Assembly (NCBI GenBank): GCA_001247695.2
Contig: LGRX02035200.1
Span: forward strand, 62,001 to 126,000
Origin: Cymbomonas tetramitiformis
Taxonomy: Eukaryota; Chlorophyta; Pyramimonadophyceae; Pyramimonadales; Pyramimonadaceae
Length of the DNA stretch: 64,000 bases
Direction: 5' to 3'
Below, piece after piece: positions 1 through 64,000 of the stretch. Each line of letters begins with the position of its first letter. Position 1 is the stretch's first letter. The position numbers were made by a program, and so were the translations under genes. The notes under the pieces are model-generated. The model saw only the letters and a list, made by a program, of their open reading frames with translations, had not been told where the DNA came from and ran no database searches.

Positions 1-1310
1 TGCAAATTTTTTCAACGTTCGTAAGGACTATACATGTATTCACAAGGCGAATACCTTTCTTTTGAGCTCTTGATCGACCCCATCCGCAACCGCATCAGCT
101 TCGTTTGCAGTCGCCACTGCAAGCTAAGCCCATGCGGTTCGACTAATTCACGGCAGCCGAGGGGTTTTCGTGCGTTCTAGCGCAAGAAACTTGCGGGATA
201 CATGATTCGTATCAATATTTTGAATATATTCCGTAATTTTCAGGTCATACCTTGAAGCATGCTTCAAACAGTCGCATATTGGCATGAGGCGTTTTGGGTT
301 CGGGTTTTGATTTACACAAAACTGCCTTGTAGAATTGGAGTTGTCGTGCACCCCAACTCACGAAACCTGGCAGATATGTTCATAACAATATTATGAACAT
401 ATCCCGTCAGTTTCAGGCCATACGTTGGAGCATACTTCAAACAGTCGCATATGGGCATGCGGCGTTTTGGGTTTGGGTTTTGATTTGTAACCCAAACCCA
501 AAACTGCCTTGCAGAATTGGAGTTGTCGTGCACTCCAACTCACGAAACCTGGCAGATATATTCATAACAATATTATGAATATATCCTGGAAGTTTCAGGT
601 CATACGTTGGAGCATCATACTTCACACAGTCGCATATTGGCATGAGGCGTTTTGGGTTTTGATTTACCCAAACCCAAAACTGCCTTGCAGAATTGGAGTT
701 GTCGTGCACTCCAACTCACGAAACCTGGCAGATATATTCATAACAATATTATGAATATATCCTGGAAGTTTCAGGTCATACGTTGGAGCATACTTCACAC
801 AGTCGCATATTGGCATGAGGCGTTTTGGGTTTTGATTTACCCAAACCCAAAACTGCCTTGCAGAATTGGAGTTGTCGTGCCCTCCAACTCACGAAACCTG
901 GCAGATATATTCATAACAATATTATGAATATATCCTGGAAGTTTCAGGGCCTGCCGTCAAGTATGCTTCAAACAGTTGCATCTTGACAAGAGGCGTTTTG
1001 GGTTTAGATTTACCCTCTTTTCAAGATGTGACCGTTTCGAGCGTACTCGACGGCATGCCCTGAAACTTACGGGATATATTCACAATATTGATACGAGTAT
1101 ATCCCGTAAGTTTCTTGCGCTAAACCGCACGAAAACCTCTCAGCTGCAATGAATTAGTCGACCCTATCTTGAACCGCATCGACTTAGCTTGCAGTCGCGA
1201 CTGCAGACGAAGCTGATGCGGTTGCGGATGGGGTCGATCAAGAGCTCAAAAGAAAGGTATTCGCCTTGCGAGTACATTTATATTCGTTACGAACGTTGAA
1301 AACAATTGCA
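1..1310. mobile_element. Foldback DNA element with about 250-bp inverted ends
   Basis: The first about 255 bases and the reverse complement of 1056-1310 match almost throughout. Both begin TGCAA, share CAACGTTCGTAA, continue with a block around GAGCTCTTGATCGACCCCAT, and end near a TTTCAGG stretch. The middle is a tandem repeat (separate entry). Long inverted ends around a repeat-filled core are the hallmark of foldback (Galileo/FB-like) elements. No transposase ORF is present; short ORFs in all frames are by-products of the repeats. The left end coincides with the window edge, so the true terminus and any target duplication cannot be seen. Superfamily is not assignable from what is visible. 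Confidence 0.75.
332..1010. repeat. Tandem repeat core of the foldback element (173-182 bp units)
   Basis: The phrase GAATTGGAGTTGTCGTGC starts at 332, 514, 690 and 863, giving periods of 182, 176 and 173 bp. A decayed copy runs to about 1010. Each unit contains an AT-rich palindrome (GATATATTCATAAC mirrored around ATATTATG) and a G/T-rich stretch ending GGCGTTTTGGGTTT. Units diverge by a few bases and small indels. Confidence 0.8.
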
Positions 1311-1955
1311 CTTCATGTAATGAACAGACTATTGGGAATAAATGAATCTCGATCGTCGTCTAAAAACCTTCATTTTGACACAATTTTCGTCGTCTAAAAG
1401 TTATTGCCACGTCATCTGAAATGTGCCACGTAAGCGACACGTAAGCGACACGTAAGTCGTCCCGCATTTTTTATTACAAAATATTACTCGAATTATTTGT
1501 TTGTGCATGATGCTTTCGTACTCGGCGAGTCCCGGTAGATCTTTTTGTTGCATTTTTGTTCATATGCGTGCATATCATGTACAAGTATGCAAATATGGGT
1601 ACATCCATGTGCAATTTAGGCCAGCATGCACGGTACACGTTTATGAATGTGCGTATTCAGGTGCTTCAATTCCCGTAAAATAAGTTGCAACTGAGATGGG
1701 TACTAGCATATGATACACAAATCTATATCATCATACAAATTTATTCAAAATACACCAAATATTTGTCTATGATGTCTTCTAGGCAAGAGATTTCGATCAT
1801 TTCACAGTGCTAAGGCTATTATATTGCTGATACATTGGAATCTATATCTTCAATCCACAATTATTTGCGGGACTTGTAGGTTTTAATTCCCTCGATAGCG
1901 AGGTAACGTTGACGGCAATGTTGAAGCTCTATCGGAGAACATAAATGGCAGAGTT
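1311..1955. other. Non-coding spacer, no gene seen
   Basis: AT-rich DNA with no convincing ORF. A short tandem of CGACACGTAAG occurs near 1425-1460. From about 1555 to 1640 several ACATG/GTACA words resemble the motif that becomes dense after 18,290. The small ORF at 1501-1683 is explained by those words. Confidence 0.5.
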
Positions 1956-2366
1956 TTATTGGTCAAGGCAATTGCATCGCACGCAATATAGGTCGATTTC
2001 CTCTTCTCGTTGATGCCGCGGAATAATAAGCGCCCAAGTGACGTCGATTGGAATGACCAGTGTCCTTGGGGTAACCCATTCGTTCCCTATTGGGCTCTGG
2101 TCGGGATAAAGTTCCGGTTCTTGAAGGTCAAAAAACATGCATTTCCGAATTCTCCAGGTGTAGCGCCACCAAACGATCCCTAAGTCCTGTCGGACATGTC
2201 TGTCCTCGTAGGGGATGTTTAAGAACTTACATATCATCCAGCTGTCTACATTGCATTGAGGACATCGCTGGTGGACCATTCCATGTGTATTGATAGCGTC
2301 TGCACTGGCTTCATCACGATCTTCATCGGGTGTCCCATAAACTCCGAATCGTAGAATTGAAGGCAT
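1956..2366 (-). CDS. Hypothetical protein or 3' exon with two CxxC pairs
   Basis: I do not recognise this open frame of 136 codons. It contains one CPQC pair about 35 residues in and one CVRC pair near the C-terminus, which could bind zinc, with a Trp/Arg-rich middle (WWRYTWRIRK). It lies downstream of, and on the same strand as, the methyltransferase-like gene. The last recognised exon of that gene ends at 2952 with a GTAAGA donor, so this frame may be its final exon. It may equally be a separate small gene or a chance frame. A start inside an exon cannot be chosen. Confidence 0.35.
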   Translation of the reverse strand: MPSILRFGVYGTPDEDRDEASADAINTHGMVHQRCPQCNVDSWMICKFLNIPYEDRHVRQDLGIVWWRYTWRIRKCMFFDLQEPELYPDQSPIGNEWVTPRTLVIPIDVTWALIIPRHQREEEIDLYCVRCNCLDQ

Positions 2367-2772
2367 AACGTGGCCACGATATTACAGGCTTTTATACCTG
2401 TAGATAACAATGCTTGCAAGGTGATTAGCAGTTGAAGCGAGCGTCGCCCATAGCAAAAGTCGAAAATATATATTGTGAGGATAAATGTGGAGCTATAATA
2501 CCTGCAGATGGCAATGCTTTCAAGGTAAGTAGCAGATGTTTGAAGGTATGGTTGAAGGTGCGTATGTCAGAAGAAACAAGGGGGAAAACGACGATCGCTC
2601 TTAATTGGAAGATGCGCTTTGAATTGGAAGATTTTTTGAAGGTCATTGTTTTGATGTTTTTTTACATTATTTTAAACATATAATGCCCAAAAAATAGGGT
2701 GGTTATAATTTTGGAAGTTTTTCTCATCGCACGAGGCGGGGTATTCAGAATTCTTACGCGTGACTCTTAGCT

Positions 2773-2852
2773 TAACAATCGTATACGATTGTCACACACG
2801 AGTCTGGGTGTCGGAGCTAGTGCACCTGCTTGACAATCGTATACGATTGTCA
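2773..2852. repeat. Two copies of a 22-bp palindrome, 58 bp apart
   Basis: TGACAATCGTA followed by its exact reverse complement lies at 2831-2852. A copy with one changed base lies at 2773-2794. The spacer (ACACGAGTCTGGGTGTC type) is repeated with it. These copies lie just downstream of the donor site at 2952 of the minus-strand gene, in what looks like its next intron or 3' flank. Confidence 0.85.
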
Positions 2853-2951
2853 CACGCGAGTCTGGGTGTCCGAGCTAGTGCACCTGCTTGACAATTTTGT
2901 TTAGCGGAGTTTTATCCATGACAAGATATGAATGTATACCAGGATTCTTAC

Positions 2952-5900
2952 CATGATGTTCGTGAACGCGTTCGCAAACTTTCCGACCGTGCTTCGCAGC
3001 GGGGCCCACTTCGGTAGTTTATTACTCTTTGAGGGATCTTCCACCAAGTGCAGCAACACACACGGTTGCAAAACGCTGACCGGACCAGCCGCATTATTAC
3101 CTATGCGTCCTCCGCCTCGATTCCAGTATTGAACCGTTTGGTGGCATGTCCATTTCAGCGGCCAGCCGGTGGTCGAAGCGCAGAAGGCATCGATGATTGC
3201 TTGCTGCCTGGATATCGCGCAGGTTTTTCCATTAATGGTCACGTTACTGCGGGTAGTCGAGTCCGGTAAGAATAGAATCACAATGCCACCATAATCCATA
3301 GTCGACATGCAAATACCACCCATGTATGAGTAGAAGTCTGTTGAATAGGTATCCCATACCTCCGAAAACAGCCCAAAAGGACCATCCACAAATATCAGAT
3401 CCACTCCATATAGCGAGTGTGTTGCAATGTTTTTGCATTGCGCCAATTGACCATGACTTGATTGCTGCGTGCACCCTTATTCCTGTCGGCGAGAGATTCG
3501 TTAACCTGTGGAACATTGCTTTCATCAGTCTGCTTTGAAATACATACGCAGCAAATACTTAATACATAGCAATGTAAATATTTGAACAGCTCTAACCTTT
3601 ATTCCGAAATCCAGCAAACCCCTCAGAAGCTTCTCCTGCAACGCGCGATGGCACATGTTGAAGTCCGCCGCATGCTGGACTCCCTCGGCAGCATGCAGCT
3701 CCTTGTGTTCGATTTTCAGCTCCATGAATTCAATCACAGCGCTCTTCGGGTCACAATCAAGATCGAAAATCTCCGTTTGGTTCAGAGCATCCGGCATCCC
3801 GCCCTCCCGGCGTGACGCTCTCACACGGAGTTCCAGCCATTCCCAAACAGCCTGTAATACGCATCAGAATCAGTCTTCGAACTCAGAGACAGAGCAGACT
3901 CTAAGTCAAGGTAACGCCAGAGCTTGACAATCGTATACGATTGTCACACTTCTCAGTGGGTATACCAACTGCCCTTACATCCCCATGGCATGATCATCAT
4001 AAGTGTATCAACGGGGTCACCTTCGCACTGAACGCGGCGATCTCGTGAATGATATATGGCATTTCGTTGGCTTCCATCATCCGCGACGCTGCCAGTACTG
4101 CAGGGGCCATATTAATCTGAGACCCAGCTGCTGCTTGAATCGCCCATAGCAAATTCAGGCAGTTTTCCTCAAACCCCCTTTTCGTATGGATGATGCCCAA
4201 CGTCTCCAGAAACCATGTGGGATCCTTCACGGGTGCCTCAGTGTAGGCAGGGCCATAAAGCTTCGGACTCGTGAACGTAGCCCCAAAGCGACCGGCATTT
4301 CGAACCTCGATGTAGTCTTCCGGCAAGGAGTGAATGTAGCACAAGATCATACGCGTGGCTGCATAGCAAACATAACTCTCATTAGGACTTGAAATCCTGC
4401 AACTTACAAAAAGTACTTGTGAGGACTAACTCACCAGCGCAATCCACAAGAGTCTTGTAAGTATGCATACTATCCTGCGATGGCTTATTCACACTCCGGT
4501 CCATAGCCCTTCCTTCCTTGGAATCAACGCGCTTTCATCGTTTTGCTTTCAACATGCTCTTCATGACCTCATCGAAGCGTGCAGTGTAGAACTTGTTGGA
4601 AGCTTTGATTAACATCCACATCAGAAGCTTGGTTTCCAAATCAGGCGCTCCGTGGACGTCTTGCCTAAGTGTCTGGTGATGATTTTGCACGTACGTCATA
4701 TGCTGCGAATCACGGTACGATTCCCCATCAAAGTCATAGGGTCCCCAAGGGTTGTCAGCGTTTAGTTTGAGTATAGTCTCCTGCGTATCCTCCTCATCAT
4801 CATAGACGTCCGTGATACCCTGTCCGTGTTCATACCAATATGGGTATTCAGTCCAACCCATCAGCGAGGCAAACTTGGCCTTGGCAGATTCGATGACATC
4901 CTTGATGAAACCAAGACGATGACAATACGTGCTGAACTCAGTGCCAGTCAAAAACTTGCCCTTGCAACTGATCCCATATTTCTGGTAGAACTCCTTCCGT
5001 TTGTCCACATCAGCCACGTCTATTCCTTCCTTCGCCACTTTAAGAACAAAGAAAGAATATCGTACATCAAACCCTAAGGCTGATAGCGAGGTGCTTATAG
5101 CCTCTAGGGTAAGAACAGGCTGCAGTTCTTTCGGATAGTTCTTCAACTCCAGAGCTTCCTTCCGCCATTCCTCTCCCAGTTTTGGATCCAGTAACCGCAA
5201 AATCTGCAAGCAAGACACGTTGGACACACGTAAGGGGGGCGATACGATTGTCACGCGTGGGTGAGAACTGAAGCTAGCGCCAAAGGTTGACAAACGTATA
5301 CGATTGTCAAACGTGAGTCAGGGGCGAAGCTAGCGCCAAAGGTTGACAATCGTATACGATTGCCACGCGTGGGTGAGAACTGAAGCTAGCGCCAAAGGTT
5401 CACAATCGTATACGATTGTCACGCGTGGGTGAGAACTGAAGCTAGCGCCAAAGCTTGACAATCGCATACGATTGTTAAACGTGGGTGAGGACACATGAGA
5501 GAGCGCCGAAGTTTCATACCTTTTGCGCATCCCGCTCGCGCGATTGGAGGAGGGCACCTTTTGCCGAATGATCCTGAATCCTGGAAATCTCGTTCGAGTA
5601 GGCCGCCGCGGTCGTATCGCTCAGATTGTTCCGATACCAAGCGTTACTCTTGGCACTAGCTTGCCTTACCGGAAACTGTGTAAAATGCTCCAGTTGTTCG
5701 TCCGAGGCGTCGGCAATATTCAACAGCAAAATCCATTTATCGTGTTCGTGAGAGTCAACAAGACTTTCTGTTTGGTCGGTGTTCGTCAGTGTCCCGATAA
5801 GGCTCTGCTCAAACCGAAACTTGTAAAAATTTCATTCATGGCTACTGCCCGACGGTCCTTGTCATAGGACCGGAAATCGCGTCCGGTCCTGTCACAAGGA

Positions 5901-7725
5901 CCGGAGTTTCGGGAATTTTTTTGGGCGTCCTCTTGACGGTCGGAGACCCTATCTTCCGTATCGTAGTGCCCTTAGGACCTAAAATTAGTGCCAATATGCG
6001 CCACGTACCTTATATCGTCATATAATGCATATATCCAATGCATTTGTACAAGGCACCCTATCATTTTTGGGTTGCAACTCTTGGAGGACGGTGATAAATG
6101 CCTCTTATCCTTCCATAATTTTTATCCAATCGAATTTGGAGTCTGACAAGCTTGTCGACCTACCAATTTGAACCCTAACATGATATCCAATCATGCGCAA
6201 AATATTGTGCACGTTTCCGATACATATTGGTTCATATATACACCTTGAAGTTTGGGTTTGGGTTTGAAACCCTATCTTTTCGCGCTAAATTTCATACCTT
6301 ATTTCTAGGCAGGAAATCTGCCCTTGATGTGCAAATACGAGTGAGGATATACTAGAATTTTCATCCGGCACGTAAAAGTCTTATCCCATATATATATAAT
6401 GAATTTTTGAACGCTTTACATAACCGAAAGACGGGCTGATATGACTTGTATGCATCGGCAAAGTTAAAGGGGTGCGGGTTTTTTTGTCACCGATTTTCAG
6501 GAATTCTCATATTTCTTCTATGTGTGGACTTAGTGAGCTATATTTGTGGCCATATTATGGGTTTCCAAGGTAGCGCACATAATAAATGTCATAAATAGGT
6601 CCCAAATATGTTAGGTTTGGGCGCTATAAGCATTCTAAAGCCATTTGATAAGTGAACGAAGCTCCACCCTTTCCGGTCCTTGTGATAGGACCGGCCATTT
6701 TAATTAATTTCAAGCGATGCTACCCCCACTAGTTCCACCATCTCCCCACATGCCCAAATCGAGTATACCAACCAAATCACGTTCTAGATAAATTCTTTGA
6801 CACCCCAAAATGATGCCCGAGCACTCATATATCAAGTATATCTAAAAACCGCACTTGCTAGCCCCAATTCACTACGGTCCTTGTCATAGGACCGGACCGT
6901 CGGGCAGTAGCCATTCATGTACACACGGTATTTTAATGATATTGAAACAAACGATATCATACAAGGATTGCTTACCAAAACACAAACAGGTGTTTCGTTC
7001 TTCAGAATTATAATCGTTGTGGCCAACCCCTCCAAAGAGGACCTATTATTGGTCCCGGTACCGTCCCAGAATGCTTTACGTTTCCTTGCGTCCAGGACAA
7101 GGTCAAGCCAGGCGTCATAGCGATGCTGGCCATCCACCACGACAAGCTGCATTCGCATGAACTTGTTCTTCACCCACCTCTTGTAGTCGTCAGGACCATC
7201 ATCGAATAGACTGAGATAGTCGGTCTCCAGATTGCGCACCATTTTCTCGAAGTTGCTCACTTCCTCAGGAGCCGCCGCATCCGCTGCTGTAAGCAAACGA
7301 AATGAACTCAAGTCTGACAATCGTATACGATTGTCAAGCTTTGTAGGAAAGTCCCAAAACCTTGCATAACGAATGCTAATGATGACAAGCAATGGCCGGG
7401 ACTCACCGGGATAAAACGTGGACATGAGCATTTGCCTATACTCTTCGTCCGTGTAATAGTGTGCAGTCCACCACGCGATGACATGTGATTTGTCCACCTC
7501 CCATCGCTCCATGATGACCTTCTTCTGCTTCTCTATTCCCTCTAGGGGGTCCCCCGGGTGCATTTCGCCCTGCGGTTGCGAATCAGCAGCCGCATACAGT
7601 GGCAGCTGCTGCTTGCGGCAGGGTGGCGACGCATGCACCGCAGGTAGTGGCGGATCCTGCTGGCGGCGGGGTGGCGGCGCATGCACCCCCGGGTGGAGTT
7701 CGCACTGCGGGTACGATTCAGGCAT
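2952..7725 (-). CDS. ParB-like (DGQHR) plus methyltransferase-like protein, spliced, with one in-frame stop
   Basis: Seven exons join in one frame through GT/AG sites: 7725-7407, 7286-6976, 5804-5520, 5203-4435, 4358-4021, 3851-3597 and 3464-2952, about 930 codons; a donor at 2952 implies a further exon. Exon 2 carries VVVDGQHRYDAWLDL. The DGQHR motif is known from ParB/Srx-like and DndB-type DNA-modification proteins, so a DNA-binding or nucleotide-hydrolysing role is inferred. The last exon carries VDLIFVDGPFG followed by a hydrophobic strand (GGIVILFLP), resembling motif IV (D/N-P-P-Y/F/W) of Rossmann N-methyltransferases, with GP replacing PP. I infer an adenine-methyltransferase-like fold; activity is uncertain. 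The N-terminus runs into the minisatellite at 7550-8440, so the real start may lie further up. An in-frame TGA at 4535-4537 interrupts exon 4, after which the same frame stays open to the donor. This means a nonsense mutation, recoding or a base error. The intron at 5805-6975 has been invaded by a 1.07-kb transposon. Other candidates: another Rossmann enzyme. Confidence 0.6.
3925..3946. repeat. Intronic copy of the 22-bp palindrome
   Basis: Exact copy of TGACAATCGTA plus its reverse complement, inside the intron between exons 4358-4021 and 3851-3597 of the minus-strand gene. No copy is seen in any exon. Confidence 0.9.
5225..5500. repeat. Tandem array of the 22-bp palindrome, exact 56-bp period
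   Basis: Palindromes start at 5288, 5344, 5400 and 5456, each 56 bp apart, with a partial one at about 5240. The units share the spacer ACGCGTGGGTGAGAACTGAA and AGCTAGCGCCAAAG. Some copies carry one or two substitutions (for example C for T in the core at 5456). The array fills most of the intron between exons 5804-5520 and 5203-4435. Confidence 0.9.
5840..6912. mobile_element. 1.07-kb non-autonomous DNA transposon, 6-bp target duplication
   Basis: The ends are GGCTACTGCCC (5840-5850) and its exact reverse complement (6902-6912). They are flanked by identical hexamers ATTCAT at 5834-5839 and 6913-6918. Just inside lie four hairpins of the form GGTCC-8 nt-GGACC: two at the left (5854-5871 and about 5885-5902) and two at the right (about 6675-6692 and 6876-6893). 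There is no coding frame of note. The element sits in an intron of the ParB/methyltransferase-like gene, so insertion need not have broken the protein. A sister copy lies at 28618-29701. The 6-bp duplication and ends do not let me name a superfamily. Confidence 0.85.
7315..7336. repeat. Intronic copy of the 22-bp palindrome
   Basis: Exact copy, inside the intron 7287-7406 of the ParB/methyltransferase-like gene, between a GTGAGT donor and a TTACAG acceptor. Confidence 0.9.
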
Positions 7726-8440
7726 CGCAGGTAGCGGCGGATCCTGCTGGCGGCGGGTGGCGGCGCATGCACCCCGGGTGGAGTTCGCACCGCGGGTATC
7801 GATTCACCACCGCAGCGGCGGATCCTGCCGGCGGCGGGGTGGCGGCGCATGCACCCCCGGGTGGAGTTCGCACGCGGGTACGATCTGCACCGCGTAGCGG
7901 CGGATCCGGCCGCGGCGGGCAGGCGCATGCACCGGTGGAGTTCGCACCGGCGGGTACGATTCAGCCACGCGTAGCGGCGGATCCTGGCCGCGGCGGGTGG
8001 CGGCGCATGCACCCCGGGTGGAGTTCGCACCGCGGGTACGATTCAGCCACCGCGTAGCGGCGGATCCGCCGGTGCGGGTGGCGGCGCATGCACCCTCGGG
8101 TGGAGTTCGCACCGCGGGTACGGATTCGTGCACCGCGTAGCGGCGGATCCGCTGCGGCGGGGTGGCGGCGCATACCCCTGGGTGGAGTTCGCACCGCGGG
8201 CGATTCGCACCGCGCGGCGGATCCCGCAGCGCGGCGGTGGCGGCGCGCACCGGGTGGAGTTCGCACGCGCGTCGCTTCGGCACCGCGTAGCGGCGGATCC
8301 CGGCGGGTGGCGGCGCATGCATCGGTGGAGCTCGGCGGCGCACGCGTAGCGGCGGATCCCCGGCGGCGGGGTGGCGCATGCACCCCCGGGTGGAGTTCGC
8401 ACGGTACGATTCGCACCGCGTAGCGGCGGACGCGAACAAT
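7540..8440. repeat. GC-rich minisatellite, at least ten 65-85 bp units
   Basis: The word GTGGAGTTCGCAC or a close variant recurs at 7693, 7778, 7861, 7935, 8018, 8100, 8182, 8254, 8325 and 8390. The spacing shrinks from 85 to 65 bp toward the right. Units contain GGCGGATCC, GGCGGCGCATGCACC and GCGGGTACGATTC. Several reading frames stay open across the array on both strands, so the ORFs here are not evidence of coding. The array lies between two divergent genes and could hold their promoters. Confidence 0.9.
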
Positions 8441-8623
8441 TTTATTGCGGACATCGGAGTCCGGGTGAAGTACTTGTCCGAGTGCCCGTGGGTAGCAAGA
8501 ACGATGTATCTAACGAGGTGTCCGCCTTCATGATGCAGCGCTGGTGCCCCTCCCTCAACGGATGTGTTGCGTGCAGGTCAGTGACACGCCGGAAGGGGTA
8601 GTTTGCGGCAGGTGTGCGCGGTA

Positions 8624-11600
8624 ATGGCTGAACTGGATGACGCCGTCATCCTGCGCAAACTGCAAAGCCTGGATATTGGGCAAAGCATGACACCCAAAGT
8701 GTCACGGTTTGGTGTGGACATCGGATGGATCCCAAGGAAGGCCGGCGGCCGCCTCACGAAGACGCAAAAGGACGCAAAGCTCCGTCAGCTTGGTCAGCTT
8801 GCTGACAGATTGACAACTCTCGGGTGCATGATCGATAATAGGATGCGGATAACAAGCTTCCGGGGACCGCCTGTGGGCCCCAGAGAGCTAGCAGGTGGGG
8901 GGCGAGCCCGGTGGACGGCGCGCGGGGGAAACGGCGAGCCGGGGGGGAAGCCGTCACGTGCCAAACAGCGCAGCTCCCAACCGCGTGGGATAACCGGCAC
9001 GTGACCGACGCCCGGCTACTGGAGTTGGCGCAACGCGCTTACCGTGACATCAAGCGCCCAAGCATTCGCTCCCTCTTCACCCCCGACGACTTGTGCACGC
9101 TGGGCATACCTGATCAGGTAGGGCGCGCCGGAAAGGAGCACAAGGGAAGGATTGACGTGCTCATAGGCCGCATGCAATCTCTGGGAGTTCAGTTTGATCA
9201 AAGGCACCGGGTCATTGCCATCTCCGCTGGCCAACAGAAGGAGGCGGCCCCAGTGTTTGCGGAAACAGCGGATGATGATTCTCAGCCGACGAGGATACCC
9301 AACAAGAGAATGCGGTATACCCTGGTGGGAGGAGCCAGCGCAGATGGGAATGTCACGAACCACGACCTGGCGGACGCACGGGCCGTGGGATATAATTATG
9401 GGAATGTGCCATTGCGAGGAAGGGGGGTCTTCAGATGCCCCCACCCCAGTCGAAAATGCATACTGGGAGGAGGTGGCGGATTTGCCGGACATCCCGGAAG
9501 AAGACATGGTAGAGGAGACGGACGAAGGTGGTGATGCGGAGGCGGACTTCCTCTCCATCCCGGACTTTCTTTACGATGTACGCCCTGCCGCACCTTGCAC
9601 ATTGGCGGAACTCTCACTGCACTGCTCGGACAGGACGTGGAAACGACTGTGCGTCTTTCTGATGCATCATGTAGTGTGTATTGTAATATGTACGTCATGC
9701 AGCATGCGCAGGAGCAGGCAGCGCACGCAGAATATGCACAGAAACTAAGCCAGGAGGGGACGGCCACTCGCAGGAACTAGCTGCAAAGGCGGGCATGGAA
9801 ATCGAGGTGGAAGAGGCGGCCGCCTTGCTGCTGGCTCATCACGCAGAGGTGACGGTGTACGCGCCGGTGCCGGCGAAACAGGTGACGGTGGACCCTCCGG
9901 AGGCAGGGAAAGCGGTGACGGTGGACGCGCCGGAGCCAGCGAAAGTGGAGACATTGGACGCGCCAGAGTCGGCCGAACTCAGTCCCAAAAAAATGGATCC
10001 GCTTCTAACGCATGGGCAGGCGAGCCCCCACGGAGTGACGCTGCAGGAAGCCGTGTGGTATTTGCTGGACATGAAACGGCGGCAGCAGTGGACAGACGCG
10101 CACTTCAACATGTTCACGAAAATCTTGAAGATGCTGCTGGGTGGAGCAAACACCAATTTACCGGGGTCACTCTGGCACATGCTACGCCTGATTGGTGCCG
10201 AGACCGTGTGGGACTACGCAGTGCATGTGTGTCCGAAGTATCACAGAACGTTTTCAGCAGAGACCAAGAAACCAGCGCAGGAGAAATGCGGGGTTCCCAT
10301 CGCGTGGGATGCGGCGGGAGTGCCGGTCGGGTGGTGCGAGGAGGAGAGATACAGTTTGACACGTACGGCGCGGGGTGAAGTGTACCGCCCGCAGGAGTAC
10401 TATTTCTACTTCCCGGTGAAACGGCTAGTCAGACGCTGGATGCGCAATGCGAAGTTTGCAAAGATGCGTGCTGATACGCAGGCGAGAGCGCCTACAAACG
10501 CATGCGTCATGACCAGCCCGCACGTGGCGCGGATCAACGAGCACAGCACGGTTGGGGGCCGGCTGCTGCAGGAAACAGAAAGCACGGATCCCATGAAACC
10601 TGGAATGGTTCGGGCTGGAATGGCTGTGGAATACGGTGAGGATGACGCACGGGCGAAGAAGCACGACAAACAGTGAGTCCAGCCGACACCCAGCACTCCT
10701 ACTACAACCAAGCCCCCCCCTCCCCTTGATGTATGTTGAATGAAATGGCTGACCTGAACAGCGCTATGGTGCAAACGATGCGTTGCACGTGAGGGTGGGG
10801 ACACACCACCGGGCGTAATGGTGGGAATGTGGCGCGCACGGTGCAGGGGATGGTCCACGAGGTTCGGAGCGATGCGGAGCGCGGACCTGCACCCTCGGGT
10901 ACACGCCGCCACAATCTGCAACTCGAACCGTTGCGATGTGCCTTGTTACTAGAATAAGGCTAACCAGTGTAACGCATGCAGGTGGTCCCCTGCTGCTGGT
11001 CTGCTTCTGCAGTGTAGGCGTATGCAAGGTGCACTGCGTCCCGCCTTGCGTGCCGTAGGTTGTACACCTGCTAGCGTGTCTGGCTGTGAAGGCTTCCCGG
11101 TGATTGAAGAAGGGAGGACTGACGGTGCATCCATGGGGGTGTTCGCAGGATCGGGTTAGGATGGAATTTACCGGGCTCGTAATTGTGGTTCCGGGCCCTA
11201 GGCAGCACTGGAAGAATTTCAATGACGTGATCCAAGAGCGCCTCGTGAAGGAGCTCAAGGAGTTACGCGACGGGCACGCTGACGACAAAGGCACGCCGTT
11301 CCGAGTATACGATAGTTACTTTGGCAAGTGGCATGATAAGTTCAGTGTGTTTCTGGTGCTGTGCTACTGTGACACCGTTGCGCGGAACGATCTGGGAAGG
11401 TTCGCTCCGGTGGCTGCCAGACGCAACGATTACCTGAGCCTGTGGGAGGGCATCCCCGGACCAACTGGTGGGATGTATTGCCTAGGCTATGCCAAGGCTA
11501 TCGCACAAAGCTATTTACCGGACGGGGAGACGGTTTATGCCTGGGACCCGTCGGTGCTATTAACCCAGGAGGACCACGAGGAACTAGTCAAGCTAACCGA

Positions 11601-13144
11601 GGAGGGCGCTGATCCCATGCGGACCGGGCGCTACGGTAAGGGTCCCCTGGAGGCCCTGGAATATTTCACCGCCATGTCGGCATACGTGCTGCCTTTCATG
11701 CACTGTATGACCTTCGGTGTCGTGAAGAGTACTGTGAAGATGTTCCGCCACAAGGTGCCCAACTGCGATGACACGTGCTACTTCAACGCCGCGCAGCTAA
11801 AGCAGCTACAGAAGAACGGCAAAGGGCTGTGTGCCCCGCACGACATGCACCGTGAGTACCAGGACGTGGTGCAATATGCAGGTAGGTGTGCTGGCAGGCA
11901 TGATTGCAGGAAAGCTGTTCTTCCCATGCATGCGAGATCTACGGGCATTGTGTGCATGTGCCCGCCCGTTGTATGGGTCGACCATTGATTGAACGGCGCA
12001 TGCATGCTGATGTCGCCCGGAACGCTTGGTTTGTTTGCAGGGAACTACACTATGGAGGACTGGCTCAACTTCATTTTGATATTCAGCCCGCTGGTATTCA
12101 TGGACGTCCTGGAGAGTCTCAACCGAGAGTTGGACAGGGCTTGGTGGAAGCTGAGGGAGGCTGTGATATATTTCGTCCGACAGGTGTGCGCCGGCACAAT
12201 CGAAGACCGCGCAGAGGCTCGCGCACAAGCGGAGCTGCGTATGAGGGAGTTCGCTGTCATTATTGAGAACGAGTGCCCTATGAACATGCGGACGCTGAAT
12301 CTACGCCTAGCCGTGGTACACTTGTGCAAGCAAGAGGAGAAGGTAGGCGTTGTCAGCTCCAACATCGAGCTATGGGTGGAGCGCCTGTTGGGGGAGGCGA
12401 AGGGGGTGGTGCCGGAGCCGGTGGGGGGGGAAGGCCATCGATTCATGCATCGGTAACGCCTACTTGCTGAAAGACCGTGTAGATGACATGGCCCACTTGT
12501 ACCCCGGGATCCGGTTCCTTCCAGACTATGTCGCGCACTTGGTGAAAGAGGACGGCCCGGGTTTCCGCGATGACCCGGGGCTCGCGTGTCACTTCATGGA
12601 TGTCGGTCATCACATCATCCGCGGTGGCGTGGCTGTATCCGCGCTAAGCGCCGATGCGGAAGGAAGGCTGCTGCCGGGCCTGGCGGCTTCCTTGCGTGCC
12701 ATGCACGGTGAGCGATACGAGCTAGAACGGGACGCCTTGGACGTCCTATGTTTCCCACGAATGCGGCACGGCGACGAGGACTTCACGTCCACGATGTACA
12801 CCAGGGCAGTAACCAGAATCTCCTACAACGTAGCCTTAGCATCCTCTGAAGCCGATGCATTTGAATACGGCCGCGTGGAAGCTTACTATCTGATCTGGGA
12901 CCCGGCCACACATTGCGCTGTGTGCCGTCTAGCCATGGTGACGGCATACCCGACTATCAAAAACGCGCGCATGAACAGCCGTGCCGTCTTTGTCTTGAAC
13001 GAGGATGCCAAACATACCCTACTGATGCCGGCGTCACGCCTTGAGACCAAGTGTATCTGCCACCGTCCTCCGGGATTTAAAATCCCCCTCCACGCCATCT
13101 ACCTTTGGCCAGGAATGAAATCTGCACGATGCTCAAGACCTTAG
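8624..13144 (+). CDS. CACTA (En/Spm) TNP2-type transposase, spliced and probably degraded
   Basis: Several collinear coding blocks match the order of TNP2/Transposase_21 proteins. Block 1 (8624-9230) holds two diverged copies of a roughly 70-residue unit. Block 2 (about 9770-10676) has four 11-residue repeats (VTVDAPEPAKV type), then LWHMLRLIGAETVWDYAVHVCP and YFYFPVKRLVRRWMRNAKFAKM, typical of the TNP2 N-terminal half. Block 3 (about 11149-11880) has LVIVVPGPRQHWKNFNDVIQ, the segment just after the central catalytic region. A clean intron 11881-12040 leads to block 4 with a DUF4218-like stretch (LNLRLAVVHLC, NIELWVERLLGEAKG). At an 8-base G run (12423-12430) the frame shifts; the new frame continues to a C-terminal DUF4216-like part (FEYGRVEAYYLIW, SRAVFVLNEDAKHT) ending at 13144. 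The expected catalytic segment between blocks 2 and 3 (10680-11150) was not recognised, so the gene may be defective. The start at 8624 (ATG, MAELDD) is tentative. Confidence 0.7.
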
Positions 13145-13389
13145 CAACGGCAAGCTAGAAACCAGCAGCATGCGTCCTTCCTTCCTTTCTCCTTATTGCT
13201 TCTAGTGTGACCTTACTTGCAAAGCCCAGGACGGGGCCGGGACTTGCCAAGCCACATATATACCTACCTAGCATATCTGGTAACAGTTATCTAACATTCC
13301 ATGCCTGATTGCCACGTGCACTAATCTTGCACACGTGTCCGTATCACAGTGCATCCTGCCTGCCACGTGTCCACCCGTGGTCATACCGT

Positions 13390-13723
13390 GGTAAATTTAC
13401 CGGTCATATGTGATAATTTTACCATTGGGGGTCAATTTACCGGTCATATGTGGTAATTTTACCATTGGGGGTCAATTTACCGGTCATAGGGGGGTACCAT
13501 GGTAAATTATGTACAGCAATGGTAAACAATAATATATAATTACCGCGCTATAAGTAAATGTGGTAAAATCGTGGTAACAAAAACGCCAACTGCCAATAGG
13601 AAATTACCCACGGGATTTATATCGCCACTATTAGTATAATGGTGGTAAAACACCAAATCACCATATTTTACCACCAGTTTACCACATTTTACCACCAGTT
13701 TACCGCGTTTATTTCTCAGTGTG
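13390..13723. mobile_element. Right subterminal repeats and terminus of the CACTA element
   Basis: This stretch is packed with TTTACC and its complement GGTAAA, more than a dozen copies in both orientations. It includes two near-identical units of about 55 bp (GTCAATTTACCGGTCATATG type) at about 13390-13490. It ends with TTTATTTCTCAGTG at 13721, which read inward from the right is CACTGAGAAATAAA. This is a CACTA/CACTG-type end, as expected just downstream of a TNP2 gene. I found no matching left end in the window. Confidence 0.65.
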
Positions 13724-13965
13724 ATTGTCGGAATTTTGCAAGAGAGTTTAAGGTCAATCGGGCCTGGCTTGTTGCGCCTCCGCAACCTCGCAATGCTACT
13801 TAAGGCGCAGTGCCGTTAGGACGCCTGTAGTACGCGCATCTTAACGGGCCAATATGGCGTTAGTATGCCTGTAATATACTATACTACCGGCATACTAACG
13901 CCCATACGTACTAACTGTCCTTTACTATGCCTTTAGGACACCTTTAGTACACATACTACAATTTC

Positions 13966-14400
13966 CTAGGACCGTAGGGGTCGCTCTCGCACGGCCTCCA
14001 CCTTCAAAGGCAAGGAGAAGGTTGATTTCAATTCCTCGTGTCGTTGCTGGCTCACCAGATCTGGCGTTGCGGCTCGGAGTCCCAATAGACAGCTCCGCGT
14101 TGTTTGCTCCATGTCCAATACCTTGTTTCCCTTCCCCTTGCGCTTCCATTCCGGGTTGTCCATATAGCCCGGGGCGGAGTCGACGTCGGGATAACTGGTA
14201 CAAATAATCAGCCCAAGGTTCGGGTCCTCGTCCACGCCACTTGGTAGCCATTCCTTGAACCTGTCACCAAACTTGTATTTCGCTCGAACGTGCTCGTCCG
14301 GAGCGACGTACATGCACCAAGTATGCACCTTGCGGTCTCGTCCAGCGTGGCCACCAAACTCTTCGTTCAAGTGCGGGTCGATCCACGATTTGAAGTCCAA
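13966..14400 (-). CDS. Hypothetical protein exon, head-to-head with the PHD gene
   Basis: A minus-strand frame of about 144 codons begins near MDFKSWIDPHLNEEF and includes WCMYVAPDEHVRAKYKFGDRF and a DPNLGLIICTSYPDVD stretch. Composition looks like real protein, mixed and not repeat-derived. I do not recognise a family. The frame ends at a stop at 13966. Its first codons are probably inside an exon, since the frame is open upstream and the region 14400-14500 is coding-like. It lies 200 bp from, and divergent to, the PHD-finger gene, so the two may share a promoter or a mobile element. Confidence 0.4.
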   Translation of the reverse strand: MDFKSWIDPHLNEEFGGHAGRDRKVHTWCMYVAPDEHVRAKYKFGDRFKEWLPSGVDEDPNLGLIICTSYPDVDSAPGYMDNPEWKRKGKGNKVLDMEQTTRSCLLGLRAATPDLVSQQRHEELKSTFSLPLKVEAVRERPLRS

Positions 14401-14594
14401 GTTGCAGCCGATGATGTATCCCGCTTATCGAAAGCTTTTTCAGCAACATGCTGGGCACGACCTGTTCCGGCGGAGGTGCAACCTGCAAGCTCGCACGCAT
14501 GTACTATCTGTAGTATACCTGCAACATATTGTCAACTTGTTTCTGTATGTTTATCATATATTGTAAGTATACTAAGAATATGTTGTCATCACAG

Positions 14595-15526
14595 GGAGAA
14601 TGCCGCGCGCTCTAAACACGCACTGCGGAACCGACAACAGGTGGGTGTTGTGCCCGCGATCGCGTTCGGTCCATTGGAGGACCCTGAAGGATGGCTTGGT
14701 CGTCAATACACGGCTTACGAGAAGTCGCTCATGATGGGTCCCGAACCCATGTGTTCCAAGTACAACAGGTGAACATCGGCGGTGTCTTCTATCGCACTAG
14801 AGACGGGGACAAAGGGAAAGTGACAACCCAGTGTTTCGTCCGCGCATCCTTCCCCAAGGATGATGCCGATGCCGATGACGAGTGGGAGGACAGGTACGAC
14901 CTCAACCACCAGTTTGCATGCTTCTTTGCCTTTTCTTATATCTCTGCAACATACATGCAATACGTCCCCAACATACTAAGGATATGTTGTACGTATATTA
15001 CAAAAACATTGAACATTTCGTGCGCAGGTATGGTATCATCAACGCCATTCTGCGGGTTACCATTGGCGGTGTGCTCTACACTTTTTTAAAGTGTGATTGG
15101 CTACCCGTGCCCACGGAAGCTCAGATCGCAAGCTTCAAGCTGAAGAACTCCATCCTCGGCGTGGACAAGGTGTCCAAGGCTTACTACACCTTCAACCCAT
15201 GGGACACCTCCAAGTACACTATGGACAACCGAGAGCCCTACCTACTGGCCAATCAAGTCCAAGCGCAAGTAGTGATAGTCAAACACCCCTGCATGGATTC
15301 AGCGGTGATACTTGATACGAGCGACCGCAATATGGAGAAACTTGCACTCGTTGATAGGCCCGTAGGTAGTGATGGTCACTTTGACACATGCGGGAAGTGT
15401 AGAGTCGGTGGCGAGCTCCTTCTGTGTGAGAGGGCAGGCTGCAAAGAGGCTATGCACGTGCGATGCGCAGGGCTCACCGACATCCCCACTGGAATGTGGT
15501 ACTGCAGAAAGTGTGATGACGCATAG
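14595..15526 (+). CDS. DUF4216-like transposon protein fused to a PHD finger (copy A)
   Basis: Exon 14595-14893 encodes a block with WLGRQYTAYEKSLMMG. Exon 15028-15526 encodes RYGIINAILRVTIGGVLYTF, then REPYLLANQVQAQVVIVKHP, the layout of DUF4216, a C-terminal domain of CACTA transposases. It finishes with a PHD zinc finger: CGKC, then CERAGC, H-RC and CRKC supply the Cys4-His-Cys3 set. PHD fingers usually read histone H3 tails, so chromatin targeting is a reasonable inference. Between SKYNR and VNIGG (about 14765-14772) the frame is off by one base compared with the related copy at 18957-19848, which suggests a 1-bp deletion. Intron 14894-15027 starts GTACGA and ends CGCAG. An upstream exon probably exists, because 14595 follows an acceptor (ATCACAG). 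Confidence 0.6.
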
Positions 15527-15539
15527 TAGTGCCTCTGTA

Positions 15540-16250
15540 CACATTTGATATACCTGTAATATACCAGATACGTATTGCAGCTATATTGTAAGTATTATGC
15601 AATATGTGAGCAGCAGGGGGGTCTTACCCCTTTACCCCTGCAGTCATGTGTTGCATAATTCACTCTGATTGTAGACATATTGCACATGTATTAAAGATAT
15701 TCTGCATGAGTGAATGTTTCAATATGTGTTCAACACATATATTGCAAACGTGTTGAATGATTCATCTGATTGTAGACATATTGCACATGTATTGAACGAT
15801 TCCTTATGCGTGAATGTTTCAACATGTGTTCAACACATGTTCAATACGTGTGTTGCAGGCGGTTGCAGACATATTGAACACCCCTCCAATCGTTTTGCCT
15901 TATTTCAATACATCGGGGCCCCAATTCATAAAGCCCCCCAGAACCGACTTCTGCGATACGCGTCCAAATGCCGTGAAAACTTGTCCCCATAACGCTAGAC
16001 CCTTCCTTAGATGATACCAAGTGCTAGTGGGTGAGTCTGACACCATTTGGGTGCCCATGCTAGCATACTCATTTTCGCTGTGTCCAGGCTGATCGCGGTT
16101 CAATAGTTTGGCCAATATGTTACACGTACGTATTGGAATGTCCGGATATTAGCATACCGTCTTCAATATGCCTCCAATATGCCTCCAATACGTGTTCAAC
16201 ACGTGTATTGGACCCGTCTAGAAACGTAGGGTGTCAGTAAGTCAAATAAA
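15540..16250. repeat. Clusters of TTGAACACGTGT/CAATACGTG-type palindromic words
   Basis: Two diverged units of about 105 bp (about 15660-15760 and 15765-15865) share GATTGTAGACATATTGCACA and TTCAA(C/T)ATGTGTTCAACACA. Near 16187-16211 CAATACGTGTTCAA is followed by its near reverse complement. Related words (CTAAG(A/G)ATATGTTG) also occur at 14568-14582 and inside the intron at 14974-14988. No gene is seen. Confidence 0.6.
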
Positions 16251-17080
16251 TACTTCATTTGATGCTTCAATCGGCATGGTGTACCGTGTCATCAAACTTT
16301 ATGACTGCTATACACAGATGCTGGAACTTTTCATAAGATTTTCAAGCTTCCAAATGTAAAATCAAATGATGTAAATCAATTTATGGCAGCTGTATGAAGA
16401 ATGAATGAATTTATACTCCTTCCTCCCCCTTTAAAAAGAGGTGTATCAAACCAATCAGATGGTGATGGAGAATGCCATTCAATTATCATGTTATGTGAAA
16501 AACGGTTTGATAGAAAATCAGACAGAGATTACTCATCGAATCAAGTGCTTTCGAGGTAACAATGTCAATATGAACACCGTTTCTCTCTACGTCATACCGG
16601 CAACATGCCTGACGCTTTTGAATGTGTCGAATGCCAGATGATGTCAAATGCCAATGTCAATTCACTATGATTCAATATGCAGTTTTTGGGTTGCAGCCCA
16701 CATACATTGTTGGTCCAGGATCACAATAGAGTGCCTAACTTTAGACAATGTTTCTGGATAATGATTGTCATAATGAACACCGAAACTAGTGATGGTACCG
16801 AAGCTCACTTTGGTATGGAAGCTAATAGAGAGTCAATCAAGAATATGAATATCATTTCTCTACTGTCGTAAAAGGCTCACATATTTAGTGTCTGTAATGA
16901 CAACAACTTACTACGAGCTGTATTTCCGTACTTGATGAATGGCTGGTATGTCATTTCATTGTGACTAGAACATGGCATCGCCTAGTGATATGTGTATATA
17001 TGAATCTTATTCAGTACATGATCACTTATCTCAATGGTACCCATTTTATTTTTGGGCATACACTATTCAGAATGAACTGT
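16251..17080. other. AT-rich spacer, no gene seen
   Basis: About 65% A+T, low-complexity stretches rich in ATGTCAAT words. No ORF has coding character and no repeat longer than a few dozen bases was noticed. Confidence 0.5.
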
Positions 17081-17091
17081 GCTTGGAAACC

Positions 17092-17172
17092 ATCTGTAGA
17101 TTGCGGGTTCGATTTCCCGCCATGGCTTTTTCCAAGTTTTGTGGCCTAATGGACAAGGCGACAAATTTCTAA
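17092..17172 (+). tRNA. Circularly permuted tRNA-Arg(UCU)-like locus, 3' half before 5' half
   Basis: The 3' half comes first: TCTGT (17093-17097, anticodon-stem 3' strand), variable loop AGATT, T stem GCGGG/CCCGC (17103-17107/17116-17120) and acceptor 3' strand CATGGCT (17121-17127). After about 7 bases the 5' half follows: acceptor 5' strand AGTTTTG (17135-17141), then TGGCCTAATGGACAAGGCG, the exact D-arm style of eukaryotic tRNA-Arg, anticodon stem ACAAA and loop TTTCTAA with anticodon TCT. The acceptor strands pair 6 of 7 (two G-U) and the anticodon stem 4 of 5. Flanking TGGAA (17084-17088) and TTCCA (17176-17180) can pair, as in the precursor helix of permuted tRNAs. The T loop has 8 nt instead of 7. 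These defects mean it may be a decaying gene. Confidence 0.6.
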
Positions 17173-17180
17173 ACATTCCA

Positions 17181-18290
17181 GAATGAGCTTTCAAAGATTT
17201 ATAATTCCTCAATGAGGAATGCGTGTCTTATGTGCCAAAATGATATGAAACCACAAGTATGATGTCAATCTATATGTGGATGGTTTATACCATTGTATGC
17301 TATTCCACAAATAAGTAGTGATGTCAGAACAAAACTTTGGACAATTGCAACTCAGTACAAACCCGAGTGCATTCAAGTCCACTTGTATGCTCAGAATCTG
17401 AATCTAATGTACTTTCTATATGCACAGAATAGAATATATTTTCTATGTGATTCTGGATTCAGGAACTAGAGTCAATGAAAAACCCTCTCCTATTTCAGAC
17501 GATGAAACCTTTATTCCCTTAGGTGCAATACCTTATCTTAAGGAATAGTCATTTTCAATACAAGTTTCAATCGATTTTCTCAAATCTGTCACCTTTATTT
17601 ATGATGATCAGACTGGTCAATTTTACAGCATAACCCACTTCCCCTTGTTGAAGGAGATGACTCCTGTCATAGGGCGGTATGTTGGCTGTTTTCATATGAC
17701 AGATGGAATACATGAGTGGCTCGGCAACTTTGGAGAATTTCGGGATAAATCTCTTGAATTGGCCGACAATGCCCTAGAATGGCCGAAGCGATGACTTGCC
17801 ATCTTTAGCCATGCGGCGTAGAGGCTGCTTGCCAACAGTTGGGCCATAGGTTGGATAGCTATGTTTAGCTATGTTGGAGGCTGAATAGCCATGACTGCAC
17901 GGACTCTGTCTTCCATGATGGATAGACCTCTGAGATGTGGTGTCCGATAAGTCAATACATCTAACAACAACTCAACCTTAAAAGGTCTGATGAAGAGCCG
18001 ATGATCTCTGCTGCACTGTATTTTTTTGATGTGCACTACTGAAATGCCTCGTGATATAATAATCTCACAGAATAGGCATTGTTCAATGGCGGTATGATCA
18101 GATATGTAATGGTCAATGAAGACAGGATGACCGGTATGGCTTATTCAGCAGGCATGACTACCTCAAAGAGATGCCAATACACGGATGCATTTCAATACAT
18201 AAGGGCAATAGACTTATTATGTAGCCTTCAAAGGCAGCTTGCATTTATGCTGCATTGGTCAGGTCGGTGGCTTTCCCTACAAATTTAGGA
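17181..18290. other. AT-rich spacer, no gene seen
   Basis: No convincing coding frame. Scattered TATAGCCATG-like repeats occur near 17820-17890 (TTGGCCATAGG, TAGCTATGTTTAGC). Otherwise unremarkable. Confidence 0.45.
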
Positions 18291-18900
18291 CACCTGTACC
18301 CGGCATGTACCCAGCATGTACCCGGCATGTACTTGGACAACGTACATATGTACCTGTCCACTCCCCACTTGGGGCCCAAAACTCAGTGAAAATCCGAGTT
18401 GTAAAAAAGTGCAATATTTTCACATATATGTCAAGGCCATAAGTGACTAAGACATCCTTGACAAGTTTCGATGTAAACAAATGAGTTATTCCTTCAGAAA
18501 TGGACATCCGGAAAACAGGACTGGCGTGTACCTACGTGTACCTACATGTACCCCGTCGACGGGCACACACTTCCAGAACGGTGCATGCGGGGTGCATGTG
18601 TACGCAATCGAGTGCGTACACGTGCACCCGGCATGCACCGGGCGGGTACATGTAGATACATGCCGGGTACATGGTCCCGCGTACGCATGCACTCAACGTG
18701 TACCATGCAGTACATGCTGAGTACATGCTGGGTACATGGTGTCTCGTACACATGTACCGGTCATGTACCAAATGGCAGACTAGTGCATGTTGGGTACATG
18801 TGAACGCACCCCCTTAGTACGACGTGGGTACATAGTAACCCCACGCGCGTTATATATGGCGTGCACGTGTACCGACAATGTACCATGTGTGAATTTAACA
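18291..18900. repeat. Cluster 1 of the GTACATG-type palindromic motif
   Basis: Dozens of words such as GTACATG, CATGTAC, GTACACG and GGTACATGT occur, often as GTACATGTGTACC...GGCATGTACC. They are spaced 10-30 bp apart in both orientations. All six frames read as MYPACT/CTRHVP-like peptides, which is the translation of the motif and not protein evidence. The cluster flanks the 3' end of the minus-strand DUF4216-like gene. Confidence 0.85.
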
Positions 18901-18956
18901 ATTCACCATAACAAAAACGATCATTATATACAATTACATTTACCTATGTTTATCTA

Positions 18957-19848
18957 TCATGCCTCATCGTCACTGGGATTCTCATCTCGGACAATCTGCT
19001 CAAAGAAGTCGGCTAGCGGATCCAAGACCACCGAGGTTTCCATGCAAGGATGCTTTCGAATCACCACTTGAGAAGCAATCTCCTCGGCAAGCACAAACGG
19101 TTCTTTTCGATCCAATTCAGTGGCCGGATTCTCTGGGTCCAAGACGTAGAAACACTTTGAAACACTTTCCGCTCCTATGATGGAATGCCTCGCACGCAAA
19201 GCGGCCGTTAAAGCTTTAGTTGGCTTCTTGAGCCACGAAACCTTGACAAACACGTACGGTCTTCCTCCAAGCTCCACTCGATAGATGTCATCCACCCGGC
19301 CAAACCTGGAATACAAGCATCACCCCCTCCCGACATCAAGCACGTATGCACCATCACATCGATATCAAATCAGTCTCGCACCGCTTGGCTCGTGCATGTT
19401 CGGCCCGCACACTACTGCACACGGGTACATGTGCACCCAAGACGTACCCAGTATGAAGACATGACGGGTACACATGCACCCACGCGTTCCCATGTTAGGT
19501 GTGTATGTACCGAGGGTGTACGGGTACTGGTGGTACATGATTGTGCACTCACCGGTCTGTTTTTGCCTTTTCCTTTGTTCGCTCGCGACCTTTCGTCCTC
19601 ACCCTCTCGACGTAAAAAGATCGGAAGTAGCATTGCAATGTCTTGAACTTTTTGTCCATGGATGCGGTCCGGAACTTCATCGTACCCACTTGCACTCGAT
19701 TGAACTTGCGGCATCGAGGAGGGCAACCTTCGAGTAGAGCGCGCTCATACTCTGTGTATTGTCTTCCCAACCATGGGGTGGGGTCCAGGTCGATGTGCAT
19801 CTTGTACTTGGCGGTACCCGGTGCGCCTTTGACCTGAAGGTGCGCCGT
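18957..19848 (-). CDS. DUF4216-like transposon protein without PHD finger (copy B)
   Basis: Two exons (19848-19553 and 19315-18957) join in frame. The first includes PTPWLGRQYTEYERALLEG and the second RFGRVDDIYRVELGGRPYVF and KEPFVLAEEIASQVVIRKHP. These match copy A (14595-15526) block by block: WLGRQYT-YE, IGGVLY/LGGRPY and QVVI-KHPCM are shared. Copy A has a PHD finger after this point; here the protein stops in an acidic tail (NPSDDEA). The intron 19316-19552 (GTGAGT donor) is full of the GTACATG motif. The first visible exon follows a TTTGCAG acceptor, so 5' exons are missing or unrecognised. The function in CACTA elements is unknown. Confidence 0.55.
19390..19540. repeat. GTACATG-motif cluster inside an intron
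   Basis: At least seven GTAC-centred words (CGGGTACATGTGCACC, CGGGTACACATGCACC, TGGTACATG) lie within the single intron of copy B. The adjoining exons contain none. Confidence 0.75.
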
Positions 19849-20039
19849 CTGCAAACAACACATGGCGCCTAAGCACTACGGAAATGCCGGGGACGTATGT
19901 ACCGCGCGTGCACTGCATTACGGGTGCAGGCTAAATACACGTGTACCGGGCCAACACTGGAAACGGTTGCGACCGGGTGCACACGTACTGACCTATGGTA
20001 CATGGTGGGTACACGTGCACCCGCAATTTCCGATTTTCT

Positions 20040-20630
20040 TATTCTTACGTAGAGCATTTTTAGGAATTCGCTTGTGGTCGAATGTTGGTAGTTTGCTCCA
20101 GTATTTTGTGTGTCCCTTCTCCTTGCTCTCCAGAGCCATTCCCTGAAGTTTCCTAACGTCTTTCCCGTCATGTTGTGCCGTGCGCGTGCATTTGCGTCCC
20201 TCGTTGTTAGGGTTATTTTAGGGTTCGCCTTTGTACTACAATGGTTCCGTTTTAAGTGGGTGGGTGGTAGTGCGTCATTTGGTTGGTTGGGGTGCTTATT
20301 TTGGGCCTGTCTTGTCCATCTCGGGTGTCGCTGTAGTGTTTTCGCTGTTGTCAAGTTTATGGTTACAGCGTTACATTGCCCTAAATCCATATATGTAACA
20401 CCCCTAATATCATTTCCTTGGCGGGCCTCATTTTTTGTATGTCGTCCCCTAGTTGTGCAAAACATTTGGGGTGTTTCGGTGTGTTTTCCAAATTTTTTTA
20501 CTTTTACGTAGAGCATTTTTGGGAATTCGCTTGTGGTCGAGTGTCGGCAGTTCGCCCTCATACTTTGTGTAGCGTGTCTCCCTACCCTCCTGAGCCATTC
20601 CCTAAAGTTTTTTCCTGCCCCTCTCAGTAT
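20040..20630. repeat. Direct duplication of about 125 bp, offset about 462 bp
   Basis: CTTACGTAGAGCATTTTT, GGAATTCGCTTGTGGTCGA and GAGCCATTCCCT(G/A)AAGTTT occur in the same order at 20043-20170 and 20505-20630 with about 80-85% identity. There is no coding potential in the copies. Confidence 0.7.
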
Positions 20631-21029
20631 ATGGGGCTGTGTGAAGTCATTTGTGTCTTTAATTGGTAGGGTTTCGGTAGGGTTCGCCTGCATATCGTGG
20701 TAATGTCGTGCAAACTTGCCGAGTGGGAATGTAATCCTAATATTGCTATCAGTGTACCATGTATTCTTTTGTTTAAGTATACATATGCAGCGGTTCATTG
20801 CTGCCGTCCTCTTCTGTCGTTCGTACATGCCATGGGAATTCAGTTTATGTTCATTAGTTTCGTGGTTGATTATAATCGGCTATATGGTTGATTGTAATAA
20901 AGCCGCGTCCACGTGAAGGCGGCGGCCACGTGCACGTGGTCCCCCCGCCACGACCCAGTGGTTTCGGTCGGATTGTTGAGGTACACGACGCTCGCCACGC
21001 ACGTTCCTGCGAAGCACAACCAGTCGGTA

Positions 21030-22030
21030 CATTACCGGTACACATTCACCCGGGAATAATCACAATGGTACGACGTGGGTACATGTGTACCGCGCGTGTA
21101 CGGTGAATGCGGACACATTCTCCCACTAAGGCATTCCCACACGACGCGCCCACGCAAAATAAAAATTTTGGCAGGGCCTCCGGCGCACATTGTGACCATA
21201 AGCAAGAATTTCCGGCATATTTCGTTTCACCTTCATGCGTAAGTGTCCGGTACGTATGTACCGACGTCACACCGGCCATGTACCAACTGAAGAACGGTAA
21301 GGTGCACGCGTACCCGGGGTGCACGCATTACTTTATGAAGGGAAGAACGCACCTTGCATCGACATCGTCGGTGTCGTGAACGGGTCGTTGTCGACCGTGT
21401 TGTCGCCATGCATGCGCCGGGGCCGGGCGAAGATACCGAGGGCGTCCCCGACGCTCCTGCCCATGTCGCATGGATCTGCATACGGGAAGACATTGCGGGT
21501 ACATACGTACCGAACATGTATTAGGCGGCATAAGGTACATACACGGACGCATGTACCCGGCATGTACCCGGCGGCGAGTACATGCCGGGTACGCATGCCG
21601 CGCCGCGAGCAAGTACACGTTGGGTACAAGGTAAAGGTACACGTGTATCCGGCATGTACGCATAGACGGTTACATGTGTACCGCATATGTACTATCACCG
21701 TACGTTTCCCGTACATAGGGACCTTATCAGTACGCAAATAATGTTCTTGCATGTACCCGAACGTAATTGATGGGTACATATGTTATTTCTGCACCCCACT
21801 TTGGCTTCATTCTTGTACTTTTGTGTACTTGCTCGCGGCGGATGCTGGGTACAATTAGGGTATACATGAACCATCCCGTTACTAAAATCCGCCGCGAGCA
21901 AGTACAAGAATGAAGCCAAAGTGGGGTGCAGAAATAACATATGTACTCAGGTTTGGTATATGCAAGTGCAAGCGAGTACAATTTACACTTTTCCCGACAG
22001 CTTCAGGTACAACCCAGGCGCACGTGTACC
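21030..22030. repeat. Cluster 2 of the GTACATG-type motif
   Basis: Same motif and spacing as cluster 1. A segment of about 120 bp at 21530-21650 (GGTACATACAC, CCGCGCCGCGAGCAAGTACA, GGTACAAGGTA) recurs at 24070-24185, so clusters 2 and 3 share an element. Confidence 0.8.
21776..21944. repeat. Near-perfect inverted repeat, about 58-68 bp arms
   Basis: The left arm 21776-21843 and the reverse complement of 21887-21944 are identical, starting ACATATGTTATTTCTGCACC. The exception is a 10-base duplication (TTTTGTGTAC) in the left arm. The loop is about 43 bp. The transcript would form a long hairpin. It could be a miniature foldback element. Confidence 0.85.
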
Positions 22031-22049
22031 CAAGCGAACATCACCAAAA

Positions 22050-22760
22050 CGCAAAAAAAGTCACCAAACCCCCCAAAAACAAGTTGGCCTCATTTTAAAG
22101 CGCACGACGAGCGCAAAAAATAATCGAGTGCACGACGAGCCCGAAAAACATTTTAGTTGCACGAAAAATGGGCAAACGTGTTGCACAAAAAAAAAGGAAC
22201 AGAGAAAGAAAATCGTACCTCAATTAGGATGACCGCCCGAGTAGAGCGGTGCGGTGGGGTGGAATAATCGATGACGATCGCGATCGATACGTACGTGACC
22301 TGCGTGCCTGCGATCCCCAACCCGCGAGCGCGAGCGTCATGCGGTGGATTATTCCATCTCCAATCGTCCGATGACATCGCATGGCATGGCACACGTTTCG
22401 CAGAATTCGTCATCGTCATCGTTATCGTCGATCGTGCTCGCGTGACGAGGACGTGCTGTGACTTCTCACGCCCCCCAACGCGCAACGGGAAGTCAAGGTC
22501 AGGTCAAGGTGTCCGTGTCCACTGTAGGCATTTTTGCAGAATACTGTAAAAGTTCAAACTCACCGGTACAGCCGTCAACGCTTCACATTTCACCGTCCAG
22601 CAGTGTGCAGCAGCGTGTGGTGGCCTCGCCAGCGGGTTGCATGTTATGATATTTCTCATTCTTGCTCGCTGCAATATGTCACAGGTTTGTAGTGCATGTT
22701 TTTTTATATGTATATGTATTATTTTGTGTGTGCTTAGCGCGCTCATCCTTGGCATGCGCG
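22050..22760. other. Spacer, no gene seen
   Basis: Contains a small CG-rich part (22260-22450) with GATCG words and CGTCATCGTCATCGTTATCGTC. No coding frame stands out. Confidence 0.4.
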
Positions 22761-22772
22761 GAACTTTGACTT

Positions 22773-22841
22773 GGAGTGAACGGGAAGATTCCCGCGAGTC
22801 CTTTGCACTCGAAATAGTTGGTTCAAATCCAACTCACTCCA
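22773..22841 (+). tRNA. tRNA-like cloverleaf with aberrant D arm (pseudo-tRNA candidate)
   Basis: The acceptor strands GGAGTGA (22773-22779) and TCACTCC (22834-22840) pair perfectly. A CGGGA/TCCCG hairpin takes the D-arm place with only a 4-nt loop. CGAGT/ACTCG (22795-22799/22807-22811) closes a 7-nt loop CCTTTGC. GTTGG/CCAAC (22817-22821/22829-22833) closes TTCAAAT, giving a good B box (GGTTCAAATCC). U8 and U33 are missing and the D loop lacks GG, so a working nuclear tRNA is doubtful. It could be a tRNA-derived pseudogene, an organellar or viral type, or part of a SINE. TTTT follows at about 22849. Confidence 0.4.
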
Positions 22842-23440
22842 CCTCTCCTTTTCAGTTTCCCTCGTTAATTTCGTTTTTCACTTATATTATCTTTCATCTT
22901 TACTAAACGTTACTTGGTTGTTTTTGTTTTTCAGATCGCTGAAAATATTCGAGTGGTGAAATCAATTTTTCCACCATCATCTCGCGTTTACATTCGCGCT
23001 TCTTTGAGGTTCCTAGGTTGCTAGTTATGTTTTGCACAAGGGAGTCTTTGATGCGTTTTCCGCTTTTTACTAAGTGTTGGTTCTTTGCTTTACTTTTCAG
23101 ATCGGCTGTTTTGGAGAAACCCTAAATGGAGAAAATCGACCGCCTCGAGTACTTCATGAGCTTCAAGCTTCCTTTCGAGCGTGCTAGGTTGATAGATTGT
23201 TTACAATCGTAGTGTTGGAACTAGAAATCGTACGAATAGAACGTTATTTTGCGTATTGGTAGGATAGAGATGAGTAGTCCCAATTGTATCCCATCGTGCC
23301 TAGCTAGCTACACTATCGTATTAATATAATTGTATTAAACATGCTCGAGTGTTCCATGCGTATGCGTGATGTGCTAGCCTTCGCATAGCATATGCATTGT
23401 GAACACACTTAATGTAAGTAGCACACATTTTCGCAATCCT
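22842..23440. other. Spacer, no gene seen
   Basis: Two stretches with CTTTTCAGATCG (22928-22945 and 23092-23105) look like branch/acceptor sites, but no exon frame could be attached to them. Confidence 0.35.
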
Positions 23441-24320
23441 CTTGTGATATTGTGCATATAGATAGGCCTCGTACACGCGCACCAAGAGATGTACCCACCA
23501 TTGCGTGCATGTGTACCCTTTTCGAGTACACATGCACCTACAGCGTACTAATGCATACGCACGTACATGTTGGGTACATATGTATGGGAGGCTCGTACAC
23601 GCTTGGTACATGTGTACTAATAATGCACCGATATACACGTGCATATGGGGTACGTATGCACCAGTCATGTTAGTATCAATAAGTACATATGTACCTGGGC
23701 TGCGTACATGCGTACCCGGCATGTACCTCACTCAAATGTACATGCGGGGTGCATATGCACCAGTCATGTTAATATCAATAAGTACATATGCACCTGGCTA
23801 ACGTACATATGTACCTGACCTGCGTACACGCATACCCGGCATGTACTTGATGCGTGGGTACATGTCGGGTACGTGCGCACCAGGCATGTTTATATCAATA
23901 AGTACATATGTACCTGGCCTAAGTACATATGTACCCACCATGTACCCCGGGTGTCCCAACGGTAACATCCAACGGTAACATCCAACGGTAACATCCAACG
24001 GTGACCTGAGTACATATGCGGTACACATGTACCCGTACATGCGTACACGCCGGGTACATGCGCAGGCGGCAAAAGGTACATACACAGACGCATGCACCCA
24101 GCATGTACCCTGTCGCGGGTACATGCCGGGTACATATGCCGCGCCGCGAGCAAGTACACGTAGGTACAAGGTAGAGTACACGTGTACCCAACATGTACCA
24201 GACCCCGTTTTTTACTGTTTTCGTACACGTTGGGTACACGTTGGGTACACGTTGGGTACACGCTGGGTACACGCTGGGTACACGTTGGGTACACGTCCCC
24301 GGTACATGCCGGGTACATAT
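23440..24320. repeat. Cluster 3 of the GTACATG-type motif with embedded minisatellites
   Basis: The motif is dense throughout. Higher-order units of about 100-120 bp begin CATGTTA(G/A)TATCAATAAGTA at about 23668, 23767 and 23888. CAACGGTAACATC repeats four times at 23955-24005, and an 11-bp unit (GTACACGTTGG) repeats about seven times at 24225-24300. Confidence 0.85.
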
Positions 24321-24635
24321 GCACTGGGGTTTCCAAAATTTGTAGGGTTTGACCTATCTAGGTGTTGTACTCAGGCCGTAACCTGCATATTGATATGTAG
24401 GGGTTTCCTCAGAATGCTTTTATGTGATGTCAACATATTATGAACAATTCACTTGCATCCTAGGACGAAGGAGTTACGCCTGGAAGGTTTTGCATGGTGG
24501 TCACCCAACAGTTATCAGCTGTTATTCGGGTGCCACATCCTACTGGGACTATATCAATCAGTCCTACATCGATGCACCTGTCCTTCCCACTCTTATTTAT
24601 GGCTATAGTGCCAAAGTGTATCAGGTGGAATATAT

Positions 24636-24926
24636 CAGGGTAGAAGTCTTACCGTGGCGGGCCGGCCCGGGGCCGCAGAAGCTCGCTCCGGGCCGAAAGC
24701 GGGCCGAAGGGGCTTTCGCCCCCGGGCCGCACAAACATATGAGCCGGCCAAACTTCGGCCAAAAATATAGGCATTTTATGCCACTTTTTATCAAAACCCC
24801 CATACTTAATTTTAAAATTTCGCGCCTGCGGCGGGCATTTTTCTTCTTTGACCGTTTTGGCCGAAAGTGGGCCAGCGGAAATATCGTTTGCGGGCCGTAA
24901 AAATTTTTGGAAAGACTTCTACCCTG
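24636..24926. mobile_element. hAT-type miniature element (291 bp)
   Basis: The ends CAGGGTAGAAGTCTT and AAGACTTCTACCCTG are exact inverted copies. Identical 8-mers GAATATAT flank them (24628-24635 and 24927-24934). CAGGG ends and 8-bp duplications are diagnostic of hAT elements. The interior has GGGCCG/GGCCGAA words near both ends, like the element at 32873-33152. Confidence 0.9.
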
Positions 24927-25899
24927 GAATATATATATACATTATTATAACTAGCATCTTCTGATCCAAAGATATGCAATTAAGCATGGTATCAGGTTAT
25001 ATGTTATATATATAGTTAAGCATTCCGCCCTTACTCGAGAATGTAAATGCTGAGCAATAGTCAACTTATAGTCATTGGGATGTAGTTTCCCACTCGAGTT
25101 TACACTTTATTAGTGACGGTGGGTTTAACGTTGTACAGATTTCAACGTTACTTGTGGATGCAGTGGTTTTATCAAAAGCAATCCATCAGAAATCACCATA
25201 TTGGAATATAAAATGGATGTGTGTGTGTGATATATATCTGTATATTGAACATGTATTATATTTGTACATTGATATAATGAGGTGAAGTATATATATGGTT
25301 CCACCTTCTTCCCCCCTCAAGGAAGTGTGAATTCCATAGGCAGTTGTCAAGTGCCTATTACCTCATTAAGCAGCATGCAATTCTCATAGGAAGCAGCTGT
25401 ACACTTATTGGGTTGTTGCCCTACAGTTATTGGGTTGTTGCCCGAAATATTGGTCATGAATGTGCTGATTTCAGCATGACCAAAATGTCAAATATAGTGT
25501 GGTTCACTATTATTCAGTGGCATTTTAGGGTGTTTCGGGTTACCGTGACCCTTATCACCTACAGTGACTTTAGGGTGTTACATGGTATCAGTAACACCTA
25601 ATTATATCAAATTTAAGCAGTATGAACATTTCCGGAAGGAATGAAGCAAAACTGCATTCAGCATGTCACTGTTTACCACGTGATACTTGAGAGTTACACC
25701 CCCTAGTTTTTGCACGTGATTATTAGGGTGTTACATGGTATTACAAGTGCTGAAATATTTTGGCATAAACCATTGATAGGTAAAAAATTGGATCAGCAAA
25801 AAAAATCAGACCTGAATTTTCATTTTGAAATCATACGTGTGAGATGTTTACCCATTTTCGCCACTTTTTGACTTATAAGTCAGTGAGTGTGTGAGCACT

Positions 25900-26467
25900 A
25901 CAGTAATCACTCACCAATAAGAAATAGTAGCAATAAGAAACCAGCCAGCGTTTGGGGGGGGGGTCACAACTTGACGAAATTTGCTGGCTAGCTTTAATTT
26001 CTTAAGAAATTGGCCAAAATAAGAAATCAAGGGGCTGGCTGGCTTGAATCATAGTGAAAGCTAGTTAAGAAATTTTGGCTGGATTATTTGGTGGGTTTAC
26101 TCGATTTAACAAGGATTTTGATGGTTATACACAATTTATCTCAATAAAAACATCATACAGACTATTGAATTTTTTCGAACGGAGGTGCAAACGCTGGCTT
26201 GTCGGCGAAAAGTGAGTTATCCAAACTAAAACTCCAGTACTAAAAGTTTACTACTATGGCCGTCGCTGAGTGCCAATTTCATGATAGCTGGCTGCCTCCT
26301 CCTTAAGTAATAAGAATAAGAAATTGGCTGGCTGAGCTACGAAATCGGGATTTCTTATTCTTAGCAATTTCATAGGTCGCTGGCGCTGGCGGGGGGGGGT
26401 CACAACTTGACGAAATTCGCTGGCTGACCCCAAATTTAGGACTTTCTTATTGGTGAGTGATTACTGT
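25900..26467. mobile_element. Non-autonomous element with TIR ACAGTAATCACTCACC
   Basis: The ends ACAGTAATCACTCACC and AATAAGAAA, and their reverse complement, lie at 25900-25924 and 26443-26467. Inside are two direct copies of a G-run plus GTCACAACTTGACGAAATT (about 25960 and 26395) and many GCTGGCT words. No clear target duplication was found, so the superfamily is open. Confidence 0.7.
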
Positions 26468-28190
26468 GATTAAACGTGGTGTATACTACAATGTATACAG
26501 CTGTTACACCTCTGTAATATATCTCACCTGAATACATGAAATGGAATTTGACATTTTTCATGTTGATATGTGAAGATATATGTATGGTCAATATTTGGTA
26601 CATTGGGTTTTACTGATTGAAACCCATGACAAATAGACCAAACCCTAATGTGAATATATAGGTGTATCAACTTTAAGTGCAGTCACTTAAGTGATAACTT
26701 GTCAGTAACCTATCATCTACTTGGGCATACGGCGGTGCACTGAAAGAGTATCAAAGTGACATCTTCAGATTCCAAGTAAATTAGAACAAAGCTTGATTAA
26801 TGAATCAGAGCAGTGTCTACAATAACCTCTATCAGCTGTCAATATGATTACCGATCTGAGAGAGTTACATGCATTTGAACTGATCAGAACTATATCAATT
26901 GTCAAAATGCAATGTAGAAGTTGGTGTTGCTCCAGCGATAGTAAAGGTATGGACAGTGTTCAGCAGTTACCAACTGCATTATGGACACCGTATACTGCCT
27001 TCGGGTCTGGAGATATTCTCCATCCAGCCCTACAACATGTGGTTTTATCCTGTTTACCATAACTATCGCCATCACTGACATCCAACACGCACATGTGTTT
27101 GTTGGATGGTATCTACATTATCATACACGTGGTTGATATTATAGTTGATCATTTCACTTACTGAATCAGTGAATGTCAATATAGTGTCAGTGATTATACA
27201 TTGTGCAGGTACTTGCCGATTTAGTACACTTTAAGCAAATTGAGAGTGATTTATCATACCAGATAATCTGTATACCACTGGACAGTATGTGGCTAGCATG
27301 ATGCATATCAATTTGGTTAGTAAGTTGTAATCTTGCATATCTCATCATGATGAATGACGAGTTGATTAATATATTTCACAAATGGCTCCGGTGAGTATTC
27401 CATCTTTGATCAACAGTAGAACAGTCATCCATCCCAAATCCTACGTCAGGAATGATTGAGCTAATTACTGTCTTTATGATCAGCAAGATTGGCACCTTAT
27501 ACCAAGTGGATTCATTTATAGTCTATACTTGCACAGCAGGTATGCTATATGATATATTGATGCAACATCTAGTATGTATGTAAGATGTGCATATTTACAG
27601 TGTAACACAGTTGTATTGCTTGATCAACCCCCGGTTCCATAGGGTACCAACCTATGGTCGGTTAGGCGCGGACAGACAATCACCAAATCGATCAACGGAA
27701 CTACATGGTGGTTTCAAGATAAGTCCTTACTTTTTAATCTTGCAATACTTCCATGATATACTGTCAATATATGCATATGTATGCCAACTGTTATCGTGAT
27801 CAAGTTGGATATGCATATGTGTGCATGTATGCCAAACATTTGTGATCAAACTGATAATTATAACAGTGTGAATGGTGCACATGTCGCAGTATAATATGGC
27901 AAGTTGTAGTGTGTGTTAATAATGATGACTTGTGGTCAGTGATATAAGTGTATTAACTTATCACTTACTGTCAACATGTGTTATAATAGTGGAATTGTGC
28001 TGCATGGTGTATACTGCATGCCGCATGCTGCATGTATAGTGTATGCTGCATGTTGTAAGTGTGTGAAATGATAGTGCACACTATTATTTTACAGCATATG
28101 TGTGTATACTGCTAATTGGTACAATACACATATGACTGCGCAGCATCAATGCTCATCTGATGTTATATCCGACTGCAAATATTGTATGTA
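26468..28190. other. AT-rich spacer, no gene seen
   Basis: About 63-65% A+T with no ORF of coding character. A patch of TGCATG/CATGCTGCATG words occurs at 28005-28050. Confidence 0.5.
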
Positions 28191-28214
28191 CATCTGCCAG
28201 TATTTGAACGAACA

Positions 28215-28350
28215 TCATGTTTGCATGCTATGTGCGCGCGTAACACATATTGTATGACGCGCTGCATGTTGATGCATCATGGATCATGCGTGCGCGCGCA
28301 ACACATATTGTATGACGCGCTGCATGTAGATGCATCACGAATTATGCGCC
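28215..28350. repeat. Two tandem units of about 60 bp
   Basis: GCGCG(T/C)AACACATATTGTATGACG, GCTGCATGT(T/A)GATGCATCA and ATCATGCG/ATTATGCG occur twice in tandem. Confidence 0.8.
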
Positions 28351-28617
28351 CTCTATCGCGCGTCCCCTGCACATGATGAAATCATAGCAGGTGCGCATCG
28401 CCTGAAGAACTAAATCATCGTACGTGCGCGTCGATGAGAGATTTTTGCAAATCATCTGCAAATAACGAAATTATCATGTGCGTGCGCTGCACTGAACGAT
28501 TAGTGCGGATAGCGAACATCGCTGTCGCCGGTGTATGTCGCATGGTATGAATGCCATCGCGCGTATAACAAAACTCCGTGCGTCCTGCCAAAGCTGATGC
28601 GAATCACACATATTGAT

Positions 28618-29701
28618 GGCTACTGCCCGGTGGTATGGTACTGTCACAAGTACCAAAATGTATGCTTTATTATGGGCACTAGATGGGGTGTACGAGTCCC
28701 ATGAAGGTTTTGAAAAATCATTTAGGACCCTTTTGAATTGTTATTGATGCTGAAATGTACTCTCGTGAACTTTAGGTATGTGTATGTGCGGTGTGCTTTT
28801 GGGGGGTGTAACGCCATAAAATTAATTAAATTTTCTGGTACTATCACAAGTACCAAGCGCGCGGTGACTTAAAAGGGCACGCTATGTGGCCACGAGGTGG
28901 CATGCATGATGTCAAATTTCATTATTGGGATGTATCCTAAGTGGTCGTCATGCGTTGTGCCATTTGAACGTCTTTAACGCCAGTATTGGGATTCGATAAC
29001 ACCCAAGGGTGTGATAAAATGGCCTCTCAGCATTTTTTGTAGTAATATCGGGAGCGGTTTCGTACTTAAGTTCCATGTGTAGAGTCCAAGTACGGCAACT
29101 TCTCATGCATGTAAAGGTCTTGAAAAATCGATATATGGGTTTACTTTTGATGTCATAAACGCTGGTGAGGCGATCCGACGTTATAATATACTTATTTCGT
29201 AGCTTTAGTGCCACGACTAGGCTCCAAAATCGACGATAGCCCTCATACTTAAGGAATCTTGAGTTGGACCATTTGGTGGAGATGGGATGTTTAGCATGTC
29301 GCAGTTTCAGCGACGGGCAGTATGCCAACTGCCCCATGCTCACATCCATCATTGGCCATGTTATACAGCTTCAATTTGAGCCATCGCTGGGTTGAATAGA
29401 ATCCCAAGTCTGTTCAAAAAGAAATCCGAAAGTAGCGCCATGATTTCGAAGACAAGTGAGACACCATTGTGTAACACAAAACTCCACCTTGTTGGCAATA
29501 TGCATCCACTGGGAGGGCTACACGTAACCTATGGACCAATGGGGCATAATACAACTCAGTTTGGGTCGTTAAGGTAATGGTATATCATGGATATCACCAT
29601 CAGGATGGAGGAGGACATCAAAAAAAATTCTAGCGTTTTGGTACTTGTGATAGTACCAGATTCGATTCTGGTACTATGACTAGTACCACTGGGCAGTAGC
29701 C
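28618..29701. mobile_element. 1.08-kb sister of the element at 5840-6912, 6-bp target duplication
   Basis: The ends GGCTACTGCCC (28618-28628) and its reverse complement (29691-29701) are flanked by ATTGAT on both sides (28612-28617 and 29702-29707). Four subterminal hairpins have GGTAC/GTACC stems: 28637-28654, 28837-28854, 29640-29657 and 29670-29687. The spacing is that of the first element read in the opposite direction, and AAATTAATTAAA beside one hairpin is shared. A minus-strand frame at 28948-29352 is unrecognised and may be chance. Confidence 0.85.
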
Positions 29702-29707
29702 ATTGAT

Positions 29708-30510
29708 GATGATTTTTCGTTGCGCGTCCGTATGTCGCATATCGTACCAACCCTGCGAAATGGTGACAGCATGTATGTGCGATCCGTACGCAGTGCGCAC
29801 ACCTTGTCGCTGATTATTTGCTGACGATGTTACTGCGAATGCTATCAGCTGCGAATGCGTTCGCGATGATGATTCCTCGCGCACTCCGTTTGCTGACGAT
29901 ATTGCAACGAATGCTATTATTCGCTTGTAGATGATCGTATATGTGCGAGCGCTGTCGCCGGTATGTATGCGCGAACCTGTCACACACACCGTATACAATC
30001 TATATACGATATATATACTGTTGCACACACTTGTATGTCCTCGTTCGTTGCGTGGACGGAGAATAACCACTGTCAAGGTTGATATCCAACCTTTCAGACT
30101 ATGCGCCTGCTATTGAACTGTAGCAACGCGCATCAATATTTGGCGGGGAATGAGTGCAGTCTCTGGTGTCAAATCGTCTGCTTGAGCGCAATGCTCCTCA
30201 TATACCAATGCCCTCACGCTTCATAAGCGTTACCACCATCGGGTTGTGAACCCGAGGGCATTGGGTGAACTAACAGTATCGGCTGGTCGAATTAGCCTGT
30301 TGATACCCGCATGTTGTTCAATTCATGCTTGAAGCGAAGACGCGTCCTCTCAGAACAGATTGTTCTTCAAGAACTTGTCTTGCTTCATCATCGAGATGCC
30401 GTACTCGGCCTCTCGATTACAGATGTCACTCATGGTGAGTGGATGACAGATATTATGACTCCACATGTCATAGTCGACCGTACTGACAATACTCGACGAC
30501 TCTATGTCAT
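29708..30510. other. Spacer, no gene seen
   Basis: Words around GCGAATGCTAT and GCTGACGATATT repeat at 29820-29920. No coding frame could be supported. Confidence 0.4.
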
Positions 30511-30514
30511 TATA

Positions 30515-30665
30515 ACATATGACATGACATGACATGACATGACATGATATGACATGACATGACATGACATGCCATGACATGACATGACATGACATGACAT
30601 GACATGACATGCCATGACATGTATGATATGTCATATGACACGTATGACATGTATGACACATATGT
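30515..30665. repeat. Pentanucleotide microsatellite (ACATG)n
   Basis: About 25 copies of ACATG, with a few ATATG and GCCATG interruptions, degrading at the right into CATATGACACGTATGACA words. Confidence 0.95.
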
Positions 30666-32695
30666 CATCGGTCATATCCTTGACAAGTTACAAGGTAAGG
30701 TAAGGTAATTTGCTTAGGTCCTAAAACATAACTCTATGACGGTCCAATTTCCCCAGAAAATCGATACCATTTCTGACCCAGTCCCGTAGACTTCACGGTG
30801 CACGCGACTGCGGTCCACAGGCTGTCACCCCACTATTCTGCCACCCCTTCACCCACCACCCCTTCGGGTACTTGTAGGCATGCCTTGAGGGATATTTGGC
30901 TAGCTCGCACGCCCTTAGACCTCAAGGGAATCTCATAGAACAGGGGATATATATATATATATATGTGCACTGTCACTGTGATACGGAAAAGGCAGGCGTG
31001 TCAGGCTGGTAGAGTCTAAAGTCAGATTAAACTGAAAGATAATTGAGTTTAAGCTGGCGGACGGACCGTGACACACAAGCGGAGCAAACAGCAGGCACTG
31101 CAAGTGGCATCTGAGCAGGCGAGGGGTGACACAGGGCACCACAGACCTCCCCCCTTATGGGGAGTGAAAGTCAGTGTTCCCATGAGAATCACTTGACAAC
31201 CGCCCCTCCGTTCAGCCCCCCACCGGCACCAGACCTCTTCCCCCAGATATATGCATAACTATTTGCTTTTGCTGAAATTTCGACCTATCTTTAGCTAATC
31301 GGCATGCAAATTATCCCAAGGGACCTAATTGACCCCTGCGCACTGAGATATGGCCATGGGGCCCTTGGTATAGCTCGCACAATGCAGCGGCTTCACTGCC
31401 TACTGTATGCGGTACAGTACAGTACCCCGGAGGTATAGCCAACTCAGAGAAGCGAGAGAAGGGCCAGAGAAGACTCAGAGAAGGATTCAGTTCAATACCT
31501 GCCTGGTAAGGATTTTTTCGACAGTGACTATCGATAGACGATGGCGCCTCGATAGTCAATATGAAACTTCCTCCGCTCGTCGTCGTGGTCGTCGACATTG
31601 ATCACGATTTGGCTCTGGCCCACATTTTTTTTAAATTGACCCAATTTTTTTTTTTTTGAAATTTTTCCTAAAGTCACCTAAATTTTTCCTCCCTTTTTGA
31701 AAAGGCCCCTAAAATTTTCCTAAATTTTTTTCAATAATTAGCCGATCTCGCGGGCCCCATACACGCCCAAACCGGTTCGCTGAGACGCGGAGACGCTTGC
31801 CCTAGGCCCCTATTTCTTTTGCAATCACCCAAATTGGCCTAAGAACCTATTTCATACTACTTTGTTCAGCTTGGCAACTTATTGGCAACCTTCAGACCTG
31901 TAAAACCTATATGAAATATGATCGATAACAGGTTTCAAGACTAATTAAACCGGTTCTGAGACTACGACACGCAATAGGTTTTGCTTAGGCATCACAATTG
32001 AGGTTTGGAGGGGCTACCTTGCTTGTCGGTGCAAGGGCAACAAAGGCAATGCAGGTGGACAGGGCGCAAGCCTGTTTCACCATCGAAATCCTCTCTGCTA
32101 CGAGAGATAGGACAGGCATTCCGAATGCTGAGAACTCTCAACGGATGGCCTCACTTTCACAATTTGACTGCCTTGAAGATACTTGATGAGAAGATCAGAA
32201 CTTGAATTGCGGTGGTAATGCGGTATCCGTCTGTGTCACGTCTCACGTCGACGTGTAAAGTATGGGAATGACAGCAGCCATCGCGATCGCGGAGACATAT
32301 TCGATATCCCGCCCATATTTTTATTCTATTTTTTTACATCTTCTAATCAAATTTTGACTTATTTTGAAGAACGCACCCAAATTTTGATCAAATTTTGAAA
32401 AATTTTTCAGGCCAAAAACTCGCCCAAATTTTTAATCAAATTTTGAAAAATCCTGGCCAGTGCCAAATCACGATACAAGCGATGGCAGCCGAGTGTCTCG
32501 ACGCGAAACCACATATTTCCACAACGAACGCCAACGTCCACATCGTTGAGTTCGTTTCCAGTCTGATAATTCATATTCACGGTCAAGGTCAACTACTGTA
32601 CCATACTTACCATACTTGGCAGATATTACTCGTGTTTCTATTTTATCTTACCACCTCCGCAGTCTTCCTTTTTCCAGCAGACGCACGGTTACCTC
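30666..32695. other. Spacer, no gene seen
   Basis: Includes a short TA run (30948-30964), a poly-T patch (31625-31660) and AAATTTTGATCAAATTTTGAAAA-like low-complexity DNA at 32340-32450. Small ORFs overlap on both strands without coding character. Confidence 0.45.
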
Positions 32696-34035
32696 ATGGT
32701 TAACTCTCGCCAAAAAAGAACCGCAGCCGACGACGACACGAAGTTCCTAAACCCCATCAGCCAGCGTTGCGAGCGTTGGGGGCACACCGTGTCTTTCGAA
32801 ACCGTGCAACATTTTGCCTTTGAGGGCAAAACAGATGGTAGCTTCCGCTTTTGGCTTCTGTTGCGTCCTGCCCAGGGAAGATATCTTCCGTTGAGCTGGT
32901 ACGGCCCCAAATCAAATTTCCCTTCGGCCCGCCTTCGGTCCGCCCGGTCCAAACTACAAAATCCTCGAAAATTTTAATCTTAAGTATGGGAAAATCCAAA
33001 AATCGTAAAATTTTCATCAAAATTTTAGAAGTTTGCGCCAAATTGGTTCGGCCCCAAAGCAATTTCTCTTTCGGCCCCTCTTCGGCCCGGGCCTCATTTT
33101 GGCGACTCGGTTCGGCCCGGGGCCGGCCAATCGGGGTAAGATATCTTTCCTGGTCCTGCCATTATCGGATGGCCTGTCGCCGTTTTATTGAAAGACGCGC
33201 ACCAGTCACGTGGAGCAACTGTGAGGTGGCATGTTGGCCATTTCTTCGAACCTGAAGACGAAGATGATCAACAAGTACTTTGGGGATGGGTACGCGACGA
33301 GGACAACAGAAAGAACAACTACGTTTCTGGCGTGAGCATCTTCCCCAACCAGTCGGCATTCACGAAGGCTGGCTCCCCACGCTTGGGGATCAGGTTTACT
33401 GATGGAACGTACGCGAGTTACAGCTTCAAGGAGCTGGAACCTCAACTTGGCCATACTGAATTCGTCTTGCTCGACAAAACTAAGGTGCCATGCTCTACAC
33501 TTCCGGAATACTAAGATGTGACATATTTTTCCGCAGCGCGTTTTAGTGTTTTCACCACAACCGTATTGCATGATCTATAGAATTATGATTTGCTAAGCTT
33601 TGGCATCATTGCGTGGTACCATGGGGATGTCAGTTGGTAGTGCAGGGTTTGTCGCCCTTCCAATACCGGAATGAAGTGGCGCAAGCTGAAGCACAGGTGC
33701 GCGAAGCTCAGGATCGGATTGCCCAACTGGAACAAGACTTGGCCAAGGTGCGCAAGGAATTCGCTGCTAGCGAGGAAGAGTTGCGACGAGTTCAGATTAG
33801 AGAGACCACCCTCATCGGCCAATTGCGCACTCGTACCACACCAGTGACACCCAGTGCCCAAACTGGGCATACACTGCATTATTGTACTCAATGTGGGAAA
33901 TCATCACAGGATGTAGGGTTCCCCGACCAGAGTAGGACGCGCATGACCAACCGATGCAAGCTGTGTGCCCAAAAGGTGGGGGGGATGGCAAAGGCCGCGT
34001 GCACAATCCCCAAAAAACGTAATAGGAATGAGTAG
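32696..34035 (+). CDS. Unrecognised gene with coiled coil and CxxC pairs, interrupted by an hAT element
   Basis: Exon pieces 32696-32872 and 33161-33484 are in one frame once the 280-bp element and one copy of its 8-bp duplication are ignored. A GTGCCA donor at 33485 and a GTGCAG acceptor at 33645 lead in phase to 33646-34035, about 297 residues in all. The first part has a basic start (NSRQKRTAADDD). The middle has WHVGHFFEPEDEDDQQVLWGW and a strand-rich stretch that could be a Tudor/BAH-like fold (inference). The last exon has a 50-residue coiled coil (QVREAQDRIAQLEQDLAKV) and paired CTQC and CKLC, possibly one zinc site. Function unknown. With the insertion in place the reading frame runs into element sequence, so the gene is disrupted unless the element is spliced out. 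Confidence 0.45.
32873..33152. mobile_element. hAT-type miniature element (280 bp) inside a coding exon
   Basis: The ends CAGGGAAGATATCTT and AAGATATCTTTCCTG differ by one base. The flanking 8-mers GTCCTGCC are identical (32865-32872 and 33153-33160). Its interior has the same GGCCCGGGGCC/TTCGGCCC words near the ends as the element at 24636-24926, so they belong to one family. Confidence 0.92.
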
Positions 34036-34039
34036 GGGA

Positions 34040-34340
34040 CGTGTATTGCCGGGTGACGGACCCTCTTTGCAGCCGTGACGATGCCATACCCCTCCCGTGA
34101 CGGCACCTCGTGTGCTGTAACGTCCCAACCCTGAAACATATGCCCACCCTATCACAAAGGGTGCCCTCCCTTCCCTACCCATCCATGCTAGGGTATGCGC
34201 CCCGTGCACCTCACTCACCTCCTAAGGGTGTTCAACATGCCAAAATGACGGGTGATAGACCCTCTTTGCAACCGTGACGATGCCATACCCCTCCCGTGAC
34301 GGCACCTCGTGTGCTGTAAAGTCCTAACCCTGAAACAGAT
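34040..34340. repeat. Duplicated segment of about 85 bp
   Basis: GACCCTCTTTGCA(G/A)CCGTGACG through CACCTCGTGTGCTGTAA occurs at about 34058-34135 and again at 34258-34335 with very few changes. Confidence 0.85.
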
Positions 34341-34434
34341 TTACATCATTAATGGGCCCACATTATGTATGGTGTACACACTTTATTGTGAAAGGGGTAT
34401 TTGAGATGTGTGTGCACGTTGCGTATTTTTGAGC

Positions 34435-35235
34435 ACATGAAAGGTGAGAGTGCTACCGGTCATATGTCGAAGATTTGGTTTGATTCCATTGTGCATTGAG
34501 TTGGAAAAGTCGAACATTAAGCACCTATGGAATGAGCCACCCAGCCCAAAACCCTGCTCAGCCGCGGTGAACTACGAGAGCTCATGGCGTTTTATGGGTC
34601 CATACTACTCAACATATGAAAGCTAAGAGAGGTACCTTTCGCTTGCCGGAGATTTGGCCTGATTCCGTTAAGTATGGAGTCGGAAACGTGCAATCTTGTG
34701 ACCCTATGGAATGTGCCACCCAGCCCAAAACCCTGCTCAGCCGCGGTGAACTACGAGAGCTCATGGCGTTTCATGGGTTCATACTATTCAACATATGAAA
34801 GCTAAGAGAGGTACCTTTCGCTTGCCGGAGATTTGGTCCGATTCCGTGAAGTATGGAGTCGAAAACGTGCAATCTTGTGACCCTATGGAATGAGTCACCC
34901 AGCCCAAAACCCTGCTCAGCCGCGGTGAACTACGAGAGCTCATGACGTTTCATGGGTTCATACTACTCAACATATGAAAGCTAAGAGAGGTACCTTTCGC
35001 TTGCCGGAGATTTGGCCCGATTCCGTTAAGTATGGAGTCGAAAACGTGTAATCTTGTGACCCTATGGAATGAGCCACCCAGCCCAAAACCCTGCTCAGCC
35101 GCGGTGAACTACGAGAGCTCATGACGTTTCATGGGTCCATCCTATTCAACATATCAAAGCTGAGAGGGATAACTTTCGTTTGCCGGAGATTTGGCCCGAA
35201 TCCGTGAAGTATGGAGTCGGAAACGACCTTATGGA
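34435..35235. repeat. 179-bp satellite, about 4.4 copies
   Basis: ACATATGAAAGC starts at 34612, 34791 and 34970, and a variant at 35149: exactly 179 bp each. Units contain GCTTGCCGGAGATTTGG, CTATGGAATG, CACCCAGCCCAAAACCCTG and GCCGCGGTGAACTACGAGAG. Copies at the two ends are more diverged than the central ones, as expected for unequal exchange. No protein is coded. Confidence 0.95.
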
Positions 35236-35511
35236 ATCAGCCAAACACTTTGCAAGCACACGGAAGGGCTAGAAGATACGCCTGAAGATATAAAAGAACT
35301 CTGGTTACCTTAGCGACGAACGCGAGAATCTTCGACGGACGAAAAGGCTACAATTTGAGTCCTCGTTTGCCTTGTTCCATTGATTATGCTAGTTGGGAGC
35401 AAAGGATGAAATCTAGTTGAACGCGCGCGCGAAGGTGTGGACCGCTTTTGAAGAAAGCATTAGGCCCGAACATATAAGAACTCACAATATTGTAAAAGTT
35501 CGAGTGTATAA

Positions 35512-35757
35512 CAAGGCTCTACATCGATATTTCCGATACGAACCGATACTATCGATATATCGTATTTATCGCCGATTATCGGATTGCAATGTCTAACTAT
35601 CGATTGTGCAGGTTGTGGTGTTCCATATTGAATTTATAACAAATTGCATATAAATGTCCAAGTAATCGATTATTTATCGATTGTGCCGATTATCGATACC
35701 GTTTTTCGGATATCGGATTGTATCGATACCGAAAAACCAAACCGATATAGAGCCCTG
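35512..35757. mobile_element. hAT-type miniature element (246 bp)
   Basis: The right end reads inward CAGGGCTCTATATCGGTT and the left end CAAGGCTCTACATCG. The exact 8-bp duplication GTGTATAA lies on both sides (35504-35511 and 35758-35765). The interior is rich in ATCGATA/CGATATCGG words. Confidence 0.85.
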
Positions 35758-36605
35758 GTGTATAATAGGTGCAAGGAAGAATCATGTTTGGTAGTCTCGC
35801 ACGCTGCAGTTGAAAAATCAAGATGATATACAGCAGTCGTAAAGTGCTTCCAGACAGCGAAAATGCTTTCGGTATGAAGAAAAAGGTGGTGAAATGACGG
35901 CCTCATCCGATGACTCATGGCTCTCCTCTGGCTTGCGACCCGTTGGGAGAGTGTCACACGACATCGACAGTCGACAGTCGACATCGACAGTCGAGTGTCG
36001 AGTGTGAGTGTCGACGACACGCCCGAAGAAGCATGCTGAATTTGCTGATGCTGTTCTCTCGAGTCTTCTTCGCTCCTCTCTGCACCTCTTCCCAGTAGAT
36101 CGTTGGGATCTCCCCATCGATCTGGCGGCCCACAGCGTCCGTCGGCCGAAGTTCTTCTCTGAGTCGCTTCTCTGGCGTTCCTATACAGTACATACCCTCC
36201 AAAGTTGGAGGGCAGATCGTCATAGAGATAAAGAGCAGATCAGCAGAGGTAATACGTATTTTTCAAATCTGCGATTCAAATTTTCAAATCCTTGAGATCA
36301 ACAGATCAACAGATGATACCAGTTTGAGTTTCGAGGTTGTCGATAACTCGGTATCAGCATCTGGTCACTCGTCTGTGACTGTTTTTCTCTACTAACCTAG
36401 GAAGACACAAGATTGAAGATACATAAACATATATCATTTAAAATCACAATTACTGATATCCGAAGCGCGAAAGAAACAGTTGAAACAACAGTCAAAGTCA
36501 AAAGTTCCTGTTGACCTGTGTTCCCTCTGTCAAACCTCCCGTACGCCATTTCTTCCGAAGTGATCAACTGTTGACTACTTGCGCCATACGTATATATTGT
36601 CGAGC

Positions 36606-37737
36606 ATGGCAGCTGTTGAACCCTCACAACTTCTCCCAACCCCCGAGGGCCCAATGCAAACGACGTTGGTCGCATCCGCCCCTGCAAAAGTTTCTCAATA
36701 CTATCCCAATCGAAGCGCGGCACTGGGTTCCGATGTCTTGCAATTAGTTTCCGGGAAGGTGTTCAATCTATCAGAGGCGCACTTAACCCTGTCGAAAGAT
36801 GAAGACGTCACTATGGAGATATTTACGGCTTGCTTACAAAGGATACGCCAGCTCGAAGCTCAGGTGTCAACGGCCACGGTTGAAATAGACTCTTGGAAGC
36901 GTAAACGGTCAGAAGCAGCAACATCGACAAATGCCTCGAAGCAGCAGAAGCTGGATGTAGCGTCTGGAACGAGTGTCAGTAAAAAGCAAGTTGACATGAT
37001 TCTGAAGAAAGTCGTGACTGGCGCAAAACAAAGCTTGAAGGGTGTGAAATTTTTCCCTGGTTGGGACTCCACTGCACGGTACGACCCGCACTTGCTGCAA
37101 TTTCCACTTCACCCGATTTCTGCTGACATCCGCTCCCGTACTCCTTCGCCAGGGAAGCGAAGGTTTCAGATCTTGTTTCTAAGGCTGAGTTCGAGACCGT
37201 ATTTAAAGGCGGCAAACTTATTCAGCCAACACCCGAAAACAAACCGAAGTCCCAGGTACGGTCTTTCTTGGCAAAACACCTTAACCACCTTTGGTATCCT
37301 TTCCGGCGAAAGTGCGCTCCGTCTGTAATCGGAACGAGCCCTAGCCTTTGTGATCGAGGTGTCAGCCTAACCGTTCAGCATACTCTATTCCGAAAATTTC
37401 GAATATTCGTACGACTTGTTGTTGTTCACAGCGTGTGCTTTATGGTCAGGTGACAATCAAGGAGTACACTGGGGAAGCGATCGTCGAGCTGCTTGGTGCA
37501 AGCGCTAAGAATCTCAAAGGCGAGCTCTGGCAAAAGGGAGGAGCCCCTACTCGGGGTTTCGGATTCTTTGGAGGCGGGGGTGGCTTCTCAAAAGGTAAAA
37601 AACTTGGCAGTGTTCCTCTGGACATCACCGTCATGAAGGTCACCTATAGCAACGCATCTCAGCAGCTTTCGATTGCACTCTCCGTGACCAACTCAAGTGG
37701 CGGCGGAAGTTGTGGTTATGACAGTGACGACTTCTAA
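36606..37737 (+). CDS. Unrecognised three-exon gene with coiled coil and Gly-rich tail
   Basis: The exons 36606-37079, 37153-37257 and 37432-37737 join in phase (GTACGA donor with GCCAG acceptor, GTACGG donor with CACAG acceptor), giving about 295 residues. The start at 36606 (MAAVEPSQL) is the first methionine after a stop-rich leader. Residues about 55-110 form a short coiled coil (ACLQRIRQLEAQVSTATVEI) followed by a basic patch (WKRKRS). A GFGFFGGGGGFSKGKK stretch follows in the last exon, and the protein ends acidic (YDSDDF). I do not recognise a family. It is not obviously transposon-derived. Confidence 0.5.
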
Positions 37738-38974
37738 ATCCGTGCTCTAAGAGGATTGGCCGTCAAAGCCAAAGTGGTTGTTGCAGTAGTGGAAGCGACG
37801 TGTTTGGATAACCAGAGAAGCCCACGCATGTCGCGAGGGAGGCCTCATTTGGATTCGTGAAGTGTTATAACGTGTTTCATGGTGTTGCACCTTGGCAAAG
37901 GAGATGCATACGGTATAGTTTTTGTAAGTACATATCTGTAAATATTAATATTTGAAATAATTGCGCCGTTCAAACTTGTCATTTATCATGTGTATGTTTG
38001 TATAGTTGTGTCTACCATGGGTATACCAAAGTTAATCACAACCTGCAAGAGGACTACATCTGTATGATGAAAAACATAACCTACTTCTTTGGAGGGTATG
38101 TTGGGGAACTTTTCGTAGCAACTTATGCCTCGAGGGAACTGTCGTTCGACTTTCGAAATCCACGTACATTTTTCAGTCGGGACATCGGAATGGAGATCCT
38201 AACATCAGAACAAAATATGTAATCTACATATAATTCAATGCCCAAAGTTAAACCGGCGCCCTATCTAGCCGGGCATTCCGATGCAATATATTGCGAGCGG
38301 CGATCGCGCCCGCGCCCGCAATTGTAGCGTAATGCGGGTTGCTCCGGGCATCCGCTTAATTTGGGATTAAAGTTCATAGGCTATAACATACCGTGTTGAG
38401 ATCTGCTCGGGCAGCCTTCCGGTCCGAGAGTCTCTGTCAGGGCGCTTATCCGATTGCTATAAGGATGCGTGATAGCGATTGTCCGATTGTGAATGTGTCA
38501 CAAGCTCACAACAGGCTGTTATATAGCCTTATCCCGTAAGCCTGGCCGTTCGGGCTATGCTCTTTGCTTTAGCTTATATTAGGGTGAGTCCGTTCGTTAT
38601 ATATCAATGATATTTAGGGGTCTGCGACGACGAGTCGTAATGCTATTCAACATGATGCTGCATTGTTGATATATTCGCATTAGGTCGTGGACCCACTGCA
38701 CGCCGCATTTGTTCGCAATTGTGGGTTTCGTTAGTCGGTGACGACGACATCCAATTTTTCGTACAGTCGCACGGTTGTATGTCGCTTCCCTTATCTGGTT
38801 GTTGCTGGCATCGTATCAATACGCTCTATTGAGTATACCGAATACGCAACGAACCTCTGTGTCCGTGAGGGAGTGCAATCTTGCATCACCTGGGATAATA
38901 ATGCCTGTTACAACCCCATCGGCGAGAGGACCCTTAATAAACATACAACTATCACCGTTCGGAAAGTCCGCTAA
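37738..38974. other. Intergenic region between convergent genes
   Basis: The 3' flanks of the 36606-37737 gene and of the large minus-strand receptor gene meet here. TGTAAG/TGTAAAT words, the usual green-algal polyadenylation signal type, occur at about 37924 and 37939. No further gene was supported. Confidence 0.4.
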
Positions 38975-41900
38975 TCATGTAGAGTTTCGATATCGCGCAC
39001 TATGTTGCATGGCAAGTTTTGGGTTGTTCAGTTGCGTGTTGAATATTGGATTCATCCGGAAAGCGTTGCCATTGGCGCCCACGGAATCAGACATTATCGT
39101 GGGGCTCGGCTGCAGGTTCGGCGGAACATTCGGCTTGCACTCTTTAAGCTGACCAGTATAAGGGTAAGAGGCGTGGTGAAGATTCCGTCGTACAGCCAAG
39201 CTGTTCATATTTTTGGCACTGTGGTCACCACTCCCGCCACGTGCAGTCTTGGAGCAAAGTTGCCAACCAACAAACATGAAGAACACCGCGTACACCATCA
39301 AGGCAGGCCACAGCAAAAGGTGCCCTATCAATTCATGACTATGCTCATTCTCCTCCTCTTGGCACACCAGGACAATGCCCAGCAGCAGGCTATAATATAG
39401 CTGCATTAAGGTGATAGTGGTGAAAACATGAACAACATGTGACGTCTCTGGGTGTAGACACAGATTCAAGGAGATGGTGACGAAACAGATAGAGGCGCCC
39501 AAGACTAGCTGGGCGAGTCTGTGCTCTTGAAGATATAGAAGCACGCTTGTTAGCAGCAATTTGCGCATCAAATCAACAATCTCATACCACCAGATCTCCA
39601 CGTGATAGGCTTTGAAGATGAAGCCAGCTCTCATCAGGGCCCGCATCTCTGATCTGCTCCAACGGCTCATGAGAGAGGACGATGTGTCACTGAGCAATCG
39701 TTGGGAATCTAAATCGCTAATTTGGGTCCAGGATATCCACACAGAAAACCGCACATCTCCATGACGAGCTGCAAACCAGCGCACTAACTGATCAATCAGC
39801 ACCTCACGTTCTCCACCAATCAGCACTTCACGTTCCCCACCACTGCTTCCTTTCCTGCTCCCACCATCATCCACGGAAGCAGCCGTGACAGCATCGAAGG
39901 CATTGCCGCTATCAGACATCTCCTGAGAATTAGCACAGGTGTGCCCATCCTGTTGCTCCGTCTTTACATCCCGAAGGCATCGCTGGGGGCCATCACTGAA
40001 ACCGGTCTGGCCGGTTGCATTTCGGAAGCTTCCAGAACCTATATTGCTCGCCATTGCATCTTTCATCTGTAGCAATGCCTCCTCATGAGGGCGGAGTAGC
40101 CCTGCTCGACATGCCAGACTGGATAGCTCTTCGACGGTAACCTTTTGCAAGTTAAGAAGTGGATCGAGGTGTTCCATTGTCGTGCTGCGGGTTGGATCAA
40201 GCTTCTCACAGGCGAGGTGGAGGAGCCAAGCTCGACGCTTGATGCGAGCGAGCTGTGGCACACGATACCAAATCAGAAGGCAGGCAAAGAGTGCTGGAAG
40301 GCCGACTGGATACAGTACCACGCCGAGGATAGCGAGGGGCAGGTATTCGCGATGCTTCCCAACCCAGCACTGCACGTGGAGGTCCACTTCCAAAAAATAG
40401 TCGTCGTACACCGCAATGCAGTGAAAGTATGATAGCATTCGCGAGCTGACAGCAATGTACGACACGTAGAGCAGAAAAAATACCGTCCGGATGCAGAAAT
40501 ATTTGTAAAAACCTGCGGTCACGCTTAGCGGCCGCAGGTGTGCCCTGCGCCATCGGATGAAGTAGCTGATCGCCGCCAGCGTGAACAGGCACACGATTAT
40601 CGCGAAGGGTACTGCAATGCACAGTGTGTGGATCTGAAAGAAGTCCATGTGCGCAAGACTGCACCGGATGCTAGCGAGCGTAGGCACATTTGAAATGCGG
40701 AAGTTGAAGACCATGAGGAACTGGGTGAAACCGCGGAATGGTTGTGGCCACGAGACATCGTACACAACGCTGAATGACCCCAACACTTGGCTGAAGCTAA
40801 AGAGGATGCTGATTAATTGTTGCACATCGGTTGTTGTGTCAGAGTTGACACCCTCAGAGCCAGTGCTGCTTGCACCTGCCGCCTCTTCACTGGCGTCAGT
40901 ATTCCCACCATCAGTCCTAGTCACTGCTGTGCCATCCACGTAATCGGCTTTCAACACGGTGGCGGCCATGCGCTTGGTCAGAATCTCGTCTCGGGAGCTG
41001 GACACTCGGGCGTATGTGCTGCCGGCAGTGGAGCACTCTGAGCCCGGTCTCTGTTGCCAACCCGTTCCGGTGGGCGTCGGCGGGGCATCATGATTCCTCC
41101 CGTCACCATCGGTTTCCTCTGACTTCTCTCCCACAGCCGCAGCATCAGCGTTGCCGTCTGAATCAACGGCGCCCGTCCACCGTTCATCCATGCGGTGACA
41201 ATCCCCGTCGGACCAGTCCTCAGAAACAGGAGCACCGTGCGCCGCGTCTTGCGGCGACGGATCCTCTGGGACTGATGCACGAGATGAGCGCTGCGCTAGT
41301 GCTGCATCGAGTTCATGCTTATTGCCCGGCACGTTAGGCCACTCCGAGTCGTCTTGTTGGTCTTGCCCCACCCCCGGGCTGTTTGTCCCCCTCCGCCTCA
41401 CTGCTTGCGTCACTGCCAGAGCCAAGTTCAGATTTGCCTTGAGAAGGCTCTGCATGCGGGCCGCGCTTCTGCTCCGAGCTTCCCGTGCCACGGAGGCTGC
41501 CAGGCTCTTGAGCTGACGCTCTGCGTCATGGTAGAAAGGGCGCTGGAGCCACCCGGCCGCAATCAGCAGCATCGACAGTACAACCGGCAGCCATGCCAGC
41601 GCCGTCACCTGCACGTTCTGGTCCTTGGTGTCGCATTCATGGCAGAGGCCATCACCTGGCTCAAGCACCCAGCCACGTATGCAGGCCCCACAGAGCACCC
41701 CATCGTGGCCAACCTCGCACACGCTGAGCTCACCGTCATCCAGGCTCTCCTCCACCCATACGGCACTCTGATTGAACGTCAATGAGGCATCGCGGCTGCT
41801 GAGAGCAGCCTCCCCCAAACAAACATCAGTGGGGCTGCACTCGTATAACTGCGTGCGATTGAAGCCATCTCGCCAATAGCCTGGAAGCCCTCGGATCTTC

Positions 41901-44900
41901 CCGTAACGGCACTCCGCCCCCTCAGGACAAGATGCACATGTCTTGTTGACCAGCCCGTCGCTAGTGGTCTGGTAAAACCCGTCGTCACATGTACACTCAC
42001 CAACCAGCGTCTCCGCAGCATGCTCAAGGCAGTAGCCCAGGCCATCCATATGCCAGGTGCCGTTGATGAGGCAGGCGTACGTGGCGTGGGAGTTGCTTGC
42101 GCACGACCAACATTCTGATTGGCCTTCCTCGGCAGCCACCTGCGTTCTCACGCACACCTCTGAGCACACCTCAGTGGCCCCCTCCAAAGCGTTGCGTGTG
42201 CCGACCGGGCACAGCTGGCAGGCGCTGCTGTTGAAGGTGTCCTCGTATTGCCCTGGCGGGCACGGCGAGCAGCTCAGGAGGCTCGCTGCCGGGGCGTTGT
42301 GGTAGTGCCCTGGGGCGCACCCACACTGCTCCTCCTGGCTCGCATCAGGCACGATGGTTGTCAGGCTGTCCGTTCGGCCATCGAACTCGCACAGCAGGCA
42401 GGCAGCTTCCCGGGATTCCGTTGTGGCCGTCGGGCCGTATCGGCCATACCCACATGCCTCACACGCGAGTACGCCTTGCGCCGCGGAGCTTGCCAATGTG
42501 TTGTAATATCCGGCCTGGCAGGCACAGTTCAGGCCGTCTTGGTCTGCAGTCTGGTGCTGATTTGCGTCACACACCACTGGGCTGAAATAGTACTGCAACG
42601 GGCTGCCTTGCAGACTGTAGCCTTGTGGGTCAGTCCAGTTGGCCCCAGGCCACTGAGCTAGCTCTGTGTAGTCTAGATCGCTCACCGCGAGCCGAATGTA
42701 CACCTCGTATGCACCGTACACTGAGATGGTGTCCACGTGGCTGCTGTAAGATAATGAGGAGCTGTTGAACTGCGCGACGGGCTGCCCTTCCAGCTCCTTC
42801 TTCGTAGCCGGTTCGGACTCTGTCCGAAACACGTCGACCCAGAACTGGTCTTTCCCCTCTGCAACCAGGTTGCTGAACTGGTCCAACGGCGTCAACAACC
42901 ACTGCGCCGCACCGCCTGTCTGCAACGGGGTATCGGCGTCACCGTCTGCGCCTGCGGCCTTCGTCACCGTAGACTTATTGCTGATGACATCTGCCACGAT
43001 AGTCATCGAAATCTGAAGCTCCTGAATGCTGCCATCGAGTGAGTTGGACATGAAGAAGGTGGCGAGTTGCATGGAGCTCACCGCAGTTCGAAATTTATCC
43101 GCGAGCGTCACACGAAGCCGCAGCGAGTCCCCAATGTTTGCCAAGGACGCACTACTTGGCTCGATGATGACCCACGTCTGGTTTTCCTTTGGCGAGATAT
43201 CAAAGCTCAGCGCGGGTGAGGCACACCCCTCCTCGCCGTTAGTGCCATTCAGCCCTAGGTTTACCACCCATGGGTCGGACAGCAGCGCCTCCTGCCCGGC
43301 CACCACGACGTCCGATTTCTGACCGCTGCGCACCGTCACCAGCCCGGAAGTGGGCAGAAGTAGCAGCGCTGCCTTTTGCGTCACATGCACCGCAAAGCTC
43401 GCAACAAGCATGCTCTCGTAGCCTGCTGCCAGGCTATCCTCCACTATCACGCGCACGGTGTAATCGATTGAGGAAGTGGTTGAGACATTCACTGCGGACG
43501 CATCGAGAACAATCTCCACGAGACCATCGCTCCTGATGCTGCCGTGGGCGTAGAGTGAGGACGAGGAGGACCCGCCGGTGTCCTCACTGCTGCCGTCCTC
43601 CGTTTGATTCTCGCCCTGCTCTCCTACGCACTCGATTAATACAATACGAACGTCGGATGCTGAAATAAACACGCCGTCCACTGTAGACTGAACCGGGAGA
43701 TGCTGGTTTCTCGTAGCGCCCATGACGAGGGTGACGTCTTGGGGGGATCCCTCGAAGGTGATCCGCGGGGCTACTTCCCACGTGTGGTTGACCACCATCG
43801 AGCCGACAGGGCTGTAATATGCATACAGTGTGAAGGTGTGCACACCTGCGCCAAGCAAGGAGACCTTGTAAGGGCTCGTGCAGTTGGACCAGCCCTGGGT
43901 ATCCAGCTGGCACATGAAGCTGACTGCGGCAGCACTTTCAAACGACAAGGACACTGAGGTGGCCTCGGTCTGTTCTGGAGATCTTGAAACCACCAGCAGA
44001 GGGGTGGGAGACATGGTGGGTGAGGTGGAAGGTGAAACCGTAGGAGACATGGTGGGTGAGGTGGAAGGGGAAACCGTAGGGGACATGGTGGGTGAGGTGG
44101 AAGGGGAAACCGTAGGGAGGGAACTTGGGGCGATTGAGGGTACAGCGGTGGGGGAGTGAGTTGATATGCTCGGGCATTCCGAGCATATGCACTGATAGGT
44201 GGCGCTGCAGTCGTAGTTCGGGGCACTGGCTGAGTTGAATCTCAGCGAATTATCGTCTTTGATGTAGCACCCAGACACCATGTTGGTGCGGTCCTGAGCA
44301 TAAGCTTGTGTGTCGCCGAGTCCCAAGGCCGAAGCTGCATACTCACAATCGTCTTGGGAGGCCAGCTTCGCACACCCGTGACTGCTGCAGGAGGCGGACT
44401 CGACCAGCTGATATGTGGCATTTGAAGTGCTCTGTAGGGCACGCCTGCGAGGGTGTACATCATATTGAGGGGTCACTGTACTGACAGTGACAGCCACGAC
44501 CTAATGAATGATCGATTCTCCACTTGATATCATCGATGACTGGTCCTTGGCCCCTGCGTAAACGGGATGGATCCCCTTAAGGTCCAAACAATTTCAGGGT
44601 TCCTTGGCCGATAATAGTTGTAGGACAACTGCAGTTTCAAATGCAGTCTGGCATTCTTCGCAACATGCAAACGCCATCACTCATATTAGGTACAGCCCCT
44701 TCCGTCCACGTCCAAGTCGCGGAACGAACTTTTCTAAGCATCTGGGCCACACCCTACCTCGAAACCAAGCAACATGAGATCAACCATGACCTTCAGTCGT
44801 GAAAGAGGCCTCTATTGAATTCCAGGCCGTCCCTTCTTTTCTATTTCATGCACATGATTTGGGTCATCCCTTCAAATCTAAGCGGTGTAGCACCTGCATC

Positions 44901-46589
44901 TGGGCACTTGTAGCCCAAAGACGTTCCTTCTGAGCTGAGGCGCGAATTGAGGCCGTCGATCACCTCGCCACACAGTTTAGTGTTATAGGTCACATCCCTA
45001 CACCCACAACGTTCCCCAAGACACTCCATAGATATCTATTTGCAACGGCAACTATTTTGAACGAGATGAAAAGTTTTGAACGAAAGTGCTTTGGAATCAC
45101 CGCGCGGTGCCAGTACTGAAGCTCATAGCTACACTCCCAAAGAGCAAAATCGGTGTTCTAAAAAGATGACCCTAGCAGGAGCACTGAAAGGGTCAGGTAT
45201 ACGCACAACAGCGACAAGAGCGAAAGCGAGTTGAGTTCTGTTGGCAGATTGCCCGTAAAGTCATTGTTCCGCAAGTTCCTGCAGAAAGACCACCTCACCG
45301 AGAGGATCACTGCCTTCCCCATCAATTTCGAAAGGCTATAGCTCGGTAATAAACAGAGGCGCCTCAAGGTAGAACCTAGAAACCTATCGTGGCCACGCTT
45401 GGCAACCTCTGTCACTTTGGAAAAGTGCGATCAGGCGGAGCTAAGGCACAGATCTGATAACGCTGTTTTTCGTAAATAATAGTCAGCAGTGACCAACGCA
45501 TGCTGCGAAGGTTTCCGTAAGACTCGTGAGTTAAGGTGTCACCCTGTGCCGTGAGCTACGCAACCGTAACCTATGACAATACAGGACAATGCTGTCCGCA
45601 ATATCAGAAACCGCTTGTACATGTTTGCACAGATTCGCCGTAAATCTTCGTCATCGTTCACATCAAAGATGCAACACAGTCTACAGTTCAGCTGGGGTAT
45701 CGCTCGCGCAAACATTTCCAAACCTTTTCAAATATTGCCCTGTCAAAGCATATCTTGAAATGTCTGTGTTGTTCTTGAATTGACTGTCTGACGAACTTAT
45801 GAACCAGTGAACACAGCAGAATCGGATTCTACAGAAACGAAGTATACAGGATACGTGGCCCCCACCGTTTCCTAAACACATGGACCCAAACGGCGACCTT
45901 GGGTTCAAAGAGGGGGCTGACTAGAGTTCTAAGGGCTGTACTCAGGCACAGCGGGCGAGACGAGCTTTATGAAGGGGCGACTTTCAGGCAGAGCAGGGCA
46001 CACAGGCGCTGTGTGAGTTGTTGACAGTGAGCTTACAAGCTTGTCAGAGATGTAAGCAGTCCAAGCTCAGTGGGAAGGGTCCCCTTCAGTTGACGATTGC
46101 TTACGTCGCTGTGGGAGGAACCACACCAAGCCTCGGTCAGTCACTGCTCGCTACGAGTATGGGGCTCGGGTCACCCCATCCCGCTAAGGATTTGTAGTCT
46201 AGGAAGCTAAGGTCGAACGTCTTTACACGTCAGTGTATATATCTACACGATATCCGTGTATTGCAGTGAATAACCAGAATCTACTGTGACTCTAGCTCAC
46301 AGCAGCTAGCACCTGGTTTGTGACCCCGTCAGACTATATGGTAGTTTATCCTAGGCCTAGGATATTGTTCACTGCTGGGCAACTGTGACTTAACGAGTGA
46401 GTCCACAGTGCGCCGTCACGAGTCAATTTGGAGAGGGTTTGTAGCAACGCACATATTGGTACAGGGTTCCTCTTTAGGGCCCGAATAGCAGTGCTGATAC
46501 TCGGCGGAGTGCCGAAGCGTCAGGCCGTTGAGGGTCACGAAAGCCGCAACCAACAACAACAACACTAGTGCTGACTTCCTTGCCCTCAT
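38975..46589 (-). CDS. LRR, Cys-rich (GCC2/GCC3) and multi-pass membrane receptor-like protein
   Basis: The large last exon (44475-38975) holds over 1,830 codons. Upstream exons found by frame and splice sites: signal peptide from ATG 46589 (MRARKSALVLLLLVAAFVTL, donor near 46520), two 72-bp LRR exons at 46108-46037 and 45278-45207, and a Cys-rich cap 45035-44893 (ECLGERCGC) joining at 44475. In the big exon a Ser/Pro/Thr stalk (SPSTSPTMSPTV repeats) lies near residues 115-165. Cys-rich ephrin-receptor/GCC2-GCC3-like repeats (GYYN, CPPGQYED, CASCPEGAECR) run from about 640 to 960. Hydrophobic helices sit near 970, 1230, 1300, 1340, 1395, 1640, 1665, 1700 and 1735. The motif WWYEIVDLMRKLLLT before the last helices is typical of these algal/protist membrane proteins. 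A long acidic, low-complexity loop (about 1000-1220) is probably cytosolic. A role in surface sensing is an inference; the ligand is unknown. Other LRR exons may lie at 46110-46520. Confidence 0.8.
45207..45278 (-). other. 72-bp LRR exon
   Basis: It encodes one leucine-rich repeat (NLRNNDFTGNLPTELNSLSL). It is bounded by a CTGCAG acceptor and a GTGCGT donor and its length is exactly 24 codons. It has the same phase as the exon at 46037-46108. Confidence 0.8.
46037..46108 (-). other. 72-bp LRR exon
   Basis: It encodes one leucine-rich repeat (NRQLKGTLPTELGLLTSLTS) with a CCACAG acceptor and a GTAAGC donor, 72 bp long. It joins exon 45207-45278 in frame. Confidence 0.8.
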
Positions 46590-47793
46590 CCTCGGTACAT
46601 CACCCGCTGTCCATTCCTGAAACGTACATCATAACTGTGTCATACCTGGCCACACATTTTCTAGCATCTAGCGCCCAAGATCCTAACCTCGCTAAAGTCA
46701 TCGAGAAGGTAAGTCGCGCCCAACCAATAGCGCTGCCCAGAATGTCGTATGCTCCAGAGCAACTAAGTTTTTGGGACTTTACTGTGTGTGTGTCTGTATC
46801 TTTACATCTTTAGATAATTCCGCCTATATGAGCGCTGAAAATCAACCCATAAATGAGCTGAGGATATGTTCACCCGTGTGGTTCAGAAACTGTCGTGTGT
46901 TCAAACGTTTCCGGTCGTCCGGCAGAATCGCGCGAATATAATAATAATTTTCAACACGCAATCTATAAATGTCGACACTGCTCCACACGAAAATGTATTT
47001 TCAGTTATTCGATACCTTGATATTTATTTATTTATTCGACGGGGGCAGGGGACAGGGAGACAAGGGGGGTGTCAGTGGGGATCAAGTGGGGGTCCGGAGG
47101 GAGGGTCGGGGGAGGAGGTTCCGGGGAGGGATCGAAGGGTGGGGGTTTGGGTGTGGAAGGGGGGTGTAGGCAGCGGGGGGATCGGGAGAGGGGGTCAGGG
47201 GTGAGAGGGTGGGAGGGGACTGATAGGAGTCTGCGGGGGGGATGGAATGGGGATGTGGGGGTGAGGAGCTGACCATTTAATTTATGAAATATTTAATTAC
47301 ATATTTGACGCGCCCAAAATATAAATATTGGATATATTCTGAAATCTGATCGAATCCGCAACCGTTAAAAATAGGTATAACTAATCTGTCATTTGTAGCC
47401 GGGGGATGTCGGATCCCGCTTCAGTAGATACAGATTTATAGTCGTCGGTTGTGCCACAACGACAGCCGAAATTGACATACGACTAACGACAGCTACAGCT
47501 CAACAGCGACACACGAGAGACAGAGAGCAGAGGTCAGGAAGCGAATCCTGAAATAACAATTCTTTTCAATTGTTTAGGTTCCACATAACGTTGATCGTTG
47601 TTGGGTGGACCAGCACACCAAACCCAAAGAAAGTTAACATTCGATTATAAGGATATATAAAGCGCAGGAGGTGACAGCAAAGTGTTGCGGTCAGGATTAA
47701 TTCTATTTCGAGTTGCAGCTAATAGGTCTTTCCATTTGAACCTAAGAATCGAGAACACAGAGGAACTCCGGGTGGTCGCCAGGGCCGCTTGAG
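46590..47793. promoter_or_regulatory. Bidirectional intergenic region with a G-rich block
   Basis: This separates the starts of two divergent genes (46589 minus, 47794 plus), so both promoters should be inside. Positions 47038-47270 are extremely G-rich on the plus strand, with many GGGG runs, and could form G-quadruplexes. A TATATAAA-like word (GGATATATAAAGCG) lies at about 47650-47663, 130 bp before the paladin start. Confidence 0.5.
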
Positions 47794-50700
47794 ATGGGCT
47801 GTCTATCGTGTTGCTTTCCGTCGGGACAACAAGCAGATGGCAAGGTCGACGGCGCTCACAGCAGCTCACCCGCTTCAGAAGTGTCTCTAACACAAGCAGG
47901 AAATTCTAAAGTGAAATATGTTGATCGCAACTCCGTGTCAGTTGAAGAGGTGCGTGGAGTTTCTTGCGAGAGTACGCATTACGGGGACAATGCGTATTAA
48001 TATGCGGTGCGCGACCTTCAGGTGATAGGCAATCGTACTGGCGCAGTTCTATCGAAGCAAGCAATCTTAAAATCTGATCACTTCCCGGGTAAGCATTGCT
48101 TCGCAGATGCTCGGTAAGTTGTGACACGTGGTGTGCTCACATCATGTTGTTCTTACTCGCAGGGTGCAGAAATGAGAAACTCACACCGAGGATTGAAGGC
48201 GCCCCGAACTACCGCCAGGTACTTCTGCAAAGTACAGTTTGGATTTCCATTTCTGCAGGCGCTAGCGCAGTACTCGCCTCTGTCGCATGAATCACTCTCG
48301 CGCAGCAGCGTATGGCCGACGCTGCGAGTATCCTTTGCAACTTAGCATCGACCCCTCCATCGCGTGATACGGCATGGTTCGGGAACCTGAAGATGCGCAC
48401 CTTTGCCAACACTTCTGCCACGAGCCAGAACACGACTTGTTGTTTGTAAAATCGTTTGGAGTATTTCTGGCTGCAGCGTGTGGCAGCCTGAGCACTCCTT
48501 GAAAATGTCAAAGGCTTTTCATAATCTCGAAGTATGCTAGACGTGAAAGCGCTGTGGCAGCACATTTTCCGGGTTGAGCCAACAAAATTTCCGGAAATTC
48601 TTTCTCATATACGAGCTGTGACATTTTCTGCTCGGAAAAGGAAGCTTGCTTTATGACACACATCCTGTGCAAGTCGAACCTTGGGAGTAATCGAATTACT
48701 TCCTCATCCGCGCAGCCTGATGGTCCCTGCTGGCTTGTAGTGGCTGGCCACTTTTCGCTGAAGTCTGACCTGCACACTGTGCGCGCGGCATGCGCTCAGG
48801 TGGTCGGCCTGCCCGTGTTCGGGGTGGCCATTCCGACTGTTTCCGGGCTCACGGAGGTGATGCACCTGTTGTCGCCTGGCAAGCAACGAAAGGTCATCTG
48901 GCACAACATGCGAGAGGAGCCGGTGACTACCCATTTCCAGCCTGCCTCCCGAGCTGTGCCGTTCTCTGCTCTCTGGTTCCCTCCTAGGCAACGCTACCTT
49001 CAGTTCTCACGCCCTCACTTTCGCATGGGTTCTTCAGGCTCATTCTTGATGGGACGACATTCGACGGACCGGGCACTTTGAGGTGGAGCTAGGGTTGTGC
49101 CGACCCCAGTTCCTGCATGTGAATGAGGCGTGGTTGTCCCCGTGTGCAGGTCCTGTATGTGAACGGGGCGCCATTTGTGCTGAGGGACTATGAAAGTCCC
49201 TTTTCGAATCTCGAGTACACAGGGATTGAGTCCTCCCGGGTCGAGGAGGTATGTGATCCTTGGAGACTATTTGTTGTATCTGCGTCACATCGCATGATTA
49301 TCTTAGGTTGCTCTGCACTGCGTGGAATCGTCAGCGATGCTTGCTCCTCCGTTGCGCCGCTTCGCGAGTTTCCTCACTTTTTCATATGTGCATCCGTTGT
49401 ATTCCACGCCCATTCCGCCCATTCTTGGAACTGGGCCATGGATGTCAGTTATGCGCTGTCAAGCTTTGACAAGGTGGGCGACGTTGGTGTTCGTGCAGAT
49501 GGAGAGGCGCCTGAAGGATGACGTCTTCGCTGAGGCTGCCCAATACGGGGGGCATTTTCTGGTCACAACCGAAATTCAGACACACGACGGTAAAATGCTG
49601 GTGTGAGCTCTGATTCGTGCTTGCCCCTAATTTGCCGAATAATCTTCGAAGCCATTCTTCTGGAGCTCCCTCCAGTTCCCTGGAGGTCCCTGTATTCATC
49701 ATTCAAAATGCAAACTCAAACATGAGAGGTGGATACAGAAAGCATTCACTGTCGACTCTTGGAAGTGCACTTCGATGGCATTTGAAGCGTTCACCGGTGC
49801 CTGACCTCTGCTTGACAGCCTGTCGGCTGGTACTGCTTCCAGCTTTGCGCCGGAACGGAAGTGCTCATAACGAGTCACTATGTGGTTCCTTTCCAAAATT
49901 TTGCCATCTTCAGGCATTCGTTCAAGCCCTTTTCGCAGCCGGTTTGCATCCTTGCTTTTTTTCTTGAGAGTTAGTCGCGCGTTCCAAGGGGCACGTGGCT
50001 ATCCCACGAGCACATCCCTCTTTATTTACTTTCGTCCGTAGTCATGCACTTGAGCTCTGGATGCACTTCAACGACGATGACTGACCGCGCAGCGGAGGGC
50101 GAAAATGCTCGCGGAGGCACTGTGCAGTGATTGCAGCGGAGAGCGACTTTCAGCTGCATCCCCTTCCCTCCCCAGCCCCCTGGCTGTAGAGCTCTGAAGC
50201 ATGGTGTGGGGTCCGCGGGCGCAGCTTCAAGAGGAGTGGCAAGAGGTCAACCATCCCAGAGCAGTCCAAACGCCACGCGACTTGTACGAGGATTTGATGA
50301 AGGAGGGCTGGCCCGTCGATTACTTGCGAGTGCCAATGACGGACGAAAAGGCGCCGAAGGTGCGTTGTTTCTGGTCCCGCACTTTTTTATTAGTTGCCAC
50401 CTCCGGGCCTGGGTACTCACAACTGCACAATATCGTCGGCCTAAGTCCTCGCTCTGCCTCATCTTACTGCAACGTTGCAACTTGTCGTGCAAGTCGCAAG
50501 CTGTGGGGGGCCTCTGCCCGACGAAACGGAAGGGACGGGTTGCTCACCCGTTGGGGCTGAAGCGAAGCGCTCGGGCCGCAGGATCGCGACTGCGACATGC
50601 TAGTAAAGCGCCTTCTGCGCGCTGATCCCACCGCGGCACTGATGTTCAACTGCCAGGTCCGCGCACGTGTGCACGCCCTCCGAGCGCTCGCATCTATCTC

Positions 50701-53700
50701 GCCGAATGCTGCTGCACTCTGGAAGCTCCCGAGTGCGCAGGCAGTCTGTCCACGTGGCAAGCCTAGCGTTTACCGTACGTCTTTCCCTCCCCCCTTTCGC
50801 CGAGGCGGATGACGGATCCCCGGCCGATCCTGTGCAACCTCGATGTTCCAGCAGAGGAAGCAAATACGCATTCGTGTAAGCCGTGCGAGCCGGCCGCGGA
50901 CAGTGTCATGTTTGGAGACGCCGTTTAGTGTCGACGGGGCAGTGACATAAAACGTACTTTTTGCGCAACCCTCTTTGTTCACCAGAATTGCACGGGCAAA
51001 GAAGGATAATTGCACTCTTTGATGGAGATCCCTCTTACCGGCTACTGGTAACCTGTGACCTGCTACTGCCAACTGCTACTGCCAACCTGGCATTACAACG
51101 GCCGTGTGTGATTCACGACGGATACGGGGAGAGGATCGGACGGTGGCTTGCAGATGGGGCGCGGCCGGACGACCACCGGAATGGTGATCGCGTCCATTAT
51201 GTGCCTCCAGCTGCAGCCGCCAAAGGATGGGCTTCCGGCACTGGATCCTCCGAATCGGGAAGGCGTTTCGGCAGAGACAACCGCACTGTTGGAGGGCAGC
51301 TTTCCGTGTGTGCGGGCACTACTCCGTAGTCTTGACGGCGCCGTCGAGGGGAAGCGGATTGTCGATGATGTGCGAGACTCCTCCCTGCACATCTGCATCT
51401 GCAGCCAAATTCACACACTCTGCCTCATCGCACGGCAAATCAGGACCACTTGGCTCCTGAGCTCAAAGCCCTTCGGGAAGCGATCCCCACGCATACGCCT
51501 TAGAGGCGCTGACCAAAGCCTCGCACGTTCCCCGCACTTGTGCACGCAGATCGAAACAAACTGCCACCGCTGAGACCGTGCGTGCCCAATCCCTTTCACA
51601 CCGTTTTTCATCAGGCACAAGCCTGCGGTCTGATTCCAATTGCAGCACGCCCGGCTTTGGCGCACAGTCCGAGCTCCTCGGTTGTACTATCTGCTGTCCC
51701 GTGCAAAACAATCCTTGGCATTGGTCAATGGGCCACGGCATGAAGGCGAACCTCTCTGCCTTGCAACAGGCCTTGACCTATTTGTCTAAGCCTCACCACC
51801 GTGCCGTGCCTCACTTGTACCGTTGCTGGCAATTGTGTGGTGGTTTTCAGATCTTCGACCGCTGTAATGCAATGCAAAACCTTCGGGAAGCGATCCTATC
51901 CTACCTGCCCTACTTGGAGAAAGCAAAAGAAAACGAGAAGAAGAAGGCTGCGGCCTACAAGGTGAGGGCTTGCCTGCACCGTCTCATCTTCAGGCTGCTA
52001 ATAAAGCACAAGTGGCTCTGGCTTTTTCAGCTTGTCACTTGATTTGTGGCTGCCATGGTAGCAAGCACCTTTCTCGCATCACAGCATCGCATCGCAGCCC
52101 CGCATCACAGCCTCGCATCACAGCCTCGCATCGCAGCGTCGCATCACAGCCCCGCATCAAAACCTCGCATCATAGGTTGGCATCGCAGCCTCACATCACA
52201 GCTTCTCATCGCATCCTCGCATCCTTATATCACAGCCTTGCATCACAGCCTTGCATCACAGCCTCGCATCACAGCCTCACATCACAGCCTCACATCACAG
52301 CCTCGTATCACAGCCTCCTTGACAGAGGGTGCGAGGGTGGGCAGCGTGGCGTGGAGTACCTCGAGCGATACTTCGTGCTGATCGCTTTCGCAACGTGGGC
52401 AAAGAGCGACCATTTCCAGAAATCGTCCTTCCAGAGCTTCTGGCACAAGCATCCAGAGCTTGAGTCGATCTTGCACCGCTTGGTCTGGAAGAAGCCGCCC
52501 GCAGCACTCGTGTTCCCCGACAAGTTCACGCCCGGCATTATGGGTGCCATTCCCTCCTTCCCCGGTCCCCTTTGGGCATCTTCCTCTTAGCAAGAGTATT
52601 CTGGAAGGTCGCATTTCACGGCCAGAATTTCACATCTCAATGGGCGTGACCCATGCCTTTTTCTGCAGGCGCCCTCTGTGGCTTCATGTCTCTTACAGTG
52701 CACGCGGGCTGTACAGCAGGTGACGCCAAGTGCATCCATTACTGGATAACACCACATGTTTCAGCAGAAGGGGGCTATGCGCTTGCGTGCCAGGTCTGCG
52801 GAGGTGTTGAGACGTGCGGGTGGGACTGGGGGGTCGTCGAGAGCAGATGACACGGTGGATTTGAATCCGAAATTGGTGATGGAGGCACGCAGTGGGGTGG
52901 TACTGAGTCCACTTACTGTCCTCAAGGCCGACCCCTTCCCAACTTGCCACACCGCCGGCTTGCGGGGCCAGATTGAAGGCGCTCCCAACTTTCATCGGGT
53001 GCCCCCCCATCCGCCCTTTACCCCTCACTCTCGTTGCCCTATTTTGGCCCGGGTCCTTCCCCCGTTGGGATCGATAATGTGTGCCACGCATGCAAGTTCT
53101 TGGCAGCCGTGGATCGAGGGCATCAGAACCCTGGCGCGCATCCAGTGGTGCACTGTGGGAGCCATGGCACTTCTCCTAAGCCAGCCTACGCGCCCACCTT
53201 CTCAGCAGCACCTGCATGTGACGGGGACCTGCTGTCGACCGCGGTGGTTTCACATCCAAATTCATGATGCTGTGAAGGGGTGCAATGCAAACCACAGGCT
53301 GCAGAAGCAAACTAGGACGGCTCATGGCAGGATTGCCGCGCATCGGGTCCGCGCAACGAACAGGTAGCTGTGTAAGGCCCCTTAGTGAGCGGAGTGCCGG
53401 AGGGGTGGGGCTGGTGCGGCCGTCGCAGGTGGAAGGAGGCCTGCCGGTGTTTGGGGTAGGGGTTCCAACGAAGTCCGGCATGCGCAATGTGTTGAATGCG
53501 GTAGCGAAGCAGTACCCGGGGAAGCGCTTGCTGTGGGTCAACCTTCGGGAGGAGACGGTGGCTTACATCCATGACACCCCCTATGTGTTGCGCGACGCCA
53601 CCCGCCCCTTCAAAAATATGCAGGTATCTCCTGCCCACTCTTTCAACAACTTGCGGTTGCGCTATGCCCCCCGCGAGTCAAATATCTGCCCCTAAAAAAT

Positions 53701-56700
53701 GATACTACCTAGTATGCATGTATCCTGCTCCCGCCCCTGGCTGGAATGGCATGCGGATTTCGCCTGATTTGTTGTCCAACTAGGTGGCGTTACTGCACGC
53801 CTGCCCCTGTAACAACAGGCAGGTGTCACACACTCGCCGTGCTCATGAGTCGCGGTTATCCCCCTTCCATCTATCTGCTCACGCACTACCGCAGGTTTCA
53901 CACGCCTTTCCCCTCTCACTTTCCGACGGGTATTGCCCTTGGCCCTCCTCTGGCGAGAGGCTGGTGTCAGCCAATCGCGCCTGCGGTGGTCGGCTGGCAT
54001 GGCCACCATTCGTTGGATGATTGCCTTCCTGCCCGCGTTTCCAGTGGCATGGAAGACTCCCCATCCAGGTCCTTCCGTGATAAGGTGATGAGCAGATAAG
54101 TCCCTGCTAGAATGCTTCTCCTTTTGTGGCTTTTCAAAGTGGCCATTTCTGGGAGCCGGCTGAGTGCAGTCGGCAGGAGTTTCAGGTAAGCCAACCGGTG
54201 TTGCGTGTGGGGGTCGGGTACAGGTATCTGTGCTCTTTGGTTTTCTTCACGCATGCTGCCCGAGGAGCGCTGCTCAGCCCGGACTGCTGAAGTGAAGGAG
54301 GGGGAGGGTGGAGGCCAGGAGTACACCGGGATTGCAGCCGATCGCCTGGAGCGTATGGAGGTCCAGCTGAAACAGGACATCATCCAGGAAGCTGGGAAGA
54401 ACAAGGTCCGGGTCACACCGTGCCCCTCTCCCAAGCGCGAACGCTGTGCGCGTGTGCCGGCGATTTCGGGGGGGGGTTGGGATGCGCAGTGGTGCGGGCC
54501 AGCAACGATGCATATCTGGGTTGGGACGCATGTCCGTTTCAGGGGAGGGGAATGCGAAAATGGGAGACCTGCACGGGGAACTGAAAGGGAAATACAGAGA
54601 TGACGTGTTTAGGATGGATCCAAAAATTCAAAAGCTACAGGCTCCGGTGAAAGGGGCTTTGCCGGCACGCGCCAATTGCTGGTGGAAGGCAGGGACACGG
54701 GCGGCCAATGCCATCGCGCTCATGGCGGGTGATGCATCCGACATGACAAATACACCGACCGTTGGGAGTCCCACTACGCGGCATTGACCACTGAATATGC
54801 ATGTACCCACATCACAGTCGTGCTAAAGGCAGGAATCCTGCGGCATCGATTCGACACCTTGTTTACAGTCGCCGACAGCACCCAGCAGGGGACTAAGACG
54901 CGAAGGGGTTTGGGGGGGATCTGGGGATGTATACAGGGCCGAGTGATGGTGTGCACGGAGACACAAGCCAAGGAGACGGTGGCGGCGCAATGGGAGAGAG
55001 CACAGGAAGAATCCGTCTGTACCTCTGCTGAGGCGTTCAGGGTACGGGCAGGCCGTCCATCACCTGGGAGACGTGAGGCAATTCTTGCTACCATTGAGCG
55101 GTTGAAAAGCCTACAATGTCCACAGAACTGAGAAGATGAAGAGACGAAATATCCGAGGCGCTTGGCCTCAATAGGCCTCGATGGGCGGGGGGGCGCTCTG
55201 AGCAGCGTGGGATGTTGGGGTCCTGCAGGAAATCGAGCAGGCGGATCGGGTGGTGAACTACTTGCGGCTACCGGTGACGCATATGCGCTCTTTCAAGGAC
55301 ACGGACTTTGACAAACTAGTGACAACGCTCTCCGCCGCGGATGACATCCCGGCAGTCATCTTCAGCTGCCAGGTGCCCCTGAGCCCCCGATGCCGGGTCT
55401 TCCCTCGACAACCCTTCAGGCGCTGGCCAATCGTGGAGTTGCAAGTGTGGCACGCGGAGACGAGAATGCGATGCGCTGCCGGACAGGCGCCATAGACTTG
55501 AGAGGGCGCATCGGTGCACACGGGGGCAGCGATGTACCAACCTCCAGGGCTCCTGTTCGACGGGAGCAGCTTGATTGGAACTACTCTAGGCCACGCCTCG
55601 GAGACCTCACAGCCAAGGGCATTCGTGCGCTTGGGCCTTTCTGGAAGGCGCAAGAGACAGAGCCGGGGGGAGGTTGGGGGAGGCTGGGGGGATGGAGATT
55701 GGCGCAGTCGGGGCGGCTGCGCACGACGACCGGGATGGTGGTGGCGAACTTGGTGCTGCGCGCGAACATGCCGCCCGCCCACCGTGGGCAGCAGTTCCGC
55801 GACGTGAAGCACACGATGTCGGCGCGCACTCTCCACGCGGATCCCGGGCCGAGCCTGCCACAGGCCACCGAGATCTCACCCTCTCTGAACACATGGACCG
55901 GGGGTGGTGCCGGGGGGGGGCCACCGCAAGTGCGCAGCATGGAGTCTAGTGACCTCCAGGCATGCCCCTGCCTCTCAGGGCCCGTTGCGAGACGAGGCGC
56001 TCCCCTGGCGTAGGGCCTTAGTCTAGTGACGTCAACACGAGCTCCCTTCTCTCAGGGCCCCTGGCGTAGGGCCTTAGTCTGGAACGACATACTGCTTGGG
56101 GCGCAGCGAGGCGGGCTGTCCAGTCAGCAAGTTCAAACTGTGCAAAAGGATGTTTTGCGAGAGAGATTGGGACCCCGTGCAATGAGCCTTGTGGGAGTTC
56201 GGTAGGGTAGCGAGGTGTGTGATGAAGGTCTTTGAAGAGTGAGTGAAGAGAACGCAACGCTGGCGGTATTCGGGCAGGTAGATAAGCAGGATTGGTTATA
56301 AATTAGGGTTGTGATAGGTCACGAGTAACGCAAGCAGCTAAGCGGATGGATGCCTGGAGCAGATAGAGGAGCTCTCAGGGCTTCCGGGCGGCCTTGATGA
56401 CCCGGTGATCAGCAGCACGTCGAGGAATGGCGACACGCAATCCGCGGAGTGGCTGCTGAGGGCTGACTACGGGTGCGTCGAGGAAACGTTCTAAGCATCT
56501 GCAATGTCGCTTTGTTCTCAGCGTGTCTCAGCTGTTCCCCACTGCGCAGCGGACCGCCCGTGTGAGTCCTGTTCTGTGAGGCCGCAGTGCGATGCTTCCT
56601 GCCGCTCTGTGCGCTGCCATTCAGGCCCACAGCCCGTCAGTGCTTTACTTGCTCCACACTGTTAGCACTGTAGGCCACCGATTGGCACGCTTCGCTTTCC

Positions 56701-59700
56701 TTCGAGTTTTGAGATGCGCGGGCGCTTGCCCCAGCAAGGACCCTAAACCCTAAAGGGTCAATTCCATCGCATCTGCTGCACGCCTGGCAATTTTCAGCTC
56801 TGCCGTAGGCTGGCGCTGGACCAGGCCCCGGCAGATTGCAAGCCCCATAAGAAGCTGCCGTCCTCCACTGCAGTGTCTTTGGACCGTACGATGGCGGCGG
56901 CTCCGGCGAGACCGTGATGGTGCGCGGCCGGTTACGCAGGACGGTGAGGCGTCTGGTGCACTCCTTGGTCAATGGTGAGAAGGCAAAGGCAGAGGTGGAC
57001 GCCGTGATAGAGGAGACGGCCACAGTAGCGCACCTGCGGGAGGTGATCTGCGCGCAGCGGGCGAGGTGGTCTCGGTCCACTTCCATGCCCTATGAAGAGC
57101 GCGTCAAGGTGGCGGCCCGCAGACGGCGGATGCCCCTCTTCTCGCCCTCTTGCCGTAGAATCGGTCTGATCCGCAAACCCTCGGCAGCCGGGTTCGCTGG
57201 GCGCGCTGGGGGGCGCTTGGCGCGACTTCTGAGGCAGAAGGCTTCCGTTTCGATCGAAGTGAGAGAATGCGGCATCGATGGAGATTGAGAGTGCGATCTC
57301 TCTGGGGGAGATGGGAGCAGGTTCGATCAGCAGAAGAGCAGGGCTTGTGGAATGTGAGGAGTTCTGATTGGGTGGCGCTTGAGAGCAGCAAGTTCTGAAA
57401 GGGGGTTTGGGCGGGGGATGGCTGAGAGGGGACGCTGGCGTACACAGAATGCCATCAAGTATGGAATCGAGCACCTGGAGAGGTGGGCTGTGAATGCCCC
57501 CCACGAAGCCCCTGGGAGGCACAGGCGATGGAAAGAGCATATTTCACGTGTGATGGAGCATATTCCATGTGTGATGAAGCACGAGAGGCGCCGGAGAGCG
57601 CGGGGCAAGGGGACGATGGGGGAAGTGCTGCACCTGAGAGGGCGAGGTTGAGGTGGCGTGCCATCTGATTCGTGTAGTGGTGGTGACGTCAGCATTTTGA
57701 GTCAGTGCGCGGTGCTAAGGCTGGGAATGCGGGGAAAGCGGGACGGCCTTTCGCACCTCCGCCCGATCACTTGTGCGCGTGCTTTACTATGATAGTATGC
57801 GCTAAAAGCCTTGGTCATATGACGCCTATGATCATATGACGCACCGTGAGCCGTGGTCGTAATATGTGCTATGAGGAGCAGCCCTGTAACGTGCCAGGAG
57901 GCGCAGGACATTTGAAGTGCCCCCCGACACTCATTGTGCTGGCATGTGTGGATGTGTGTGCATGGTGTGAACGGGGACGGCCACTGGAATGATTTGGATG
58001 ATGGGATGTGGCTGTCCCTGTGGTACCCTTCTGATGGGTACTGCCTCTTTGAGTGCGTCGGGGATTCGTCTACGGCTCGCTTTTTGGGAGTATCTTGGAT
58101 TCGTCTGACGCTAGCTCCCTCTCCGTGTACAGTGCTCATGGTTATTACACATGCCGGGGGACTTGTGTTCTTTGACCTTGATATGAAGTACTGGCGGATC
58201 GCTGTGAACGGGGACGACCGCCGGGTGGAAGTGGGTTTTGGGAGGCGGTTATCCCTGTGGTGCCATTCTGGCGGGCACTGCCTCTTGGAGAGCTCGGTAG
58301 ATTCGTCTGTCGTGCTGCGAGGAGAGGCAGAAGGTGGTGAAGTACACCTTCTGTGTTTTCCCTTGAATTTTGTGGGGAGCACTTAGGTGCCCGCATGTTT
58401 TCTTTTTTTGACATGGGGTGTCCATGCTGTGTGGTGTGACTGCATTCATGACATAACCATGGACCAACAGGTCCCATCCATCGACCAGGAGCCACTGGGG
58501 GGCATGCCAGCAGGGTCCGCTTACTCCGTAACCCAGAGACCAACAATTGTTTGGCGACGATCGGTCACATCGTATCATCTTTCCATGCTGCTTTGCATTT
58601 GGGTTGGGAATATGTATGTGTTTGTGGTATCTTGTCACGGCCCTGCCCTGCTCTTGATTTGCTTCTCACATCCACTGGGATGATGGTGGGCTGGCTTTTG
58701 CTTGCCGATCTCATGCCGTTCAATGTGTGTGCATGGTGCGCGAGACCAGGAATTGTTGGGCGATGATCGGTCACATCGTTTCATCTTTCCATGCTGCTTT
58801 GCATTTGGGTTGGGAATATGTATGAGTTTATGGTATCTTGCCACGGCCCCGTCCTGCTCTTGATTTGCTTCTCACATCCACTGGGATGAAGGTGGGCTGG
58901 CTTTTGTTGGCCGATCTCATGCCGTTCAGTGCATGGTGCGCGCGTTTGAGGCGGCGCCACATCTGCGCTGCGATAAGGCCCTTCGAGTCGCTAGGTCCTT
59001 GGGGGGTCGGATTCTGACTGGTTGTGGCTGTGACGGCCGGCGGTGGACGCGAGATCAGGTATATTATGTTAATCATGTTCACGGTCTGGCTGCATAGCGT
59101 GGACGGCCACCTCACTTTCCAGCAATGGTTGAACGATCATCCTGAGGTGGGCCCCCTCAGTGCATCGCTGGCATCAACTCTTCCGGGCATACCATTTACG
59201 CCAGGCGTTGTATGCAAGAGTGTAATTGCGGGCTGCGTCTGGCGACGGGCAGTAGGGGTCTGGGGCGTGTTTGACCCTGCGGAGTGGGTTGGGGCGGGGG
59301 CTGTGCACAGGTGGCATCAGCAAAGAAGTTTCTCCGGGAGAACCCGCTCGTGGCCCTCGACTACCACCGCACGGCGGACCCCTACAGCGTGCTTGCGGCG
59401 GCAGGGCCCTCCCTCGGTGGCGCCGGCGTCTTCTCCCGCCCAAGCACCCCCTCTCCGTGGAAGCCCGCGGATCCCCCGCCACCTTGGGGCTCGGGCATCA
59501 CACCTGACCAAACTCGCCAGCCGTGCCACGCCGCACTTCCTCCAGAGCCGGGCAGCAGCGGCCCCGGTCCGAGTGAGAGCTTCGTGCTCAAGTCGCGGCG
59601 CGGCCGAGTGCTCGCTCCCGACCTCGTCCTCACCCGTTACCACTTCCCGGGCAAGGTGCGGACCCCCACCCGCCACATTTGGACGCGGCGCGGTCACGGC

Positions 59701-62700
59701 CATGAGACGCAGACGTTACGCGCCTGCGCCGCAGAGGGGGAGTTGCAAACAACAAGGCTGGGTGGTGCTTTTGCCGGTTCAGCCGCGCATTTCTCGGCGC
59801 TCTGGTGGCGATGGGGCTTCGGGCGGTGCGTTTTGGGGGAAGATGAAGGGCCGCGGAGGGTGTGGCGGTGCTTGCAGAGAAAAACGGACACCGGCGTGCC
59901 GAGCTACACGCGGCCTGACGGGCTGCCCATGTGCGCGGTGGCCACCCCGACAGTCCGCGGGCTCCGGCTGCTCCTGCAGGAGCTGGCGACGGCACCGGGG
60001 CGCGTGCAGCTGAAGAACAAGGCATCCCTCGTGTTGACGGACCTCAGAGATGAGCCCCTGGTGTACATCTGCGGGGAGCCGTATGTGCTGAGGGAGCACG
60101 GCCGGCCCACGCAGAAGAGCACGCACGCAGATATCGAGAGTATGTCCCTTGAGAAGGTGGAGGAGGCGCTGTGCCATGACATCCTCAGTGAGATCAAGAA
60201 CTACCGAGGGCACATGCTGCTCCACAACCCAGAGGACGAAGTCAGAGATGCAGGTGCGCCGCTTCTCCTTCAACCGCCGCAGCCGTCTGCGGAGGCGGCT
60301 TCGCGAGCAATATGGCGCCGGCATCGTGGCGATGCACAGAGCCTTGCTCTGCCGCAGCAACAGCTGTGGCGTGGCTGATGGTCTGAGCGTATCAACCGCT
60401 CTTGAGGAGTGCAGTCCGGAGAGCGCCACGTTCGGAGATGAACCCGCGTGTTATCACGGAGGATGCGTGTGGGCTGTGCTCCGAATGCTTTGCTAAGGTC
60501 ACTTTTGCTTGGACGTATGCAGATGCAATCCAGACCGTTGACGGAGAGCCCCTAATACAGTCGTTCTGGATGGACTTGGGCCCTAACCCCTTAGCGCTTG
60601 TGCAAACCCCTCTCGGGGTGAGACCCCCGCCGTTTCTTCCTCGGCATTGCACCCTCCGAGCACAGCATCGCTCTACTGCGAGTATGCACGAGTGATGTGT
60701 CACATGCACACTATGGGGATTGGCTGTGGTGAGTCAGCATAGCGCCTGCGTGCCGAGTGCCTTGCTTGTGTTCCGCACATCGGATGCAGCATCCAGCAGC
60801 TTGGAGGCTGTCCGCCGCATGCAGCACACAGGGTGGCAGGGCAGGGCATCATGTACAGAAGGGCGGTCCCCACATGTGCTCAAGAAGTAGGTGCGGCGGA
60901 ATTGCTGAAACTCCAAACAAATTGTTTCTCAGGGTGTGCTTTTGTGACGTCGCACGCTGAGAAGCTGTGAGGATTGCTGCCAAGCCGTTGATGCAGACCG
61001 CGCTCTGCATTCCAGACGATTGAAGATCACGCCACCGATGGGGTTTTATTCAACAGGTGGCGCAAGAGTTGATGAAGCAGGGGCTCTCAATAGCGTATCG
61101 TCGAGTACCCCTAAGCTACACCCGCAATATCTCCACCATGGACCTGGACGCCCTGCGCACCCACGTCCGTCCCAGGAGATTGCCACAGGCCCCCTTAGCC
61201 CCCAGTATGCCAACCATAGATGTACCCGGGTCTGCTCTGGTTGCATCCAGTGGATGCGGTTCCCGCTCAGATATGCTTGATCCAATTTCCTCCGTTGGAT
61301 CCAAACGGTGGAATGGCCGTGAGCACACTTCGCGCCCTCCATGCCAGCGCCTCATATCTCCTGCTTGCCAGATGTGATGCATCGGTGTATGGAGCTCTGT
61401 CAGCATTCGGCACAGCATCGTAGCTCCGCCAATGCTCCGAGAGCGCACAAGCCGCGGCGCAGGGACTCGCCTCCAAAGCTCTGCAGTGGCGCCGTGTCCT
61501 GGAAACCAGCCTCAACAATCTCAGTGCCGAACCGAGTGCACGTCATGTATGGCGCAGACCCGCGGGGCGCTGAGAAACAGAGGGTGGGGAGGACGTCTTG
61601 AGAACAGCTCGACTCAGCGCCACCGCCAACAGGCTCCCAATCAATCAACTACGTCTTCATGACACAAACAGGTGCTGCACCGATTCCCCAACGAGAACCT
61701 GCCTTGACATCTTCCCTGACAGGGTCGCCGGGAGTCTCCATCTCTTTCTGGCTGTACATGTCTCTCGGCAAAAGGAGTATATGGTCTCAGGCTGTTGCAG
61801 GGTTTATAAGAGCATGTTGGTGGCGCCTGTCACGGTGAGAGAGAGGGATCAAGAAGAGGAAAGCGCGGGTGACGTGCGGGGCGTGCTGCACGTGGTGTGC
61901 AGGGTATGGTGCGGCGGGGTATGCCATGGCCATGACCGCGTGCGTGCTGGCCTCGCGAGGCGTGCTGACCGTGGATCCCCAGGACATGAGGCCGGGCAAG
62001 CGGCATCTGGAGCAGGGAGAGTACCGGGAGATTCTGAGCTTGATGCGCGTGCTGGAGTCCGGGTCATCCTGCAAGGGCCGCGCCGACTGGGCCGTGTCCC
62101 GGTGAAAGCCTTTCCGCCACACTCCGCACCTGCATGGATGGAAACTCCACACACAGTCGGGTCTGCCCGGGGACGCCACACACTGAGGATGGCCTATGCT
62201 GTTCAACTGCTCTGTGGGAATCGGTCCCCTGCGAAAGGGGTCTGGTGCGTTTGGCGATCGAAATGTGGCAGCAAGACTTCTGGCGAGTTTATCGGCTGAC
62301 AAACTATTTGAATTGGCATACCACCTGGCCACGACCTGCCACTTTATCTTGTGGAGGGAGATTTGTAGCGCGGTTGGATGGATACGCGCGTCAGTAGCAG
62401 CGCGCGAGGGTCCACATGAAGTGGCTTCGGATTCTTGCTTCCGACCTTGCAAGCTTGTCCAGTTCGTAACAAGCCCAAGCAAAGATGTTTGATTTCATGA
62501 TCTGCATTTGACTGGGACACGCTCTCCATTATCTGACCTCATTTTTTCTAAGATAGAATGGGAACAGGCAATTGCCTTTTGTCATCGATGCCATATCAGA
62601 CGGCAGATCAAGTTCATAACGATGATGCGCTTCAGGCTAGATGTTGACTACTGGTGTCCCTACAGAGGCAGAATCTTGTGTAACTAATTTGTAAGATGGA

Positions 62701-63405
62701 TGGTTTCTGGTGCGTGCAATGATTACAGCTCTGACAAGCGTTGCTGTCCGTCGATATGTGGCAGGTGTGCTCAGGCTGGAAACATCATTGCTGATCTCCA
62801 CAGGTACGGGGAAGACCTGGCAGATTTGAGTGCGCCGGCCTTACGTGCAGGAACTCATTTGAGTAAATTGACAGCCGCCATGAGCTCTACCATCTAATTT
62901 GCATTGCATGCTAGCATCAGCGGACTTCTATTCTCGCATGGTGTTATGCAACCAGAACGCTTGCACTTACGTTGAGTTTGCTGCAATGCAGGTGCACCAC
63001 TCAACTTGAGGCAATCAAACAGGATGACCAGCCGGCTTTCAAAGAACTAGAGCTTGTTGGCACATCTCATTTACAGCGTTACTTTTTGCTTGGTGCGCAT
63101 TTCTTGCAGTTCCTCTGTCAGACACGATATGTGGATTTAGTTGCGTGTAATTTCCCATGACCTCGGTGCATGATTCTTGCAATTCTTTTGGCATCTAATT
63201 TCATGTTGACGCATCGATCATATAGGGTGCCATTGTGTTTTCATATGCTGAGACGATTTTCTTCGGGTAATGCGGTGGTGCAGTTGCTTACAATGCGTAT
63301 CTCAGTAATGTTTCTGCATTCAACGCGAGCAACGACACCTTTGCGGGCTACATAGAGCAGCGGGGTGAACTTAAGCATCTGATCAGCATCCTCAAGTTGG
63401 AATAA
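47794..63405 (+). CDS. PALD1-like: Paladin-type protein, three phosphatase-like repeats
   Basis: More than 20 small exons follow the plant/algal paladin order. Exon 1 (47794-47949) starts MGCLSCC, a myristoyl/palmitoyl anchor signature, suggesting membrane attachment. Repeat 1: exons 48022-48088 (AVLSKQAILKSDHFPG), 48163-48218 (RIEGAPNYRQ), 48800-48922, 49150-49248, 49499-49600, 50225-50359 (VQTPRDLYEDL), 50582-50656 and 51154-51369, the last two forming the CX5R loop NCQ-MGRGRTTTG; then 51851-51961 and 52345 onward (GVEYLERYF). Repeat 2: 52765-52998, 53429-53623, 54319-54405, 55229-55372 and 55708 onward (SCQ-SGRLRTTTG), about 56914-57119 and about 59048-59146. Repeat 3: 59311-59655, 59878-60253, 60522-60617, 61057-about 61170, 61904-62102, 62765 onward, about 62992-63090 and 63284-63405. 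Its loop reads GYGAAGYAMAM without Cys or Arg, so it should be inactive, as in plant homologues. Paladins are cysteine phosphatase-fold proteins; animal PALD1 is reported to act on phosphoinositides. A few linking exons (54.4-55.2 kb, 61.2-61.9 kb) are unresolved. Confidence 0.88.
52075..52318. repeat. Intronic minisatellite (CATCACAGCCTCG type)
   Basis: About 18 copies of a unit of roughly 12-13 bp, (G)CATC(A/G)CAGCC(T/C)C(G/A), lie in the paladin intron between exons 51851-51961 and 52345 onward. Confidence 0.9.
57120..59045. other. Large paladin intron with internal duplications
   Basis: No exon of the paladin reading frame was found here. Two diverged units lie at about 57960-58075 and 58200-58320 (GTGAACGGGGACG, CCCTGTGGT, GGGCACTGCCTCTT). 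A tandem pair of about 205 bp lies at 58557-58950 (GATCGGTCACATCGT, TTCCATGCTGCTTTGCATTT, GCTTCTCACATCCACTGGG). The 150-codon frame at 57934-58386 arises across the first pair and is probably not a gene. Confidence 0.55.
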
Positions 63406-64000
63406 ATTCATGCGTATGTATGTGCCTATTGGTGTGTGAGCAATATTCTCGCCTTCAGTGCGTCAAAGTAGTATATTTTTGGAACACTGCAAGTAGACCA
63501 AGATTCCATTGCTGGTTGTGGTGATTGCTGCTAAGCAGTATGAGTGGTGTCGTGTGCTGATATGACGCTCTTCAGAGACATATATGCGTAGCAAAATACT
63601 GTTGTAGTGAACAATTCATTTTCTAGTAGTTTATTTCTAGTATGCTTGTAAAAAGGATGATTGACCATGAGCAAATTTGGGCTAAGCTACTTGGTGATCA
63701 TTATGTAATTATTATTATTGTTGCATTGTCAGTAGACACGTGATTTGCCTGTTGTGTATGCAAGCCACAAATGAGACTACTGATGGCATATTGCAACATT
63801 CAGCATGAAAATCTGTGCAATGAGCATGCGGCTGCCATACGATCACACGGGGAGAGAGATAACAGCATTATATGGGCATCATCTTTTTGTGAAGGCTGCA
63901 GCATTGACCTTTCGTATGTGACTTGTAGGAGCACTTTTAGGAATTAGATGTACGTTTTCATCGGAAACACGTGACCCAGTTTTCCCACTAACATGTGCTG
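63406..64000. other. 3' flank of the paladin gene
   Basis: AT-rich DNA with no coding frame. A TATGTAATTATT word near 63705 may serve as the polyadenylation region. Confidence 0.4.

Follow-up and report, generated by a model that had tools for sequence, protein, structure and literature searches.

Permuted tRNA-Arg(UCU) in the window

Our analysis showed that positions 17092-17172 (+) of the window, by which we mean the whole 64,000-nt stretch of Cymbomonas tetramitiformis DNA that was analysed, hold a tRNA-Arg(UCU) whose halves stand in permuted order, the 3′ half preceding the 5′ half. The permuted covariance model described below and structure counts placed the 3′ half at 17092-17127 (+), where it comprises A38, the 3′ strand of the anticodon stem, the variable loop, the T arm, and the 3′ strand of the acceptor. 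The structure counts gave an intervening sequence of 7 nt, TTTTCCA, at 17128-17134 (+). It is followed by the 5′ half at 17135-17172 (+), which was delimited with ARAGORN, the same covariance model, and structure counts. This half consists of the acceptor 5′ strand, the D arm with an A-box-like TGGCCTAATGG, and the anticodon arm with the anticodon TCT at 17168-17170 (+). The run TTTTT at 17127-17131 (+), noted in the sequence and again in the genome census, lies between the halves and resembles a Pol III terminator. The 3′ half is preceded by a leader (17079-17092 (+)) which, when aligned with L068, a locus elsewhere in the genome, proved to lack the A-box part known from there. Within the leader, TTGGAAA at 17083-17089 (+) is able to pair 7/7 with the anticodon loop, and the 3-nt bulge CCA follows at 17090-17092. 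The trailer occupies 17173-17189 (+), and no run of four T (T4) was found within 40 nt after the 5′ half.

The halves meet at position 37/38 of the tRNA, and the anticodon loop reads TTTCTAA. The T stem (17103-17107 with 17116-17120) has 5/5 pairs and a loop of 8 nt; the acceptor (CATGGCT, 17121-17127, with AGTTTTG, 17135-17141) is paired at 6/7 positions, two of them G-U; the anticodon stem (TCTGT, 17093-17097, with ACAAA, 17161-17165) is paired at 4/5; and the D stem at 4/4. An earlier note on this DNA had proposed a permuted tRNA-Arg(UCU) with its 3′ half first and with exactly these counts for the acceptor, anticodon stem, and T stem. All these stems were present as counted, and the proposed order was borne out by the pairings, by ARAGORN, which called tRNA-Arg(tct) once the halves were rejoined, and by the covariance score given below. 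When the window was left unmodified, ARAGORN made no call at the permuted locus, and a scan of the window against Rfam at the gathering threshold gave zero matches. The sole ARAGORN call in the unmodified window was an unrelated tRNA-Lys(ttt)-like sequence at 22773-22841 (+), which scored 41.7 bits with RF00005 in a local permissive scan and was missed in the whole-window gathering scan. It has no U33 and, by eye, an atypical D arm, and is perhaps a relic.

For the permuted covariance model, R1, 19 tRNAs of viral contigs were cut at 37/38 and their halves were swapped; R2 is the matching model in normal order. R1 gave 46.0 bits at 17092-17171, with an E-value, rough as all R1 E-values are, of 6e-15, and the runner-up in the 64 kb reached 11.8 bits. 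The covariance check suggested in the earlier note, in which a score below background would count against the permuted fold, was thus passed. To put 46.0 bits on a scale, R2 gives at least this score to 93 of 172 normal-order matches, the 19 training sequences included. A strict-base scan for permuted cloverleaves found 19 pairs at 17092-17172 and no other locus in the window, and the same scan of 40 first-order Markov-random windows on both strands yielded 13 pairs at best.

As a control, we found that ordinary tRNAs lying next to each other obtain R1 scores too, reaching 48.2 bits at phage loci, so the absence of outer halves is essential to the permuted argument. No outer tRNA halves were detectable near the window copy. 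The likeness of its flanks to the missing halves was not above that of shuffled sequences, the scores being reached by 550 and 839 of 1,000 shuffles. R2 run unfiltered over 16000-18300 matched each half alone, with 9.5 and 9.4 bits, and its only higher match was 13.0 bits on the opposite strand, at 17366-17425. A tandem pair of ordinary tRNA genes at this locus was rejected on these grounds. The earlier note had also taken TGGAA/TTCCA in the flanks for the outer helix of a permuted precursor. This part was not significant, since an equally good 5-bp helix was found at 213 of 2,061 local placements, and we dropped it as evidence for a precursor clamp.

The order of T arm, acceptor, and D arm is also that of the tRNA-mimic module of YrlA-type Y RNAs (Rfam RF02553), and a weak match to this family spans 17072-17189 (23.6 bits, E 0.011). 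This score is far below the gathering score of 69, however, and the core alone has 15.8 bits, compared with 40.6 bits, likewise under the gathering score, for a YrlA-like sequence of viral origin. With the permuted tRNA model, in which the anticodon arm is represented, the locus reaches 46.0 bits; an anticodon arm closes the molecule here, and it is full in the complete units described below. It is extremely unlikely that the locus encodes a Y RNA of this type.

The viral YrlA-like tRNA mimic (L018:5055-5119 (+), on a viral contig) lies near a large tRNA cluster. On another viral contig, L011:6656-6735 (-) contains a T arm, perfectly matched acceptor strands TGTCCCG/CGGGACA, and a D arm in permuted order. 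It adjoins more than 20 tRNA genes, scores 32.6 bits with R1 and 21.6 with YrlA, and has no matching anticodon arm by eye. A viral source was searched for with several patterns. A B-box-then-A-box pattern matched 13 viral contigs, in 12 of which ARAGORN called tRNA genes around the match, and a T-arm/acceptor pattern matched 7 viral loci, of which 3 had Ser or Leu tRNAs called at the matching position and 4 had no tRNA there. Exact patterns closer to the window tRNA gave 0 viral loci, and a permuted Arg pattern gave 0 matches in prokaryote genomes.

The carrying repeat and the decay of the window copy

The permuted tRNA lies within 16231-18274 (+), a fragment of a dispersed AT-rich repeat, and it is one of 81 matches of this repeat in the census described below. 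We took 21 other copies with 1.5-kb flanks and compared them with the window by blastn; identity was about 89-97% over long alignments, which start at 16231 in 15 and stop at 18274 in 11 of the 21 copies. Past these two positions, flanking sequence is common to other copies, indicating that the repeat is longer than the fragment in the window. Comparison of seven longer stretches put its length above 5 kb. Direct repeats of about 0.56 kb, 96.6% alike, lie about 5.9 kb apart in one of the copies (L062, reverse-complemented). Stop-to-stop frames of at least 110 aa were compared among 10 copies. No long protein frames were shared among them, and the recurring frames were short, up to about 160 aa; for example, one of 161 aa in L061 was found at 91% in L060, 82% in L063, and 48% in L069.

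The window's repeat has relatives in L068, L069, and L071, with mostly 75-90% identity extending over kilobases; we regard L068 and L071 as older relatives. These two retain nearly complete permuted tRNAs, scoring 58.7 and 50.9 bits with R1, respectively. Two frames with a similar domain stand on either side of the repeat in the window, at 14879-15526 (+) and 18957-19316 (-); the Cys-rich end of the former resembles, by eye, what we take to be a PHD finger.

In tRNA-derived SINEs, tRNA sequence is multiplied over the genome in repeats, with the tRNA part at the 5′ end acting as promoter. The present repeat is similar to them in multiplying a tRNA sequence over the genome, but the tRNA it carries is permuted and is embedded in a far longer element rather than standing at the 5′ end as a promoter.

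The earlier note had suspected decay from the 8-nt T loop and changes in the acceptor. Both were confirmed, and several further signs were found. The T5 run at 17127-17131 separates the halves and the next T4 past the 5′ half occurs only at 17439, whereas a working gene should have no T run between its halves and one after the 5′ half. There is a U-U mismatch in the acceptor and an A-C mismatch in the anticodon stem. The leader lacks its A-box part, and no TATA[AT] was found in the 50 nt upstream. The leader sequence CTTGGAAA is an exact inverted match to TTTCCAAG of the intervening region (both within 17082-17136), a quality of match reached at 2 of 2,061 local and 110 of 21,266 window placements, and this produces a competing hairpin between the leader and the intervening sequence. 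The hairpin has -31.8 kcal/mol and the best permuted fold -19.8 kcal/mol, a gap of 12 kcal/mol; the imposed cloverleaf has -12.9 kcal/mol. The precursor of the window copy is thus not predicted to fold as a permuted cloverleaf.

A splice motif must be set beside these features. Green algal permuted tRNAs have been described as carrying the motif hBH at 37/38, a 3-nt bulge with a 4-bp helix, and permuted genes with a 'no H' motif are listed too (PMC3978253). The window copy conforms to hBH at 37/38, as its leader and anticodon loop form 7/7 pairs across the bulge CCA; this helix register was found at 3 of 2,400 local and 60 of 63,989 window placements, the window copy itself counted in. If the window locus were a working permuted tRNA-Arg(UCU) gene, spliced via a circle despite its changes, both this 7-bp helix with its 3-nt bulge and the 46.0 bits would agree with it. 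The terminator arrangement, the competing hairpin, and the reduced leader with no TATA[AT] upstream of it all argue the other way, as do the dispersed copies, 79 of 81 of which have T4 or longer between the halves, and we consider a working gene at this locus very unlikely. The 7-bp helix itself may be a property of the decayed copy, because the complete relatives have no full helix and base 32 is mispaired in 8/8 of those tested. As splice-motif support for the permuted reading it is weakened, since the complete units share only part of it. The window copy is probably a dead gene, and it would not be expressed because of the T5 between its halves, the absent leader A box, the 8-nt T loop, the mismatches, and the competing hairpin. 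The reading of the earlier note as a whole, a permuted tRNA-Arg(UCU) with signs of decay, is supported.

Complete permuted units elsewhere in the genome

Proteins encoded in the window have their closest named relatives in Cymbomonas tetramitiformis, at 40-46% for relatives of one large protein and at 87-89% over 21-33% of another frame, which points to Cymbomonas or a close pyramimonadalean. An exact search of 851.7 Mb in 25,745 contigs of this genome with the pattern TGGCCTAATGGANAAGGCG, six free bases, and TTCTAA gave 99 matches, and a reversed control pattern gave 0. Because the pattern was derived from the window's own 5′ half, this census favours relatives of the window copy. The surroundings of all 99 matches were read. 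Of these, 81 had an anticodon stem other than ACAGA and were classed as window-type, and the other 18 as intact-type. The 3′ half was found upstream of the 5′ half in 97 of the 99 matches and within 60 nt downstream of it in none. Chance or an assembly artefact has negligible probability in view of this same arrangement over many contigs and of the E-value of 6e-15. The near-identical clusters on C5211 and repeats on C25144 could partly be assembly repeats, and the artefact has no other support.

We counted a match as structurally complete if it had a 5/5 T stem with a 7-nt loop, at least 6/7 acceptor pairs, and at least 4/5 anticodon-stem pairs. This applied to 17 of the 18 intact-type and 0 of the 81 window-type matches. 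T4 or longer stood before the 5′ acceptor strand in 1/18 and 79/81 of them, respectively. The intact-type exception was L069, in which only the 5′ half is kept. The complete units were located in the C5211 clusters, the C25144 repeat array, and the repeat relatives L068 and L071. The earlier note had suggested looking for an intact ordinary copy of the same halves as a mark of an inert pseudogene; complete copies with the same halves do exist, but all those found are permuted themselves.

The stretches of C5211 that were read contain four clusters with three or four units each, 13 in all, scoring 56.9-61.0 bits with R1; four of the 13, with the loop CTTCTAT, fall outside the pattern of the 99 matches. 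C25144 holds six units of 59.4-59.9 bits (R1), about 1.2 kb apart. The complete units have 6-7/7 acceptor pairs, 4-5/5 anticodon-stem pairs, a 5/5 T stem with a 7-nt loop, and a full anticodon arm whose loop is CTTCTAA in most. Their intervening sequences are 6-10 nt long, e.g. TCAATATC, TCAATC, TCAATTTC, and TCTCCCAG. In the complete units the acceptor strand is followed by U, a residue that is unusual for tRNA-Arg at this place.

Units 2 and 3 of C5211 have 7/7 acceptor and 5/5 anticodon-stem pairs. A T6 or T5 run stands 6-8 nt past their 5′ half, and TATA-like boxes lie within 50 nt upstream (TATAA in unit 2, TATAT in unit 3). With 16-nt flanks, the minimum-energy fold of their linear precursor contains the whole permuted cloverleaf, while that of unit 1, C25144, and L068 differs from it. 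In L068 and L071 the T run stands 15 nt past the 5′ half, and in unit 4 it stands 30 nt past it; unit 1 and C25144 have none within 40 nt, and the first T4 run of the C25144 units comes only about 300 nt downstream. One C5211 unit has TTTT between its halves.

On C25144, each of the six repeats of about 1.2 kb (L067, 17000-26990) contains an ordinary tRNA with the anticodon CTT (77.2 bits) in addition to the permuted tRNA-Arg(UCU). TTTT follows the CTT tRNA, which lies 77 nt upstream of the permuted unit in five of the six repeats, and given this spacing it is conceivable that the two are co-transcribed despite the TTTT. Upstream of the CTT tRNA, a 3′ half was seen in L028 and L067; L028 also has a whole tRNA-like sequence, by eye a tRNA with an insert in the anticodon loop.

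The permuted order might also be a relic: tandem tRNA-Arg(UCU) genes with introns, in normal order, could have decayed until their inner halves remained, and nothing would ever have been spliced in permuted form. One model named for permuted genes is tandem duplication followed by loss of the outer halves (PMC3978253). On C5211, a normal-order reading of 48.8 bits, with some 30 nt inserted, is obtained when the 5′ half of unit 1 is combined with the 3′ half of unit 2, and one of 33.7-36.2 bits when the 3′ half of unit 1 is combined with its tRNA-like leader. On C25144, however, the normal-order model run around the six units gave no tRNA-Arg reading, only the ordinary tRNA with anticodon CTT, so the units there are complete without adjacent Arg halves. 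A 3′ half upstream of the 5′ half with no ordinary outer halves was found for the complete units, most cleanly on this contig. The first C5211 cluster has the order 3′-5′-3′-5′-3′-5′, and the T runs of units 2 and 3 stand behind the 5′ half, both of which argue against tandem decay. So does a compensatory change within the permuted units: pair 2:71 is A-U in units 2-4 and C25144 and G-C in unit 1, L068, and L071. Full pairing in all 17 complete matches, against 0/81 decayed ones, points in the same direction. A direct repeat flanks the window locus, as tandem decay would have it, but 177 of 1,722 local placements and 550 of 4,000 across the window reach the same quality, and it was rejected as a target-site duplication or intron remnant; the outer halves of the window copy were not above shuffles. 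The strict splice helix is absent from the complete units, a point in favour of tandem decay. The strict hBH motif (a 4-bp helix from base 32 with a 3-nt bulge) was found in 0/8 complete units tested, base 32 being mispaired in all. In the hBH register their longest run is 3-5 pairs and bases 33-35 are paired with GAA in 8/8; in units 2-4 and C25144, about 16% of placements do equally well by this pairing alone. All things considered, we regard tandem decay as quite unlikely.

A search for normal-order genes with the pattern TTCTAAN{12,14}GGTTCRANYCC gave 10 genome matches. One was called tRNA-Arg(tct) by ARAGORN; it lies on contig C1, has 27.9 bits with R2, and differs in its body from the permuted units. 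The locus (L127, C1 around 241186) is a dense cluster of ordinary tRNAs including this normal-order tRNA-Arg(tct), with CCA not encoded. As a guess, C1 is viral or organellar, and the cluster is perhaps the endogenous giant virus reported from Cymbomonas. Six other matches (L128, L130, L131, L132, L134, and L135) are copies of a different repeat and contain a weak tRNA-like stretch in normal order (TTCTAAGCGT.CAGTCGTGGGTTCGAATCC; 19.2-23.0 bits with R2), and ARAGORN found nothing at the remaining three. No nuclear normal-order tRNA-Arg(UCU) was found with this pattern, which covers intronless genes with these letters. A genome-wide RF00005 search gave 30,467 candidates, 63 of which received a score.

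In this alga, then, tRNA-Arg(UCU) seems to be encoded in permuted form, as has been reported for Ostreococcus tauri. We consider it most likely that the window locus is a degenerate passenger permuted tRNA-Arg(UCU) in a dispersed repeat and that the living genes are complete units elsewhere. The repeat would have taken up the permuted gene, or donated it, and then spread decayed copies, and the living genes would be complete permuted units, above all those of the C5211 clusters. Their transcript would run in the order leader, 3′ half, intervening sequence, 5′ half, and trailer, and end at the T5/T6 run just past the 5′ half. Gene order, pairing, repeat membership, the complete units, and the T runs in C5211 units 2 and 3 were observed directly; the processing path of the complete units would be that given in a review of algal permuted tRNAs (PMC3978253).

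Comparison with known permuted tRNA genes and a shared module

Permuted tRNA genes are rare: 34 in seven species are given in the review by Soma (PMC3978253), and later papers have added a few. Permuted tRNAs are present in Auxenochlorella, where the first set from tRNAscan-SE is reported to have been incomplete, the permuted genes being detected afterwards (PMC12633428), and in some chlorarachniophyte nucleomorphs (PMC4494063). In the Cymbomonas annotation of 2023, tRNAs were predicted with tRNAscan-SE; the published assembly has 914.3 Mb (PMC10675990). We found no permuted tRNA from Pyramimonadophyceae, and none inside a repeat, in the open-access PMC papers that were searched.

O. tauri has a permuted tRNA-Arg(TCT) of type II with an intervening sequence of 11 bp (Table 1, PMC3978253). 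The Cymbomonas genes are similar to it in that the 3′ half comes before the 5′ half, the junction by position is 37/38, the anticodon is TCT, and the intervening sequence is short (6-10 nt in the complete units, 11 in O. tauri). They differ in their many copies, which form clusters and a repeat array in a very large genome, in the 81 decayed repeat matches, and presumably in the algal class. Green algal cases have hBH motifs (PMC3978253), whereas the complete units here have a 3- to 5-bp run without base 32. As in C. merolae, the halves are in permuted order, no terminator stands between them in 17/18 intact-type matches, two C5211 units have a T run behind the 5′ half, and TATA-like boxes lie upstream of units 2 and 3. 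Unlike C. merolae, the window copy has no TATA box in the 50 nt upstream, and the junction is at 37/38 here but varies over the molecule in C. merolae (PMC3978253).

With this genome, one more algal class would join the list, together with a single permuted gene in many copies. The decaying repeat copies and the complete clusters represent the same gene in two states, so that the origin, spread, and continued transcription of permuted tRNA genes would become directly testable.

L068 and C5211 unit 1 have a 122-bp block in common, with 99% identity and unrelated flanks. The block comprises a 37-nt leader resembling a tRNA 5′ half and the permuted gene in full, its end falling near tRNA position 37. 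The leader of L068 holds about 28 nt with GGATGTGTAGCGCAGTTGGTTA, and most of this leader is missing from the window copy. An A-box-like TAGCGCAGTTGG in the block leader stands upstream of the B-box-like T arm, so the permuted gene would regain the Pol III promoter order that is normally absent from permuted genes. It is possible, if rather doubtful, that a mobile repeat and the host's permuted tRNA genes share and trade this module. The block may have formed at the RNA level, if a 5′ half of foreign origin was attached at the splice junction to the 3′ half of the Arg tRNA and the product was then reverse-copied; reverse transcription of rearranged pre-tRNAs is one proposed origin of permuted tRNA genes (PMC3978253).
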